From Candidatus Purcelliella pentastirinorum (lineage in GTDB: Bacteria > Pseudomonadota > Gammaproteobacteria > Enterobacterales > Enterobacteriaceae), in contig NZ_CP110496.1 in NCBI RefSeq assembly GCF_028748785.1, positions 419,448-483,447 of the forward strand: 64,000 nt of DNA. The letters run 5' to 3'. Shown piece by piece: positions 1 through 64,000 of this stretch (the stretch's first letter is position 1; the number at the start of each line of letters is the position of its first letter). A program made the position numbers and the translations under genes. The notes below the pieces were generated by a model, which was not told where the DNA came from, made no database searches, and saw only the letters and a list, made by a program, of their open reading frames with translations.

Positions 1-1157
1 AATTCAATCAACCGACTAGCTAACTTATTAGCTATTAATAAATTATTTTTTTTCTTAAAAATATTTATCTCATCAATTAATTCAAATAATATAGAAATCA
101 CTTTTGGTATATTAAAATCATCATTCATTGCTTGACAGAATCTAATTCTAAAATCATCTTCAGAAAAATTAGATACCAAATAATTAGTACCATATAAAGC
201 ATTATATATTTTTTTTAAAGAATTTTTAGCATTACATAAATTATCATCATTATAATATAATATATTTCTATAATGAGAAGATATTAAAAAATATCTTAAA
301 TAATCAACATTATATTTAGATAATATATACTTTAAATTAAAAAAATTTCCATGAGACTTTGAAATTTTTTTTTTATCACAAACAACCAATCCTGTATGCA
401 TCCAATAATTAACATAACCATTGTTATACGCACAAATAGATTGTGCAATTTCATTTTCATGATGAGGGAAAATTAGATCACTACCTCCACCATGTATATC
501 ATAATGTATACCTAAATATTTTTGACTAATTGCAGAACATTCAATATGCCATCCTGGACGTCCAAGACCCCAAGGAGAACTCCATATACATTCACCATAA
601 TCAACTCTCTTCCATAAAACAAAATCGGAGATATTATCCTTTGAATAATTATGTTTAATTCTATTTTTTAACAATTTCAAATTCTGACCAGATAAATAAC
701 CATATTCAGAATAAGAATTTATAGAAAATAAAACATCACCGTTTTTAGCTAAATAGGCGTATTTTTTCTTTAACAATATAATAATTAGATCAATTATACA
801 TTTAATATTATTAGTTACTCTGGGTTCTAAATCTGGAGATAAAATATTAAGATTACAAAAATCATTATTCATTTCTAAAATCATACGATCAGTTAAAGAA
901 GAAACTGATTCTCCATTTTCTTTAGCTTTATTTAAAATTTTATTATCGACATCAGTAATGTTACGAACATATTTAACATTATAACCAATAAATCGTAAAT
1001 ATCTAACCATAATATCAAAAAATACAAAAGTACGAGCATGACCTATATGACATAAATCATATACTGTTGACCCACATACATATAAATTTACATTACCATT
1101 ATAAATAGCTTTAAACTTCTCTTTTTTTTTACTTAATGTGTTGTATATCTTTAACAT
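1..1157 (-). CDS. cysS: Cysteinyl-tRNA synthetase, C-terminus cut by window edge
   Basis: Class I aminoacyl-tRNA synthetase that charges tRNA-Cys in the cytoplasm. I read it as the reverse complement from an ATG at 1157; 385 codons are inside the window against about 461 in the E. coli enzyme, so the C-terminal anticodon-binding part lies outside. The zinc-binding Cys28 sits in CGSTVYDLCHIGHAR, with the HIGH signature at residues 37-40. Other zinc ligands are in the stretches HIECSAIS and FPHHENEIAQS. The KMSKS loop reads KKISKSHGN. All catalytic elements are present, so the gene looks intact as far as it goes. Its neighbour folD, 155 bp upstream and on the same strand, is also close by in E. 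coli. Confidence 0.95.
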   Translation of the reverse strand, partial: MLKIYNTLSKKKEKFKAIYNGNVNLYVCGSTVYDLCHIGHARTFVFFDIMVRYLRFIGYNVKYVRNITDVDNKILNKAKENGESVSSLTDRMILEMNNDFCNLNILSPDLEPRVTNNIKCIIDLIIILLKKKYAYLAKNGDVLFSINSYSEYGYLSGQNLKLLKNRIKHNYSKDNISDFVLWKRVDYGECIWSSPWGLGRPGWHIECSAISQKYLGIHYDIHGGGSDLIFPHHENEIAQSICAYNNGYVNYWMHTGLVVCDKKKISKSHGNFFNLKYILSKYNVDYLRYFLISSHYRNILYYNDDNLCNAKNSLKKIYNALYGTNYLVSNFSEDDFRIRFCQAMNDDFNIPKVISILFELIDEINIFKKKNNLLIANKLASRLIE

Positions 1158-1312
1158 AAATATTAAAATCACTATTTTAATAAGATAATATTAATTCATA
1201 TAATAAATAAGTTGTAAAAAACTCATATTTATAAAAAATTAAATGTATATTTGCATTAAAATTTAAAAAAAATAAATTACATATAATATAAAATGAAAAT
1301 ATAATTTAATAA

Positions 1313-2173
1313 TCACATATTTATTAAATTATATTTACTAGCTATTAAAGTGTTTTTCATTACTGTAGCAACAGTTATTAAACCTACACCTCCTGGAACA
1401 GTAGTAATATGAGATGCTCTATATAAAGCAGAAACAAAATCAACATCACCAACTATCTCACCATTATCTAATAAATTAACACCTACATCAATAACAATCG
1501 CACCTGACTTTATCCAACTACCATGAATAAAACAAGATTTTCCTACAGCAACAATCAATAAATCTGCATTTTTTAAATAAAAACGCAAATTATTCGTGTA
1601 ACGATGTGTAATAGTAACAGTACAACCAATTAATAACAATTCTATACTTATAGGTTTGCCAACAATATCAGAAGCACCTACAATAACAACATTTAATCCA
1701 TATGTATTAATATTTAGATATTTAATAATACTAATAATACCGCTAGATGTACAAGGTCGCAATTTTGATTTATTAAAATATAAACAACCAATATTATAAG
1801 GATTAAGACCATCAACATCTTTAAAAATAGATATATTTTCTAAAATTTTAACAGCATTAATAATTTTAGGAAGAGGTAATTGAATTAATATTCCATCAAC
1901 ATTAACATTACTATTTAATTTGTCTATTAAAAATAATAACTCTTTTTCACTAACAAAATTAGAAAATTTATGAATATGACAAATAATACCAATATCTTTA
2001 CAAACTAAATATTTGTTTTTTACATATAACCTAGAAGCAATATCATCACCAACTAAAATTACATCAAGACGAGGAGAACGTATTTTATTTTTCTGATAAA
2101 AAGATATCTCCTTTATAACTTTTGATAAAATATCATCAGCTATAAATTTACAATTAATAATCTTTGCTATCAT
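1313..2173 (-). CDS. folD: Bifunctional methylenetetrahydrofolate dehydrogenase/cyclohydrolase
   Basis: Interconverts 5,10-methylene-, methenyl- and 10-formyl-tetrahydrofolate, supplying one-carbon units for purines, thymidylate (see thyA) and formyl-Met-tRNA. At 286 aa it matches the family length (288 in E. coli). The substrate-site motif YVKNK (Tyr and catalytic Lys near residues 51-55), the GILIQLPLP segment, KDVDG, the Rossmann segment VVIVGASDIVGKP and the C-terminal PGGVG are all present. The usual PGGVGPMTVA reads PGGVGLITVA, a local change in a normally conserved loop. Same strand and E. coli neighbourhood as cysS. Coding bias is of the leading-strand type (T-ending codons). Confidence 0.95.
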   Translation of the reverse strand: MIAKIINCKFIADDILSKVIKEISFYQKNKIRSPRLDVILVGDDIASRLYVKNKYLVCKDIGIICHIHKFSNFVSEKELLFLIDKLNSNVNVDGILIQLPLPKIINAVKILENISIFKDVDGLNPYNIGCLYFNKSKLRPCTSSGIISIIKYLNINTYGLNVVIVGASDIVGKPISIELLLIGCTVTITHRYTNNLRFYLKNADLLIVAVGKSCFIHGSWIKSGAIVIDVGVNLLDNGEIVGDVDFVSALYRASHITTVPGGVGLITVATVMKNTLIASKYNLINM

Positions 2174-2293
2174 ATAAATTTTACTTGTAATATTAATAAA
2201 AAAACATTAAATTATTTAAAATAAATATAAAAATATTTAAACTAAAAAACAATAATCACTAAAAAAAACATTTTATTTTACTATCAAAAATAT

Positions 2294-3784
2294 TCACTTA
2301 GTATTTAAAGATTTACTCAAATATTTTGATATAAGTATTTTTTCTTTTTCATTAAGAAATATACCTAATTTTGTACGTCTCCAAATTACATCATCTAATT
2401 TTTTTGCCCATTCATATTTAATCAAATAATCTAATTCAACTTGATATAAAACATTACCAAAATGTTCTCCCAAATCATCTAAATTATTAACACCCTTTAA
2501 AATATCATTACTAGAAGTACCATATGTACTAGAATAATGGTAAGAAATATCTTTTGTTAAAAATGGATACATGATACGTAATTTATTGGAATAATCTTCA
2601 ATTGAAATTCCTATGTCACCACCGGAAAGTATACAATTTCTAGTCCAAGACGGTTTCATATTAATATAATATTTAGATAATTTATTTAAAGAAAATTCTG
2701 CTAATTTACGATATGTAGTTAATTTACCACCAAAAATAGATAATAACGGAGCAGTTCCATTATCATCCTGTATATCAATTAAATAATCACGAGTGACAGA
2801 TTGAGGGGAAGATGTTTTATTGCCCCACAAGGGTCTAACACCTGAATAACTCCAAACTATATCAGTTCTTCTTAAAGTTTTACAAAAATATTTATTACAT
2901 ACTTTTAATAAATAATTAATTTCATCATCATTAATAGTTACGTTAATAGGATCACCTTTGTATTCTACATCAGTAGTACCAATTATAGAAAATTTATTTA
3001 ACCAAGGAATAACAAATACAATTCTACTATCATCATTTTGTAAAATATAAGCTTGCTTTTGATTAGATAATATTGGAACAACTATATGACTACCCTTAAT
3101 TAAACGAACATTATGAGGGGATTCCAAATTCAACACATCATTAAAACATTGCTTAACCCAAGGTCCAGTTGCATTAACTAAACCTTTGGAATAATAATAA
3201 TTAATTTTACCTGTATTATTATCTTTAACTTTTACTTCCCAAATTCCTGACATACGACGAGCCTTTATTACTTCAACACCTGTCAAAACTTCACCACCAT
3301 GCTTCAATACCTCTAGAGCATTTAAAACAACTAACCGTGAATCATCAACCCAACAATCAAAATATTCAAAACCACGATATATTTTAGAAATAAATCCTAA
3401 TTTAGGATCACATCGTAAACTTGAACTAGAAGGTAAATTATTTCTTCTACTCAATCTATCGTATATAAATAAACCTAAACGAATTAACCATGCAGAACGA
3501 AAATTAGGTAGATAAGGTAAAAAAAATTTTATAGGAAAAATAATATGAGGGGCCATTCTTAACAAAACTTCTCTTTCAGCTAATGCTTCTCTAACCAATC
3601 TAAACTCATAATATTCAAGATATCTTAATCCACCATGAATTAATTTAGAACTAGCAGATGAAGTAGCATAAGCTAAATCAAATTTTTCTAATAATAAAAC
3701 AGATAACCCTCTACCTGCAGCATCAGCAGCAATTCCAGCACCATTTATTCCACCACCAACAACTATTAAATCTTTTGTTTTCAC
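2294..3784 (-). CDS. glpD: Aerobic glycerol-3-phosphate dehydrogenase
   Basis: FAD-dependent, inner-membrane-associated enzyme that oxidises glycerol-3-phosphate to dihydroxyacetone phosphate and passes electrons to quinone. I place the start at a GTG at 3784 because AAGG lies 6 nt upstream and the protein then begins MKTKDLIVVGGGINGAG, matching E. coli METKDLIVIG. A TTG seven codons further upstream is possible but lacks this support. That gives 496 aa (E. coli 501). The FAD Rossmann motif GGGING is at residues 10-15, followed by ATSSASSKLIHGGLRYLE, a family signature. It links host- or phospholipid-derived glycerol-3-phosphate to respiration and competes with plsB for substrate. No glpF, glpK or glpR is nearby. 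Confidence 0.95.
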   Translation of the reverse strand: MKTKDLIVVGGGINGAGIAADAAGRGLSVLLLEKFDLAYATSSASSKLIHGGLRYLEYYEFRLVREALAEREVLLRMAPHIIFPIKFFLPYLPNFRSAWLIRLGLFIYDRLSRRNNLPSSSSLRCDPKLGFISKIYRGFEYFDCWVDDSRLVVLNALEVLKHGGEVLTGVEVIKARRMSGIWEVKVKDNNTGKINYYYSKGLVNATGPWVKQCFNDVLNLESPHNVRLIKGSHIVVPILSNQKQAYILQNDDSRIVFVIPWLNKFSIIGTTDVEYKGDPINVTINDDEINYLLKVCNKYFCKTLRRTDIVWSYSGVRPLWGNKTSSPQSVTRDYLIDIQDDNGTAPLLSIFGGKLTTYRKLAEFSLNKLSKYYINMKPSWTRNCILSGGDIGISIEDYSNKLRIMYPFLTKDISYHYSSTYGTSSNDILKGVNNLDDLGEHFGNVLYQVELDYLIKYEWAKKLDDVIWRRTKLGIFLNEKEKILISKYLSKSLNTK

Positions 3785-3906
3785 AAAATACCTTAATATA
3801 TACAATAAAATAAATATCTTTATTCAGTTTAATAAATTCTATCAAAATTTATAATAATAAATTAAATATTTTTTTTATATAAAAAAAATATAATCAATTC
3901 TAATTA

Positions 3907-4476
3907 TTAATAAAAAGAATGTTTATGTCTTATATGGTCTGTAATATCCAAAATACCACTCAATTCAGGAATATATTTTAATAATTTAGATTCAATATTA
4001 TCCCTCAATGTATAATTAACCATTGAACAACCATTACAACCTCCAATAAACCTAACAACTACATATTTATCCTTAGTAATTTCAACTAATTTTATATTAC
4101 CACCATGTAAAATAAGTTGAGGTACTATTTTATATCTTAAAAAATATTTAACTTTATCTTTTAATGATAAATCATCAAATAAACTTTTAATAAAGGGAGC
4201 ATATATAATTAACTTAGAGTCAATATCATTTACTTCTAAATCGATTTTTGCATCCTTTAAATAAGGTATACTTGAATAATCAATATATACCAATAATTCA
4301 GAAAAAGTAAATAAAATATCATCTTTTTTTAAACCTTTAGCATCACAAAAAATAATAGAGCACTCAGCATCTAAAGTATTTATATTAGAAATAAATATTC
4401 TAATATAATTAAATTTAGTTTGCATAGATAATAATTCTATAAAATGATTTAATGCTGAATTAGTAATATTAATCAT
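3907..4476 (-). CDS. nfuA: Fe-S cluster biogenesis/repair protein NfuA
   Basis: Scaffold or carrier that delivers 4Fe-4S clusters to target enzymes. The N-terminal half is the degenerate A-type domain, and the C-terminal half is the Nfu domain carrying the cluster-binding CNGC (Cys147 and Cys150) within GGCNGCSMV. I chose the ATG at 4476 over an upstream one at 4518: AGG lies 6 nt before it, the resulting 189 aa fits E. coli NfuA (191), and the first residues MINITNSALNHF align with the family start, whereas the upstream extension is a hydrophobic run unlike NfuA. Divergently placed from bioH as in E. coli, where gntX lies between them; gntX is missing here. Confidence 0.93.
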   Translation of the reverse strand: MINITNSALNHFIELLSMQTKFNYIRIFISNINTLDAECSIIFCDAKGLKKDDILFTFSELLVYIDYSSIPYLKDAKIDLEVNDIDSKLIIYAPFIKSLFDDLSLKDKVKYFLRYKIVPQLILHGGNIKLVEITKDKYVVVRFIGGCNGCSMVNYTLRDNIESKLLKYIPELSGILDITDHIRHKHSFY

Positions 4477-4610
4477 ATAAAACCTATATAAATTTAAGAT
4501 AAATATCAATAAAAACATAATATCATCATGATATTTGATATGAAATACAAATATAAATATTTTTATAAAATATATCTTAATATTAATAATTAAAATATAA
4601 TTTTAAAAAA

Positions 4611-5393
4611 ATGGAAAAATTACACTTTAAAACAATTGGAAAACATAATATTAATTTAATATTAATACATGGTTGGGGAACGGATTCAAAAATATGGAAA
4701 AAAATAACACCAAAACTAACTAAACATTTTAAACTATATCTAATAGATTTACCAGGTTATGGTAAAAATATAAAATTAGAAAATATAAATAAAATAGAAG
4801 AAATAATAAATATTTTATATCCATATATACCTAATAATACCGTTATAGTAGGATGGTCTATGGGTGGTATTATAGCTACTAAAATTTATTTACACAATCC
4901 AACAAAAATAAAAGGATTAATTTTAATATCAACATCACCATGTTTTATTAAAAAAAAAAAATGGCCTGGTATTAAATTAAAAACGTTAAAATTATTTAAA
5001 ATTAATCTAAAAAAAAATTACAAAAAAACAATAAATATTTTCCATAATTCATTGCTTTTAAATAAAAAATCAAAAAAAAATAATATTTTTATTAAAAAAA
5101 TACCAAAAAAAAAAATACTTGAATTAGGATTAAAAATTATAAAAAATATAGATATAAGAAATGAATTAATTAAAATCAACATTCCAGTACTTAACATATA
5201 TGGAGAAAAAGATAATATAATTCCAAAAAAATTTATTCATAAACTAAATAAATTATATTTAAATAATAAATCAATAATTATACCTAATACCACACATGCA
5301 CCTTTCATTTCAAAACCAAAAATAATTTGCAAACAAATTATCAAATTTAAAAATTTTATAAAAAAAACACAAAAAATAATATATCATAAATAA
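4611..5393 (+). CDS. bioH: Pimeloyl-[ACP] methyl ester carboxylesterase BioH
   Basis: Alpha/beta hydrolase that removes the methyl group from pimeloyl-ACP methyl ester, ending the early steps of biotin synthesis. The nucleophile elbow is GWSMGG with Ser83; Asp201 in GEKDNIIP and His229 in TTHAPF complete the catalytic triad at the expected spacing (Ser82, Asp207 and His235 in E. coli). The HGWGTDSKIW oxyanion-hole segment is at residues 20-29. It is 260 aa against 256 in E. coli. The gene is on the inferred lagging strand and is extremely Lys/Asn/Ile-rich, especially in the cap domain (residues about 110-180), which is the least conserved part. Position next to nfuA supports bioH over a generic hydrolase. 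Confidence 0.88.
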   Translation: MEKLHFKTIGKHNINLILIHGWGTDSKIWKKITPKLTKHFKLYLIDLPGYGKNIKLENINKIEEIINILYPYIPNNTVIVGWSMGGIIATKIYLHNPTKIKGLILISTSPCFIKKKKWPGIKLKTLKLFKINLKKNYKKTINIFHNSLLLNKKSKKNNIFIKKIPKKKILELGLKIIKNIDIRNELIKINIPVLNIYGEKDNIIPKKFIHKLNKLYLNNKSIIIPNTTHAPFISKPKIICKQIIKFKNFIKKTQKIIYHK

Positions 5394-5412
5394 AATACCC
5401 AATTTTAATTTT

Positions 5413-5889
5413 TTAAAAAAAATAAATATAATGTAAATGACTGGAAAACCACTTTATAATAAATTTAAAAAAAGGAATAATTTTAGAATTTTTCCATAAT
5501 GAATACTTAAACAATTCAGTGAAAGTATTAATAAAATATATACCAACAGTAACAATTAAAACACCTTTCATTATTCCAAAAACAAGACCTAATTTTTTAT
5601 CAATTTTAACTAAATGAATTTTTTTTATAATAAAATATACAAAATAATTAAATAAAGAACCACAAATAAATACAAAAATTGAAATTAATAAAATTGAAAT
5701 AATATTTCTAAAAAATTCTTCTTTTATACCAATAAATAAAGAACCAACAAATTTATAATACATTTTTACAATAAAAAAAGCTAAAATATAAGTAAAAATT
5801 GATAATATTTCATTTGTAAATCCCTTCATCAAACTAAAAAAAGCAGATAATAAAATTATAAAAAATATAAAATAATCAATTAAATTCAT
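5413..5889 (-). CDS. cvpA: CvpA family inner-membrane protein
   Basis: Small integral membrane protein of the colicin V production family. Its molecular role is unsettled; in E. coli it affects colicin V export and envelope homeostasis. The 158 aa (E. coli 162) begin with the family signature MNLIDYFIFFIILLSAFFSL, followed by KGFTNEILSIFTYILAFFI, and contain about four hydrophobic segments. It lies upstream of accD on the same strand; E. coli has accD-folC-dedD-cvpA-purF, so folC, dedD and purF have been lost from the block. The stop is 19 bp from that of the convergent bioH. Confidence 0.85.
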   Translation of the reverse strand: MNLIDYFIFFIILLSAFFSLMKGFTNEILSIFTYILAFFIVKMYYKFVGSLFIGIKEEFFRNIISILLISIFVFICGSLFNYFVYFIIKKIHLVKIDKKLGLVFGIMKGVLIVTVGIYFINTFTELFKYSLWKNSKIIPFFKFIIKWFSSHLHYIYFF

Positions 5890-5986
5890 AAATAATTATC
5901 CTTATCTTAAATAAATAATAAAATTAAATTTATATAATAAATATAAATATAAAAAATACTTAATTAAAACAAATAAAGAAATTACT

Positions 5987-6853
5987 CTATAAATTTATAG
6001 GTTTAGGTAAATGCATAATTTTAGCTAATAAATTAGATAATTTAAATCTCATATCTTGACGACGAATAATCATATCTATGGCACCTTTATCTATCAAAAA
6101 CTCACTACGCTGAAAACCCTTGGGTAATTTACTTCCTAAAGTTTGCTCAATAACTCTAGGTCCAGCAAAACCAATCAAAGCCTTAGGTTCAGCAACAATA
6201 ATATCACCCAACATAGCAAAACTAGCGGATACTCCACCCATAGTAGGATCAGTAAGGACAGAAATATATGGAAGTTTACTTTTTTTCATCTCCCCCAAAA
6301 CAGCACTAATCTTTGCCATTTGCATTAAAGAAAATAATGCTTCCTGCATTCTAGCCCCACCACTAGAAGAAAAAGAAATTAAGGGACAAGACAATTTTAT
6401 TGCATACTGTACAGCATAAAGAAAACGATTACCAACAACACATCCCATTGAACCACCCATAAAAGCAAATTCACCAGCAACAGATATAACAGGGATACCA
6501 CAAAGCATACCTTTCACAGATACTAACGCATCTTTTTCACCAGTATTTTTCTTAGCCTCTATTAAACGATCTCTATATCTTTTACTATCACGAAAACATA
6601 ATATATCCTTAGGAGAAAAATGATCACCAATTTCAATTAGACTATCATTATCTAAAAAACTTTTTAATCGCTCTCTTGCTTTTATTTTCATATGACAATC
6701 ACAATATGGACATACTCTTAAATTACTTTGTAATTCAGCAACGTATAAAACATGTTCACAACTAATACATTTTGTCCATACACCTTCAGGTATACTAGAT
6801 TTATTTGATAAAACTAAATTTTTTTTTTTAAGAATATTTCTAATCCAACTCAT
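5987..6853 (-). CDS. accD: Acetyl-CoA carboxylase carboxyltransferase subunit beta
   Basis: With AccA forms the carboxyltransferase that moves CO2 from carboxybiotin on AccB to acetyl-CoA, giving malonyl-CoA for fatty acid synthesis in the cytoplasm. The N-terminal zinc ribbon has Cys29, Cys32, Cys48 and Cys51. The crotonase-fold core carries the oxyanion-hole segment [13 protein letters not shown] and the run [13 protein letters not shown]. The 288 aa are slightly shorter than E. coli (304), the difference being at the poorly conserved C-terminus. Needs biotin, which links it to the retained bioH. Leading-strand orientation and codon use. Confidence 0.95.
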
Positions 6854-7119
6854 TAATATGTAATATATTTAATTATAATTTTATACATTAAAATAAACAT
6901 ACATACAAAATAAAAAAAATCAATAAAAAAATAAAAAATAATTAATTTATGAAATAACAATTAATAATTAAAACAAAAAAATTATTAAAAAACAAAAAAA
7001 TCAAATTTTATTTTTATTGAATGTAATACAATATAAAAAATGATAAATCTGTAAATATTTAATAATAAATAATTCAAAAAAAACATACAATTACACAATA
7101 CTAACAATATTAAAAAAAA

Positions 7120-7989
7120 ATGAATCACAAATATTTTTATATAAATAATATTAATCCAATAATACTACATTTTGGACCAATAAAAATATACTGGTATGGT
7201 TTAATGTATTATATAAGTTTTTTATTTATCTATCACATTGCTATAAATAAAAATAGTAAAATATTTTACTACAATAAAATAAATAAAAAAAATTTAGAAA
7301 ATTTATTATATTACGGTTTTGTAAATACAATAATTGGAGGGAGATTAGGGTATGAATTCATTTATAATATAAAATTATTTTTTAAAAACCCATTAATTTT
7401 ATTTGAAATATGGAAAGGTGGAATGTCATTTCATGGAGGAATCATAGGAGCAATAATTTATATTTTATATTTTAGCAAAAAAAACAATTACAATTTTTTT
7501 CGCATAACAAATTTAATAGTACCTTTAATACCTATAGGATTAGGAGCTGGAAGAATTGGTAATTTTATTAACGGAGAATTATGGGGTAGAGTAACATACA
7601 ATGTACCATGGGCAGTTATATTTCCAAACTCTTATAACGAAGATAAATTATTTATTTTAAAACATCCAAAATGGAAAATAATATTTAACACTTACGGTGC
7701 ATTACCTAGACACCCATCACAAATATATGAATTTATATTAGAAGGAATAATACTATTTATTATATTAAATAAAATTAAAAAAAATAATAATAATATATCC
7801 GCAATATTTTTAATTAATTACAGTATTATTAGAATATTTGTTGAAATATTTAGACAACCTGATATACAAATTGGGTTTTTCTATAATATTTTTACTCTGG
7901 GACAAATATTATCAATACCTATGTTATTATCTGGTATAATTATATTGTATAAATCTAATCAATCAAAAAAAAAATGGAACAATATTTAA
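7120..7989 (+). CDS. lgt: Prolipoprotein diacylglyceryl transferase
   Basis: Inner-membrane enzyme that transfers diacylglycerol from phosphatidylglycerol to the lipobox cysteine of prolipoproteins, the first step of lipoprotein maturation. The 289 aa (E. coli 291) contain about seven hydrophobic segments, the motif HGGIIG (catalytic His near residue 105) and the Lgt signature around [16 protein letters not shown]. Its 3' end overlaps thyA by 16 bp, and the same pair is adjacent in E. coli. It implies that lipoproteins are still made. A+T-driven codon use is of the lagging-strand type. Confidence 0.95.
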
Positions 7990-8768
7990 AATTAATAAAA
8001 AAAATACTAAATAAAGGATCACTAAAATACGATCGTACTGGAGTAGGCACAATATCAATTTTTGGGTATAAAATGATATTTAATCTAAAAAAAGGATTTC
8101 CTTTAATCACTACTAAAAGATGTAATTTTCGTTCTATAATATACGAATTATTATGGTTCATAACCGGAAATACAAATATTAAAAAATTAAATAAAAAAAA
8201 TATACACATATGGGATCATTGGGCGGATAAAAACGGAAATCTTGGACCAATATACGGTAAACAATGGAGAAAATGGATAAATAAAAATGGAAAACAAATT
8301 GATCAAATAAAAAACATAATAAAGGAATTAAAAACAAATAAAAATTCAAGAAGACTAATAGTATCAACATGGAATGTAGGTGAACTAAAAAAAATGTCAT
8401 TACAACCCTGTCATATTTTATTTCAACTATATGTGAACAAAAAAAAATTATCCTGTCAATTATATCAAAGATCATGTGATGTATTTTTAGGCTTACCATT
8501 TAATATTGCAAGCTATGCTTTATTAATACATATGTTTGCACAACAAACCAATTTGATAGTTGATAAATTAATATGGATAGGAGGTGACACACATATATAT
8601 CTTAATCACATTAATCAAATAAAATTACAAATACAAAGAAATCCTAAAACATTACCAACATTAAAAATAATAAGAAAACCATTTTCAATATTTGAATATA
8701 AATACAAAGATTTTAAAATAAAAAATTATAATCCATATCCAGCAATATATGCAAAAATAGCAATTTAA
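7974..8768 (+). CDS. thyA: Thymidylate synthase
   Basis: Converts dUMP and 5,10-methylene-THF to dTMP and dihydrofolate. Length 264 aa is identical to E. coli ThyA. The nucleophile is Cys146 in [12 protein letters not shown], followed by [19 protein letters not shown], the dUMP-binding region; Arg21 is in DRTGVGT. The ATG at 7974 lies inside the last codons of lgt, so translation is probably coupled. A long thyA-lgt arrangement is shared with E. coli. Pairs functionally with FolD, which makes its cofactor. Confidence 0.96.
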
Positions 8769-8787
8769 TAAAAAAATAAAAATAAAA

Positions 8788-9510
8788 CTAACTATTGCTT
8801 TTATTAATATATTTTTTATATCTTAATATATTTAATATTTCAACAATAATAGAAAAAAACATAGAAAAATAAATATATTTTTTAGATATATAAAAACAAA
8901 AACTCTCTAATATTAAAGAAATACTTATAAATAAAATGAAAACTAAAGATAACATTTTAATAGAAGAATTAGAATTAATAAATCCACTAATAATATCTAC
9001 AAATACAAAAATAATAAAAACTGAAAAAATAATAGATATTATCATAATAGATAAATAATTAGAAATACCAATAGCTACAATTACAGAATCTAAACTAAAA
9101 ACAATATCTAAAAATATAATTTGTAAAACAATACTACCAAAAGAAGGAAAATATATCTTATTCTTTAAATTTTTACTATTGATAAATTCATAAATTTCTA
9201 TTAAAGATTTCCATAATAAAAAAAAACCACCAAAAAACAAAAACAAATCATAAACAGAAAAATAATGATTAATTAAAAAAAATAAAGAATTTGTAAAATT
9301 AATAATCCATATAATGAAAATTAAAAATAATATACGTAAAAATAATCCACCTATCAATCCTAAAAATCTAGCACTACCCTGTTGATTTTTAGGTAATTTA
9401 GAAATTAATAAAGATAAAAATATTATATTATCAAAACTAAGAATAATTTCTAAAATAGTTAATGTTCCAAAAGCTGTTAAAGCATTAGAATCAAAAATCC
9501 AATCAACCAT
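8788..9510 (-). CDS. ygdQ: TerC-family integral membrane protein (YgdQ-like)
   Basis: Member of the TerC/UPF0053 family of multi-pass membrane proteins. Some relatives export Mn2+ or help metallate secreted proteins, but the role of YgdQ itself is not established. The 240 aa (E. coli 237) start MVDWIFDSNALTAFGTLTILE and show the family's two acidic intramembrane motifs, EIILSFDNIIFLS and DIVFSLDSVIVAI, with about seven hydrophobic segments. It sits directly downstream of mutH on the same strand, exactly as in E. coli. It is one of few poorly characterised proteins retained here. Confidence 0.85.
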   Translation of the reverse strand: MVDWIFDSNALTAFGTLTILEIILSFDNIIFLSLLISKLPKNQQGSARFLGLIGGLFLRILFLIFIIWIINFTNSLFFLINHYFSVYDLFLFFGGFFLLWKSLIEIYEFINSKNLKNKIYFPSFGSIVLQIIFLDIVFSLDSVIVAIGISNYLSIMIISIIFSVFIIFVFVDIISGFINSNSSIKMLSLVFILFISISLILESFCFYISKKYIYFSMFFSIIVEILNILRYKKYINKSNS

Positions 9511-9552
9511 CCTATAAATTACCCTTAAATTAATTATTTTATAAATAAATAT

Positions 9553-10212
9553 CTAAATCTTATAATTAAAATTATGAAATAAAATTTTCTTTGTAAAAAA
9601 TTTTCTCAAATAAAAACTTTTAGGGTTAACCATAATAATTTCACCATCATTACCAATAGCATTTGTTAAATAATTTGAGTTCTTAGCTTTAGATTTTATA
9701 TATAAAATATCTCCATAAATTGAATCTAGCTTTTCTATTTCACCTAAAATAATAAAACTCATAATTTCTTCCCAATCTATTTTAAGTAATTTTTCTTCAG
9801 CACAATTAGGACTCCAAATAATCGGCAAACCAATACGTTTATCTAAAATAGACATTCTTCTATAATGTTCTACAGGAATCCACAATACACGAGAAATTTT
9901 ACTCTTAACATAACTAGATTCCCAAGAATAATCAAAATTACCAATTAACTTAGCAGAACACACAAAGGTATCTTCAATAGGAAAACCAAAATTATTTACT
10001 GGTATAGTTTTTAATTCCAAACCAATATCAAAAAAATCTTGTTTAGCATAATTATTATTAATTAATCCTAATAAACATTCTATCAATTTACCAATAGAAC
10101 CCTTATCAAATTTTGAAGAAGTTAATAAAGATATATTTTTATTAAATAATATTTCTTTAATCGTAAACCCAGCTAATGATTTTAATTTATCAATTAATTC
10201 ATCTTCACACAT
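9553..10212 (-). CDS. mutH: DNA mismatch repair endonuclease MutH
   Basis: Type II restriction-fold endonuclease that nicks the unmethylated strand at hemimethylated GATC after activation by MutS and MutL. The 219 aa (E. coli 229) keep the catalytic set: a Glu in the LIECLLG segment, then Asp, Glu and Lys in DFFDIGLELKTIPV. The substrate-contact region WESSYVKSKISRVLWIPVE and the C-terminal FYLRKFFT also match. The N-terminus is about ten residues shorter than in E. coli. MutL is also encoded in this window at 33,396. Function would additionally require MutS and Dam, which are not seen here. Confidence 0.93.
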   Translation of the reverse strand: MCEDELIDKLKSLAGFTIKEILFNKNISLLTSSKFDKGSIGKLIECLLGLINNNYAKQDFFDIGLELKTIPVNNFGFPIEDTFVCSAKLIGNFDYSWESSYVKSKISRVLWIPVEHYRRMSILDKRIGLPIIWSPNCAEEKLLKIDWEEIMSFIILGEIEKLDSIYGDILYIKSKAKNSNYLTNAIGNDGEIIMVNPKSFYLRKFFTKKILFHNFNYKI

Positions 10213-10518
10213 ATATAAATTATAACAAAAAACATATTTTTTTATAACATAAAGAAAAAAAATATATTTGCATAAATAAAATAATATAAAATATATCTAT
10301 AAATAAATAAAAATCAATAATATATTTTAATATAAAATTAAAACATGATACAATTTTAGTTAATTTAAATTTATTAAATCAAACCAAGATATAAAAAGAT
10401 ATATAAATGTCTTCTAAAATAAAAAATTTTAAAATAAATAAATTATAAAAAAATATTATTTTATAATAATATAATAAACCATAAAATAATAAAATTAATC
10501 AATTATAAAAATTTCATT
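10213..10518. other. Intergenic region, mutH/rplY divergent spacer
   Basis: About 306 bp between the divergent starts of mutH and rplY. It is almost purely A/T with no open frame of note on either strand, no tRNA-like fold and no GC-containing hairpin. It must hold the promoters for both genes, but I see no -35/-10 pair convincing enough to place. Confidence 0.5.
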
Positions 10519-10806
10519 ATGTTAATTATAAAAGCTGAAATAAGAAAAAAAATAAATAAGAACAAAAATAAACAACTAAGAAAAATAAAAAAAATACCTG
10601 CTGTAATTTATGGGAAAAATAAAAAAAATATAAACATTAATATAGAAGAAAAAATAATAACAAATATAAAAAATAAATATAATCTATATAAAAAAAAAAT
10701 AATTATAAAAATAAATAATATTGAAGAAATAGTTCATATACAATCCATACAACAACACCCATACAAAGAAAACATTATACATATTGATTTTCTATATACA
10801 AAATAA
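10519..10806 (+). CDS. rplY: 50S ribosomal protein L25
   Basis: Binds 5S rRNA in the large ribosomal subunit. The 95 aa correspond to the short, single-domain form found in E. coli (94 aa), not the longer CTC/TL5 form. Conserved points are the R-K-x-P-A-V-I-Y-G segment (KIPAVIYGK, residues about 27-35) and the C-terminal IQQHPYKENIIHIDFLY. The protein is saturated with Lys, Asn and Ile, consistent with lagging-strand coding bias plus RNA binding. It stands alone, away from other ribosomal genes, as in E. coli. Confidence 0.9.
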   Translation: MLIIKAEIRKKINKNKNKQLRKIKKIPAVIYGKNKKNININIEEKIITNIKNKYNLYKKKIIIKINNIEEIVHIQSIQQHPYKENIIHIDFLYTK

Positions 10807-10860
10807 TCTATTTTATAAAAAATCATTAAAAATTTAAAATAAATAAAAATATTAAGAAAA

Positions 10861-11490
10861 TTATTTTAAATAAGGATTATTTAACTTTTCTTCACCTAAT
10901 GTCGACGAATTACCATGTCCAGGAATAAAAACTATATCATCTCCCAATAAAAATAATTTATTTTTAATTGAAAATATCAAATTACAATAATTACTTCCAG
11001 GAAAATCACTACGTCCAATTGAATTCTTAAAAAGAACATCACCAGAAAATAAATATTTATTAATTTTATTAAAAAAAACAACATGACCTGGAGTATGTCC
11101 TGGACAATGTAATATATTAAAAGAAATATCTCCTAAATTTATAATATCACCATCTTTTAACCAATAATTTGGTAAAAACGAAGAACAAAAATTAAAATCA
11201 AACATTTTACTTTGTAATGGTAACATATCAAACAAGAATTTATCCCTAATATCTGGACCAAATATAGGTACATAATAATAAGAAGAAACAAGTTTGGCCG
11301 TACCTACATGATCTATATGACCATGAGTTAAAAATATTTTGGTAAGATTAACCCCATATTTACTAATTAGGTTTTTTATTTTTTCTAAATCGCCACCAGG
11401 ATCCAATAAAGCAGCTTCCAAAGTACTACTACACCATATTAAAACACAATTTGTAGAAAAAACAGTCATTGTTAATATTGAATATTTCAT
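10861..11490 (-). CDS. gloC: Glyoxalase II-like metallo-beta-lactamase-fold hydrolase GloC (YcbL)
   Basis: Zinc hydrolase of the glyoxalase II type I group, thought to hydrolyse S-lactoylglutathione and similar thioesters. The 209 aa align across their whole length with E. coli YcbL (215 aa). Metal ligands are in THGHIDHVG, HCPGHTPGH and the Asp of FSGDVLF, with a last His in FIPGHGNSSTLGEE. E. coli gloC lies between rpsA and ompF in the same 21-minute region as the following rpsA and cmk, which supports orthology. Independent transcription or read-through from rpsA (107 bp upstream) are both possible. Confidence 0.88.
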   Translation of the reverse strand: MKYSILTMTVFSTNCVLIWCSSTLEAALLDPGGDLEKIKNLISKYGVNLTKIFLTHGHIDHVGTAKLVSSYYYVPIFGPDIRDKFLFDMLPLQSKMFDFNFCSSFLPNYWLKDGDIINLGDISFNILHCPGHTPGHVVFFNKINKYLFSGDVLFKNSIGRSDFPGSNYCNLIFSIKNKLFLLGDDIVFIPGHGNSSTLGEEKLNNPYLK

Positions 11491-11597
11491 ATAATTTACA
11501 TTAAAATAAATGAATCAATATCTTTACAAATTCAATAATTTAATTAATTTTTAATTATTAAATAAAAAATAAAAAATTAAATAACATAAAAATATTA

Positions 11598-13265
11598 TTA
11601 ATCATTCTTTGCAGCTTTAAAAGCTTCAGTCATGATATTAGAAAAATTAGAAGACCCATCAGTATGTTTTTTATCATGAACATCATCTACATCTTTATCG
11701 TTATCAATACAAATAAATAAATTAATCAAACGATGTGTTTTATCTAAACCAATAATTTTTACTTTTACTACATCATTAACCTTCAACATATCAAATAAAT
11801 TAATATTTACATTTAAAGGATTAACATTATTCAATATACCATTTACACCTTGAGATAAACTTACTATTACATTATTAACATTTTTAGAAAGAACAACCCC
11901 ATGTACTACAGAACCTATTTTATTAATAAGTAAATAATTATGTATAGGATTCTCTTTTAATTGCTTAATACCTAAAGAAATACGTTCACGTTCAATATCT
12001 ATTTGTAATAAAACTGAAGAGATTTTTTCTCCTTTTTTATATTTTAAAATATCATTTTTACCTGATGTATCCCATGATATATCAGATAAATGAATTAAAC
12101 CATCTATATTATTTTCTAAACCTATAAAAATACCAAAATCAGTAATGGACTTTATTTTACCTTTAACTATATCACCTTTTTTATACTTTTTTGCAAAAGC
12201 TTCCCATGGATTATTTGTACATTGTTTCAATCCTAATGATATACGTCTTTTTTTAACATCTATATTTAAAACCATAACTTCTAAAATATCACCAATATTT
12301 ACAAATTTAGATGGATGAAAATTTCTATTTGTCCAGTCCATTTCAGAAACATGTACTAAACCTTCAACCCCTTCTCTAATTTCAACAAAACATCCATAAT
12401 CAGTAATATTAGTAACTTTTCCATGTAATTTAGTTTTCTCGGGGTACAATTCAGATATAGAAAACCATGGATCTTGACTTAATTGTTTTAATCCTAAAGA
12501 TACTCTAGAAGTAGTACGATCAAATTTTAATATTTTTACCATAAACTCATCACCAATACTAACTATTTCACTGGGATGTTTGACTCTTTTCCAAGACATA
12601 TCAGTAATATGCAACAAACCATCAACACCTCCTAAATCAATAAAAGCACCATAATCAGTTAAATTTTTTACAATACCTTTAACATCCATACCTTCATAAA
12701 GACTTTCTAATAAATTATTTCTTTCAATAATATTAAATGATTCAATAACAGCCTTTCTTGAAACAACCACATTATTACGTTTTTTATCTAATTTAATTAC
12801 TTTAAATTCTAAGGTTTGACCTTCTAAATAAGTAGTATCCCTTATAGGACGAATATCTACTAAAGAACCAGGCAAAAAAGCACGTATATTTTCTAATTCA
12901 ACAGTAAAACCACCTTTAACTCTGCCACTAATTACACCAGTAACTATTTCAGAATCATTATAAATTTTTTCAAGCATTAACCAAATTTCATAACGTTTAG
13001 CTTTTTCTCTAGATAATATAGTTTCTCCAAAACCATCTTCTATTGCATCCAATACAACATCAATTTTTTCTCCTACTTCTATTTTAATATCACCAGAAGA
13101 ATTTTTAAACTGTTCAAGTGGTATAGCAGATTCCGATTTCAAACCAGCATCAACTAATACAACATCTTTTTCTATAGAAATAACAATTCCCTGTATAATA
13201 GAACCAGGACGAATATTTATTTGCTTAAATGATTTTTCAAAAAGTTCAGAGAAAGATTTAATCAT
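11598..13265 (-). CDS. rpsA: 30S ribosomal protein S1
   Basis: Binds mRNA leaders and helps structured or weak-SD messages onto the 30S subunit. The 555 aa (E. coli 557) contain six S1/OB repeats. Clear repeat starts include [32 protein letters not shown] and [15 protein letters not shown]; the N-terminal [16 protein letters not shown] matches the ribosome-binding end, and the C-terminal [13 protein letters not shown] is kept. The sixth repeat is the most diverged. It is among the best conserved proteins in the window. Gene order rpsA-cmk-serC is that of E. coli; ihfB, usually next, is absent. Confidence 0.97.
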
Positions 13266-13406
13266 ACAAATACATCTTATTAATTAATAAATGATAACAA
13301 TATTTTATATCCTATAAAATAACCATTAATTTTTATACCTTATACTTATCCATAAATACAAGAATTAACAAAAAAATCTAAAAAATTAATAAAATCCAAA
13401 ATTATA

Positions 13407-14081
13407 TTAATATAATTTTTTATACACATATTGCATTACATTGTCAATTACTTGTTCTACTGATAATAACGTTGAGTCTATTGCAAACATATCATTAGAA
13501 CAAAACAAAGGAGCATGAAAACGATTACAATCACGATTATCACGATCTTTCATTACATACTTTAATCTACTAAAACTAACATAAATATTATTTTTTTGCA
13601 ATTGTAACATACGACGTTTTACACGAATATTTATATTAGAATCAATAAATATTTTTATATTAGCATCTGGAAATACCACAGTACCCATATCACGACCATC
13701 AGCGACTAAACCTGGAGGTATCTTAAAAAAATAATGATATGGTAACAACAACTTACGGACTAAATAATGAACAGATAACCTAGAAGCAATATTGCCAATT
13801 TCAGATGTATAAATTTGATTAAGTATATTACTATCTTTTAAAAAATAAAAAAATAACCCCCTATAAATAAATATATTTAAATATTTTATCAACAAATCGT
13901 AATTTTGATAAACACATGTTTCTATTTTATTTTTTTTTAAAAAAAAAGCAAAACTCCTATAAATTAATCCTGAACTAAGAATATTCCATCCTAATATTTT
14001 TGAAACAATTTTACAAATTGTACCTTTTCCAGATGCAGATGGACCATCAATTGTTATAACAGGAACATATTTATTAATCAT
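13407..14081 (-). CDS. cmk: Cytidylate kinase
   Basis: Phosphorylates CMP and dCMP to the diphosphates. The 224 aa (E. coli 227) begin with the P-loop VITIDGPSASGKGTICKIV (Walker A near residues 12-20), followed by NILSSGLIYRSF, the CMP site DGRDMGTVVFPDA and the lid residues RDNRDCNR. It lies upstream of rpsA, with which it is probably co-transcribed across a 141-bp gap. The middle of the protein (residues about 50-80) is diverged and rich in Phe, Tyr and Leu. Confidence 0.94.
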   Translation of the reverse strand: MINKYVPVITIDGPSASGKGTICKIVSKILGWNILSSGLIYRSFAFFLKKNKIETCVYQNYDLLIKYLNIFIYRGLFFYFLKDSNILNQIYTSEIGNIASRLSVHYLVRKLLLPYHYFFKIPPGLVADGRDMGTVVFPDANIKIFIDSNINIRVKRRMLQLQKNNIYVSFSRLKYVMKDRDNRDCNRFHAPLFCSNDMFAIDSTLLSVEQVIDNVMQYVYKKLY

Positions 14082-14214
14082 TATAAATACTATTAAAAAT
14101 TATAATTATTAAATAATTATAGAAATAAAATAAAAAATAAAAATATCTTAAATATTTAAAAACAAAATAAATTAAAATAATTTTAAAAATAGAATATTAA
14201 TTAAATTTAAATAA

Positions 14215-15292
14215 TTATCCATATCTTTTTTCAAATTTATACATAAATTCAATTAATTTATTTACACCATTTACAGGCATAGCCTTATATATAGATGCTC
14301 TAAAATTACCAACTAATTTATGATCATTTAAAAAATATAAACCAAATAATTTAGATTATCATGTAAATATATCATTTAATCTTACATCTCTTAATTTAAA
14401 AACAACATTCATAAAGGAACGATTATATTTATGAATATTATTTTGACAAAAATCACTAGAATCTATAAAATCATAGAGTAAATTAGCTTTAATTTTATTT
14501 ATCTCAGATATATAGTTTTCCACCTTGATTAATTAACCACTTTAATACTAATACAAGTATATACCAAGAAAAAGTAGAAAGTGTATCAAATACAGAATTA
14601 TTTTTTAATAATAAAGAATAATTAAATATAGAAAGAATAAAATAATTTACATCTTTGATTAAATCACTACGTATAATAATTAAAGTAATACCTGATATAC
14701 CTAAATTTTTTTATACACTAGCATAAATTAAACTATAATTTTCAATATTAATTTTTTTTGAAAGAATATTAGAAGAACAATCAGTTATAACAAATTTATC
14801 CGAAAAATTAGGCTCTTCATTAATTGATATACTATCTATTGTCTCATTAGGACAATAATGAATAAAATTAGATTTTTTATTTATTTTCCAATCTCGCATT
14901 AATATAATAGACTTAATATTATTAAAATTATATTTAACATTAATTAAATTAGCTAAACAAATTTTTTTACCTTCACAAAAAACATAATATGACCAATAGC
15001 CACTATTAATATAATCGATGCATATATTAAAATAAATTCATAGGTATAGCAGCAAACTGACCTTTTGCACCACCATGACAAAACAATATTTTATAATAAT
15101 ATGATATATTCAATATATATCTTAAATTGAATTAATATTCTTCAACTATATTATAAAATTCTTTATTTCTATGTCAAATTTCCATAATAAAATAATCACA
15201 ATTATTCCAATTATTTAAATTTAATCTTACTTGATCCAATACTCTTCAGGTAACATTGAAAGATCAAAACTAAAATTATATATTTTATTCAT
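14215..15292 (-). pseudogene. serC: Decayed serC (phosphoserine aminotransferase)
   Basis: Reading the minus strand from an ATG at 15292 gives MNKIYNFSFDLSMLPEE, the SerC N-terminus, but the frame breaks at once. Further matches appear in scattered frames: [86 protein letters not shown] and KFEKRYG. A TAA sits in place of the Gln just before the active-site Lys (A-S-V-stop-K-N, where E. coli has A-Q-K-N), and there are several other stops and frameshifts. The longest surviving open piece (14,711-14,899) is only 62 codons. The full former gene length is still there, so decay looks fairly recent. The enzyme served serine and pyridoxal phosphate synthesis. It follows cmk as in E. coli, with aroA lost. 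Confidence 0.93.
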
Positions 15293-15351
15293 ATTATTTT
15301 AAAATAATTTAAAAACTAATAAAATAAAAAAAAATATAGACAACTAATATT

Positions 15352-16296
15352 TTAAATACTGAGATATTTCTCAGCATCTAATGCTGCCATACAACCAGTT
15401 GCAGCTGAAGTTACCGCTTGACGGTACACCCTGTCTATCACATCACCAGCAGCAAAAATACCACTAATACTAGTTTCTGTATAAAAACCAAATAAACCAG
15501 ATTTAACCTTAATATAACCATCTTCTAAAACTAATTGTTTTGAAAAAATCTCAGTATTAGGAATATATCCAATAGCTATAAATACACAAGAAATATCTAA
15601 TTTTAAATTATTATTATTTTCTTTAGACGAACGAATTAAAATACTATTAACACCATTATCATTACCTAATATTTCATATAAAACATGATTAAAATAAACA
15701 GTAACCTTACCCTCTTTTATTCTGACATTTAAACGATCTAATAAAATCTTTTCAGCAGTAAAACAATTCCTACGATGAATTAAATATACATGATTACATA
15801 TATTTGATAAATATAGAACCTCTTCTATAGCAACATTACCACCACCAACTACAGCAACTTTTTCTCCTTTATAAAAAAAACCATCACATGTTGCACAACT
15901 AGAAACACCTTTGCCTAAAAAGCGTTTTTCAGATGATATACCTATAGAACGAGGATTAGCCCCGGTAGCTATAATAACAGAATCAGCAATATATGATTGA
16001 TAATCTCCTTTCAAAAAAAAAGGTTTAGAAGAAAAATCAACTGAATTTATATGATCATAAATAATTTCAACATTAAATCTTTTTACATGATTATGCATAT
16101 TATTCATTAAATCAGTGCCTGATATTGGATTAACTATACCAGGCCAATTTTCAATACTATTTGTTGTCGTCAATTGACCACCTTTATTTAAACCAGTAAT
16201 AATTATAGGATTTAAATTTGCTCTAGATGAATATAAAGCAGCAGTATACCCAGCTGGACCTGATCCTAAAATTACTAATTTACTATACTTTGACAT
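15352..16296 (-). CDS. trxB: Thioredoxin reductase
   Basis: NADPH-dependent flavoenzyme that reduces thioredoxin and so supports ribonucleotide reductase and peroxide defence. I place the start at the ATG at 16296 (314 aa; E. coli 321): an AGGA lies 8 nt upstream and MSKYSKLVILGSGPAGYTAA matches the family N-terminus, whereas the longer frame adds a hydrophobic leader foreign to TrxB. FAD motif GSGPAG is at residues 11-16, the redox pair is Cys134/Cys137 in CATCDGFF, the NADPH motif is GGGNVAIEE, and the second FAD motif ends GIFAAGDV. In E. coli it lies in the same region as serS and infA. Confidence 0.95.
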   Translation of the reverse strand: MSKYSKLVILGSGPAGYTAALYSSRANLNPIIITGLNKGGQLTTTNSIENWPGIVNPISGTDLMNNMHNHVKRFNVEIIYDHINSVDFSSKPFFLKGDYQSYIADSVIIATGANPRSIGISSEKRFLGKGVSSCATCDGFFYKGEKVAVVGGGNVAIEEVLYLSNICNHVYLIHRRNCFTAEKILLDRLNVRIKEGKVTVYFNHVLYEILGNDNGVNSILIRSSKENNNNLKLDISCVFIAIGYIPNTEIFSKQLVLEDGYIKVKSGLFGFYTETSISGIFAAGDVIDRVYRQAVTSAATGCMAALDAEKYLSI

Positions 16297-16561
16297 ATAA
16301 TATATCCTATAAAATATTCCTCTAAATAAGAATATAAAAAAATAAATACAAAAAATCAAATAAATAAAATATTAAAAAAATAAAATATTTAATTTAAAAT
16401 AAGATAATAAAATTTATAATTAAAATAAAATGTCATTTTAATATAAAATACATCTTTAAAAAAAATTAAGAAATTATTATTGAACAATAAATAGATATCC
16501 CTATAATAACCTCATGTATAAAAAAAATAAAAAAATACATAAATATAAAAAGATAAATAAA

Positions 16562-16593
16562 TTTGAAATAAATATAAAATTATTTATTTCAAA
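16562..16593 (+). other. Inverted repeat in the serS leader
   Basis: Arms TTTGAAATAAATA and TATTTATTTCAAA pair over 13 bp around a 6-nt loop, 27 nt before the serS ATG. It sits in the 323-bp trxB/serS divergent spacer, which otherwise shows only A/T-rich sequence. It could be a leader hairpin or an operator. In DNA this AT-rich such repeats also arise by chance, so the role is open. Confidence 0.35.
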
Positions 16594-16619
16594 CAAAATA
16601 TAAGAAAATAATTAAAAAT

Positions 16620-17888
16620 ATGATAGATTTAAAAAAACTAAAAAAAAACAAAGAATTATTCAAAAAAAAACTAAATAAAAGAGGCTTTGTACTTGATATA
16701 GATAAATTAATTAAATTAGAAAATAAAAGAAAAAAAATACAAAAAAAAACAGAAAAATTACAACATAAACACAATATAATATCAAAAAAAAAAAAAATAA
16801 ATAACAGATTTGTATTTAATATAAAAAAACTAAAAAAAAACAATATTAAAATAAAATTAAAAAAAATAAAATTAAAAAAAATTAAAAATAAAATAACAAA
16901 ATTATTACTAAAAATACCAAATTTACCAGCAGATGATATTCCAGTAGGAAAATTAAACAGGGAAATAAAAAGATGGGGAAATAAACCAAAAATAAAACAC
17001 AAAATATTAAACCATATAAAATTAGGAGAATTTAATAATTGGTTTGATATAAAAAAAGCAAATAAAATATCAGGGTCTAGATTTATAATCATAAAAGGTA
17101 AATTAGCAAAATTACATAGAGCATTAAGTCAATTTATGTTAAATTTACATATAAATGAACATGGATATAAAGAAATATATGTACCATATTTAACAAATAA
17201 TAACTGTTTATATGGAACAGGACAACTACCCAAATTTGATAAGGATTTATTTCATATAAAAAAAATAAATAAAATAAAGATATCAAAAAAATATACTTTA
17301 ATACCAACAGGTGAAGTACCATTAACAAACTTATATAGAGAAACTATCTTAGAAAAAAAAAAACTACCTATAAAATTAACAACACATACACCATGTTTTC
17401 GTCTAGAAGCAGGATCATATGGAAAAAAAAATAAGGGACTAATTAGAACACATCAATTTGATAAAGTTGAATTAGTACAAATTGTAGAATCAAATAAATC
17501 CGAATTAGCATTAGAAGAAATAACTTCACATGCTGAAAAAATACTAAAAATGTTAATTTTACCATACAGAAAAGTACTATTAAGAAGTAAAGAAATAGGT
17601 TTTTGTGCTACAAAAACCTATGATTTAGAAGCTTGGTTTCCAAGTAATAATACTTATTGTGAAGTTTCATCATGTTCTAATATGTTAGATTTCCAAGCAA
17701 GAAGAATAAAAACTAGATACAAAAATAAATTCAAAAAAATAGAATTTGTTCATACACTAAATGCATCAGGTTTAGCTATAGGAAGAACATTAGCTGCTAT
17801 TATGGAAAACTATCAACAAAAAGATAAAAGTATTAAAATACCTGATGTACTTAAACCTTATATGAATCATATAAATTTTATTGATTAA
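16620..17888 (+). CDS. serS: Seryl-tRNA synthetase
   Basis: Class II synthetase that charges tRNA-Ser (and tRNA-Sec where present). The N-terminal 110 residues form the antiparallel coiled-coil arm that contacts the tRNA variable arm; here the arm is a near-continuous Lys-rich repeat (KKIQKKTEKLQHKH and following). The catalytic part keeps motif 2 around CFRLEAGSYGK and motif 3 GLAIGRTLAAIMEN. Length is 422 aa (E. coli 430). It contains many runs of seven or more A, typical of lagging-strand genes here, yet the frame is intact. With serC dead, serine must be imported or made another way to feed this enzyme. Confidence 0.95.
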   Translation: MIDLKKLKKNKELFKKKLNKRGFVLDIDKLIKLENKRKKIQKKTEKLQHKHNIISKKKKINNRFVFNIKKLKKNNIKIKLKKIKLKKIKNKITKLLLKIPNLPADDIPVGKLNREIKRWGNKPKIKHKILNHIKLGEFNNWFDIKKANKISGSRFIIIKGKLAKLHRALSQFMLNLHINEHGYKEIYVPYLTNNNCLYGTGQLPKFDKDLFHIKKINKIKISKKYTLIPTGEVPLTNLYRETILEKKKLPIKLTTHTPCFRLEAGSYGKKNKGLIRTHQFDKVELVQIVESNKSELALEEITSHAEKILKMLILPYRKVLLRSKEIGFCATKTYDLEAWFPSNNTYCEVSSCSNMLDFQARRIKTRYKNKFKKIEFVHTLNASGLAIGRTLAAIMENYQQKDKSIKIPDVLKPYMNHINFID

Positions 17889-17928
17889 AAATAATAAAAT
17901 AAAAAATTATATATAATTAGGAAAAACA

Positions 17929-18147
17929 ATGTCAAAAGAAAAAAATATTGAAATGCAAGGTATAGTAATAAATACATTACCTAATACTATGTTCAAAGTA
18001 AAATTAGAAAATGAGCATGTAATAACAGCACATATATCAGGAAAAATGAGAAAAAATTACATAAGAATACTAACAGGTGATAAAGTTATGGTTGAACTGA
18101 CACCATATGATTTATCTAAAGGTAGAATAATATTTAGAAATAGATAA
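17929..18147 (+). CDS. infA: Translation initiation factor IF-1
   Basis: Small OB-fold factor that binds the 30S A site during initiation. The 72 aa equal the E. coli length, and the sequence is the most conserved of the lagging-strand genes here ([39 protein letters not shown]). A GGA lies about 7 nt before the ATG. It follows serS by 40 bp and may be co-transcribed. In E. coli infA lies near trxB and serS. Confidence 0.97.
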
Positions 18148-18233
18148 AAAAAATATTTTACTACAATAAAATAAATAATAATAAAACATATTAAATTAAA
18201 ATATTTAAAAATAAATATTTTTTATTTAATATA

Positions 18234-19133
18234 TTATTTGTTTTTTTTAATTAACTCATTAATACCATAAATAGAACCTAAAACATTTGTGGTATCTAAT
18301 GGCATCATAACTATTTTACTATTATTAGATTCACCAATTTTCCTAATAGCACTTATATATTTTTGAGCAATAAAATAATTAATTGCTTGCAAATCACCTT
18401 TTAATATTGCTTCAGATACCATTTTGGTAGCTATTGCTTCCGCTGATGCTGCTCTTTCACGCGCCTCTGCTTGTAAAAATGCAGCTTGTTTTTGACCTTC
18501 AGCTTTTAATATCTGAGATTGTTTATCACCTTCCGCTTTTAAAATGGCTGCCTGACTAATTCCTTCAGCAGCTAAAATATCAGCTCGCTTAGTCCTCTCA
18601 GCTTTCATTTGTGTATTCATAGCTTTAACTAATTCTGCTGGAGGTTTAACATCTCTAATTTCTATACGAGTAATTTTTACACCCCAGGGGTTTGTAGCTT
18701 GATCAATTATATGCAATAATCTAGTATTAATATTATCTCTTTGAGATAACATCTCATCTAATTCCATTGAACCTAAAACAGTTCTAATATTTGTCATAGT
18801 AAGATTTATTATTGAACGTTCTAAATTACTAACCTCATATGCAGCTTTTGCAGCATCAATTACTTGAATAAAACAAATAGCATCTATTGTAACATTAGCA
18901 TTATCTTTAGATATAATTTCCTGTGATGGTATATCTAATACTTGTTCCATCATATTAATTCTTCTACCAATTTTATCTATAAATGGTATTAATAAATTTA
19001 AACCAGGATTAAAAGTTTTAATATAACGACCAAATCGTTCAACAGTCCATTTAAATCCCTGAGGAGTAATCTTAATAATAGAACAAAAAATAAATAATAT
19101 AAAAAAAAATAAAAAAAATATAAATATAAACAT
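18234..19133 (-). CDS. qmcA: SPFH/stomatin-domain membrane protease regulator QmcA
   Basis: Membrane-anchored SPFH (band 7) protein. In E. coli QmcA joins HflK/HflC in large complexes with the FtsH protease. The 299 aa (E. coli 305) have one N-terminal hydrophobic segment (residues about 1-20), then [19 protein letters not shown], the band-7 core ([17 protein letters not shown]), and a C-terminal Ala/Glu/Lys-rich coiled coil with repeated K-A-E-G units ([19 protein letters not shown]). hflK and hflC are also in this window. Its usual partner gene ybbJ is not adjacent. Confidence 0.9.
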
Positions 19134-19176
19134 AAATAATATTATCCTAAAATATTTAATAAAAAAATAAAATAAA

Positions 19177-19779
19177 TTAATAAAAATTTTTATTAAAAAA
19201 TATGAAAAATAAAAAATTATAAATCTTAACAGAAAAAGAAATTAAAAAATTCTTATAAAACCGCCAAAAAAAATCTGAAAAAATAATTACTAAAAAACTA
19301 ATACAAATACTGCCTAATATATCAATAGGCCAATGCAATCCTAAATAAATACGAGACCAAGAAATAAAAAAAGATATTAATAAAAATAACATACCACATT
19401 TAAACAACCGTAATTTTATAAGTATAAAAGAAAAAGTAAAAGCAACAGAACTATGATGACTAGGATACGATTGATCTAACACATGCTCAACAAAATAACA
19501 ATATCCAAAATTTTCAAAAATAGGTCTATTAGACGGATAAATTTTACCAAAAATCAAAGAATAAAATAAAGAATAAATTATTCCAAGCATAGACTTTAAC
19601 ACTAATTCATGTTTAAAATAAACATTAAATTTATTAACAAAAAACCAATTATAAATTATAAATACAGGTATAGAATATATTATATATTTGGCAAAAAAAA
19701 TAGATAAATTTATGAAAAAAAAAGAAGAATTAGGAGTGGCATTAATATACAAAAATATTTCTTTATTCAAACTAAACAT
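19177..19779 (-). CDS. ybjG: PAP2-family undecaprenyl pyrophosphate phosphatase (YbjG/BcrC type)
   Basis: Membrane phosphatase that regenerates undecaprenyl phosphate, the lipid carrier for peptidoglycan and surface glycans. The 200 aa (E. coli YbjG 198) align throughout, starting [19 protein letters not shown]. The three PAP2 motifs are visible: [16 protein letters not shown] (catalytic His) and [15 protein letters not shown]. About five hydrophobic segments. Retention suggests that some peptidoglycan is still made. Confidence 0.87.
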
Positions 19780-20372
19780 ATAATATAAATTAAAACCTCA
19801 TAAACTTTCCATTTTATCAATCTAAAATTAAATACATATCTTACATAAATAAAGAAAATTAAAATATCGAATCTTATTATATAATAATAATTATAAAATA
19901 TAAACAAAAAATATTAATTAAAATATAATAAACAAAAAAAAATATTAATTTATCAAAAATAATAAAAAAATCAATTAAATCTATATAATAAAAATATTCT
20001 AATTATAAAAATTTAAAAAAATAAAAATAATAATTTATTATATCTTAGAAATATATTTATATACAAAAAAAAAAATCTACAAAACAAAAAAAAACTCATA
20101 TATATTATAATTCAATAAAATTTTTTTAACAATAATTTTTTTATTAAATATTAAATTTAAAAACAAACATATATTTCATGTAATAAAAAAAATAATTAAC
20201 TTAACAATATAAAAATAAGAATAAAATTTAAATATATTAAAATATAAATGTATCATAAAATAATATGTAATATAAAAAATAAAACCACAAAACTAAAAAT
20301 ATAACAATCAAAAAAAACATTAAAAAACAAAAATTCAACTATAAAATATGATATGATAAAATTATTCTGAAA
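19780..20372. other. Long gene-free spacer left of tRNA-Pro
   Basis: About 590 bp between the start of ybjG and tRNA-Pro, the longest featureless stretch in the window. It is close to pure A/T with scattered A-runs, no open frame with protein character, no GC-containing hairpin and no tRNA- or rRNA-like sequence. Together with the repeats to its right it forms a 1-kb non-coding region, unusual in such a compact chromosome, which fits a replication origin zone. Confidence 0.6.
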
Positions 20373-20446
20373 CGGTGAGTAGCGCAGCTTGGTAGCGCAA
20401 CTGGTTTGGGACCAGTGGGTCGGAGGTTCAAATCCTCCCTCGCCGA
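20373..20446 (+). tRNA. tRNA-Pro(TGG)
   Basis: Folds as a complete cloverleaf: acceptor CGGTGAG pairs with CTCGCCG (one T-G wobble), the D-arm contains AGCGCAGC TTGGTAGCGC, the anticodon stem CTGGT/ACCAG encloses TTTGGGA with anticodon TGG, and the T-arm is GGAGG TTCAAAT CCTCC. The discriminator is A at 20446. The 3' CCA is not encoded (the DNA continues AAAA), so a CCA-adding enzyme is needed; the E. coli counterpart proM encodes CCA. By its modified U34 this tRNA could read all four Pro codons. Confidence 0.95.
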
Positions 20447-20534
20447 AAAAAAATATATATTACCATAATATGTAAAATAGTTATAAACAAATTACTAACA
20501 ATTAATAATCAAATATCAATAATAAATAACAAAC

Positions 20535-20631
20535 TATTAACAATTATTGATGAGTTATTAACAATTATTGATGAGTTATTAACAATTATTGATGAGTTAT
20601 TAACAATTATTGATGAGTTATTAACAATTAA
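20535..20631 (+). repeat. 21-bp tandem iterons with DnaA-box-like cores
   Basis: Four perfect copies of a 21-bp unit (20,535-20,618) followed by a 12-nt partial fifth copy. A diverged copy precedes them near 20,491. Each junction creates TTATTAACA, at 20,555, 20,576, 20,597 and 20,618; the first copy has CTATTAACA at 20,534. This matches the DnaA box TTATNCACA except at position 6 (C to A). The 21-bp period is two helical turns, putting the motifs on one face of the DNA. Position before mnmG matches oriC in E. coli. Binding by DnaA is inferred, not shown. Confidence 0.75.
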
Positions 20632-20689
20632 TACACATAACAAAGATATATAGCTTAAAAAAAAATAAGAGTTATCAACAACAAATAAC

Positions 20690-20735
<46 letters not shown>

Positions 20736-20798
20736 TATATATATAAATTAATAAGATACATATATGGTTAGAAAAATATTAATAATTAAGTAAAAAAA

Positions 20799-22661
20799 AT
20801 GATTAAAAATAAATTTGATGTAATTGTAATTGGAGGAGGACATGCTGGAATAGAAGCTTCATTATCATCATCTAAAATGCAATGCTCAACATTACTAATA
20901 ACTATAAATAGAAATAAGATAGGAACTCTTTCATGTAATCCATCTATAGGTGGTATAGGCAAGGGACACTTAGTAAAAGAAATAGATGCTTTAGGAGGTA
21001 TAATGGGGTATGCAACTGACAATGCTGGGATAAATTTTAAAATTTTAAATTCTAGCAAAGGTTATGCTGTAAGAGCAACAAGAGCACAAGTAGACAGATA
21101 TATATATAAAAAAAACATAATTAATAAACTAAAAAAACAAAGAAAATTAACTATCATACAAGGTATTGTAAAAAAATTAATCATAAAAAATTATTCTATT
21201 CAAGGAATAATTATAGAAAATGGTACAAAATTTTATTCTAAATCAGTAATAATAACAACCGGAACTTTTTTAAATGGTAAAATCCATATAGGAAGTTGTA
21301 ATTATAATGCAGGTAGATTTGGAGAAAAATCATCTATACTTTTAGCGGAATACTTAAAAAGTTTATCGTTTAATATTAAAAGATTAAAAACAGGTACTCC
21401 ACCACGTATTGAAAAAAAATCAATTAATTTTAATAACTTAAAAATACAATATGGTGATTCTCCTATACCATTTTTTTCTTTTATAAACGATGACAAAAAA
21501 GAAATTAAACAAATTCCATGTTATATAACCCAAACTAATGAAAGAACACATGAAATCATAAGAAACAACATACATAAAAGTTCTATTTATAGTGGTAATA
21601 TTAATAGCCTAGGACCTAGATATTGTCCATCAATAGAAGATAAAGTAATTAAATTCTATAATAAAAAATCCCACCAGATATACTTAGAACTTGAAGGATT
21701 TAATAATAATATTGTCTATCCTAATGGAATATCAACAAGTTTACCAAATAACATTCAATTAGATATGATTCGTTCCATAGAGGGATTAGAAAAAGCAAAT
21801 ATAATTTATAATGGATATGCAATAGAATATGATTTTTTTGATCCAATTGATTTAAAACCAAATTTAGAAAATAAAAACATAAAAGGATTATTTTTAGCAG
21901 GTCAAATAAATGGAACTACTGGTTATGAAGAAGCAGCTGCGCAAGGTATACTGGCTGGAATTAATTCTGCATTATATAAATATAACTTAAAACCATGGAT
22001 TCCTAGACGTAGTCAATCTTATATAGGGGTTATGGTAGATGATTTATGTACGAATGGAATAACAGAACCATATAGAATGTTTACATCTCGTGCTGAATAT
22101 CGGCTTCTTTTGAGAGAAGATAATGCCGATTTAAGATTAACTAATATTGGTAGAAAATTTGGTTTAGTAAATGAAAAAAGATGGATTAAATTTAATAATA
22201 AATTAAAAGATATAGAATTAGAAAGACAAAAATTTAAAAATACAATAATTCCATTAAATTTAAATATTGAAAATAAACTTAAAATTAAAATAAAAGAAAA
22301 TACTACTATAGAAAAATTATTAAAAAGACCAAATATAACAATTAATCAAATATGTGATTTAAAAGAAATTAATCTGAAAATCAATAATATAAAAGCAGCT
22401 GAACAAGTTGAAATTCAAACAAAATATAAAGGATATCTTATTAGACAAGAAAAAGAAATAACACGACAATTAAATAGCGAAAAAATTCTAATTCCTAACA
22501 ATATAGAATATGATAAAATGTCTGGTTTATCTAATGAAATAATTTTTAAGCTTAAAAAATATAAACCTTATTCAATAGGACAAGCATCACGTATTTCCGG
22601 TATAACACCAGCCGCAATATCTGTTTTATTAATTTATCTTAAAAAATTAAAATTCATATAA
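20799..22661 (+). CDS. mnmG: tRNA uridine 5-carboxymethylaminomethyl modification enzyme MnmG (GidA)
   Basis: FAD-dependent partner of MnmE; together they install the cmnm5 group on U34 of tRNAs reading NNA/NNG codons, important in a genome dominated by A-ending codons. The 620 aa (E. coli 629) start with the dinucleotide motif [14 protein letters not shown], and contain [18 protein letters not shown], the family signature [30 protein letters not shown] and the C-terminal helical domain ending [18 protein letters not shown]. Codon choice is A-ending (GTA, GGA, ATA), the lagging-strand type, although atpB just downstream on the same strand uses T-ending codons. rsmG and atpI, which separate it from atpB in E. 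coli, are missing. Confidence 0.96.
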
Positions 22662-22741
22662 AATTTTAAAATATAAAAATAATAGTTTATAATATATTTC
22701 ATTAAAATATATTTTATTTAAACATTTTAGAAAAAATTCTC

Positions 22742-22770
22742 TTGCATTTTTTTTTTCACTTTTTTAAGAT
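22742..22770 (+). promoter_or_regulatory. Possible promoter for the atp operon
   Basis: TTGCAT (22,742) and TAAGAT (22,765) are separated by 17 bp, 44 bp before the atpB ATG. They match sigma-70 boxes at 3/6 and 4/6 positions. It is the only place in the 152-bp mnmG-atpB gap with a few G/C bases. Suggestive only. Confidence 0.3.
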
Positions 22771-22777
22771 TAAATAA

Positions 22778-23920
<1,143 letters not shown>

Positions 23921-23959
23921 TAAATATATATTTTAGAAAATATTAACAGGTTAAATCAT

Positions 23960-24451
23960 ATGAATATTAACTCAACGTTGTTTGGAGAAATAATTTCTTT
24001 TTTATTATTTATTTTTTTTTGTATGAAATATATATGGCCTCCTATAATTGATTATATAAATAAACGTGAAAAAAAAATATATAATGCTATATTGTCTGTT
24101 GAAAAAGCTAAAAATGAATTATCTAAAACTAAAATACAAATTATAAATGAAATAAATGAAACTAAAAAAACTTGTAAATTAATACTTGATAAAGCAAAAA
24201 AAAATAAAATAGATATTTTAGAAGAAACTAAATTAGAAATAATTAAGGAACAAAAAAAAATAATTAAAGAATCAAATTTAAAAATTAAAAATGAATATGA
24301 AGTTACAAAAGAAAAATTACGTAAGGAAACTGTGTTATTAGTAATTCATTGTTTAGAGAAAGTTTTAAATCAATCTATGGATACTAATGTTAATAAAAAA
24401 ATTGTTAATAAATTTATTTCATCTTTGAAAAAATATGATATTTATGCATAA
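23960..24451 (+). CDS. atpF: ATP synthase Fo subunit b
   Basis: Peripheral stalk subunit with one N-terminal membrane helix (residues about 5-27, ending CMKYIWPPIIDYI) and a long charged coiled coil that dimerises and binds delta. 163 aa against 156 in E. coli. The stator coiled coil is highly Lys/Glu/Ile-rich but without helix breakers. It overlaps the start of atpH by 8 nt, so the two are translationally coupled. Confidence 0.94.
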   Translation: MNINSTLFGEIISFLLFIFFCMKYIWPPIIDYINKREKKIYNAILSVEKAKNELSKTKIQIINEINETKKTCKLILDKAKKNKIDILEETKLEIIKEQKKIIKESNLKIKNEYEVTKEKLRKETVLLVIHCLEKVLNQSMDTNVNKKIVNKFISSLKKYDIYA

Positions 24452-24974
24452 TTATATTACTTTATCTAAAATATATGCTAATGCAATTCTTTCATATTCT
24501 TTAAAGAAGAAATGCACGTTATATTGGAATGATATGTTAATGTTAACGACAAATATAATAAATAATAATAAAATGAAAAAACTTTTTTTAAATTATTATT
24601 CTACTAAAGAACAATTTGATATTTTAACTAATTTATTAGATAATTATATTAATTTCGAATTTAAAAATTTTATCAAAATAGCATTATCTAATCATGGGTT
24701 AATAATTATCCCTTATATATTTAAACAATTTATAGAATTACATGATCAATATAAGAATAATATAACAGTTAATATAGAATCAGCATATAAATTAAATAAA
24801 TCTCAATTATTTAATATTAAAAAAATTATTAGTAAAAAAGTCACCGGTAATATTAAGATAAATTGTAAAATTAATAAATTTATACTTGCTGGAATAATTA
24901 TAAATATTAAAAATTTTACATTAGATGGAAGTTTATTAAATAAATTAAATATCTTAAAAAAAGGTATGCTTTAG
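24444..24974 (+). CDS. atpH: ATP synthase F1 subunit delta
   Basis: Joins the peripheral stalk to the top of the F1 hexamer. I start at the ATG at 24,444 because MHNYITLSKIYANAI lines up with the E. coli start MSEFITVARPYAKAA; an ATG three codons upstream (24,435) cannot be excluded, and neither has a clear Shine-Dalgarno, as expected for coupling to atpF. The C-terminal half keeps INCKINKFILAGIIINI and TLDGSLLNKLN. It is 176 aa (E. coli 177) and one of the more diverged subunits. Confidence 0.9.
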   Translation: MHNYITLSKIYANAILSYSLKKKCTLYWNDMLMLTTNIINNNKMKKLFLNYYSTKEQFDILTNLLDNYINFEFKNFIKIALSNHGLIIIPYIFKQFIELHDQYKNNITVNIESAYKLNKSQLFNIKKIISKKVTGNIKINCKINKFILAGIIINIKNFTLDGSLLNKLNILKKGML

Positions 24975-24983
24975 AGAATAAAA

Positions 24984-26525
24984 ATGCAGATATTAAATTT
25001 TACAGAAATTAGTGAAATAATAAAAAAACGTATTTCAAATTTAAATATTGAAAATGAAGAATATGATAAAGGTATAATTATATCTGTTTATGATGGAATT
25101 ATTCGTATACATGGTTTGTATAATGTTATGTATGGAGAAATTCTTGAAATAAATAATTATTATTCCATTGTATTAAGTTTAGAATTTGATTCGGTGTATG
25201 CTGTTGTTATAGGTAATTATAAAAATTTAAAAGAAGGAATGAAAGTTAAATCCACTGGTAAACTTTTAGAAGTTCCAGTTGGTAATAACCTTTTAGGAAG
25301 AGTATTAAACGGTTTTGGAGAAGCTATAGATGGTAAGGGTAATATTGTGAGTGATATTTATTTACCAGTAGAAAGACAAGCTCCTGGAATTTTTGATCGT
25401 TATAAAATAAATGAATCTTTACATACTGGTTACAAATCCATTGATGCAATGATACCTATTGGAAAAGGACAAAGAGAATTGATTATAGGTGATAGACAAA
25501 CAGGTAAAACTTCATTAGCTATAGATATTATAATTAATCAAAAATCATTAAATGTTAAATGTATATATGTTGCAATTGGTCAAAAAATATCTAGTGTAAT
25601 AAATATTGTAGATTATTTAAAAAAATACGATGCATTAAATAACACAATTATAATATCTGCCACAGCTGCTGAATCAGCAATCTTGCAATATTTAGCACCT
25701 TATACTGGTTGTACTATTGGTGAATATTTTCGAGATTGTGGAGAAGATGCATTAATTGTTTATGATGATTTATCTAAACAAGCTATTGCATACAGACAAA
25801 TATCATTATTATTACGTAGACCTCCAGGTAGAGAGGCTTTTCCTGGTGATATATTTTATTTACATGCTCGTTTATTAGAAAGATCTGCTAAAGTAAATTC
25901 TAGTTATGTTGAAAATTTTACTAAGGGTAAAATAAAAAATAAAACTGGGTCATTGACTGCTTTACCTATAATTGAAACTCAATCTGGTGATATATCATCT
26001 TTTATTCCAACTAATGTTATTTCAATAACTGATGGGCAAATTTATTTAGAAACGGATTTATTTAATTCAGGTATTAGACCAGCAATTAATCCAGGTTTAT
26101 CAGTATCACGTGTTGGTTCATCAGCACAAACGGATATTATAAAAAAATTATCTTTTGGTATACGTGCTTCGTTAGCACAATATAGAGAATTATATAGTTT
26201 TTCTCAATTTTCAAGTGATTTAGATTCATCAACTCGTGAAATATTATCTAATGGTGAAAAAATTATAGAATTAATGAAACAAAAACAATATAATTTAATG
26301 TCAGTAGCACATCAATCTATAATATTGTCTTTAATTAATTATAATTTTATTAATGATATTCCATTAAATAAAATAGATTTATTTTCACAAAAATTATTAA
26401 AACATTTTGAAAAATATCATTACAAATTATTAAAAAAGATTAATGTTTGTGTGAAATTTGATTTAAAAATAAAAAATGAAATTATTAATGTTATAACACT
26501 ATTTAAAAATACAGAATATGAATAA
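24984..26525 (+). CDS. atpA: ATP synthase F1 subunit alpha
   Basis: Non-catalytic nucleotide-binding subunit of the F1 hexamer. 513 aa, the same as E. coli. Walker A is GDRQTGKTS, Walker B ends ALIVYDD, and the Arg finger that reaches into the beta active site is in [11 protein letters not shown]. The N-terminal [17 protein letters not shown] contacts delta. It follows atpH by 9 bp. Confidence 0.97.
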
Positions 26526-26579
26526 AACAATTATATTTTATAAAAACAATGTTTTTAAAACTAAGGTTCATTATTTTTT

Positions 26580-27437
26580 ATGAATAATTCAAAAATAATA
26601 AATAATAAAATATCTGCTATTAAAAAAATAAAACAAATTACTAAAGCAATGGAAATGGTTGCAATTACTAAAATTATAAAAATAAAAAAAAGAATTAAAA
26701 ATATAAATCCATTTATTAATAATATATATAATATAATTAATATTATTATTATGAAAAATTTTGAGTATCATTATTTATATTCAAGTAAAAGAAAAATTAG
26801 ACGTGTTGTTTTTTTTATTATTTCTTCTGATAGAGGTTTATGTGGCAATCTAAATTTAAATCTTTTCAATAAAATATTATTTAAAATAGAATATTTATTA
26901 AAAAAAAATATTAAAATTGATTTAATAATTATTGGTAACAAAGGTTATCTTTATTTTACTAAATTAGGATTTAATATTATTGATTTCATGATTAATATTA
27001 ATCATAATTTATCATTATCTAATTTAACTAATATTATTAATGTTTTAGTTGATTTGTATATTAATGAAAAAATAGATAGATTATATGTAGCATATAACAA
27101 ATTTAAAAACAACATGTGTTATATACCTTTATTATGTACTATTTTACCCTTGTCTGTTGATATTAAGTTATATAATGATTTATATAATAAATGGAATTAT
27201 ATATATGAGTTTGATGTAAAAAATATTTTGAATGATTTGATATTTAAATATATTAAATCAAATATTTTTCATTTGATTTTAGAAAATATGTTAAGTGAAC
27301 AGTCATCTCGTGCTTTAGTTATGAAAAATGCTACAGATAATAGTATTGATTTTATAAAAAAATTAAAATTAATTTATAATAATATTAGACAAAATAAAAT
27401 TACACAAGAATTAATAGAAATAGTTTCTGGTTCTTAG
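26580..27437 (+). CDS. atpG: ATP synthase F1 subunit gamma
   Basis: Central rotor shaft. The 285 aa (E. coli 287) keep the two terminal helices that form the coiled coil in the hexamer: N-terminal ISAIKKIKQITKAMEMVA and C-terminal SEQSSRALVMKNATDNS with QNKITQELIEIVSG. The middle Rossmann-like domain (SSDRGLCGNLN) is diverged. The downstream gap to atpD carries a run of 16 T before the atpD ribosome site. Confidence 0.94.
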   Translation: MNNSKIINNKISAIKKIKQITKAMEMVAITKIIKIKKRIKNINPFINNIYNIINIIIMKNFEYHYLYSSKRKIRRVVFFIISSDRGLCGNLNLNLFNKILFKIEYLLKKNIKIDLIIIGNKGYLYFTKLGFNIIDFMININHNLSLSNLTNIINVLVDLYINEKIDRLYVAYNKFKNNMCYIPLLCTILPLSVDIKLYNDLYNKWNYIYEFDVKNILNDLIFKYIKSNIFHLILENMLSEQSSRALVMKNATDNSIDFIKKLKLIYNNIRQNKITQELIEIVSGS

Positions 27438-27479
27438 TTTATTTTTATTTTTTTTTTTTTTTTGTTTTTAGGAGTTTGA

Positions 27480-28877
<1,398 letters not shown>

Positions 28878-28890
28878 TTGAGTTTTTATT

Positions 28891-29172
28891 ATGCTAAATT
28901 TAAATATATTTGGTTTTGAAAATAATTTTTCTTTTAATAATATATTGAAAATATATGTAATGTCTTTTTATGGTGAATTATGTATATATCCAAATCATTC
29001 TCCTTTATTAGTATATGTAAAATCAGGTATTGTTTTATATGATAATAAAAAACAATTTTTTATTTCAAAAAGTTTATTAGAAATTAAAAAAAATATTGTA
29101 ACTGTATTTACAGATATAATTAAGTATGATTTTAATATTAATATATTTTCTATAAAATTTTTTTGTAAATAA
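28891..29172 (+). CDS. atpC: ATP synthase F1 subunit epsilon, C-terminal domain missing
   Basis: Links the rotor shaft to the c-ring. Only 93 aa against 139 in E. coli. What is present is the N-terminal beta-sandwich (GELCIYPNHSPLLVYVKSGIV; KSLLEIKKNIVTVFTD), and the frame stops where the two C-terminal helices would begin. Those helices carry the auto-inhibitory function in E. coli, not assembly, so the enzyme should work but lack epsilon inhibition. I find no continuation in any frame in the 180 bp downstream. Even the sandwich is diverged in its first 20 residues. Confidence 0.85.
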   Translation: MLNLNIFGFENNFSFNNILKIYVMSFYGELCIYPNHSPLLVYVKSGIVLYDNKKQFFISKSLLEIKKNIVTVFTDIIKYDFNINIFSIKFFCK

Positions 29173-29321
29173 ATTTATTTTAATAATTTTATTAATTATT
29201 TTTTTCTTAAATTAAATAAATTTATTATTTTATGTTTTTTTGAAATTTAATATCAATTAAAAATTAAATATTATTTAATATTTTTTAAATTAAAAAGATA
29301 ATAAATTTATATTTTTAGATA

Positions 29322-29352
29322 TAATTATATTTATTATCAATAAATATAATTA
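29322..29352 (+). other. Palindrome between atpC and yvcK
   Basis: A 14-bp arm pair (29,322-29,335 and 29,339-29,352) surrounds a 3-nt centre, 31 bp in all. It may act as the end of the atp transcript or as part of the yvcK leader. It is pure A/T apart from one base and lacks a following T-run, so it could be fortuitous. Confidence 0.3.
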
Positions 29353-29427
29353 ATGATTACAAATAAAATAATAAATAAATTTGTTTTTTTTTTAATTATA
29401 CTGAAAATATATATGGTAACAATATTT

Positions 29428-30339
29428 ATGAATATATATTTAAAAAATTTAAATAGGGTAGTTGCTCTAGGAGGTGGACATGGGTTGGGAAGAGTTATGT
29501 CATCTTTGTCTTATTTGGGTTCTAAATTGACAGGCATAGTAGTTACAAGTGATAATGGTGGATCTTCTGGTAGAATTAGACAATCTGAAGGTGGTATTGC
29601 TTGGGGAGATTTAAGAAATTGTCTTAATCAATTAATAACTAAACATAATGCTATTTCAAATATATTTAATTACAGATTTAAGGGTACAGGTGATCTTTCT
29701 GGACATAATTTAGGAAACTTGTTATTAAAAGCATTAGATAATTTTAGTATTAGACCCCTAGAAGCTGTAAATATAATTAGAGCTTTATTTAAAATAAAAT
29801 CTTTTTTGATACCAATGACTGAAAAAGCTGTAGATTTAGTGGCAATTGATAAAAATGATGTATTAGTTTATGGAGAAACTGCTATTGATGTTTTGCAATC
29901 ACCGCCTAAATATTTAAAATTATATCCTGATGTATCTCCTACAATTGAAGGGTTGAAGTCTATTAATGAAGCTGATTTGATTTTAATTGGACCTGGTAGT
30001 TTTTATACTAGTTTAATTCCAATTTTATTAATAAAAGAAATAGCTTTATCTTTAAAAAATACAACAGCTGTTGTAGTTTTTATTGATAATTTATCTAATG
30101 AAATTAGTCTTGCAGCTTCTAGTTTGACTATTTTTGAAAAGGTATTAATAATGGAAAAATATATTGGTGAAAAAATAATAGATGTTTTGATTGTCACTCC
30201 TAATGTTAATATTAAAGGTGTAGAAAATCGGTTAATTATTAAGGATTTTTTAGAGGATGTTAATATTCCATATAATCATGATATTTTTCTTTTGAAAAAA
30301 GCTTTAGATAAAGTTATTAAGTTAAAGATATTAAATTAA
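29428..30339 (+). CDS. ybhK: YvcK/YbhK family gluconeogenesis factor
   Basis: CofD-like nucleotide-binding-fold protein (YvcK/UPF0052). In Bacillus YvcK is needed on gluconeogenic carbon and for cell-shape control; the biochemical role is not settled. The hallmarks are [21 protein letters not shown] near the N-terminus, [40 protein letters not shown] and [14 protein letters not shown] choose the ATG at 29,428 (303 aa; E. coli YbhK 302) since it leaves ten residues before VVALGG as in E. coli; upstream starts at 29,413 and 29,353 add a hydrophobic stretch alien to the family. Its stop overlaps that of the convergent hflC. Confidence 0.88.
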
Positions 30340-31283
30340 TATTTTTTTTTCATATATTTTAAAAAATCTGTGTTTGTATCTAGAATCATTATATTTGTTT
30401 TATTTTCATTGAATATGTTTTTATATGCTTTTAAACTTCTTATAAAGTAATAAAATTCTGGGTCTTTTTTTATATTTTTAATAATTATTTTATTTGCTTG
30501 TAATTCTCCTTCATTTTTTATGATAAAAGCTTTATTTTTTGCTTCATATAATTTTTTTATTGTTTGGTTATTTGCATATGATTTTATTTTTATTGCTTTT
30601 ATTCTTCCATATGTATTTTCATTTTTAATTATTTCTTTTTGATTAATTTCCATATTTTTATATATTAGATTGTATATTTTTTTTGTTAATTTTATTTTAT
30701 TTATTTTTATATTTATTATTTTTATTCCTAAATATTTATAATATTTTAAGTTTTTTTTACTAAAAATATTAATTTCTGATTTTGGTGTTTTTAAATCTAT
30801 TTTACTTATTATTTTTATTTGTTCAATTATTTTAATATAATATAGTTTGTTTTTATTTTTTTTCTTGTTTTTTAAATTTATTTTGTTTATTTTATTTAAA
30901 ATATTTTTTTTTAATTTAAATTTTATTAAATCTAAAATTTGTTTTTCATTGTTTTTTATGTTTTTATAATAGTTGTATGGATTGATAATTTTCCATTTTA
31001 TGTAAAAATTTATAGATATATCATATTTTTGTTTGTCATTATTAATATTATTTATATTACCATTTGTTATTTGAATAAGAGTATTATTTTTTTTGACATA
31101 TTCTACAAATGGAATTTTAAAGTGTATACCTGGATTATATATTATGTTTTTTTGTTTTTTATTTATTATTTTATTATAATTTAATTTTATTCCTTGTTCT
31201 TCTTCTTTTATTACAAAAATAGATAAATAAATAGTTATTAATATAATAAAAAATATTAGTGAAAAAATTATTTTTTTTCGCAT
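30336..31283 (-). CDS. hflC: FtsH protease modulator HflC
   Basis: SPFH-domain membrane protein that with HflK forms a cage around FtsH. I start at the ATG at 31,283, where AAGGAT lies 7 nt upstream and [12 protein letters not shown] matches E. coli MRKSVIAIIII; it begins one base after the hflK stop. That gives 315 aa (E. coli 334). One N-terminal membrane helix, then [13 protein letters not shown], the segment [13 protein letters not shown], and the C-terminal [18 protein letters not shown] followed by FLKYMKK. The middle is shortened and Lys/Asn/Ile-rich. Lagging-strand gene. Confidence 0.92.
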
Positions 31284-31284
31284 A

Positions 31285-32421
31285 TTATTTATCCTTAATT
31301 TTACGATTGTTGACACGACATGTATTATAAGCTCTTTGATCTATTATATTATTTAGTTTATTAATTTTTTTTTTGTTAATATTAATTTTTTTTTTGTTAA
31401 TATTAATTTTTTTTTTGTTAATATTAATTTTTTTTTTGTTAATAGGTAACATAAATATGTTTTTGTTATTACTTATAACATTAGATGTTTGTTTTAATAT
31501 TTTTTCCATAGTTTCGATATATATTTTTTTTTTTTCTATCTTAGGTGATATTCTATATATTGATAGAATTTTATTGAAGTGTAGCATATCTTTTTTTGCT
31601 CTATTGATAATATTATTTTTATATATTTTGGATTTATTTATGATATCTACAATTTTATAATTTGTTTTTTTTTCTAATTCTTTTGCGTAATATATTGCTT
31701 TATTTATGCATATTTCTTTATTTTTTTTTGCATTTTTAGTAGCATTAAATAATTTTTTTATTTTTTCAGGAAGGTTAATATATTTAAAAGTAATTTTTTT
31801 TATTTTAATGCCAACATCTTCTTTTATAAAAAAGATATTTATTTTTTTTGAAATTGAATTGATAATTTTATTATCATTTATAGATATTATTTTTTTAGTA
31901 TTATAATTTATTATTGTTTTTAATAAGATTGATTCTATAGAGTTTTTTATATAATTTTTTATGTTTTTTATTGTATATAGATATTTTTTTGGATTTATTA
32001 CGTTGTATTGTGTAATCATTTTTACATTTATTATATTTTTATCAGAAGTTATTTCTGTTTGTGAAATACTTATTTTGTATATTTTTGATCTATTGAATTT
32101 TAATATTTTATCTATTGGTATTATTTTCCAATGTATTCCAGAATTTATTAATTTATTAAATTTACCTAATCTAATTAATATCCCTTTTTCATTTTTTTTA
32201 ATTATATAAAATCCATTAATTATCCATATACTTAATATTAATATTATTAAAGTTTTTATTATTTTTTTTTTGTTATTTTTGTATTTTTTTTTTGTTATTT
32301 TAATTTTATTTTTTATATATTTTAATAATAAAAATATATTGTTTTTTTCTTTACTCAAAAGATTTTTTTTATTTTCATTATTTCCCCATGGATTTTTAAT
32401 ACTTAAATATTTCCATGTCAT
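31285..32421 (-). CDS. hflK: FtsH protease modulator HflK
   Basis: Partner of HflC in the HflKC-FtsH complex. 378 aa (E. coli 419). The N-terminus MTWKYLSIKNPWGN retains the E. coli W-N-x-P-G-N-N-like start, then a basic linker, a membrane helix (residues about 55-75) and the SPFH core starting KKNEKGILIRLGKFNKL, with SGIHWKIIP. The C-terminal tail contains four exact copies of a 7-residue unit rich in Lys, Ile and Asn, encoded by a 21-bp tandem repeat. In E. coli hfq and hflX lie between miaA and hflK; both are gone. Confidence 0.9.
   Translation of the reverse strand: MTWKYLSIKNPWGNNENKKNLLSKEKNNIFLLLKYIKNKIKITKKKYKNNKKKIIKTLIILILSIWIINGFYIIKKNEKGILIRLGKFNKLINSGIHWKIIPIDKILKFNRSKIYKISISQTEITSDKNIINVKMITQYNVINPKKYLYTIKNIKNYIKNSIESILLKTIINYNTKKIISINDNKIINSISKKINIFFIKEDVGIKIKKITFKYINLPEKIKKLFNATKNAKKNKEICINKAIYYAKELEKKTNYKIVDIINKSKIYKNNIINRAKKDMLHFNKILSIYRISPKIEKKKIYIETMEKILKQTSNVISNNKNIFMLPINKKKININKKKININKKKININKKKINKLNNIIDQRAYNTCRVNNRKIKDK
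31361..31444 (-). repeat. 21-bp tandem repeat, four copies, inside hflK
   Basis: Four perfect 21-bp units (31,361-31,444), each with ten consecutive T on the plus strand. They encode repeats of INKKKIN in the C-terminal tail of HflK. The period is a multiple of three, so copy-number change keeps the frame. The family's C-terminus is normally low complexity, so the repeat is probably tolerated, not selected. Confidence 0.9.
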
Positions 32422-32451
32422 ATTTATTTCCTTATAATATTATTTTGTTTT

Positions 32452-33399
32452 TTATTTTTTAATATTTTCTTTTATAATATCAATTATTTTTTTAATTTGA
32501 TTGTTATATGTTTTTTTTTTATTATCTAACCAATTTATATTTTTCCATTTTTTTAACCATGTTATTTGATGTTTAACTAAGTGTTTTGTTGCATGGACTA
32601 TTTTTTTTTTCATTTGATCATAGTTTATTTCATTCGATATATAAGATAACATTTGTTTATATCCAATACTATTTATTGAAGGTAATTTTTTATTTATATT
32701 TTTTTTAAAGAATAATGTTTTTGTTTCTTTTTCTAATCCTAATTTTAACATTTTTTCTAATCTATTATTAATTTTTAAGTCTAATATATTTTTATCTAAT
32801 GGTTTAAATGAAAATTTAATTATTTCATATGGTAATTTATTTTTAAATCCATTATTTATCTTTGTCATTTTTTTATTTGTAATTAAAAATACTTCTAAAG
32901 CTCTTATTATTCTTATATGATCATTTGGATGAATTTTTTTCCACAATTTATAGTCTATTCTTTTTAATTTATTATATAAATTATTCCATCCAATGATGTT
33001 TGATAATTCTTCAATTTTTTTTCTTATTTTGTAGTTTGCTTTTGGTAGAGTGGGAGAAAACCCATTTATTAATACATTAAAATACAGCATTGTTCCACCA
33101 ACTAATATAGGAGTTTTATTTAAATTAAAAATATTGTTTATTGCTTTATTTGCATCATAAAAGAATTCTCCCGCTGAATAAATATCTGTTGTAGGTTCTT
33201 TTATATCTATTAAATGGTGTTTTGTTTCTTTTAGTTGTTTTTTTGTTGGTTTGTTTGTTCCGATATTCATATATTTGTATACGGCTGTAGAATCTACATT
33301 TATTATTTCAATGGGTGTAAAATTATTTATTTTTAATGATAATTTTGTTTTACCAGAATTTGTATGTCCCATAATAAATATTATTTTTTTTTTTTTCAT
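32452..33399 (-). CDS. miaA: tRNA dimethylallyltransferase MiaA
   Basis: Adds dimethylallyl to A37 of tRNAs reading UNN codons. 315 aa (E. coli 316). P-loop GHTNSGKTKLS near residues 11-21, DSTAVYKYMNIGTNKPT, HHLIDIKEP, PILVGGTMLYFNVLINGF, and the C-terminal HATKHLVKHQITWLKKW with the conserved tRNA-contact Arg/Lys positions. The start overlaps the mutL stop by 4 nt, as closely packed as in E. coli. Being on the lagging strand it is rich in Lys and Asn. Confidence 0.94.
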   Translation of the reverse strand: MKKKKIIFIMGHTNSGKTKLSLKINNFTPIEIINVDSTAVYKYMNIGTNKPTKKQLKETKHHLIDIKEPTTDIYSAGEFFYDANKAINNIFNLNKTPILVGGTMLYFNVLINGFSPTLPKANYKIRKKIEELSNIIGWNNLYNKLKRIDYKLWKKIHPNDHIRIIRALEVFLITNKKMTKINNGFKNKLPYEIIKFSFKPLDKNILDLKINNRLEKMLKLGLEKETKTLFFKKNINKKLPSINSIGYKQMLSYISNEINYDQMKKKIVHATKHLVKHQITWLKKWKNINWLDNKKKTYNNQIKKIIDIIKENIKK

Positions 33400-35057
33400 A
33401 TTTTATTTTTAATTTTGTTTATATATTTTTTAATGTTTATGATTTGTATAAATTTTATTTTTGTTTTATTATTTTTTATTAATTTGTTAAATCTTTCTAA
33501 GATTATTAAAGTTTTTACTATTTTTTTATGATCAAAATATTTTTGTATCTTTATAATTGAATATTTTAACCAAGATAATATTTTTTTTAAATTTATGTTT
33601 TTTTGTGTATTGATAAACTGTAATAATTTTATACAAAAATTTTCATATTTACCTGTTATTATTAAAGGTGTTGTATATATTACTATATTTTTGTTATTTT
33701 TATATAAGTTAATTCCAATTTTTTTTAACAATTTTTCATATTTTTTGTATTTTTTGTATTTTTTAATTTTTAGTCTAATAGGTATTATTAATCTTCTAAT
33801 TTTTTTTTGATTTATTAAATTTAATTGTTTTATTTGTAGTACTTTTATCAAATTAATTAAATTAATTAAAAAAATTTTAGTTTTATATTTAATAATTACA
33901 TGGTTTTTGTTTATTTTAGTTAATAATTTTATTTTTTGTATTTTATTTTTGTTTTTTGAAGTTTTTTTTATTAATGATTTATTAATTAGTATTTTTTCTA
34001 TTTTTATTTTATTATTTAAATTTATTTTTTGTATTTTATTTTTGTTTTTATAGATATATTTTTTATTTATTTTTAGTTTTATTTTATTTTTTATAGCATT
34101 ATATATTGTATAATAAATAATTAGAGGGTTTTTGAAATTTATTTTACATTTTGATGGATGTATGTTTATATCTATATCTTTTGTATTTATTTTAATAAAT
34201 ATTATATATGATATTTTTTTATTTGAATTTAATATTTTTTTTTGGATTTGTGTAATTATATTTTTTATGATTTTGTTTTTTATTAATCTGTTATTTACAT
34301 AAGAATATTCTATTTTTTTATTTATATGTTCTAAACATATCCAACCAGTAATTTTTACATTTTTGTGTTTGTATTTTATTTTTGTTTTTTTGTTTGAAAA
34401 TTTTTCACCTAATATATTGTTAATTCTATTTTCTTTTTCTTTTATATTTAATGCAATTTTGTGTTTTTGTATGATTTTGTTATTATTTATTAATAAAATA
34501 TCAGTACTAAATTTTGATAATGCTATTTGTTTAATAACATCATTTATATATAAGAATTCTGTTCTCTCTGATTTTAAAAGATTTTTTTTAATGGGAATAT
34601 TATAGAATAAATCTGATATTTCAATTGTTGTTCCGATTGGATGAGCAATTGGTTTTAAAATATTTGATATTTTACCTCCTTCTGCATAAATTTGCCATCC
34701 TACATTATCTTTTGATGTTCTTGAAATTAGTGATATTTTTGATACTGCATTTATACTAGCTAGTGCTTCTCCTCTAAAACCAAATGTTTTTATTTTTTTT
34801 AGATCTTCTAAAATATGAATTTTACTTGAAGTATATCTTTCTAATGCTATTAATAACTCATTTTTATTTATTCCTTCCCCGTTGTCTTGTACACGTATTG
34901 TTTTTTTTCCACCATGTTTTATTTCTATTTTGATAAATGTGGCATTCGCATCTAAACTATTTTCTATTAATTCTTTTACCACTGAAAATGGTCTATGTAT
35001 TACTTCACCAGCAGCTATATATTTTGATAATTCTAGTGATAAAAATTTTATTGACAT
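33396..35057 (-). CDS. mutL: DNA mismatch repair protein MutL
   Basis: GHKL ATPase that couples MutS to MutH. 553 aa (E. coli 615). The ATPase domain is well kept: catalytic Glu29 in KELIENSLDA, DNGEG at 58-62, and TFGFRGEALASI at 92-102. The linker (residues about 340-390) has turned into repeated Lys/Asn/Ile, and the C-terminal dimerisation domain is diverged but still recognisable (RRLIIPIRLKI; TTPLII). Frame is intact throughout despite many A-runs. MutH is at 9,553; MutS is not in the window. Confidence 0.93.
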   Translation of the reverse strand: MSIKFLSLELSKYIAAGEVIHRPFSVVKELIENSLDANATFIKIEIKHGGKKTIRVQDNGEGINKNELLIALERYTSSKIHILEDLKKIKTFGFRGEALASINAVSKISLISRTSKDNVGWQIYAEGGKISNILKPIAHPIGTTIEISDLFYNIPIKKNLLKSERTEFLYINDVIKQIALSKFSTDILLINNNKIIQKHKIALNIKEKENRINNILGEKFSNKKTKIKYKHKNVKITGWICLEHINKKIEYSYVNNRLIKNKIIKNIITQIQKKILNSNKKISYIIFIKINTKDIDINIHPSKCKINFKNPLIIYYTIYNAIKNKIKLKINKKYIYKNKNKIQKINLNNKIKIEKILINKSLIKKTSKNKNKIQKIKLLTKINKNHVIIKYKTKIFLINLINLIKVLQIKQLNLINQKKIRRLIIPIRLKIKKYKKYKKYEKLLKKIGINLYKNNKNIVIYTTPLIITGKYENFCIKLLQFINTQKNINLKKILSWLKYSIIKIQKYFDHKKIVKTLIILERFNKLIKNNKTKIKFIQIINIKKYINKIKNKI

Positions 35058-35125
35058 TTTAAAATTAATTTTTAATGATTAATATTAAATTTTTTAATTT
35101 ATATGGTATTAATATTATTAAATAA

Positions 35126-35623
35126 TTAGTATATATATTTTATATTAATAAAATTATTATTATTAATTAATTTATTTATTATCTTTTTGCCCCTTATAGA
35201 TTCATATTTTATTTTTGCTTCTCTATGATTATCAATATATGATAAATTAATATTTATATCTGGTTTTTTTATATGTTTAATATTATTTTTTGGCCATTCT
35301 ATTAAACAAATAGAAGATTCTTCAATATATTCTTTTAACCCAAGTATTTCTAATTCATGTATATTATTTATACGATATAAATCTATGTGTAATAAAATTA
35401 TATTTTTTATATTGTATTTTTCAATTATTGTATATGTTGGACTTTTTATAAATTTATTATACCCCATTTGTTTTATAAATGCTCTGATTAATGTTGTTTT
35501 ACCTGTTCCTATTTCACCATTTAAATAAATTAAAACTTTTTTTTTAAAACATGTATTTGATAATTTTTCACCTAATGATGATGTTTGTAATTCATTTATT
35601 AGTTTAATTTTATATGTGCACAT
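35126..35623 (-). CDS. tsaE: tRNA threonylcarbamoyladenosine biosynthesis ATPase TsaE
   Basis: P-loop ATPase that works with TsaB and TsaD to make t6A37 in ANN-decoding tRNAs. 165 aa (E. coli 153). Walker A is NGEIGTGKTTLIRAFI (residues about 35-50), followed by KSPTYTIIEKY and LHIDLYRI; the late W is in LIEWPKN. It is located between orn and mutL as in E. coli, where amiB, nnr and queG also occur; those are lost. Confidence 0.92.
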   Translation of the reverse strand: MCTYKIKLINELQTSSLGEKLSNTCFKKKVLIYLNGEIGTGKTTLIRAFIKQMGYNKFIKSPTYTIIEKYNIKNIILLHIDLYRINNIHELEILGLKEYIEESSICLIEWPKNNIKHIKKPDININLSYIDNHREAKIKYESIRGKKIINKLINNNNFINIKYIY

Positions 35624-35745
35624 ATATTTAGTTTTTTTTATATTAAATTAAAATTTTGTTTTTATATTTGATCATTACTATTATTTATTTTTTAATCTAT
35701 ATATTTATTTTTTTTTTATTAATAATTTTATTTTGTTATTTTTTT

Positions 35746-36288
35746 TTATAATGTAAAAAACGTATTTTTATAGAATTTTAGTTCTTTTATTGAATTTTTT
35801 AGATCTTTTTTTGCTCTATGTTTATTTTTATATTTTATATATTTTGTTATTTCGGGTTTCCATCTTTTTGCCAATTCTCTAATAGAACTGACATCTAAAT
35901 ATCTATAATGAAAATATGATTCTAATTTCGGCATATATTTATATAAAAAGCGTCTATCATTACCTATACTATTACCACATATTGGTGATATATTTTTTTG
36001 GATCCATTTTGATAAAAATTTGATGGTTTTTTTTTCCGCGTATTTTTCATTATAATTACTATTTTGCACCATTTTTATTAGTTGATTTTTTTTGTGTGTT
36101 TTTTTATTCCAATTGTTCATAGAATCTATTATTTTTTTTTTTTGTTTAATAATTATATTAGGTCCTTCTGCTAAAATTTTTAAATTAGAGTCTGTTATTA
36201 TTGTTGCTATTTCTAAAATACGATCAATTTTAGGATTTAGCCCTGTCATTTCTAAATCAATCCAAATTAAATTTTTTTTATTTAACAT
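35746..36288 (-). CDS. orn: Oligoribonuclease
   Basis: DEDDh 3'-5' exonuclease that degrades 2- to 5-nt RNA fragments, essential in E. coli. 180 aa (E. coli 181). Exo I motif is IWIDLEMTGLNP (Asp11, Glu13), Exo II is in GNSIGNDRRFLYKYMP, and Exo III is HRAKKDLKNSI with the catalytic His and Asp. The gene lies upstream of tsaE as in the E. coli block. Confidence 0.96.
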   Translation of the reverse strand: MLNKKNLIWIDLEMTGLNPKIDRILEIATIITDSNLKILAEGPNIIIKQKKKIIDSMNNWNKKTHKKNQLIKMVQNSNYNEKYAEKKTIKFLSKWIQKNISPICGNSIGNDRRFLYKYMPKLESYFHYRYLDVSSIRELAKRWKPEITKYIKYKNKHRAKKDLKNSIKELKFYKNTFFTL

Positions 36289-36434
36289 TTTTTTTTCTTA
36301 TAAAATATTTTACATATATATATAGCATATATTTTATAAAGATATTATAATTTTAGTTTGTTAAATATTTAAGTTAGAGATTTTTATATAATAAATTGTA
36401 TTATTTTATATTAAGTTTGTTTTGGAGAATTAAT

Positions 36435-37337
36435 TTGTTTTTTTATGTTAAATATTTTTTAAATATATTTTTTTCTATTAGATATTTTACTAAATTTGTT
36501 GGATGGTTATCTAATAAGAGATTAGGTATATTTACAAATATATTTATAAAAATCTTTATTTGGTTTTATAAAATTAATATTTCAGAATGTGAAATTAAAA
36601 ATATATCTAATTATCATACTTTTAATGATTTTTTCACAAGAAGGTTATTAAGAAAGTTTAGACCTATAGAGTTAAATTTTAATTCTTTAGTTTTTCCAGT
36701 AGATGGTATTGTTAGTCAATTTGGAATAATTAAAAATGATAGTTTGATTCAAGCAAAAGGGTTTTATTTTTCTTTAACATCTTTGTTGGCCGATAGTATT
36801 TCTATGGTTAATAAATTTATAAATGGTAGTTTTTTAACTATATATCTTCCACCGTATACTTGTCATCGTGTTCATATGCCATGTGATGGATTGTTAAAAG
36901 AAATAGTATATATTCCTGGTAAATTATATTCTGTGAATTTTTTTTCTATGAGAAGTTTATCAAATTTATTTATTAAAAATGAAAGAATTATTTTTTATTT
37001 TGATACTAAATTCGGTTTATTAGCACAAGTTTTAATTGGGGCTTCTCTTGTTGGTAGTATTGACACTATTTGGTCTGAAATCATAAATTTTAGTAAAAAA
37101 GATAGTGTTATAAAACGGTGGGTTAATAATTCTTTTGATAATGATATAAAATTTTATTTATTAAAAGGTCAAGAAATTGGTTGTTTTAGACTAGGTTCCA
37201 CAATAATTAATTTATTTCCATTTGAAAAAGTTATAGTAGAAAAAAATATTTTTGTAAATAAAAATATTTTTTTTGGAAGTATAATGGGAAAAGGAAATAT
37301 TATAAATAATAGTATTTTGAATAATTGTTTAAAATAG
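36435..37337 (+). CDS. psd: Phosphatidylserine decarboxylase proenzyme
   Basis: Converts phosphatidylserine to phosphatidylethanolamine at the inner membrane. The self-cleavage site LGST, which yields the pyruvoyl-bearing alpha chain, is in FRLGSTIINLF near the C-terminus. Other conserved parts are FNDFFTRRL, FPVDGIVSQFG, the CHRVHMPCDG motif and GASLVGSIDTIW. I set the start at a TTG (36,435) because GGAG lies 7 nt upstream, giving 300 aa; an in-frame TTG at 36,396 is another option. The long acidic C-terminal tail of E. coli Psd (322 aa) is missing. Co-directional with and overlapping mscM, as in E. coli; rsgA is lost. Confidence 0.93.
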   Translation: MFFYVKYFLNIFFSIRYFTKFVGWLSNKRLGIFTNIFIKIFIWFYKINISECEIKNISNYHTFNDFFTRRLLRKFRPIELNFNSLVFPVDGIVSQFGIIKNDSLIQAKGFYFSLTSLLADSISMVNKFINGSFLTIYLPPYTCHRVHMPCDGLLKEIVYIPGKLYSVNFFSMRSLSNLFIKNERIIFYFDTKFGLLAQVLIGASLVGSIDTIWSEIINFSKKDSVIKRWVNNSFDNDIKFYLLKGQEIGCFRLGSTIINLFPFEKVIVEKNIFVNKNIFFGSIMGKGNIINNSILNNCLK

Positions 37338-40300
37338 AGTCATATAATAAAGTGTTTTTAAATTTTTTATTGTTTTTTGTTATTTTTATTAATTTTTCAG
37401 TTTTTGCTGATTGTACTCCGAATATTTCTCATATTAAGCAAGAATTAGAATTTGTAAAAATATCTAATAATTTACCTTATAAAAATGAATTAATTTTAAC
37501 ATTACAGATGACTTTGAATTTTCTAAATGAACGTCAATATTCTATTGAACGTATAAATAGATATCACCAAATAATTACGGATTTTCCTAATTTAAAAAAA
37601 ATATTATATCATAAAATTATTAATATTTTTGATGTTAAATTCTTTAATAATTTTACTAATTTAAACGATTTAAATCGTGAGATTATTCAAATAAACCAAC
37701 AATTATTAAAAGAAAATAGTATTATGGAACGTGCACAGCAGAAAATACAAAAAATTAATGAATTTTTGTCAAAATTTTCTAAACAGTTATCTGAGGCAAA
37801 ATTATTTATTAATAAGTTTAATTTTTATTATAATTTATATGATCAAAAGGTTGATTTTTTAAGTGAGGCTAAAAATTTTGCTAATTGCGCTAAGTATTCA
37901 GCACAAAAAGCTCGTGTCAATGAGTTGTATATGGCACAATTATCCGCTAATAATCGTCAGGAATTAATACGTATTAAATTTGAATTACATAAAAAAAAAT
38001 TTGATAAATTAAATAATCATTTAATGATATTGTATAGTAAACTTAATAAGTTAAGAGTATTTGAAATAAAAAAAATATTTCATAAAATAATAAAATTAGT
38101 TTATCATTATAATGATAAATTATCTAGTTTTATTAAAGACTATTTTATTTTGAATAAAAGGTTATTTGTATCTTTAAATAATCAGTTTAATAAATTTAAT
38201 ATAATTTTTATTAATCAAAATATTATTCATGATAAAATTTTTAGATCACGTCATATATTATTTTCTATAAAAGAGCAATCTAAATTATCTAATTTTTCCA
38301 ATTTATTTAATGAAAATTTAAGAAGACAAGTTGTTAATTTATCTAAATTTTTTAAATTGTCTCAATTAGATAATGAATTGGGTGAAATTCGTGTTCAACG
38401 TCTTTTATATGAAAATTTATTAAATAAATCAAAGCAAGATTATAGAAATAATTATTTTTTTTCAAATAGCTGCCATGATATTTTTGAAATTCAGTTTAAA
38501 ATTAGAAAAAGAATACTTAATTATTTAATTACTGGGTGTGATAATTATATTATTGAAATAATTAAATTAAAGATACTTACAGTTAAATTACAAGATATAT
38601 TGGAAGAAATTAAGGAATCTGTACATAAATATTTTTATTGGACAGCAGATGCTAACCCTGTTGGAATTAATTATTTTGTAGATATTTATCATAATTTTAT
38701 TAAATTTATATCTGTTGATACATTTATTCAATTAGTTAGTGCTTTTTTGTTAATGTTTAGTAATATTAAAACTTTATTGCCAATTTTAATTTCTCTATTA
38801 TTTATTTTTATAAATATTATTAATAATAAAAATTATGATAAGTTTTTAAATTATTCTTCTATGTGTATTGGTAAAATAACAAAAGATCGTTTTAGTTTAA
38901 CATTATATGTTACTTTGTTATCTATGTTATCAGCCTTGCCTACTTTATGTTTTTTTACTTCTTTGGGATTAGGTTTTCAATATGCGTGGTCTTATCCTAT
39001 TGCTGTTGCTTTAGGTAATGGTATAATTACTATGATACCGTTATTATCTGTTTTTATGATTAGTGCTAAATTTGCCAGGTCTAATGGTTTGTTTATAGCT
39101 CATTTTAGATGGCCTATATCTAGAGTTAATGGTGCTATGAAATATTATTTTTTAACGGTAGGAATAATGATTCCCTTGATGATTTTATTATTTACTTTTA
39201 ATAATCTTAACGAACATTTTTATTATGTTACTTTGGGAAGACTTTGTTTCGTTTTATTTTGTATTATTTTAAGTTTTATTACTTATACTTTGCAACGTGC
39301 TGGTATTTTTTTATATTTGAATAAAAAAGGTACAGGTAAAAGTTTATTTAATAAAATAATTTGGAATATTATGATTTGTATACCCCTATTAGCTTCTTTA
39401 GCTTCATGTATTGGATATTTTACAACAGCACAAGATTTATTAATTAGAGTAGAAATTTCTGTTTTTGTCTGGTTTTTGTTATTAATAATTTATTATGTTA
39501 TTCGTCGTTGGATGTTAATACAAAGAAGACGAATTGCTTTTGATAGAGATAAACAACGACGTACTGAAATTTTATTGCATAGAATAAAAAATGATGAAGA
39601 TATTGGTGAAATTAGTAGTGATAATCTTGAGATAGATGAATCTTTAATAGATTTAGATACAATTAGTGCTCAATCTCTTCGTTTGCTTAGATCATTATTG
39701 ACCTTAATTGCCTTGCTTTCTATTATTGTTATTTGGTCTAAAATTCATTCAGCTTTTAGTTTTTTAGAAAGAATAAAATTGTGGAATATAAGTACATCTA
39801 TTCAAGGTATAGAGAATTTAAAATCTGTTACATTAGAATCTTTATTGATTGCTACATTAATATTCATTATTACAATGCAATTGGTTTATAATTTACCTTC
39901 ATTATTAGAGTTAGTTATTCTTCAACATCTAAATTTAACTCCTGGAACTAGTTATGCAATTACAACATTAACTAAATATTTTATTTTATTTATTGGAGGT
40001 ATTGTAGGTTTTTTTATAATTGGTATTGAATGGTCTAAGTTTCAATGGTTAATTGCAGCTTTAGGTGTAGGTTTAGGTTTTGGTTTGCAAGAAATATTTG
40101 CTAATCTTATATCTGGATTAATAATTTTATTTGAAAAACCAATTAGGATAGGTGATACTGTAACCATTCGTAATCTTACAGGAAATGTAACTTGTATTAA
40201 TACTCGTGCGACTACAATTACTGATTGGGATCGTAAAGAGATAATTATGCCTAATAAAGCATTTGTTACAGAACAATTTATTAATTGGTCTCTTTCTGAT

Positions 40301-40618
40301 TCCGTTACAAGAATAGTTTTATATATAACTGTTGATGTTATTTCTAATACTAAATTAGTTATAGATATTTTGAAAAAATCCGCTCTTAAGTGTAGTTATG
40401 TTATCAATATTCCTAAACCAGAAGCATATTTAGTAGATTTACAGTATGGTGTTCAGTTATTTGAATTACGTGTACATGTTGCTGAAATGGGTCATAGAAT
40501 GCCTTTGAGAAGTATGTTGAATTATCTTATTTTAGAGGAATTTAAGAAGAATAATATTAGTGTTCCTTTTGTTATATTTCATATGAAATCTTATAATTTT
40601 GATATGCATTATTCATAA
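37325..40618 (+). CDS. mscM: Large MscS-family mechanosensitive channel MscM (YjeP)
   Basis: Inner-membrane mechanosensitive channel of the MscK/MscM type, releasing solutes on osmotic downshock. 1097 aa (E. coli 1107), the largest gene here. A signal peptide (about residues 10-29, ending SVFA) precedes a periplasmic coiled-coil domain to about residue 465, then some eleven hydrophobic segments and the C-terminal MscS core with the pore helix GLGFGLQEIFANLISGL and the beta domain following KPIRIGDTVTI. The start is uncertain: a TTG at 37,325 overlaps psd by 13 nt, while a GTG at 37,352 would begin right at the signal peptide. Full length is notable in so reduced a genome. Confidence 0.92.
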   Translation: MFKIESYNKVFLNFLLFFVIFINFSVFADCTPNISHIKQELEFVKISNNLPYKNELILTLQMTLNFLNERQYSIERINRYHQIITDFPNLKKILYHKIINIFDVKFFNNFTNLNDLNREIIQINQQLLKENSIMERAQQKIQKINEFLSKFSKQLSEAKLFINKFNFYYNLYDQKVDFLSEAKNFANCAKYSAQKARVNELYMAQLSANNRQELIRIKFELHKKKFDKLNNHLMILYSKLNKLRVFEIKKIFHKIIKLVYHYNDKLSSFIKDYFILNKRLFVSLNNQFNKFNIIFINQNIIHDKIFRSRHILFSIKEQSKLSNFSNLFNENLRRQVVNLSKFFKLSQLDNELGEIRVQRLLYENLLNKSKQDYRNNYFFSNSCHDIFEIQFKIRKRILNYLITGCDNYIIEIIKLKILTVKLQDILEEIKESVHKYFYWTADANPVGINYFVDIYHNFIKFISVDTFIQLVSAFLLMFSNIKTLLPILISLLFIFINIINNKNYDKFLNYSSMCIGKITKDRFSLTLYVTLLSMLSALPTLCFFTSLGLGFQYAWSYPIAVALGNGIITMIPLLSVFMISAKFARSNGLFIAHFRWPISRVNGAMKYYFLTVGIMIPLMILLFTFNNLNEHFYYVTLGRLCFVLFCIILSFITYTLQRAGIFLYLNKKGTGKSLFNKIIWNIMICIPLLASLASCIGYFTTAQDLLIRVEISVFVWFLLLIIYYVIRRWMLIQRRRIAFDRDKQRRTEILLHRIKNDEDIGEISSDNLEIDESLIDLDTISAQSLRLLRSLLTLIALLSIIVIWSKIHSAFSFLERIKLWNISTSIQGIENLKSVTLESLLIATLIFIITMQLVYNLPSLLELVILQHLNLTPGTSYAITTLTKYFILFIGGIVGFFIIGIEWSKFQWLIAALGVGLGFGLQEIFANLISGLIILFEKPIRIGDTVTIRNLTGNVTCINTRATTITDWDRKEIIMPNKAFVTEQFINWSLSDSVTRIVLYITVDVISNTKLVIDILKKSALKCSYVINIPKPEAYLVDLQYGVQLFELRVHVAEMGHRMPLRSMLNYLILEEFKKNNISVPFVIFHMKSYNFDMHYS

Positions 40619-40663
40619 TTTTTTATTTTATATTAATTTCATTTATTATTAATTTATTTTAGG

Positions 40664-40700
40664 TTCATACACAGAAAATTTTAGTTTTTCTGTGTATGAA
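40664..40700. terminator. Bidirectional hairpin between mscM and the porin gene
   Basis: A 15-bp perfect inverted repeat (TTCATACACAGAAAA at 40,664-40,678 and its complement at 40,686-40,700) with a 7-nt loop, between the convergent stops of mscM and the porin. The arms contain several G-C pairs and end in A/T-runs at the loop side. This is the strongest hairpin I found and fits a shared terminator. Confidence 0.7.
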
Positions 40701-40707
40701 TTTATAA

Positions 40708-41781
40708 TTAAAATTTGTAACTCATACCTATTGCAAATATATTATCCATTGAGTTTCTATATGAAGTATTAGATTTGTCTTTAATTAGATTAATTCTGTA
40801 ATCTGCATATGCTGATATATTTTTATTTATATCGTAAATTGCACCTAGGTTTATATATTTATCTATAACCATACTATCAAATGCTGCTGGATTGGAATTA
40901 TTTATACTTCTTTGTAAGAAGGATATTGAAGGGTAAATGTTATTGAATTTATATTGTGCTATAAATTCTATATTTTTGGTTTGTTTTGCTAAAGAATCAT
41001 TATAAGATCTGTGTAAATTTTTTGAATTACCATATATAGCACCTACGTAAATATTATTTTTGTCATATTTTAATCCTAGTGCATAAGCAATTGATTTGTT
41101 TCCATTGTTATCTTCTTTTTGAATATCTGTTCTATTTACGTTGAACCAGCTACCTATAGTGCTTAATCCTATATCAGATTTATATTCTAAAGAACCTCCC
41201 CATCCATTACAATTTTTTTCTTCTTCTATACGATCGTATAAATTTTTACCTGCGTATTGTATAGCAATATTTATTCCTTTGAAATAACCAAATAAATCTT
41301 TGTTTCTATATGTTAATAAACTTGTTGCACGTCTTGAAAGGAAATTATCATTATCTTTTATTGATAGATTATTTTCTACAGGTAATTTATCTGTGTATGA
41401 GAGACTATCATATAGTATGCCGTAATTACGACCATAGTCTATTGATCCCCATTTTTTAAAATTTAAACCTGCATATGCTAAACATGTTTCTCCATTATAT
41501 AATCTATATTGACTTTCTGTTAAATCATTATGAAATTCATATAACCATGTAGAATATCCAATTATATTTTTTGATATAAAATGTTCATTTTTTAAACCTA
41601 ATTTTGTATATGATTTATCGCCCTTATTGTATTGACCATTACTGAATTTTCTTAGTATATTGATACTACCGTAAATATTAATTTTATTACCATTTTTATT
41701 ATAAATTTCTATTGCATTAACTATATTACTCATCATTAATGAAATAGTTAAAATTATTGTGATAATATTTCGTTTTATCAT
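40708..41781 (-). CDS. ompF: Outer-membrane general porin, OmpF/OmpC type
   Basis: Trimeric 16-strand beta-barrel for passive diffusion across the outer membrane. 357 aa (E. coli OmpF 362). A signal peptide of 23 residues ends SNIVNA, and the mature start IEIYNKNGNKINIYGS matches the E. coli porins. The constriction-loop region reads NLSIKDNDNFLSRRATSLLTYRN, close to the PEFGG-loop position though that motif itself is lost, and the chain ends in the obligatory terminal Phe (MSYKF) with alternating hydrophobic strands. A strong AGAGG lies 8 nt before the ATG. Adjacent to asnS as ompF is in E. coli, so OmpF is the best name, though OmpC-type cannot be separated on sequence alone. Confidence 0.87.
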   Translation of the reverse strand: MIKRNIITIILTISLMMSNIVNAIEIYNKNGNKINIYGSINILRKFSNGQYNKGDKSYTKLGLKNEHFISKNIIGYSTWLYEFHNDLTESQYRLYNGETCLAYAGLNFKKWGSIDYGRNYGILYDSLSYTDKLPVENNLSIKDNDNFLSRRATSLLTYRNKDLFGYFKGINIAIQYAGKNLYDRIEEEKNCNGWGGSLEYKSDIGLSTIGSWFNVNRTDIQKEDNNGNKSIAYALGLKYDKNNIYVGAIYGNSKNLHRSYNDSLAKQTKNIEFIAQYKFNNIYPSISFLQRSINNSNPAAFDSMVIDKYINLGAIYDINKNISAYADYRINLIKDKSNTSYRNSMDNIFAIGMSYKF

Positions 41782-41822
41782 GCTTATTACCTCTCATGGT
41801 AATTGTATAAGTTTTTTATATT

Positions 41823-41850
41823 ATGTATATTTGTGAGATCAAATATACAT
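41823..41850 (-). promoter_or_regulatory. Porin upstream region: inverted repeat overlapping a likely promoter
   Basis: Arms ATGTATATTTG and CAAATATACAT pair perfectly over 11 bp around a 6-nt centre. On the minus strand TTGATC inside the repeat is followed after 16 bp by TATAAA, a fair sigma-70 promoter leading to the porin ATG with its AGAGG. The repeat would cover the -35 box and could be an operator, but 11-bp A/T arms also occur by chance. Confidence 0.4.
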
Positions 41851-41916
41851 TTTTAATAGATTTTATTTTACTAAAATTTTATTTATTTGTCTAAAATATT
41901 TTTATTATTTTATACT

Positions 41917-43314
41917 TTAAAAGTTAGCGTTTTTAGGTGTTCTTGGAAATGGTACAATATCTTTTATATTTTTTACACCTGTAATAAAAGATATTAATCT
42001 TTCTACACCCATACCAAAACCAGCATGTGGTATAGTACCGTATATTCTAAGATCCCTATACCACCAATATTTTTTTTTATTTAATTTTGATTCTTTTATT
42101 CTTTTATCTAAAATTTCTATTCTTTCTTCTCTTTCTGAACCACCTATAATTTCTCCAATTCCTGGCATTAAAATATCCATTGCTGATACTGTTTTGTTAT
42201 CTTTGTTTAGTCTCATATAAAATGGTTTTATTTTTTTTGGATAATTTTTTATTATTATTGGGGTTTTAAAATATTTTTCAGTTAGATATTTTTCATGTTC
42301 AGTGGATATATCTATTCCCCAGTTTACAGGTAGTTTAAAATTTGTGTTTGATTTTTTTAATATTTTTATAGCTTCTTCATAATCTATTTGTTCGAAATTG
42401 GAAGATATCAATTTTTTTAATTTGAATTTATTTTTTTTTTTTTTTTTTTCAAAAAAAAATAAATCTTTATCTCTTTCATTTAAAAGTGATTTTGATATAT
42501 ATATTAACATATCAATTGCTAATTTTATTACATCATTTAATTTTGCAAATGCTATTTCAGGTTCTAACATCCAAAATTCTGATAAATGTTTTTTTGTATT
42601 TGAATTTTCTGCTCTAAAAGTAGGTCCAAAAGCATATACTTTAGATAAAGCACATGAATAGCTTTCTGCATTTAATTGTCCAGAAACTGTTAGAAAAGTT
42701 TCTTTGCCAAAGAAATCTTTTTTAAAATTTATATTTTTATCTTGTGAGGATGAAAGGTGGTTTTTATTTAGAGTTGATACTCTAAACATTTTGCCATTTC
42801 CTTCAGTGTCTATTGTTGTAATTATTGGTGTAGGTATCCAATAAAAACCATGATTATTTAAAAATTTATGTATTTTGTATATTATTGTTTGTCTTATTCT
42901 AGTAATTGCTCCAATTATATTAGTTCTAGGTCTTAAATGTGCTATTTTTCTTAGATATTCCATGCTGTGTTTTTTAGGGCTAATTGGATAAGATGATGGA
43001 TCTTTTACCCATCCTAATATAATAATATTTATTGCATGTATTTCGTATTTTTGTTTTGTTGATGGGGAATATTTGATTATTCCTTTAACTTTTATAGAAC
43101 AACCTGTAGTTAGTTTTAAAATATTATTTTTATAATTATGAATGTTTTTTTTTATTATTATTTGTAAATTTTCTAAACATGATCCATCATTTATAGATAT
43201 AAATGTTATTCCAATTTTTGATGTTCTTTTTGTTTTAACCCATCCATTAATAGTAATTTTTGTTTCAGTTAATAATTTGCCTTCTATTATATGTGTAATA
43301 GATGTTGTTATCAT
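41917..43314 (-). CDS. asnS: Asparaginyl-tRNA synthetase
   Basis: Class IIb synthetase for tRNA-Asn. 465 aa (E. coli 466). N-terminal OB fold (GWVKTKRTSKIGITFISIND), motif 2 around TFRAENSNTKKHLSEFWMLEPE, and motif 3 GFGMGVERLISFITG before the end IVPFPRTPKNANF. An internal surface segment (near residue 290) is coded by 19 consecutive A on the minus strand (42,431-42,449), giving a run of Lys between FFFE and NKF. The frame is open as read. E. coli pairs asnS with ompF in the same order. Confidence 0.95.
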   Translation of the reverse strand: MITTSITHIIEGKLLTETKITINGWVKTKRTSKIGITFISINDGSCLENLQIIIKKNIHNYKNNILKLTTGCSIKVKGIIKYSPSTKQKYEIHAINIIILGWVKDPSSYPISPKKHSMEYLRKIAHLRPRTNIIGAITRIRQTIIYKIHKFLNNHGFYWIPTPIITTIDTEGNGKMFRVSTLNKNHLSSSQDKNINFKKDFFGKETFLTVSGQLNAESYSCALSKVYAFGPTFRAENSNTKKHLSEFWMLEPEIAFAKLNDVIKLAIDMLIYISKSLLNERDKDLFFFEKKKKKNKFKLKKLISSNFEQIDYEEAIKILKKSNTNFKLPVNWGIDISTEHEKYLTEKYFKTPIIIKNYPKKIKPFYMRLNKDNKTVSAMDILMPGIGEIIGGSEREERIEILDKRIKESKLNKKKYWWYRDLRIYGTIPHAGFGMGVERLISFITGVKNIKDIVPFPRTPKNANF

Positions 43315-43518
43315 TTTTATCTCTATTTAATGTTTTAAAAATGTATTTTATTTATACAAATATCAATCATGAATTTTTGATTTATTTTTTTATATTTTTT
43401 AATTTATTTTATAATTTAATAATGAATTTATTATTACATTTAATTATTTTTATTACAATATTTAATAATTTTATTTGATTAATTTTATATTTGTTTTTTA
43501 TAAAATATTAATTTGTTA

Positions 43519-44976
43519 TTATAATAATGGATGAAAAAAAAATAATAATCTTTCCATTAATTTATACCAATATGATCTTTTATCCCATTTTTTTAATTTT
43601 ATTTTTTTTGATAATTTTATATATTCCTTTTGAATATTTGATAAAGTTTCACTAAACTTATGATCATCTATTGCTAATGTTATTTCAAAGTTTAGCCATA
43701 AGCTTCTCATGTCTAAATTTGCTGTTCCGATAAAACTTAATTGGTGATCTATTAATATACTTTTAGTATGTAATAACCCCTTTTTAAATTGATATATATT
43801 GACTCCAGAAGAAAGTAAATCAGTGAAAAAGTATTTACTTACCCAATTTACTAACGTAGAATCATTATAGTAAGGAATTATAATATTTACTTTTACACCT
43901 CTTTTTGCTGCGCTGCAAATTGCATTTAGTAAATCATTACTAGGAACGAAATATGGTGTAGTTATGTTTATTTTTTTTGTTGCTGAATAAATAGCTGTTA
44001 ATAAGACTTGATGTATAATATCTTTGGAAAATCCTGGTCCTGATGCTATTATTTGTACTCCATTTAAATATTTCTTTTTGTGTGAAATTTTATTTTTATT
44101 AGATATATTTGGTAAAATCTTTTTTCCTGTTTCTAATTCCCAATCACAAGCATATATTATACCTATACTTATAGCTATTGGTCCTTCCATTCTAACCATT
44201 AGATCTATCCATTCACCTATTCCTATATTTTTTTTAAATAGTTTTGGATCTACTAAATTCATACTTCCAGTATAGGTTATATAATTATCTATAATAATTA
44301 TTTTTCTATGTTGTCTTAAATCTATTCGTCTTAAAAATATTTTTAAAATATTTATTTTTAATGTTTCTACTATTTCAATTCCAGCATCTTTCATTATTTT
44401 TACCCATGGACTACGAAAGAATATAGAACTACCTGCTGAATCTAACATTAATCTACAATGTATTCCTTGACATGAAGCAATTATTAATGCTTCCGCTACT
44501 TTATCAGCTATTCCTCCTGGTTGCCAAATATAAAACATTATTTCTATATTATTTTTTGCTGATAATATATCTTTTATTAATTTTTTTATTATGTTGTTTG
44601 TTGAAGTAAAAATTTTTAATTTATGAACTTTTGTTCCTGGAATTCCTTGTATATTCTTACACAATTTAAATATTGAAGTTGCAATATAGCTATTTTTGTT
44701 ATTAAAAATTGTTTTGTTACAGTCTATATTGTTTATCCAGTTAACTCCGTATAACCAAATTTTATATAAATTTGATGTTCTTTTTTTACCTACATTTAAT
44801 TCAATTAGAAATATATAAACTAATATACCTATTATGGGTAAAATATATACGGTTAGTAACCACGATGTGGTTGATGGTATGGGTTTTTTTTTCATTAATA
44901 TTCTTAATGTAACTAATCCTACTAATATCCAATATAAGAGTAATATTAATGCATTAATAATTGTGTATAATTTCAT
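43519..44976 (-). CDS. cls: Cardiolipin synthase A
   Basis: Condenses two phosphatidylglycerols into cardiolipin at the inner membrane. 485 aa (E. coli ClsA 486). Two N-terminal membrane helices (residues about 5-25 and 37-58), then two phospholipase D HKD motifs: HRKIIIIDNYITYTGSMN and HTKSILIDHQLSFIGTANLDMRS. The ends PYYNDS and LLHTKS match ClsA more than ClsB or ClsC. Lies alone with a 317-bp spacer upstream. Along with plsB and psd it shows an intact phospholipid branch. Confidence 0.93.
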   Translation of the reverse strand: MKLYTIINALILLLYWILVGLVTLRILMKKKPIPSTTSWLLTVYILPIIGILVYIFLIELNVGKKRTSNLYKIWLYGVNWINNIDCNKTIFNNKNSYIATSIFKLCKNIQGIPGTKVHKLKIFTSTNNIIKKLIKDILSAKNNIEIMFYIWQPGGIADKVAEALIIASCQGIHCRLMLDSAGSSIFFRSPWVKIMKDAGIEIVETLKINILKIFLRRIDLRQHRKIIIIDNYITYTGSMNLVDPKLFKKNIGIGEWIDLMVRMEGPIAISIGIIYACDWELETGKKILPNISNKNKISHKKKYLNGVQIIASGPGFSKDIIHQVLLTAIYSATKKINITTPYFVPSNDLLNAICSAAKRGVKVNIIIPYYNDSTLVNWVSKYFFTDLLSSGVNIYQFKKGLLHTKSILIDHQLSFIGTANLDMRSLWLNFEITLAIDDHKFSETLSNIQKEYIKLSKKIKLKKWDKRSYWYKLMERLLFFFHPLL

Positions 44977-45293
44977 AAATTTATTATAATAATATTTTTA
45001 AATTTTTTTGTTTTTTTGTTTTTTAGATTTTATATAATTTGACAATTATTTAAAGATTATATTTTTTCATTTAATTTTTTATTAATTAGATTATTATTAT
45101 TAATTTAATAATTTAATATTAATTAACTTAATATTTAGTTTTATTTTTTTATTATTTTTAATTTGACTAGTATTGAATATTAAAGATAAATAAATTTAGT
45201 AAAAGATTTATTTTTAGTTTGTTGGATTTATTAAGTTAATTTTTTTTTTAATTTTTATCATATAATTTGTTAAAAATTAATATTTTTTTATTG
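44977..45293. other. Intergenic region between plsB and cls
   Basis: About 317 bp with no open frame of protein character and no convincing hairpin. A TTGACA at 45,039 is followed by TATATT after only 13 bp, too close for a standard promoter and on the strand with no gene to serve. It should contain the cls promoter (minus strand), which I cannot place. Confidence 0.5.
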
Positions 45294-47669
45294 TTAATTT
45301 ACATTTATTTTTTTTATCAATTTGTTTAATAATTTGTATGTATTTTCTATTTTTTTTTTATATTTTTTATTTTTTATATATCCTATTTTTTTAAATGTTT
45401 TTAATGATGATAATAATGTTTGTTTATTATATAATTTAAATTTATTTGGTATTTTATTTTTATTTTGATGGTTTATTAATATTTTGCTTTTTTTATATAA
45501 ATCTATTGTATTAATACCTGGATTTAACTTTAATATTGAAATTATTGTAATATATTTCTTTAAAATATCATTTATATGTGTAGATAATATTTCTATTTTA
45601 TTATTTTTGTTTGTATTTATATAAAATATTAGTTTTTTTTTTATGATTAATTTTTGATTAATAAATTCTTTTATTACACGAATAATAAATTTATTATTTT
45701 TTTTTTTATTTAAATATAAAAAAAATTCATTTTTAAATATAGGGTATATTATATTTATTTTATCTATTATTTTTTTTTTTTTTATTTTTTTATATTTTTT
45801 TATTATTTTAATTATTAGTGATGGAATAACGAATATATGTTGAATATTATTTTTGTAATAGTTTAAAATATTTATTTTTTCATTTAAAACTATTAAATCA
45901 TAATTTTTATTTTTTTTTAATTTGATTTTTTTTGTTTTTATGGCTTTTTTTAATATTTTTTTTGCTGATTTTTTTGGAAATGTAAAATATTTGGAATATG
46001 GTGCTATTTTAAATAGTTTTATGTAACATTTGATTTGTTTTACCATTTTTATTTTATTTATCTGATGTTTTTTTACTGAAAGTAATATAGTAGCACATAA
46101 ATTTATTGAATTTATAGCAACTGCAGCATTTATTCTATTCATAATATCATTTGCTATATTGTTAGCTATAGGTATTAGCCAGTTGGGATTTTTTGTTTTG
46201 CTAAAATTTAAATTTTGTTTCCATTTTTTAACATTTTTATTTAAATATTTTATTAAGTTTAATGGTTTGCCAAAATTTATATAGCTATTACCAAAATTTT
46301 TTATATTTTTTATTCCTTTAACTATTTGTAATATATTTTCATTTTTTTTTAAATGTCCTGACATTTCTTTTGTATAAGTTTTTACTTCCATTATATGATC
46401 ATAATTTATGTAAATGGGTACTAATATTATTGGTTTGTTGATATTTTTTAATAAAGATTTTATTGTTATTGTTAATATTCCTGTTTTTGGTTTTAATAAA
46501 TAACCTGTTCTTGATCTGCTACCTTCAATAAAATATTCTATAGAATGCCCTCTTTTTATTAATTTTATTAAATATTCTTTAAATATAATTGAATATAATT
46601 TATTACCAATAAATGTTCTACGAATAAAAAATGCTCCTAGTTTTCTAAATAAACATCCAATTGGCCAAAAATTTAAATTTGTTCCTGCCGCTATATATGG
46701 TATAGAAAGTCCTTGATGGTATATTGCATAAGATAATATGAGATAATCTATATGGCTTTTATGGCATGGTAGATATATTATTCTATTTCCTTTATATGCT
46801 AATTTACATATTTTTTTACTACCATTTATAATTATTTCATCAAAAGTTTTATTCCATACTATTTTCATTATTTTATTTACTATTCTTATCATTTCATATG
46901 AAAAATTAGTTGCTATTTCTTTGATAATTGATAGAGTAAAATACTTAATTTTTTTTTTATTTTTATTTTTTATTTTAATTTCTTTTTTTATCTTATTTTT
47001 AATGATTTTAGATTTTAATATTTTTTTTAAAAGTTTATTTCTTTTTATTATATTAGGACCAATTATCGCAAATTTTTGTTTGTTAAAGTTTGTATTTATT
47101 TTATAAATCAATTTTTTAATTAATGATCTTTTTGAGATGTTTTTTAATGAAATATTTTTGAGTGATATTTTTTTAGAAAAAATAATAAACGTTTCTTTTC
47201 CTATCCATATTATTTGTAAAATTTTTTTTATTATTTTTATTATTTTTGTATTTTTTATATTTTTATTATTTTTGTATTTGGGTTTTCTACCTATTAGTAT
47301 TAATATTGGTAATATTTTTAAGTTTAAATTGAAATTTTTCTTTTCAAGTTCTAGGTATTTATTAATTAATTCAATATTTTTATTATTTTTTATGTAAAAT
47401 AGAAATTTATTATTTATATTTTTTATAAATATACATCTAGGTATTTTTTTATTGTTAATTTTTATTGATTTTGTTGGGTCAGGTAATTTTTGTTTATGAC
47501 ATTGTTTTTTTAATATTAGTAGATCTATTTTGGATTTTTTTTGTAAAATATATATTATTTTTTCTTTTTTATTAATTTTGTTTAAATATTTTGGTAAGGT
47601 TTTAACATTTATACAAATATTTAATAATAAATTTATTACTTTGTTATAAATGTTATATTTATGTAGCAT
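45294..47669 (-). CDS. plsB: Glycerol-3-phosphate acyltransferase PlsB
   Basis: Membrane enzyme that acylates glycerol-3-phosphate at sn-1, the committed step of phospholipid synthesis. 791 aa (E. coli 807). The acyltransferase motifs are present: YLPCHKSHIDYLILSY (HX4D, catalytic His and Asp), GAFFIRRTF, YFIEGSRSRTGYLLKPK and PIILVPIYINYDH. The N-terminal 250 residues and the C-terminal third are strongly diverged to Lys/Asn/Ile, while the catalytic core is well preserved. Minus strand here is the lagging strand. Competes with GlpD for glycerol-3-phosphate. Confidence 0.94.
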   Translation of the reverse strand: MLHKYNIYNKVINLLLNICINVKTLPKYLNKINKKEKIIYILQKKSKIDLLILKKQCHKQKLPDPTKSIKINNKKIPRCIFIKNINNKFLFYIKNNKNIELINKYLELEKKNFNLNLKILPILILIGRKPKYKNNKNIKNTKIIKIIKKILQIIWIGKETFIIFSKKISLKNISLKNISKRSLIKKLIYKINTNFNKQKFAIIGPNIIKRNKLLKKILKSKIIKNKIKKEIKIKNKNKKKIKYFTLSIIKEIATNFSYEMIRIVNKIMKIVWNKTFDEIIINGSKKICKLAYKGNRIIYLPCHKSHIDYLILSYAIYHQGLSIPYIAAGTNLNFWPIGCLFRKLGAFFIRRTFIGNKLYSIIFKEYLIKLIKRGHSIEYFIEGSRSRTGYLLKPKTGILTITIKSLLKNINKPIILVPIYINYDHIMEVKTYTKEMSGHLKKNENILQIVKGIKNIKNFGNSYINFGKPLNLIKYLNKNVKKWKQNLNFSKTKNPNWLIPIANNIANDIMNRINAAVAINSINLCATILLSVKKHQINKIKMVKQIKCYIKLFKIAPYSKYFTFPKKSAKKILKKAIKTKKIKLKKNKNYDLIVLNEKINILNYYKNNIQHIFVIPSLIIKIIKKYKKIKKKKIIDKINIIYPIFKNEFFLYLNKKKNNKFIIRVIKEFINQKLIIKKKLIFYINTNKNNKIEILSTHINDILKKYITIISILKLNPGINTIDLYKKSKILINHQNKNKIPNKFKLYNKQTLLSSLKTFKKIGYIKNKKYKKKIENTYKLLNKLIKKINVN

Positions 47670-47753
47670 ATAATAAATTTGATTCCTTTTTATGTGTTAT
47701 TAATAAATGTTAAATTTTATATTTATTTTTTATATTATAGTTAATAAAAAATT

Positions 47754-48470
47754 TTAGAATACTTTTTTTTGAGATGAAATGTATTGTATATTTTTTTTTG
47801 ATATAATTTTAAAAAAATTAAATATTTTTTTTTTTATAATGTTATATACCAATATTATTAATCCAATTATAAATATTAATATTGGTAAGATAGTTAAAAG
47901 TAGTATTATTTTCTTTTTGTATATTATAAATATAGACGTATTACCTAATACTGATCCAATTATAATTAATGTTAATACCCATATAAAAGAACTTATTATG
48001 TTATAAATTTGAAATTTTTTATATTTTATTTGTGATATTCCAATTATAATTGGTAATAAAGTTCGTACAAAAGCAATAAATTTACTAATAATCATTGCGG
48101 ATAATCCATATTTATTAAATAATTTATTTGTTTTATCGTATGTTTTTTTTGGTATATTTGATATCCATAGTTTTATTATTTTTGTATTGCTAAAAAATTT
48201 TCCATTAATATAACCCAACCAACAACCTAATATTGTAGCTGTTGTTAAAGTTAATATTATTGATGATATTTTTATTATTTTTTTTGTTACTAACACACCT
48301 ACGAGTATTAATAAACTATCTCCAGGAAGAAAGGCTGTGGGTATTAATCCGTTTTCCAAAAAAATGACCACGAATAATATAGAATAAATAATCCATGTAT
48401 AATTTGTATTGGATAGAGTATTAAAATCTTGTTGTAATAGTGCATACAACAATTTATGTAAAATATTCAA
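47754..48470 (-). CDS. yqjA: DedA-family membrane protein, YqjA-like
   Basis: DedA proteins are membrane transporters implicated in proton-dependent lipid-carrier recycling and envelope stress; YqjA and YghB are partly redundant in E. coli. The 238 aa (E. coli YqjA 220) align from NILHKLLYALLQQDF onward, with the signature FLENGLIPTAFLPGDSLLILVGVL, GCWLGYINGKF and FIAFVRTLLPIIIGIS, which carries the essential acidic and basic residues. Start is TTG at 48,470, with AAGGAT 6-7 nt upstream. The extra C-terminal 20 residues are Lys/Ile-rich. Confidence 0.86.
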   Translation of the reverse strand: MNILHKLLYALLQQDFNTLSNTNYTWIIYSILFVVIFLENGLIPTAFLPGDSLLILVGVLVTKKIIKISSIILTLTTATILGCWLGYINGKFFSNTKIIKLWISNIPKKTYDKTNKLFNKYGLSAMIISKFIAFVRTLLPIIIGISQIKYKKFQIYNIISSFIWVLTLIIIGSVLGNTSIFIIYKKKIILLLTILPILIFIIGLIILVYNIIKKKIFNFFKIISKKNIQYISSQKKVF

Positions 48471-48473
48471 ATA

Positions 48474-48563
48474 TTATCCTTTTATTTTTTCAAAGTATTT
48501 ATATTTTTCTAATATATCAGAATTAATTTGTTTTATATGTTTTTGAGTAACTAAATTTTGCAT
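48474..48563 (-). CDS. Possible 29-residue peptide upstream of yqjA
   Basis: An ATG at 48,563 opens 29 codons (starting MQNLVTQKHIKQ, ending EKIKG) and stops 3 nt before the yqjA start, with the yqjA Shine-Dalgarno contained in its last codons. No Shine-Dalgarno of its own is apparent and I recognise no family. It may be a leader peptide coupled to yqjA, a remnant of a lost gene, or chance. Confidence 0.2.
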   Translation of the reverse strand: MQNLVTQKHIKQINSDILEKYKYFEKIKG

Positions 48564-48609
48564 TTTTTATTTTTATGAAATAGATATTTTTTTAATTGTA
48601 TTGAAGTTA

Positions 48610-49764
48610 TTAAATAAAACAAAAGGTATTTATTATTTTATTAAATATTTTTTTAGTAGGTTTTATATATGAATTATCAATGAATTCATTTGGTTTATGA
48701 GCTTGTTCTATAGACCCCGGCCCTAAAATTATTGTAGGGCATATTTTTTGTATAAATGGTGCTTCTGTACAATAATTTACTTTTTTTGTTTTTTTGCATT
48801 TTAATATTCTTTTAATTTTTTCTAATAATTTATATTTTTTATTATATTCAAACCCGGGTATTGTTGGGTTTAATTCTTTTATAGTAATTATATTACCCCA
48901 TTTTTTATTTATAGGCTTTAAAACATCATTTAATATTTTATTTATTTGTATTGTATCAGTATTTGGTAATGGTCTTATATCAATGTATAAATGACAATAT
49001 GAACAAATTCTATTTGCCGCGTTACCTCCACATATATGTCCTAAATTTAAAGTGGGATATGGTACTGTAAATGTATTATCATTGTAATCTGTTTTTAATT
49101 TGTTTTTTAATTTTAATAAGATATTTATTATTTTATTCATTATTTCTATTGAATTTACACCTAAATTTGGATCGCTTGAATGTCCTGATTTTCCTTTTAT
49201 TTTAATTATTTTTGAAATATGCCCTTTATGTGAGTCAATAGGTTTTAATTCTGTGGGTTCTCCTATTATTGCAAATTTTGGATTTATGGATGTTACATCT
49301 GAGAAATATCTTGCTCCTGACATTGAGGTTTCTTCATCAGCAGTAGCTAAAATATATAGTGGTTTTTTGAATTTTTTGATATTGATATTTTTTAATATTT
49401 CTAATATAAATATAAAAAAACCTTTCATATCTGTTGTTCCTAATCCATATATTTTATTATCATATTCTGTAATTTTGAATGGATCTTTTGTCCATTGTTT
49501 TTCATCATAAGGAACAGTATCAGTGTGTCCGCTTAACATTAAGCCATCTTCTCCACTGTGGCTTTTTGCAAGCATATTAAATTTGTTTTTTGTATTTGGT
49601 ATATATTGTATATCTATTGTAAATCCCAAACTATTAAACCATTCTGCTAAAATATTTATTATATTTTTATTACTTGTATCCAGTTTTTTATTACTTGAGC
49701 TAATTGATGGTATAGTTATTATTTTTCTATACATGTCTATGAATGATGGTAATTTATTTTTCAT
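48610..49764 (-). CDS. argE: Acetylornithine deacetylase
   Basis: M20-family zinc hydrolase that releases ornithine from N-acetylornithine in arginine synthesis. 384 aa (E. coli 383). Metal ligands and catalytic residues are in MLSGHTDTVPYD, GLGTTDMKGFF, TADEETSMSGARY, IIGEPTELKP and GPGSIEQAHKPNEFI, the last being specific to ArgE over DapE. The dimerisation lid GHSSDPNLGVNSIE is intact. In E. coli it is divergent from argCBH, which are not here. Intact despite lagging-strand bias. Confidence 0.93.
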   Translation of the reverse strand: MKNKLPSFIDMYRKIITIPSISSSNKKLDTSNKNIINILAEWFNSLGFTIDIQYIPNTKNKFNMLAKSHSGEDGLMLSGHTDTVPYDEKQWTKDPFKITEYDNKIYGLGTTDMKGFFIFILEILKNINIKKFKKPLYILATADEETSMSGARYFSDVTSINPKFAIIGEPTELKPIDSHKGHISKIIKIKGKSGHSSDPNLGVNSIEIMNKIINILLKLKNKLKTDYNDNTFTVPYPTLNLGHICGGNAANRICSYCHLYIDIRPLPNTDTIQINKILNDVLKPINKKWGNIITIKELNPTIPGFEYNKKYKLLEKIKRILKCKKTKKVNYCTEAPFIQKICPTIILGPGSIEQAHKPNEFIDNSYIKPTKKIFNKIINTFCFI

Positions 49765-50001
49765 TTTTCATCCTTTTTAAATTAGTTTTTGGATTACTAA
49801 TCTCTATATTTTTTATTTTTAATGTAATATTGTACAATTAGTATTGTTATATTTTGTAAAATAAATATCAATTTTTAATCATTTTGTTAATTTAATTTTT
49901 TATCATTTATAATATTTATATATTTTTTTATGTTCATAATTTTATTTTAATTAAAAAATTTATTTTTTTTTAAATAATAAATGATAAGAATATTAATTAT
50001 T

Positions 50002-50574
50002 TTATTTTTTATATCTTATATATGCTTTTTTTATTTCTTTTTTTGCAAATTTAACATTCATCCATCCAATTATTTTAACCCATTTATTTTTTTCTAAGTC
50101 TTTGTAGTGTTGGAAAAAATGTTTTATTTGATTTTTTGTAAAATCAGATAAATTATTTATATCTTTTATATTATTATATTCATTTGTAATTTTATTTGTT
50201 GGTACAGATATTATTTTAAAGTCTTCTCCAGATTCATCTTCCATTTTGAGCAACCCAATTGGTCTGGTATTTATAATACATCCAGGTATCAATGAGTATT
50301 GAGTAATAACCATTGCGTCAATTGGATCACCATCTAGTGATAGTGTATTTTTTATATAACCGTAATTGCATGGATAAAACATGGGTGTGTATATAATTCT
50401 ATCAACATATAGTGTTTTGTATTTTTTATTCATTTCATATTTTATTGGGTTACTATTGGCAGATATTTCAATAACAACATTTATTTTATTTGTTTTTTTT
50501 TTAATATTTTTTTTTTTGTTAGAACTCATATTTTTTTCCAATGTAGATTTATTAATTATAATATTTAATAACAT
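50002..50574 (-). CDS. ppa: Inorganic pyrophosphatase
   Basis: Soluble family I pyrophosphatase that pulls biosynthetic reactions forward by hydrolysing PPi. 190 aa (E. coli 176). Active-site parts include IEISANSNPIKYEM, the FYPCNYGYI stretch, the signature DGDPIDAMV with three metal-binding Asp, and HFFQHYKDLEKNKWVKI. The N-terminus has a Lys/Asn-rich insertion; MLLNIIINKS resembles the E. coli start MSLLNVPAGK, but a second ATG at 50,529 with GGA 7-9 nt upstream is also possible. Confidence 0.94.
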   Translation of the reverse strand: MLLNIIINKSTLEKNMSSNKKKNIKKKTNKINVVIEISANSNPIKYEMNKKYKTLYVDRIIYTPMFYPCNYGYIKNTLSLDGDPIDAMVITQYSLIPGCIINTRPIGLLKMEDESGEDFKIISVPTNKITNEYNNIKDINNLSDFTKNQIKHFFQHYKDLEKNKWVKIIGWMNVKFAKKEIKKAYIRYKK

Positions 50575-50663
50575 TTTATTAATTTAAAATTAATGTGTTT
50601 AAATTAATAAATATCAAAAAATTAATTATTAAATATTATTATATAAATTTTTTTTAAAATCTG

Positions 50664-50669
50664 TATAAT
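50664..50669 (+). promoter_or_regulatory. Possible -10 box for the aceE operon
   Basis: An exact TATAAT preceded by TG, 54 bp before the aceE start codon, in the ppa/aceE divergent spacer. There is no matching -35 at 16-18 bp, so this rests on the -10 alone. No PdhR gene or clear operator is nearby. Confidence 0.3.
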
Positions 50670-50723
50670 ATTTTTTAATTTATTTATGTTTTATATTTTT
50701 TATCATAAATTAAGGGATTAACT

Positions 50724-53387
50724 GTGGTAAATTCAACATTTAATGATATTGATTCCGTTGAAACTATTGAATGGTTAGAATCAATACAATCTGTTATTCA
50801 TAATGATGGTGTTGAACGTGCTAAATATTTATTTAATAAAATATCAAAAGTTATATTTAGAAATGAATATTCAAATGGTTGTTTAAATAAATTTAATTAT
50901 ATTAATACCATACCTGTAGAAGAAGAGCCCTTATATCCTGGTAATCTTCTTATAGAAGATCGTATTTGTGCAGCTGTAAGATGGAATGCTATTATGATTG
51001 TATTAAGGGCTTCTAGAAAGAAATTAGATTTGGGTGGTCATTTGTCTTCATTTCAATCTGTTGCGCATATATATGAAGTTTGTTTTAATCATTTTTTTCG
51101 TATTTATGGTGATAATAATATTGGTGATTTGGTTTATTTTCAGGGTCATATTTCTCCTGGTATATATTCTAGAGCTTTTTTGGAAGATAGATTAACTGAA
51201 ATTCAATTAAATAATTTTCGTCAGGAAATATGTGGTAAGGGTATTTCTTCATACCCACATCCAAAATTAATGCCTAATTTTTGGCAATTTCCTACAGTTT
51301 CTATGGGTCTTAGTGCGTTAAATGCTATTTATCAAGCTAAATTTCTAAAATATTTGCATAATCGTGGTTTAGATGATACTTCTAAAAGAACTGTTTATGC
51401 TTTTTTAGGTGATGGTGAGATGGATGAACCTGAATCTAAGGGAGCGATAAATATAGCTTCTCGAGATAAGTTAGATAATCTTATATTCGTTGTAAATTGT
51501 AATTTGCAGAGATTAGATGGTCCGGTTTATGGTAATGGTAAAATTATTATAGAATTAGAAAATTTTTTTTTAGGTGCTGGTTGGGAGGTAATTAAAGTTA
51601 TATGGGGTTCTAATTGGGATCCATTATTAAAAAAGGACATTAATGGTAAATTAGTTAAATTAATGAATGAAACAGTAGATGGAGAATATCAAACTTTACA
51701 ATCTAAAAATGGTATGTATATTCGTGAACATTTTTTTGGTAAATATTCTGAAACAAAAGATTTGGTAAAGGATATTACAGACGTGGAAATTTTCAATCTT
51801 ATTAGAGGTGGTCATGATTATAAAAAAATATATGCTGCTTTTAAGAAAGCACATCTTGTAAGAAATAAACCAGTTGTAATATTATTTCATACTGTTAAGG
51901 GTTATGGTTTAACATCTAATGTTGAAAGTAAGAATATTTCTCATCAGGTAAAAGATATAAGTTTTGATGATTTATGTTCTATAAGAGATAATTTGCAGAT
52001 TTCAATGGATAATGATGGGATTAGTAATTTATTATTTATAAAGTTTAGTAAGGGTAGTGATGAGTATGAATATTTGCATAATAGACGTAAAGTTTTAGGT
52101 GGTTATTTGCCTAGTAGAAATATGTATAATTTAGAAAATAAATTAAGTTTGCCTAAATTATCAGATTTTAAATCTTTATTAAAAAAACAAGATAAAAAAA
52201 TATCTACTACTATTGTTTTTATTCGTATATTAAACATTATTTTAAGAAACAAATCTATTAAAGATAGAATTGTTCCTATTGTGGCAGATGAAGCAAGAAC
52301 TTTTGGTATGGAGGGTTTGTTTCGTAAAATTGGTATTTATAATTCTAATGGTCAAAGATATATTCCTCAAGATTATAATGAATTTTTTTATTATAAAGAG
52401 GATAAAAATGGTCAAATACTACAAGAGGGTATAAATGAATTAGGTGCTGTTTCCTCTTGGTTATCCGCTTCAACATCTTATTGTACGAATAATTTAACCA
52501 TGATACCTTTTTATATTTATTATTCAATGTTTGGTTTTCAAAGAGTTGGTGATTTACTTTGGGCTGCTGGAGATCAACAAGCAAAAGGTTTTTTAATAGG
52601 TGGTACATCTGGAAGAACAACATTAAACGGTGAAGGTTTGCAACATGCTGATGGTCATAGTCATATTTATTCTTTGACAATTCCTAATTGTATTTCATAT
52701 AATCCAGCTTATTCTTATGAAATGGCTGTCATCATTCATGATGGTTTATTAAGAATGTATGGTTCTAATTATGAAAATATATATTATTATATTACAACTT
52801 TTAATGAAAATTATCATATGCCGAGTATGCCACTCAATTCTGAATATGGTATAAAAAAAGGTATTTATAAATTAGAAACATTAAATGGTGGTAAGAGTTC
52901 TATTCAATTGTTAGGTTCTGGTTCTATTTTACAACATGTTCGTATGGCGGCTAGAATTTTATCTAATAGATATGACATAGCATCTGATGTTTATAGTGTT
53001 ACATCTTTTACAGAATTAGCTAGAGATGGTCAAGATTGTGTTAGATGGAATTTATTACATCCTAATGATGTTAATAAAAGTTCTTATATATCATGTGTGA
53101 TGAATAGCCATCCAGCCTTAGCAGTAACCGACTATATGAAATTATTTGCTGAACAAATTTCTAGTTATGTTCCTAGTGATAAATATTTTGTATTAGGTAC
53201 AGACGGTTTTGGAATGTCTGATAGTCGTTTTAATTTACGCAATCATTTTGAAATAAGTTATCCTTATATTGTGATTTGTGTATTAAGTATATTAGTTCAA
53301 TTAAAAGATATCAGTTCTGTTTTTTTTAATCAAGCTATAAAATTTTTTAGAATTGATGTTAATAAAATGAATCCTCGTTTATTTTAA
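50724..53387 (+). CDS. aceE: Pyruvate dehydrogenase E1 component
   Basis: Thiamine-diphosphate enzyme that decarboxylates pyruvate and loads acetyl onto the E2 lipoyl group. 887 aa, the same as E. coli, with a GTG start and AAGGG 8 nt upstream. The ThDP/Mg motif starts FLGDGEMDEPESKGAI and ends VVNCNLQRLDGPV; the HGH-type residues and the C-terminal region SFTELARDGQDCVRWNLLHP are well conserved. First gene of aceE-aceF-lpd. pdhR, its usual upstream regulator, is missing. One of the best conserved proteins in the window. Confidence 0.97.
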   Translation: MVNSTFNDIDSVETIEWLESIQSVIHNDGVERAKYLFNKISKVIFRNEYSNGCLNKFNYINTIPVEEEPLYPGNLLIEDRICAAVRWNAIMIVLRASRKKLDLGGHLSSFQSVAHIYEVCFNHFFRIYGDNNIGDLVYFQGHISPGIYSRAFLEDRLTEIQLNNFRQEICGKGISSYPHPKLMPNFWQFPTVSMGLSALNAIYQAKFLKYLHNRGLDDTSKRTVYAFLGDGEMDEPESKGAINIASRDKLDNLIFVVNCNLQRLDGPVYGNGKIIIELENFFLGAGWEVIKVIWGSNWDPLLKKDINGKLVKLMNETVDGEYQTLQSKNGMYIREHFFGKYSETKDLVKDITDVEIFNLIRGGHDYKKIYAAFKKAHLVRNKPVVILFHTVKGYGLTSNVESKNISHQVKDISFDDLCSIRDNLQISMDNDGISNLLFIKFSKGSDEYEYLHNRRKVLGGYLPSRNMYNLENKLSLPKLSDFKSLLKKQDKKISTTIVFIRILNIILRNKSIKDRIVPIVADEARTFGMEGLFRKIGIYNSNGQRYIPQDYNEFFYYKEDKNGQILQEGINELGAVSSWLSASTSYCTNNLTMIPFYIYYSMFGFQRVGDLLWAAGDQQAKGFLIGGTSGRTTLNGEGLQHADGHSHIYSLTIPNCISYNPAYSYEMAVIIHDGLLRMYGSNYENIYYYITTFNENYHMPSMPLNSEYGIKKGIYKLETLNGGKSSIQLLGSGSILQHVRMAARILSNRYDIASDVYSVTSFTELARDGQDCVRWNLLHPNDVNKSSYISCVMNSHPALAVTDYMKLFAEQISSYVPSDKYFVLGTDGFGMSDSRFNLRNHFEISYPYIVICVLSILVQLKDISSVFFNQAIKFFRIDVNKMNPRLF

Positions 53388-53402
53388 AAGAGAAAATAAT
53401 AT

Positions 53403-54668
53403 ATGCTTATTGATATAAAATTACCTAACATTGCAGGTGTTAATAAAGTAGATGTGGTTGAAATTCTAGTAAATATTGGTGATTCAATTAAATTTGAACA
53501 GATAATATTTGTGGTTGAAGCACAAAAAGCTTCTTTTGATATTACATCTCCATATAATGGAATTGTAAAAGATATAAAGGTAAAAATTTTTGATACAGTA
53601 AAAGTTGATGATATAATGATTATTATTGATAGTAATGAAGATGGTTTGCGATCATCATTAAAAACTTCACATAATATTTTAGATGTTAAATATGATAGTA
53701 AAATATCTAAAGTTTACGATAATAATTTAAAATCTATTAAAACAAAGGATTATTTTTTAAATGATTTTAAATCATATGCTACGCCATTAATTCGCAGATT
53801 AAGTCGTAAATTAGATATAGATTTATTTAGTATTAAAGGTTCAGGTAGAAAAGGTCGTATATTAAAATCTGATTTAGATAATTATTTAAATATTAAAACT
53901 AAATTTAACAAGAAAAAGAAAGAAGATAATAAACATATAAAAAAAGAAAATGAATTTGATAAGTTTGGTAAAATAAAATTTTTAGCAATTGGTGATTTAC
54001 AAAAGAATATTGCTAATAAGTTACATAAAACATGGAATACTATTCCTCATGTTACACAATTTGATGAAATTGATATTACTGAATTAGAGGTTTTTCGTCA
54101 TAGTGAAAATAAAAGGTTAAGTTTTAATAAAAATTTTATTAAAATAACACCTATTATTTTTTTATTAAAATCTATTGCAAAAAGTTTAAAAAAAATGCCT
54201 AATTTTAATAGTTCTTTGTCAAGTGATGGTAGATTTTTAATATTGAAGAAATATATTAATATTGGTGTCGCTGTAAATTCTTCCTATGGTTTATTTGTAC
54301 CTGTTATATGTGATGTGGATAAAAAAAATATTACAGATTTGTCTATTGAATTATCAAATTTATCTAATAAAGTACGTGATAATAAATTAAGAAAAATTGA
54401 TTGTCAGGGTGGTGGTTTTACTGTTTCTAGTTTAGGTAAGTTGGGTGGAATATTTTTTACACCAATTATTAATTTTCCAGAGGTGGCTATTTTAGGTGTA
54501 TCAAAAATTTTAGTTAAACCTTTATTTGTTTTAGATAAAATAATTACTAGGACAATTTTACCGTTTTCTTTATCTTATGATCATAGAGTTATTAATGGTG
54601 TTGATGCTGGTAAATTTATGTGTTTAATAGATTATTTTATGTCTGATATTCGCAGATTAATCATATAA
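53403..54668 (+). CDS. aceF: Pyruvate dehydrogenase E2 (dihydrolipoamide acetyltransferase), one lipoyl domain
   Basis: Core of the complex, passing acetyl from lipoate to CoA. 421 aa against 630 in E. coli because a single lipoyl domain remains where E. coli has three. The lipoyl Lys42 is in VEAQKASFDITSP (the usual DKA is QKA). After a linker, the E1/E3-binding domain is residues about 123-162 (YATPLIRRLSRKLDIDLFSI), then the catalytic domain with SYDHRVINGVDAG: His394 is present, while the usual HRVIDG Asp is Asn398, a variant also known in some other E2p enzymes. 15 bp after aceE. Confidence 0.95.
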   Translation: MLIDIKLPNIAGVNKVDVVEILVNIGDSIKFEQIIFVVEAQKASFDITSPYNGIVKDIKVKIFDTVKVDDIMIIIDSNEDGLRSSLKTSHNILDVKYDSKISKVYDNNLKSIKTKDYFLNDFKSYATPLIRRLSRKLDIDLFSIKGSGRKGRILKSDLDNYLNIKTKFNKKKKEDNKHIKKENEFDKFGKIKFLAIGDLQKNIANKLHKTWNTIPHVTQFDEIDITELEVFRHSENKRLSFNKNFIKITPIIFLLKSIAKSLKKMPNFNSSLSSDGRFLILKKYINIGVAVNSSYGLFVPVICDVDKKNITDLSIELSNLSNKVRDNKLRKIDCQGGGFTVSSLGKLGGIFFTPIINFPEVAILGVSKILVKPLFVLDKIITRTILPFSLSYDHRVINGVDAGKFMCLIDYFMSDIRRLII

Positions 54669-54730
54669 TAAAATGTTTTATTTATTTTTTTTAATTTTAT
54701 GTAAATTAATATTATAAGGATTGATTTTAT

Positions 54731-56137
54731 ATGGAAAAGAATACTGAAGTTGTTGTAATAGGTTCTGGTCCAGCTGGATATACGTCTGCTTTTCGTTGTT
54801 CTGATTTAGGCTTAAAAACAATTTTAGTAGAATCATATTCTCGTTTGGGAGGTGTATGTTTAAATTTTGGTTGTATTCCTACAAAGGCTTTATTACATGT
54901 ATCAAAAACATTAAATACTTTTAGTGATTTATCTAATAATGGCATTATTAATACTAATATTAATGTTGATATTAATAAATTGTATTTATGGGAAAATAAA
55001 ATTATTAATAGATTATCTTCTAATTTAAATAAGTTAACTTCAATTAAAGGAGTTAATGTTGTTTATGGGGTGGGTAAATTTATTTCCAATAATAGTTTGC
55101 TCGTTAGTGATGTTAATAATAACAATGTTATTATTAAATTTAAATATGCTATTGTGGCTACTGGATCTTCTCCTATCAAATTATCTATTGTTAATGATGA
55201 TGTAAAACTTTGGTATTCTAATGATGCTGTTTTAATAAAAAGCATTCCTGATAAATTGCTTATAATTGGTTGTGGTATTGTTGGTTTAGAGATGGCTAAT
55301 ATTTACAGTTCTTTGGGGTCTATTGTTGATGTTGTTGAGATATCAAATGAAATTATGTCAATGTTGGATGTTGATGTTATTAATTTTTTTTTAAAATCTA
55401 TGAAAAATAAAGTTAATATTATTAAAGATACTAAAATTATTTCTATTGAAAATAGAGATAATGGTTTTTGTGTTTTTATGAAAACTTCTGTATCTGATAT
55501 TAGTTCTAAATTTTATTCTAATGTATTGGTATCTATTGGTAGATATCCTAATACTAAATTATTAGATTTAGATAAAGCAGGTGTTGAACTTGATGATAAT
55601 TATTTCATAAAAGTTGATGACCAAATGTGTACTAGTAATTCTAATATATATGCTATTGGTGATGTTGTCGGTTATCCTATGTTAGCTCATAAAGGTATAC
55701 ATGAAGCATATATAGCAGCTGAAGTGATTGCAGGTTTTAAACATTATTTTAATTCTACCATCATTCCTTGTGTTTTATATACTGATCCTGAATTGTCTTG
55801 GGTTGGTATGACAGAAAAAGATTGCAAAAAAAATAATATTCCTTATAAAGTATCTTTATATCCATGGTCTGCATCTGGTAAATCAATAATTATGAATTTT
55901 ACAAAGGGTATTACTAAATTAATATTCAACAAAAAAACAAATAAAATTATAGGAGGTGTTATATTAGGCACTAATAGTAGTGAATTGTTAGGAGAATTAT
56001 CTTTAGCAATAGAAATGGGATGTGATGCAGAAGATATATCTTTGACCATACATGCTCATCCTACATTAAGTGAGTCTATTAATTTTTCAGCTAAAATGTT
56101 TTTAGGTAGTTTTACTGATTTTGTTAATGTTGATTAA
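54731..56137 (+). CDS. lpdA: Dihydrolipoamide dehydrogenase (E3)
   Basis: FAD enzyme that reoxidises dihydrolipoamide in the pyruvate and 2-oxoglutarate dehydrogenases and the glycine cleavage system. 468 aa (E. coli 474). FAD motif GSGPAGYTSA at residues 11-20, redox disulfide Cys43/Cys48 in GGVCLNFGCIPTKALLH, NAD motif IIGCGIVGLEMA, and the C-terminal active-site HAHPTLSES. AAGGAT is 9-10 nt upstream. Its last codon overlaps the convergent potD stop by 4 bp. Confidence 0.96.
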   Translation: MEKNTEVVVIGSGPAGYTSAFRCSDLGLKTILVESYSRLGGVCLNFGCIPTKALLHVSKTLNTFSDLSNNGIINTNINVDINKLYLWENKIINRLSSNLNKLTSIKGVNVVYGVGKFISNNSLLVSDVNNNNVIIKFKYAIVATGSSPIKLSIVNDDVKLWYSNDAVLIKSIPDKLLIIGCGIVGLEMANIYSSLGSIVDVVEISNEIMSMLDVDVINFFLKSMKNKVNIIKDTKIISIENRDNGFCVFMKTSVSDISSKFYSNVLVSIGRYPNTKLLDLDKAGVELDDNYFIKVDDQMCTSNSNIYAIGDVVGYPMLAHKGIHEAYIAAEVIAGFKHYFNSTIIPCVLYTDPELSWVGMTEKDCKKNNIPYKVSLYPWSASGKSIIMNFTKGITKLIFNKKTNKIIGGVILGTNSSELLGELSLAIEMGCDAEDISLTIHAHPTLSESINFSAKMFLGSFTDFVNVD

Positions 56138-57183
56138 TTATTGTATGTTAATGTGATTTTTAATTTTTGAAATAATTGTTCATATAAATTACCTATATCA
56201 CCTACATCATTTTGCCATTCTCCTTTATTAATCATTTTATTTGAAGGGTATAAAAATTTATTATTTGATATAGTTTTAGGTAATATTTTTTTAGCTTTTA
56301 TGTTTGGAGTTAAATATCCTGTAGATATAGCAATTTTAGCGGATATATCTGGTCTTAGTAAAAAATTTATCATTTTTAATGATCCCTCTATATTTTTTGC
56401 ATTAATTGGAATTGATAAATTATCCATCCATAATATACTTCCTTCTTTAGGCCATATTATTTTTAATGGTACATGCGCTAATTTTGCTGTATATGCTGAA
56501 CCATTCCATATCATTCCAATATTTATATCTCCTTCAATAAAAGGATTGCTAGGATTATCTGAATTAAAGGTTAATACATTTGGCATAAGTATTTTTAGTG
56601 TTTTGTATGCTTCTTGTATTTGTTTTTTATTTGTAGTATTACCAGAATAACCTAATTTTAGTAGTGCCATATGAAAAACTTCTCTTGCATCATTTATTAA
56701 TAGAATACTATTTTTATATTCTTTTTTCCATAAATCTTTCCATGATGTTATTTTTTTATAATCAATTTTATCACTGTTTATTCCTATTGCAGTTGCCCCC
56801 CATATATATGGTATTGAATATTTATTTTGGGGGTCAAATGGTTTATTTAATAGATTTTTATCTATAAAATGTAAATTAGGAATTTTTTTTTTGTTTATTT
56901 TTTTTAGCATGCCTTCATTTTTCATTTTGGCTACAAAATATGTTGATGGTACTATTAAATCATAAGGTATTTTTTTATAAGTTTTTAATTTTATGTACAT
57001 ATCTTCATTAGAATCATATGTGGAATAAATTACTTTTATTCCACTTTCTTTTGTAAATTGTTCAAGTAATTCTGTTGGTACATATTCACTCCAATTATAA
57101 AAATATAGTATATTTTTTTTTGTTTCTTTGCAGTTGGTGATTAATGATATAACTAATATTATAATAAATAATAATTTATTCAT
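56134..57183 (-). CDS. potD: Spermidine/putrescine-binding protein PotD
   Basis: Periplasmic substrate-binding protein of the PotABCD polyamine importer. 349 aa (E. coli 348), aligning throughout the mature part: LYFYNWSEYVPTELLEQFT, SIPYIWGATAIGINSDKI, DDAREVF-like NDAREVFHMAL, MIWNGSAYTAKLA and GEWQNDVGDIGNLYEQ; the polyamine-contact Trp, Asp and Glu residues are in these stretches. The N-terminal signal is hydrophobic but ends ISLITNCKE instead of the A-x-A site of E. coli, so it may be uncleaved, cleaved elsewhere or an odd lipoprotein. Last gene of the operon. Confidence 0.94.
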   Translation of the reverse strand: MNKLLFIIILVISLITNCKETKKNILYFYNWSEYVPTELLEQFTKESGIKVIYSTYDSNEDMYIKLKTYKKIPYDLIVPSTYFVAKMKNEGMLKKINKKKIPNLHFIDKNLLNKPFDPQNKYSIPYIWGATAIGINSDKIDYKKITSWKDLWKKEYKNSILLINDAREVFHMALLKLGYSGNTTNKKQIQEAYKTLKILMPNVLTFNSDNPSNPFIEGDINIGMIWNGSAYTAKLAHVPLKIIWPKEGSILWMDNLSIPINAKNIEGSLKMINFLLRPDISAKIAISTGYLTPNIKAKKILPKTISNNKFLYPSNKMINKGEWQNDVGDIGNLYEQLFQKLKITLTYNN

Positions 57184-57955
57184 TTAATATTCCTTTTTTA
57201 TATAATAGTAATTGACTTATACCAGCTAATATTATAGTTGTAGATAATAAAATAGTTCCTAACGCATTTATTTCTGGTGATATTCCTAATTTTACCATTG
57301 AAAAAATTTTTATGGGTAATACTTCAAATTGTGGACTAGATACAAAAAAAGATATTACTACATCGTCTATTGATAAAGTAAAACTTAATAACCATCCAGC
57401 TACTATTCCTGGAATAGCTATGGGTATAATAATTTTATATATTATTATTATAATATTTGCTCCAAGGTCCCTTGCTGCTTCTAATATTTTATTATCGAAT
57501 CCGTTTAATCGTGAATATATTGTTATTGTTGTAAATGGTAATGAAAAAGTGATATGAGAAAATAATAATGACCAAAATCCCAGTGAAATGTTGAATAAAG
57601 TAAAAAATAATAAAAGTGAAATAGCCATAACAATATCTGGAGATATTATAATTATAAAAAGCATTGTTGTTATGAAAGATTTAAAATAATTGTTTTGATA
57701 ATATATTACTATTGCTATTATTAATCCCATAATTGTTGCAATAGTAGCAGATAATATTCCTATTATTAGAGAATATTTTGTTGCTTCAATTAAACTATTG
57801 TTATTAGCTAAAATTGTATACCATTTAAGACTAAATTCTTCCCAGTTAATTCCAAATTTTGATTTATTAAATGAATTAGTTATAAGAATTATAATTGGTA
57901 TATATAACCAACAATATATTATTAATATAAATGAATTTTTTAAGAAATTATTCAT
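57176..57955 (-). CDS. potC: Spermidine/putrescine ABC transporter permease PotC
   Basis: Inner-membrane permease with about six helices. 259 aa (E. coli 264). The EAA cytoplasmic loop reads EAARDLGANIIIIIYKIIIPIAIPGI, with SIDDVVISFFVS following as in PotC. Overlaps both neighbours by 8 nt (potB upstream, potD downstream). Confidence 0.93.
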   Translation of the reverse strand: MNNFLKNSFILIIYCWLYIPIIILITNSFNKSKFGINWEEFSLKWYTILANNNSLIEATKYSLIIGILSATIATIMGLIIAIVIYYQNNYFKSFITTMLFIIIISPDIVMAISLLLFFTLFNISLGFWSLLFSHITFSLPFTTITIYSRLNGFDNKILEAARDLGANIIIIIYKIIIPIAIPGIVAGWLLSFTLSIDDVVISFFVSSPQFEVLPIKIFSMVKLGISPEINALGTILLSTTIILAGISQLLLYKKGILNE

Positions 57956-58808
57956 TATTTTTTTTTAAAATATTTATTATTTTAAGATATATTATTAATA
58001 TAAAACCTATTATCGTTGTTAGCATTATATTAGTTGCGGCACCAAAAGGCCAATCTCTTATTTTTATAAATTGATCAGTTATTATATTACTTATCAGTAA
58101 GTTTTTTGCTCCTCCTAATAAGTCAGAAATATAAAAGAGCCCCATTGCTGAAAAAAGTACTAAGATACATCCTGTTAATATTCCTGGAACAGATAATGGT
58201 AAAATTATTTTTATAAATCTTTGTCTTTTTGTAGCTCCAAGGTCTTTTGCTGCTTCTAAACAGCTTTTATCCATTTTTTCTAAATTAGAATAAAGTGGTA
58301 AAACCATAAATGGTAATAGTATGTATACTAACCCAATAATTATGGCTTGTGAAGTAAATATTATATGATATGGTTCTTTAATTATATTTAATTTTAATAA
58401 AAATTTGTTTAATATTCCATTTGTACTAATAAATATTTTTAGACTATATATTCTTATTAAAGAATTAGTCCAAAATGGTATTATTATTAAAAATATCATA
58501 AAAGATCTTATTTTTTTTTTTAGTTTAGTTAAGTACCATGAAAATGGATATGCGATAAGTAAACAACATATTGTAGATATTATTGCTAAATCAAATGAAT
58601 GTAATATGATTTTACTATAGATTGGGTTTAATAATTTTTTATAATTATTTAATGTAATAGTTTTGTTAATAAAATATATATTATCTTTAGTAAGAAAACT
58701 TGTGATAATTAATATTATATTTGGTAAAAATATAAATATTATTAGCCAAATCAGTATTATTGTGATTATTATTTTTTTTAGGAGATTAAAGTTATTTTTT
58801 ATTTTCAT
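57948..58808 (-). CDS. potB: Spermidine/putrescine ABC transporter permease PotB
   Basis: Second inner-membrane permease of the importer. 286 aa (E. coli 275-285 depending on start). EAA loop [39 protein letters not shown] region is present as [17 protein letters not shown]. About six hydrophobic segments. Overlaps potA by 17 nt and potC by 8 nt, so the operon is translated as a tightly coupled unit. Confidence 0.93.
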
Positions 58809-59907
58809 ATGGCAGTATAACCTCCCAATTTTTTACCCAACTTACTGCCATTTTTTGATTTAAGTTGTGATCTACATTTGGATCATCTTCATTAAAAAAT
58901 TCACTTACTGTAATTATTTTGCCATTTTCAAGTTCTACTGTTGATTCGAGTGTCATACCTTTATAGTTTCTTTCGCGTACATATCCAATAAGTTTGTTAG
59001 TTTTTTGTTTATTGTCTATTTCTTCAACTCTTAAGTCTTCTGGTCTTAGCAGAACATGTATTTTTTGTCCTATTTTTGCTTTAAATTTTATTTTTAGAAT
59101 AAAAAATTTTCCATCTATTTTGACCATAATTTTTTTTTTGTTTATTATTTTTAATATTTTTGTATTAAATATATTAATTTCTCCAATAAATTTAGCTACG
59201 AATATGTTATTTGGTTTTTCATATATTTCTCTGGGAGTTCCTTCTTGTTCAATATGACCATTTTTTATTACTAATATTCTATCTGAAATACTTAATGCTT
59301 CTTCTTGATCATGTGTTACTAGAATAAATGTTATATTTAATTTTCTTTGTAAATATTTTAATTTGTTTTGCATTTTTTTTTTTAATTTGTAATCTAACGC
59401 AGATAATGGTTCGTCTAATAGTAAAATTTTAGGTCTATTTATTACAGCTCTTGCAATTGCTACTCTTTGTTGTTCTCCTCCTGATAATTGATTAGGATAT
59501 CTTTTTTTAAAATTTTCTAGTTGTACCATAGATAATGATTCATTTACTCTTTTTATTATTTGTTTTTTTTTAATCTGCTGCATTTTTAGTCCAAAGGCTA
59601 TATTTTCGAATACAGACATATGAGGAAATAATGCATAATTTTGAAAAACTGTATTTATGTTTCTATTTTCTGCTGGTGTATTTGTAATATTTTTATTGTT
59701 TAAAAAAATATTTCCTGTATTTACCTTTTCTAGTCCAGATATTAGACGTAGTATTGTTGTTTTACCACAACCTGATGGTCCTAATATTGTTAAAAATTCT
59801 CCGTAATATATATTCATATTGAAATTAGTTATTATTTTTTTTTTTTTATATAATTTATTTATGTTTACTAATTTCATTAATATTTCTTTTGATTTTTTTT
59901 TTATCAT
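58792..59907 (-). CDS. potA: Spermidine/putrescine ABC transporter ATPase PotA
   Basis: ATP-hydrolysing subunit of the polyamine importer. 371 aa (E. coli 378). Walker [10 protein letters not shown] at residues 43-51, signature [14 protein letters not shown], Walker [13 protein letters not shown], then the His of THDQEEAL. The C-terminal regulatory domain carries [12 protein letters not shown] and [14 protein letters not shown], both as in E. coli. First gene of potABCD; GAG lies about 8 nt upstream of the ATG. An internal ATG at 59,877 is a weaker alternative start. Confidence 0.95.
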
Positions 59908-60065
59908 ATTAATGACTCTATTTATAATACGGATTTATGATTTTTTATTAAAATATTTTTTATTAAAATATTTTTATTTTTAGAATATTTATGTAAAAAT
60001 TTTATTTTTATTTATTTAATTAATTTTTATATTTATTTATTAAAATAGTTTTATAAATGTTTATT

Positions 60066-61466
60066 TTATTGGTTTTTTAATTTATTTATATATTTTTCCA
60101 TATCTTTAGTTAAATTTATTGCATTTCCTATATAATTTTCTGGAGTTATTTTTTTTAGTTTGTTTTTTTCTTTTTTTGGTATGGATAATTTATTTATAAA
60201 TTTTTTTACATCTTTTTTAGTTATTTTTTTTCCTCTTGTTATTTTTTTTAATTTTTCATATGGTTTTTTTATTTTGTAACTACGCATAATGGTTTGTATT
60301 GCTTCTGTTAATATTTGCCAATTATCATTTATTTTTTTTTTTATATATTTTTTATTTATTTTTAATGTTGATATTCCTTTTATTATTTTTTTATATGCTA
60401 TTATTGAATATGCAAATGATAGTCCTATATTACGTAATAATGTAGAATCTCTTAAGTCTCTTTGCCATCTTGATATTGGAAGATTGGTACTTAAATGTTG
60501 CATTATACTATTCGATAATTTTAAATTACTTTCGGCATTTTCAAAATCAATAGGATTGATTTTGTTTGGCATTATAGATGATCCTACTTCTTTTTTTTTA
60601 TATTTTTGAATGAAAAATTTTATAGAAATATATCTCCATATATCGCTTACGAGATTAATATTAATTATATTAAATCTTATTATGCATGTTAATAATTCGG
60701 ATATGTAGTCATGAGGTTCTATTTGTGTTGTGTATGGATTCCATGTTATTTTTAAAGAATTTACAAATTCTTTACTAATTTTGTTCCAATTAATATTTGG
60801 ATATGCTGCTAAATGAGCGTTGTAATTGCCTACAGTACCGTTCATTTTTCCTAATATTTTTATTTTTTTAAGTTGATATTTTTGTCTTTCCATACGATAA
60901 ATAAAATTAGTCATTTCTTTACCGATTGTAGATGTGCTAGCTATTTGTCCATGAGTGTATGTTAATAATGCTGTTTTTGTATATTTTTTTGCTATTTTTT
61001 TGATTTTTTTTATTATTTTATTCCAATAAGGGATAAATATATTTTTTTTTGCGTCTTTTAGCATAAGTGCATATGCTAAATTATTGATATCATCTGAGGT
61101 GCATGCAAAGTGTATAAATTCAATATTTTTTTTTAATTCTTTAATTTTAGATATTTCTTTTTTTAAAAAGTATTCTAATGCTTTTATATCATGATTTATT
61201 ATATTTTCAATTTTTTTGATTTTTTTAGCATCTTTTATATTGAAATTCTTAATTATATTATATAATTTTATTTTTGTTTTTTTGTTTAAATTGGGTATTT
61301 CTTTTATTTCTGGTATTCTTGATAGTTTTTCTAACCAGAATATTTCAATTTTTATTCTATATTGAAATAGTGCATATTCACTAAATATTTCACGTATTTC
61401 ATTTACTTGATTTGAATATCTTCCGTCTATTGGTGATATTGCATATAATTTGTTGTTTAATTTCAT
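60066..61466 (-). CDS. purB: Adenylosuccinate lyase
   Basis: Catalyses two fumarate-releasing steps in purine synthesis and the SAICAR/adenylosuccinate branch to AMP. 466 aa (E. coli 456). N-terminus NKLYAISPIDGRYSNQVNEIREIFSE, FIHFACTSDDINNLAYAL, the signature around GSSIMPNKINPIDFENAE with the flexible catalytic loop Ser, and RDLRDSTLLRNIG. Lys/Ile-rich surface as expected on the lagging strand. Upstream mnmA is its E. coli neighbour, with hflD lost between them. Confidence 0.95.
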   Translation of the reverse strand: MKLNNKLYAISPIDGRYSNQVNEIREIFSEYALFQYRIKIEIFWLEKLSRIPEIKEIPNLNKKTKIKLYNIIKNFNIKDAKKIKKIENIINHDIKALEYFLKKEISKIKELKKNIEFIHFACTSDDINNLAYALMLKDAKKNIFIPYWNKIIKKIKKIAKKYTKTALLTYTHGQIASTSTIGKEMTNFIYRMERQKYQLKKIKILGKMNGTVGNYNAHLAAYPNINWNKISKEFVNSLKITWNPYTTQIEPHDYISELLTCIIRFNIININLVSDIWRYISIKFFIQKYKKKEVGSSIMPNKINPIDFENAESNLKLSNSIMQHLSTNLPISRWQRDLRDSTLLRNIGLSFAYSIIAYKKIIKGISTLKINKKYIKKKINDNWQILTEAIQTIMRSYKIKKPYEKLKKITRGKKITKKDVKKFINKLSIPKKEKNKLKKITPENYIGNAINLTKDMEKYINKLKNQ

Positions 61467-61538
61467 ATGTATTATTTTTTTGTAATTTTATTTTAATTTT
61501 TTATATAAATATATTTAATTATTGATTATTATTTTAGA

Positions 61539-62657
61539 TTAATAATTGTTAATTTTAATATTATGTTTTTTTATGGGTATATTTTTTTTTATTATACCTC
61601 CTCCTAAACAAATATCGTTTAAATAAAAAACAATTGATTGTCCTGGTGTAACTGCTATTATTGGTTTTTTAAATTTTACTTTAATTTCATCATTTATTTT
61701 TTTTTTAATTTTGCATTTTGTACTTTTTTGGTTATATCTTACTTTTATTTCATATTCTAAATTAAAATTAATTTTTATTTTATTAATCCAATGTATTTTA
61801 TTTAAAATCAAACTTTTTGATTGTAAATATGGTGTACATCTATCTTGATCTACAATTAATATATTTTTTTTAATATCTTTTTTTATTACGTACCATGGAC
61901 TATTTTTTTTATTTTTTATTCCACCTATTCCTAACCATTTTCTTTGACCTAATGTGTAGTACATGGCATTTTTATGTTTTCCAATGATATTATTATTTAT
62001 GTCTATTATATTTCCTACTTTATTTGGTATATATTTTTCTATAAAATTTATAAATTTACGTTTTCCTATGAAACAAATTCCAGTTGAATCTTTTTTATTT
62101 GCATTAATAAAATTAAGTTTGTTTGCTATTTTTCTTACTTTAATTTTATTTAAATTTCCTATTGGAAATAATATTTTTTTGATTTGATAGTTTTTTATTG
62201 TATATAAGAAGTAGCTTTGATCTTTTTTTTTATCTGTTCCTTTTAATAAATAGTATTTTTTATTTATTATTTTAGTTCTTACATAATGCCCTGTTGCTAT
62301 ATAATCTGCATTTAATTTATTTAACGCAAATTTTAGAAATAATTTAAATTTTATTTCTTTATTACATATTATATCAGGGTTGGGTGTATTTCCTAATTTA
62401 TATTCTGAAATACAGCATTTGAAGACTTTATCCCAATATTCTGTTGAAAAATTTATTTTATGTAATTTAATTTTTAGTTTTTTACATATTGTTTCAGTGT
62501 CTTGAAGATCTTTTTTTGAATTACAATAATTTTCATGATCATCTTCTTCCCAATTTTTCATAAATAATCCTTCTACATGATATCCTTTTTTTTTAAGTAT
62601 CCATGCAGATACTGAAGAATCTACCCCTCCTGACATAGCTATTATTACTTTTTTCAT
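61539..62657 (-). CDS. mnmA: tRNA-specific 2-thiouridylase MnmA
   Basis: Makes s2U34 in tRNAs for Lys, Glu and Gln, working with the MnmG/MnmE product. 372 aa (E. coli 368). PP-loop MSGGVDSSVSAW at residues 8-19, first catalytic Cys in PNPDIICNKEIKF, second in STGICFIGKRKF, and C-terminal TPGQSIVFYLNDICLGGGII. Divergent from ung across 44-74 bp. With mnmG and miaA it shows anticodon-loop modification is kept. Confidence 0.95.
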   Translation of the reverse strand: MKKVIIAMSGGVDSSVSAWILKKKGYHVEGLFMKNWEEDDHENYCNSKKDLQDTETICKKLKIKLHKINFSTEYWDKVFKCCISEYKLGNTPNPDIICNKEIKFKLFLKFALNKLNADYIATGHYVRTKIINKKYYLLKGTDKKKDQSYFLYTIKNYQIKKILFPIGNLNKIKVRKIANKLNFINANKKDSTGICFIGKRKFINFIEKYIPNKVGNIIDINNNIIGKHKNAMYYTLGQRKWLGIGGIKNKKNSPWYVIKKDIKKNILIVDQDRCTPYLQSKSLILNKIHWINKIKINFNLEYEIKVRYNQKSTKCKIKKKINDEIKVKFKKPIIAVTPGQSIVFYLNDICLGGGIIKKNIPIKKHNIKINNY

Positions 62658-62731
62658 TTTATATTTTTATAATTAAGATTTTATTGTAATATATATATTT
62701 AATGATTTCTATAAATTTATTTTATATCATA

Positions 62732-63400
62732 ATGAATGTGTTATTAAAATGGAAAGATTTATTTGATTTAGAAAAATCTAAAAAATATTTTAGAGATATA
62801 TTTTATTTTTTGAATAAAGAATTATTTTTTGGCAAGAATTTTTATCCTAATAAAAGATTTATTTTTAATGCCTTTCGTATTACAGGATTTGATAAATTAA
62901 AAGTAGTGATTTTAGGTCAAGATCCATATTATGGACATAATCAAGCTAATGGTTTGGCATTTTCTGTTAATGTAGGAGTTAGTATTCCTCCTTCTTTACA
63001 AAATATTTATAAAGAATTATGTTCTAATTTTTTGAATTTTAATATGCCAAATCATGGTTATTTATACAATTGGGCAAAACAAGGTGTTTTTTTACTTAAT
63101 TCTATTTTGACAGTTGAAGCTGGTAAAGCTAATTCTCATTCCCATATAGGTTGGCAAATATTTACGGATGTTGTTATTCGTTTTATTAGTAAATATAAAA
63201 ACAATGTAGTATTTTTACTATGGGGTAAGTATGCACAAAAAAAAATAAATTTAATTAATTTAAATAAACATTATGTTTTAACATCATCTCATCCATCACC
63301 TATGTCTGTAAATATTAGTTTTTTAGGATGTAATCATTTTATAAAAGTTAATAAATTTTTATTGAACAAAAATATTACTCCAATTGATTGGATATTATAA
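62732..63400 (+). CDS. ung: Uracil-DNA glycosylase
   Basis: Excises uracil from DNA, countering cytosine deamination, the main route to AT drift. Catalytic Asp in VVILGQDPYYG, the minor-groove clamp in HPSPMSVN with the catalytic His, and LAFSVNVGVSIPPSL. I take the ATG at 62,732 because MNVLLKWKDLF aligns with the E. coli start MANELTWHDVL and it leaves room for a promoter after mnmA; that gives 222 aa (E. coli 229). An ATG at 62,702 would add ten residues. Stop is 9 bp from the convergent grpE. Confidence 0.94.
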   Translation: MNVLLKWKDLFDLEKSKKYFRDIFYFLNKELFFGKNFYPNKRFIFNAFRITGFDKLKVVILGQDPYYGHNQANGLAFSVNVGVSIPPSLQNIYKELCSNFLNFNMPNHGYLYNWAKQGVFLLNSILTVEAGKANSHSHIGWQIFTDVVIRFISKYKNNVVFLLWGKYAQKKINLINLNKHYVLTSSHPSPMSVNISFLGCNHFIKVNKFLLNKNITPIDWIL

Positions 63401-63409
63401 GTTTTTTTA

Positions 63410-64000
63410 TTATTTTGAAACTATAACCATAGCTGGTCTTAATAATCTTCCATTAAGCAGATATCCTGGTTGCATTATTTTAATAATTTTATTAGCTTTA
63501 ATTTTATCTGATTTTTCCATCATTATTGCTTGATGAATTTTAGGATTAAAAAGTACATTTTGTTCTGAAATATTTTTTACACCAAATTTAGACATTACAT
63601 CAAATAGTGATTTTAATGTTAGTTGTATTCCTTTCATTATAGGTTGTAGTTTTTTGTTATTTTCTTTATTTGCTTTTAATGTTCTTTCTAAATTATCTAC
63701 AACTGGCAATAGTTCATTAATAAATTTTTCTAGTGAAAATTTATGTATTTTTTCTATATTTTGAATGTTTCTTCTATTAATATTCTCAATTTCAGCTTGT
63801 GATCTTAATTGGATATCTTTTATTTTTTTTTTTGTATTTTTTATTTTTTTTTTTAATTTTTTAATTAATTTTTTTTTTTTATTTTTTTTTATTTGTTCGT
63901 CTTCATTTTTAATAAGTTTTTTATTTTCTTTTTCTATTTTTTCTTCTTTATTTTTAATAAGTTTTTTATTTTCTTTTTCTATTTTTTCTTCTTTATTTTT
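63410..64000 (-). CDS. grpE: GrpE nucleotide exchange factor, N-terminus beyond the window
   Basis: Exchange factor for DnaK. The C-terminal part is clear: RSQAEIENINRRNIQNIEKI (the long helix), PVVDNLERTL, VLFNPKIHQAIMME and the end YLLNGRLLRPAMVIVSK. Reading upstream in the same frame stays open to position 64,000, giving 196 codons in the window. The N-terminal part becomes a Lys/Glu/Asn coiled-coil made of exact 15-residue repeats (KNKEEKIEKENKKLI). The start codon is outside. In E. coli GrpE is 197 aa, so this version must be longer. Confidence 0.9.
   Translation of the reverse strand, partial: KNKEEKIEKENKKLIKNKEEKIEKENKKLIKNEDEQIKKNKKKKLIKKLKKKIKNTKKKIKDIQLRSQAEIENINRRNIQNIEKIHKFSLEKFINELLPVVDNLERTLKANKENNKKLQPIMKGIQLTLKSLFDVMSKFGVKNISEQNVLFNPKIHQAIMMEKSDKIKANKIIKIMQPGYLLNGRLLRPAMVIVSK
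63911..64000 (-). repeat. 45-bp tandem repeat in grpE, at least two copies
   Basis: Two perfect 45-bp units, 63,911-63,955 and 63,956-64,000, running into the window edge, so the copy number is unknown. Each encodes KNKEEKIEKENKKLI in the N-terminal tail of GrpE; a shortened related unit follows downstream in the protein. In-frame period suggests tolerated expansion. Confidence 0.9.

Follow-up and report, generated by a model that had tools for sequence, protein, structure and literature searches.

The genome of Candidatus Purcelliella pentastirinorum is a single contig of 483,447 bp with a GC content of 21.8%, and the window, the whole stretch of 64,000 nucleotides analysed here, corresponds to its bases 419,448–483,447. 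An array of short direct repeats lies in the spacer between a tRNA gene, which forms the upstream border, and mnmG, with genes read as atp genes after mnmG (Table 1). Enterobacteria are expected to have oriC in the spacer that precedes mnmG, which is where the array is found. We compared the locus with that of a sister species (G001; 479,855 bp), whose MnmG is 90% identical and which is the sole congener in the comparison. Its spacer is bordered by a tRNA-Pro gene with the anticodon TGG, as identified by ARAGORN. On the other side of mnmG, the interval up to the next gene, read as atpB (22661–22814), contains no ORF of at least 80 residues. A tblastn search of the genome gave no match for atpI, and the matches for rsmG-like sequences were weak and partial only.

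Table 1. Features of the putative origin and of the initiator gene (window positions, except for the last row)
Feature	Position	Strand	Basis or remark
tRNA gene, upstream border of the spacer	20373..20446	+	Rfam tRNA, 65.4 bits
Outlying pair TTATAAACA (20481) and TTACTAACA (20492), 11 bp apart	20481..20500	+	Box scan
Array of 21-bp units, CTATTAACA (20534) and TTATTAACA (20555, 20576, 20597), with weaker TTATTGATG interleaved	20534..20617	+	Would replace tau2-I1-I2 of E. coli oriC
Last array box, TTATTAACA	20618..20626	+	Position equivalent to R5M; its start lies 54 bp from that of the R1-like box
Spacer, 45 bp	20627..20671	.	Occupies the position of the E. coli IHF-binding region, which measures 46 bp
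R1-like box, TTATCAACA, adjoining the opening element	20672..20680	+	Orientation of E. coli R1
(TAT)14, 14 consecutive KAK or DnaA-trio-like units, probable unwinding element	20694..20735	- (T-rich)	13 bp from the R1-like box
mnmG	20799..22661	+	ORF of 620 aa; homologue search; borders oriC in E. coli
DnaA domain I remnant	L001 2008-2250 (this genome ~65840-66016)		PF11638 at the DNA level; other frame than domains III-IV

The tandem array covers 20535–20630 with a period of 21 bp, 4.6 copies and a match of 100% in TRF, which confirms the perfect 21-bp repeats and partial copy upstream of mnmG described in an earlier note on this DNA. TTATTAACA is found without mismatch in four successive copies, one per two helical turns, and the first copy reads CTATTAACA. 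Along the array, TTATTAACA, A, TTATTGATG and AG follow each other in alternation, so that 9-mers are placed at a pitch of 10–11 bp. The 21-mer, with up to three mismatches, occurs at five places in the genome; three exact matches and one with a single mismatch belong to the array, and one with three mismatches lies at 250,126. A control pattern read backwards gave four genomic matches at places that were not printed, and these are taken as the array itself because the 21-bp unit is nearly symmetrical. The cluster of TTATTAACA is unique in the whole genome, with four in 250 bp and at most two elsewhere on either strand. All of the boxes deviate from the E. coli consensus TTATNCACA by at least one base, the change from C to A at position 6, and matches to TTATNNACA occur over the window at chance frequency (43 seen, 45.45 expected); thus, it is only their phased clustering that counts as evidence.

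A second perfect 21-bp array with another unit is located at 31359–31444 (4.1 copies) inside an ORF read as hflK, where it gives a 7-residue protein repeat. The sister also carries a perfect 21-bp array of another unit, with 5.1 copies at 282017–282124 of its genome. The genome is therefore not quite as poor in repeats as the earlier note had it, and since a second perfect array exists, the perfection of the repeats does not by itself speak for selection. Two further readings of the repeats were rejected. First, one forward frame is open through the 21-mer and could encode a 7-residue repeat, but the 11-bp units of the sister shift this frame. Second, promoter-like hexamers are present in the repeats, but as a sign of a transcriptional element their number is near chance (11 found; 7.4 in shuffles, with a standard deviation of 2.7).

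In the same interval, the sister shows ten TTATTAACA boxes in one orientation at a pitch of 11 or 21 bp. Its array consists of nine boxes at successive distances of 11, 21, 21, 11, 21, 21, 11 and 11 bp, with the R1-like box 54 bp further. The alignment gaps inside the array between the two species measure 11 and 22 bp, and the distances from box to box in both species deviate by at most 0.14 turn from whole turns at 10.5 bp per turn. The perfect TTATNNACA boxes vary between the species only at position 5, at which the consensus is N, and all of them have A at position 6. This variation is seen in the outlying box, TTATAAACA here and TTATCAACA in the sister, and in the box beside the TAT run, TTATCAACA here and TTATTAACA in the sister. 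The outlying pair of the sister, TTATCAACA and TTACTAACA, is likewise 11 bp apart. The weaker 9-mers are exceptions to the box rule, namely CTATTAACA in this genome, TTACTAACA in both species and the interleaved TTATTGATG and TTATTGATA.

The position of the array in the chromosome also fits an origin. The detrended GC skew of the whole genome has its minimum at 439,796, which is window position 20,349 and about 0.2 kb from the array, and its maximum at 236,310. In the sister, the minimum at 293,017 is about 0.1 kb from the array and the maximum is at 12.6 kb. The array thus lies at the skew minimum, where an enterobacterial oriC is expected, in both species. The dnaA gene is found next to dnaN at about 65 kb of the contig, which puts it about 108 kb away from the array on the assumption of a circular contig. 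A genome scan for clusters of at least three TTWTNNACA in 300 bp listed none beside dnaA. The earlier note had suggested a re-modelled origin, and it had named a skew minimum elsewhere, a box cluster next to dnaA and loss of the array in close relatives with an unchanged skew as findings that would speak against this. None of the three was found: the minimum coincides with the array in both congeners, dnaA has no listed cluster, and the array is kept and even lengthened in the one sister compared, so the suggestion is supported. The second-largest TTWTNNACA cluster of the genome, a looser one with four in 300 bp, lies on the minus strand at ~254062–254128, ~18 kb from the skew maximum.

We then compared the layout with the oriC of E. 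coli. In the orientation of mnmG, R1 (TTATCCACA) of E. coli is at −176, and TCATTCACA, which we take to be R5M, is at −231. The T-rich strand there carries the units TAT-TAG-GAT, 10 bp beyond R1. The box order is taken from PMC5742627, which also describes that the left half alone carries opening and that its boxes are 2–4 bp apart. The symbiont locus shares several features with this left half (R1, IHF region and R5M-tau2-I1-I2) and its unwinding element: it adjoins mnmG, its one-way boxes point to the opening element, and KAK units follow just past R1 on the T-rich strand. The spacing between R5M and R1 is 54 bp in both symbiont species; it could be scored in 37 of the 108 other regions and is 55 bp in all 37. 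A region is scorable when a perfect TTATCCACA has an R5M-like 9-mer with at most one mismatch 40–69 bp upstream. The full set of 110 upstream regions consists of 30 mnmG loci, our two species included, and the best 80 related loci with at most 60% identity, from which records close to the window may be missing, and ten further genomes of the homologue search, which gave no locus, fall outside it. The regions are not independent, as some are from one genus or perhaps one genome and several are cut short by contig ends. When the 45-bp spacer is aligned with that of E. coli, its score is reached by 0 of 2000 shuffles, which keep single-base composition only, and by 9 of 2000 genomic windows of matched composition; the corresponding counts for the sister spacer are 16 and 215. 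This likeness is suggestive only, because the sister alignment is weaker.

The two origins also show distinct differences. A perfect TTATNCACA is absent from the 400 bp upstream of mnmG in both species, the best being TTATNAACA with one mismatch, and A stands at box position 6. No inverted right half is seen here: allowing one mismatch to TTATNCACA, the minus strand of the 400 bp holds no box in this genome and a single one, TTATTCATA, in the sister. GATC is also absent from the 400 bp in both species, whereas E. coli has 14 in 378 bp. The array is amplified, and 14 KAK units stand against three in E. coli. In a TRF comparison that took in the regions with a GC fraction below 0.32 or a TRF score of at least 70, the sister scores 282 and our genome 192, followed by 86 (again our region) and 77 (another genome). 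We consider that the array, which stands in the place of R5M-tau2-I1-I2, is better read as an oriC left half of E. coli type that has been amplified.

The TAT run next to the R1-like box is also present in the sister, with 17 units and a gap of 11 bp. Neither genome has another perfect trinucleotide run of at least seven units, and no KAK run is longer in either, the next having six units. In the last 600 bp of the 108 other regions, the longest KAK run has at most four units. Beside a perfect TTATCCACA, which occurs in 62 regions, three consecutive KAK units are found in 36 and four, the maximum, in five. A basal unwinding system of the Bacillus subtilis type consists of a box followed within 16 bp by at least three NAN trinucleotides on the strand that meets DnaA (PMC8287927), and both species show this arrangement with gaps of 13 and 11 bp and 14 and 17 units, respectively. 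The gap agrees with the described peak at 10–13 bp (PMC8287927). The trios here are all 3′-TAT-5′ and not mostly 3′-GAT-5′, number 14–17 and lack a GC-rich gap. The oriC of Thermotoga maritima likewise has phased DnaA boxes beside trinucleotide repeats (three TAG) that are needed for opening (PMC10316083), although its box sequence is another one and the lineage is distant.

These features bear on what the repeats are for. The array could titrate DnaA or regulate transcription of mnmG without a part in opening; this would agree with the promoter-like hexamers, and stronger boxes can absorb DnaA (PMC12342881). However, the promoter-like sites are near chance, and boxes that share one orientation and keep a set distance to the R1-like box and the TAT run are consistent with the unwinding half of oriC, so we regard this explanation as quite improbable. 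A stronger objection grants that the site is an origin and holds that its repeats are neutral slippage in an AT-rich genome, with few boxes sufficient and their copy number functionless. Because a perfect 21-bp array occurs in another gene too, the hflK-like ORF, and the sister has its 5.1-copy array at 282,017, slippage may have supplied the repeats and might explain them fully. Buchnera and Blochmannia turneri are also said to have two consensus boxes only (PMC4389277), which would agree with few boxes being enough. Nevertheless, the boxes are intact except for position 5, the length steps are 11 and 22 bp, both the direction of the boxes and the 54 bp to the R1-like box are maintained, and no other perfect trinucleotide run matches the TAT run in either genome. 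We consider it unlikely that slippage is the whole explanation.

The initiator itself is reduced. The dnaA product has 344 residues and comprises domains III and IV only (PF00308 and PF08299), with no match to PF11638, the domain I profile. A remnant of domain I is located upstream in another reading frame, and both species have an in-frame TAA there that corresponds to Glu21 of E. coli. Since this codon is common to both, the loss of domain I probably predates the species split. As DNA, the remnant still scores above the PF11638 cut-off, at ~30 bits in both species, and part of it might still be made separately. The dN/dS value is 0.12 for domains III–IV, 0.14 for mnmG and 0.38 for the remnant (55 codons). 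The ATPase and box-binding domains that DnaA-dependent initiation requires are thus kept under purifying selection, and the helicase contact of domain I is missing. Lys178, Val211, Arg227, Lys243, Arg245, Arg285, Leu290 and Arg334 are conserved. Arg281 and Arg399 are replaced by Lys in both species, and this genome also differs at 431 and 433. Arg399, which recognises the TTA end of the box through the minor groove (PMC5742627), is Arg in 8 of 8 other DnaAs aligned. Among the best 120 of 6664 DnaA homologues, only the one of this genome is shorter than 430 residues; two others without a PF11638 label have 520 and 494 residues. E. coli DnaA without domains I and II opens oriC in vitro and is not viable (PMC5448010; PMC5742627).

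Many of the helper proteins also appear to be missing, where absence means no match at the thresholds used. In tblastn with the E. coli proteins (E 0.01), dam, seqA, fis, diaA, hda and dnaT gave no match in this genome, and the ihfA and ihfB queries matched the HU gene only; HU may act in place of IHF. These losses, like that of domain I, set the system apart from E. coli. The dnaB, dnaC, dnaN and HU genes are present. The sister has the same set except for a diaA match of 33% identity, which may be another SIS-domain protein. PriA is far below the cut-off in both genomes, and PriC was not found in either. No DnaA match at all was obtained in 3 of 13 genomes searched, all three reduced, so complete loss of DnaA is the commoner course among those genomes.

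The earlier note compared the array with iterons, which are typical of plasmid origins, and a plasmid- or phage-type iteron origin might have been captured by the chromosome and be served by a Rep protein. The 21-bp direct repeats are indeed iteron-like. We scanned for three copies of the box at 21-bp spacing, a design that misses arrays at other spacings. Three TTATNAACA occur in 3 of 392 family genomes (our genome, the sister and G111), and three TTATNNACA in 2 of 369 class genomes (our genome and G475). The backwards pattern, used as a control in both scans, gave two matches in our genome, taken as the near-symmetrical array, and none in all others. G111, a reduced genome, provides a genuine plasmid-like case, since its contig 5 (L159 945–1035) carries 21-bp TTATAAACA repeats beside a Rep3 gene. 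This set shares with our array the 21-bp direct repeats that hold the TTATNAACA 9-mer; however, the Rep3 initiator (PF01051), with three matches in G111, has no match in this genome or in the sister. A blastn search of 20455–20799 against 72,556 plasmid records gave three weak partial matches with a best E value of 0.03, and the layout fits the left half of E. coli oriC. On the Rep3 search, the plasmid search and the layout, capture of an iteron origin seems highly improbable, the iteron comparison is not supported beyond the repeat pattern, and the array is most likely part of chromosomal oriC.

Taken together, the region ~20481–20735 is probably the functional oriC of this reduced symbiont, descended from an E. 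coli-type origin of which the left half alone is recognisable, with a grown array and TAT run and a DnaA of domains III–IV. The evidence is comparative and comes from two species of one genus. We infer that this oriC has been remodelled to let DnaA assemble by domain III contacts only. In such a mechanism, the short DnaA would bind the TTATNAACA boxes by domain IV and would stack head to tail via domain III, with no need for domain I, DiaA, Fis or IHF. The stacking is suggested because the boxes run one way and are one or two turns apart, and with gaps of 1–2 bp in one direction, the contacts of domain III may therefore suffice. The oligomer would extend past the R1-like box and capture the T-rich (TAT)n strand, and the duplex would open there. 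DnaC would then bring DnaB, a step for which the contact known for domain I is missing. Tandem duplication would have enlarged both the array, in whole-turn steps, and the TAT run, and this growth may have been kept because opening then needs fewer helpers.

A bolder proposal is that the origin of this lineage no longer needs DnaA domain I or IHF, Fis, DiaA, Hda and SeqA/Dam. The domain III–IV DnaA, on a multiplied one-way set of TTATNAACA boxes specific to the lineage, would open a trio tract of 14–17 units, DnaC would hand over DnaB with no domain I contact of the kind needed in E. coli, and the change of the box, the growth of the array and the loss of domain I would have co-evolved. The replacement of Arg399 by Lys in both species is tied to this co-evolution. 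We put the proposal forward tentatively, as possible but not favoured. The comparison covers one genus, so domain I loss and array growth are seen to coincide only once.

A related course has been followed in vitro. Selection on an AT-rich minichromosome increased the consecutive KAK motifs from three to five, with seven in a designed origin, and moved the tau2-I1-I2 boxes towards consensus, which slowed amplification and gave an advantage when DnaA is scarce (PMC12342881). The evolved origin and that of the symbiont share extra consecutive KAK units and a changed tau2-I1-I2 region. The symbiont origin differs in being natural, in having 14–17 units instead of 5–7, in the lack of a detected IHF gene and in boxes that have increased in number and have not approached the E. 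coli consensus. The parallel is only partial, because the selected boxes moved towards consensus and slowed amplification; pressures related to those of PMC12342881 may still have acted here. A natural enterobacterial lineage seems changed in the same two oriC elements as in the in vitro selection (PMC12342881).

The locus bears on how far a DnaA origin can be stripped and on how insect symbionts that keep dnaA start replication, a subject for which the Blochmannia paper asks for more work after finding two consensus boxes only in B. turneri (PMC4389277). The DnaA of the symbiont has lost a domain that is essential in E. coli (PMC5448010). The pair is a small origin and initiator with which the role of domain I, and the loading of DnaB without it, could be addressed. 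In titles and abstract openings of open-licence PMC articles, we found no earlier description of this origin or this DnaA, and none for Purcelliella with dnaA. In G475, three TTATCCACA on contig 30 (L202) follow each other every 21 bp with linkers that differ, and the ORFs on either side are read as dnaN and dnaA; two-turn phasing is thus also seen at a chromosomal origin-like spacer. Finally, G019 (L052 1–90), a small-genome relative with a full-length DnaA, shows TTATACACA and TTATCCACA 55 bp apart, followed by GATAATAATAAC.
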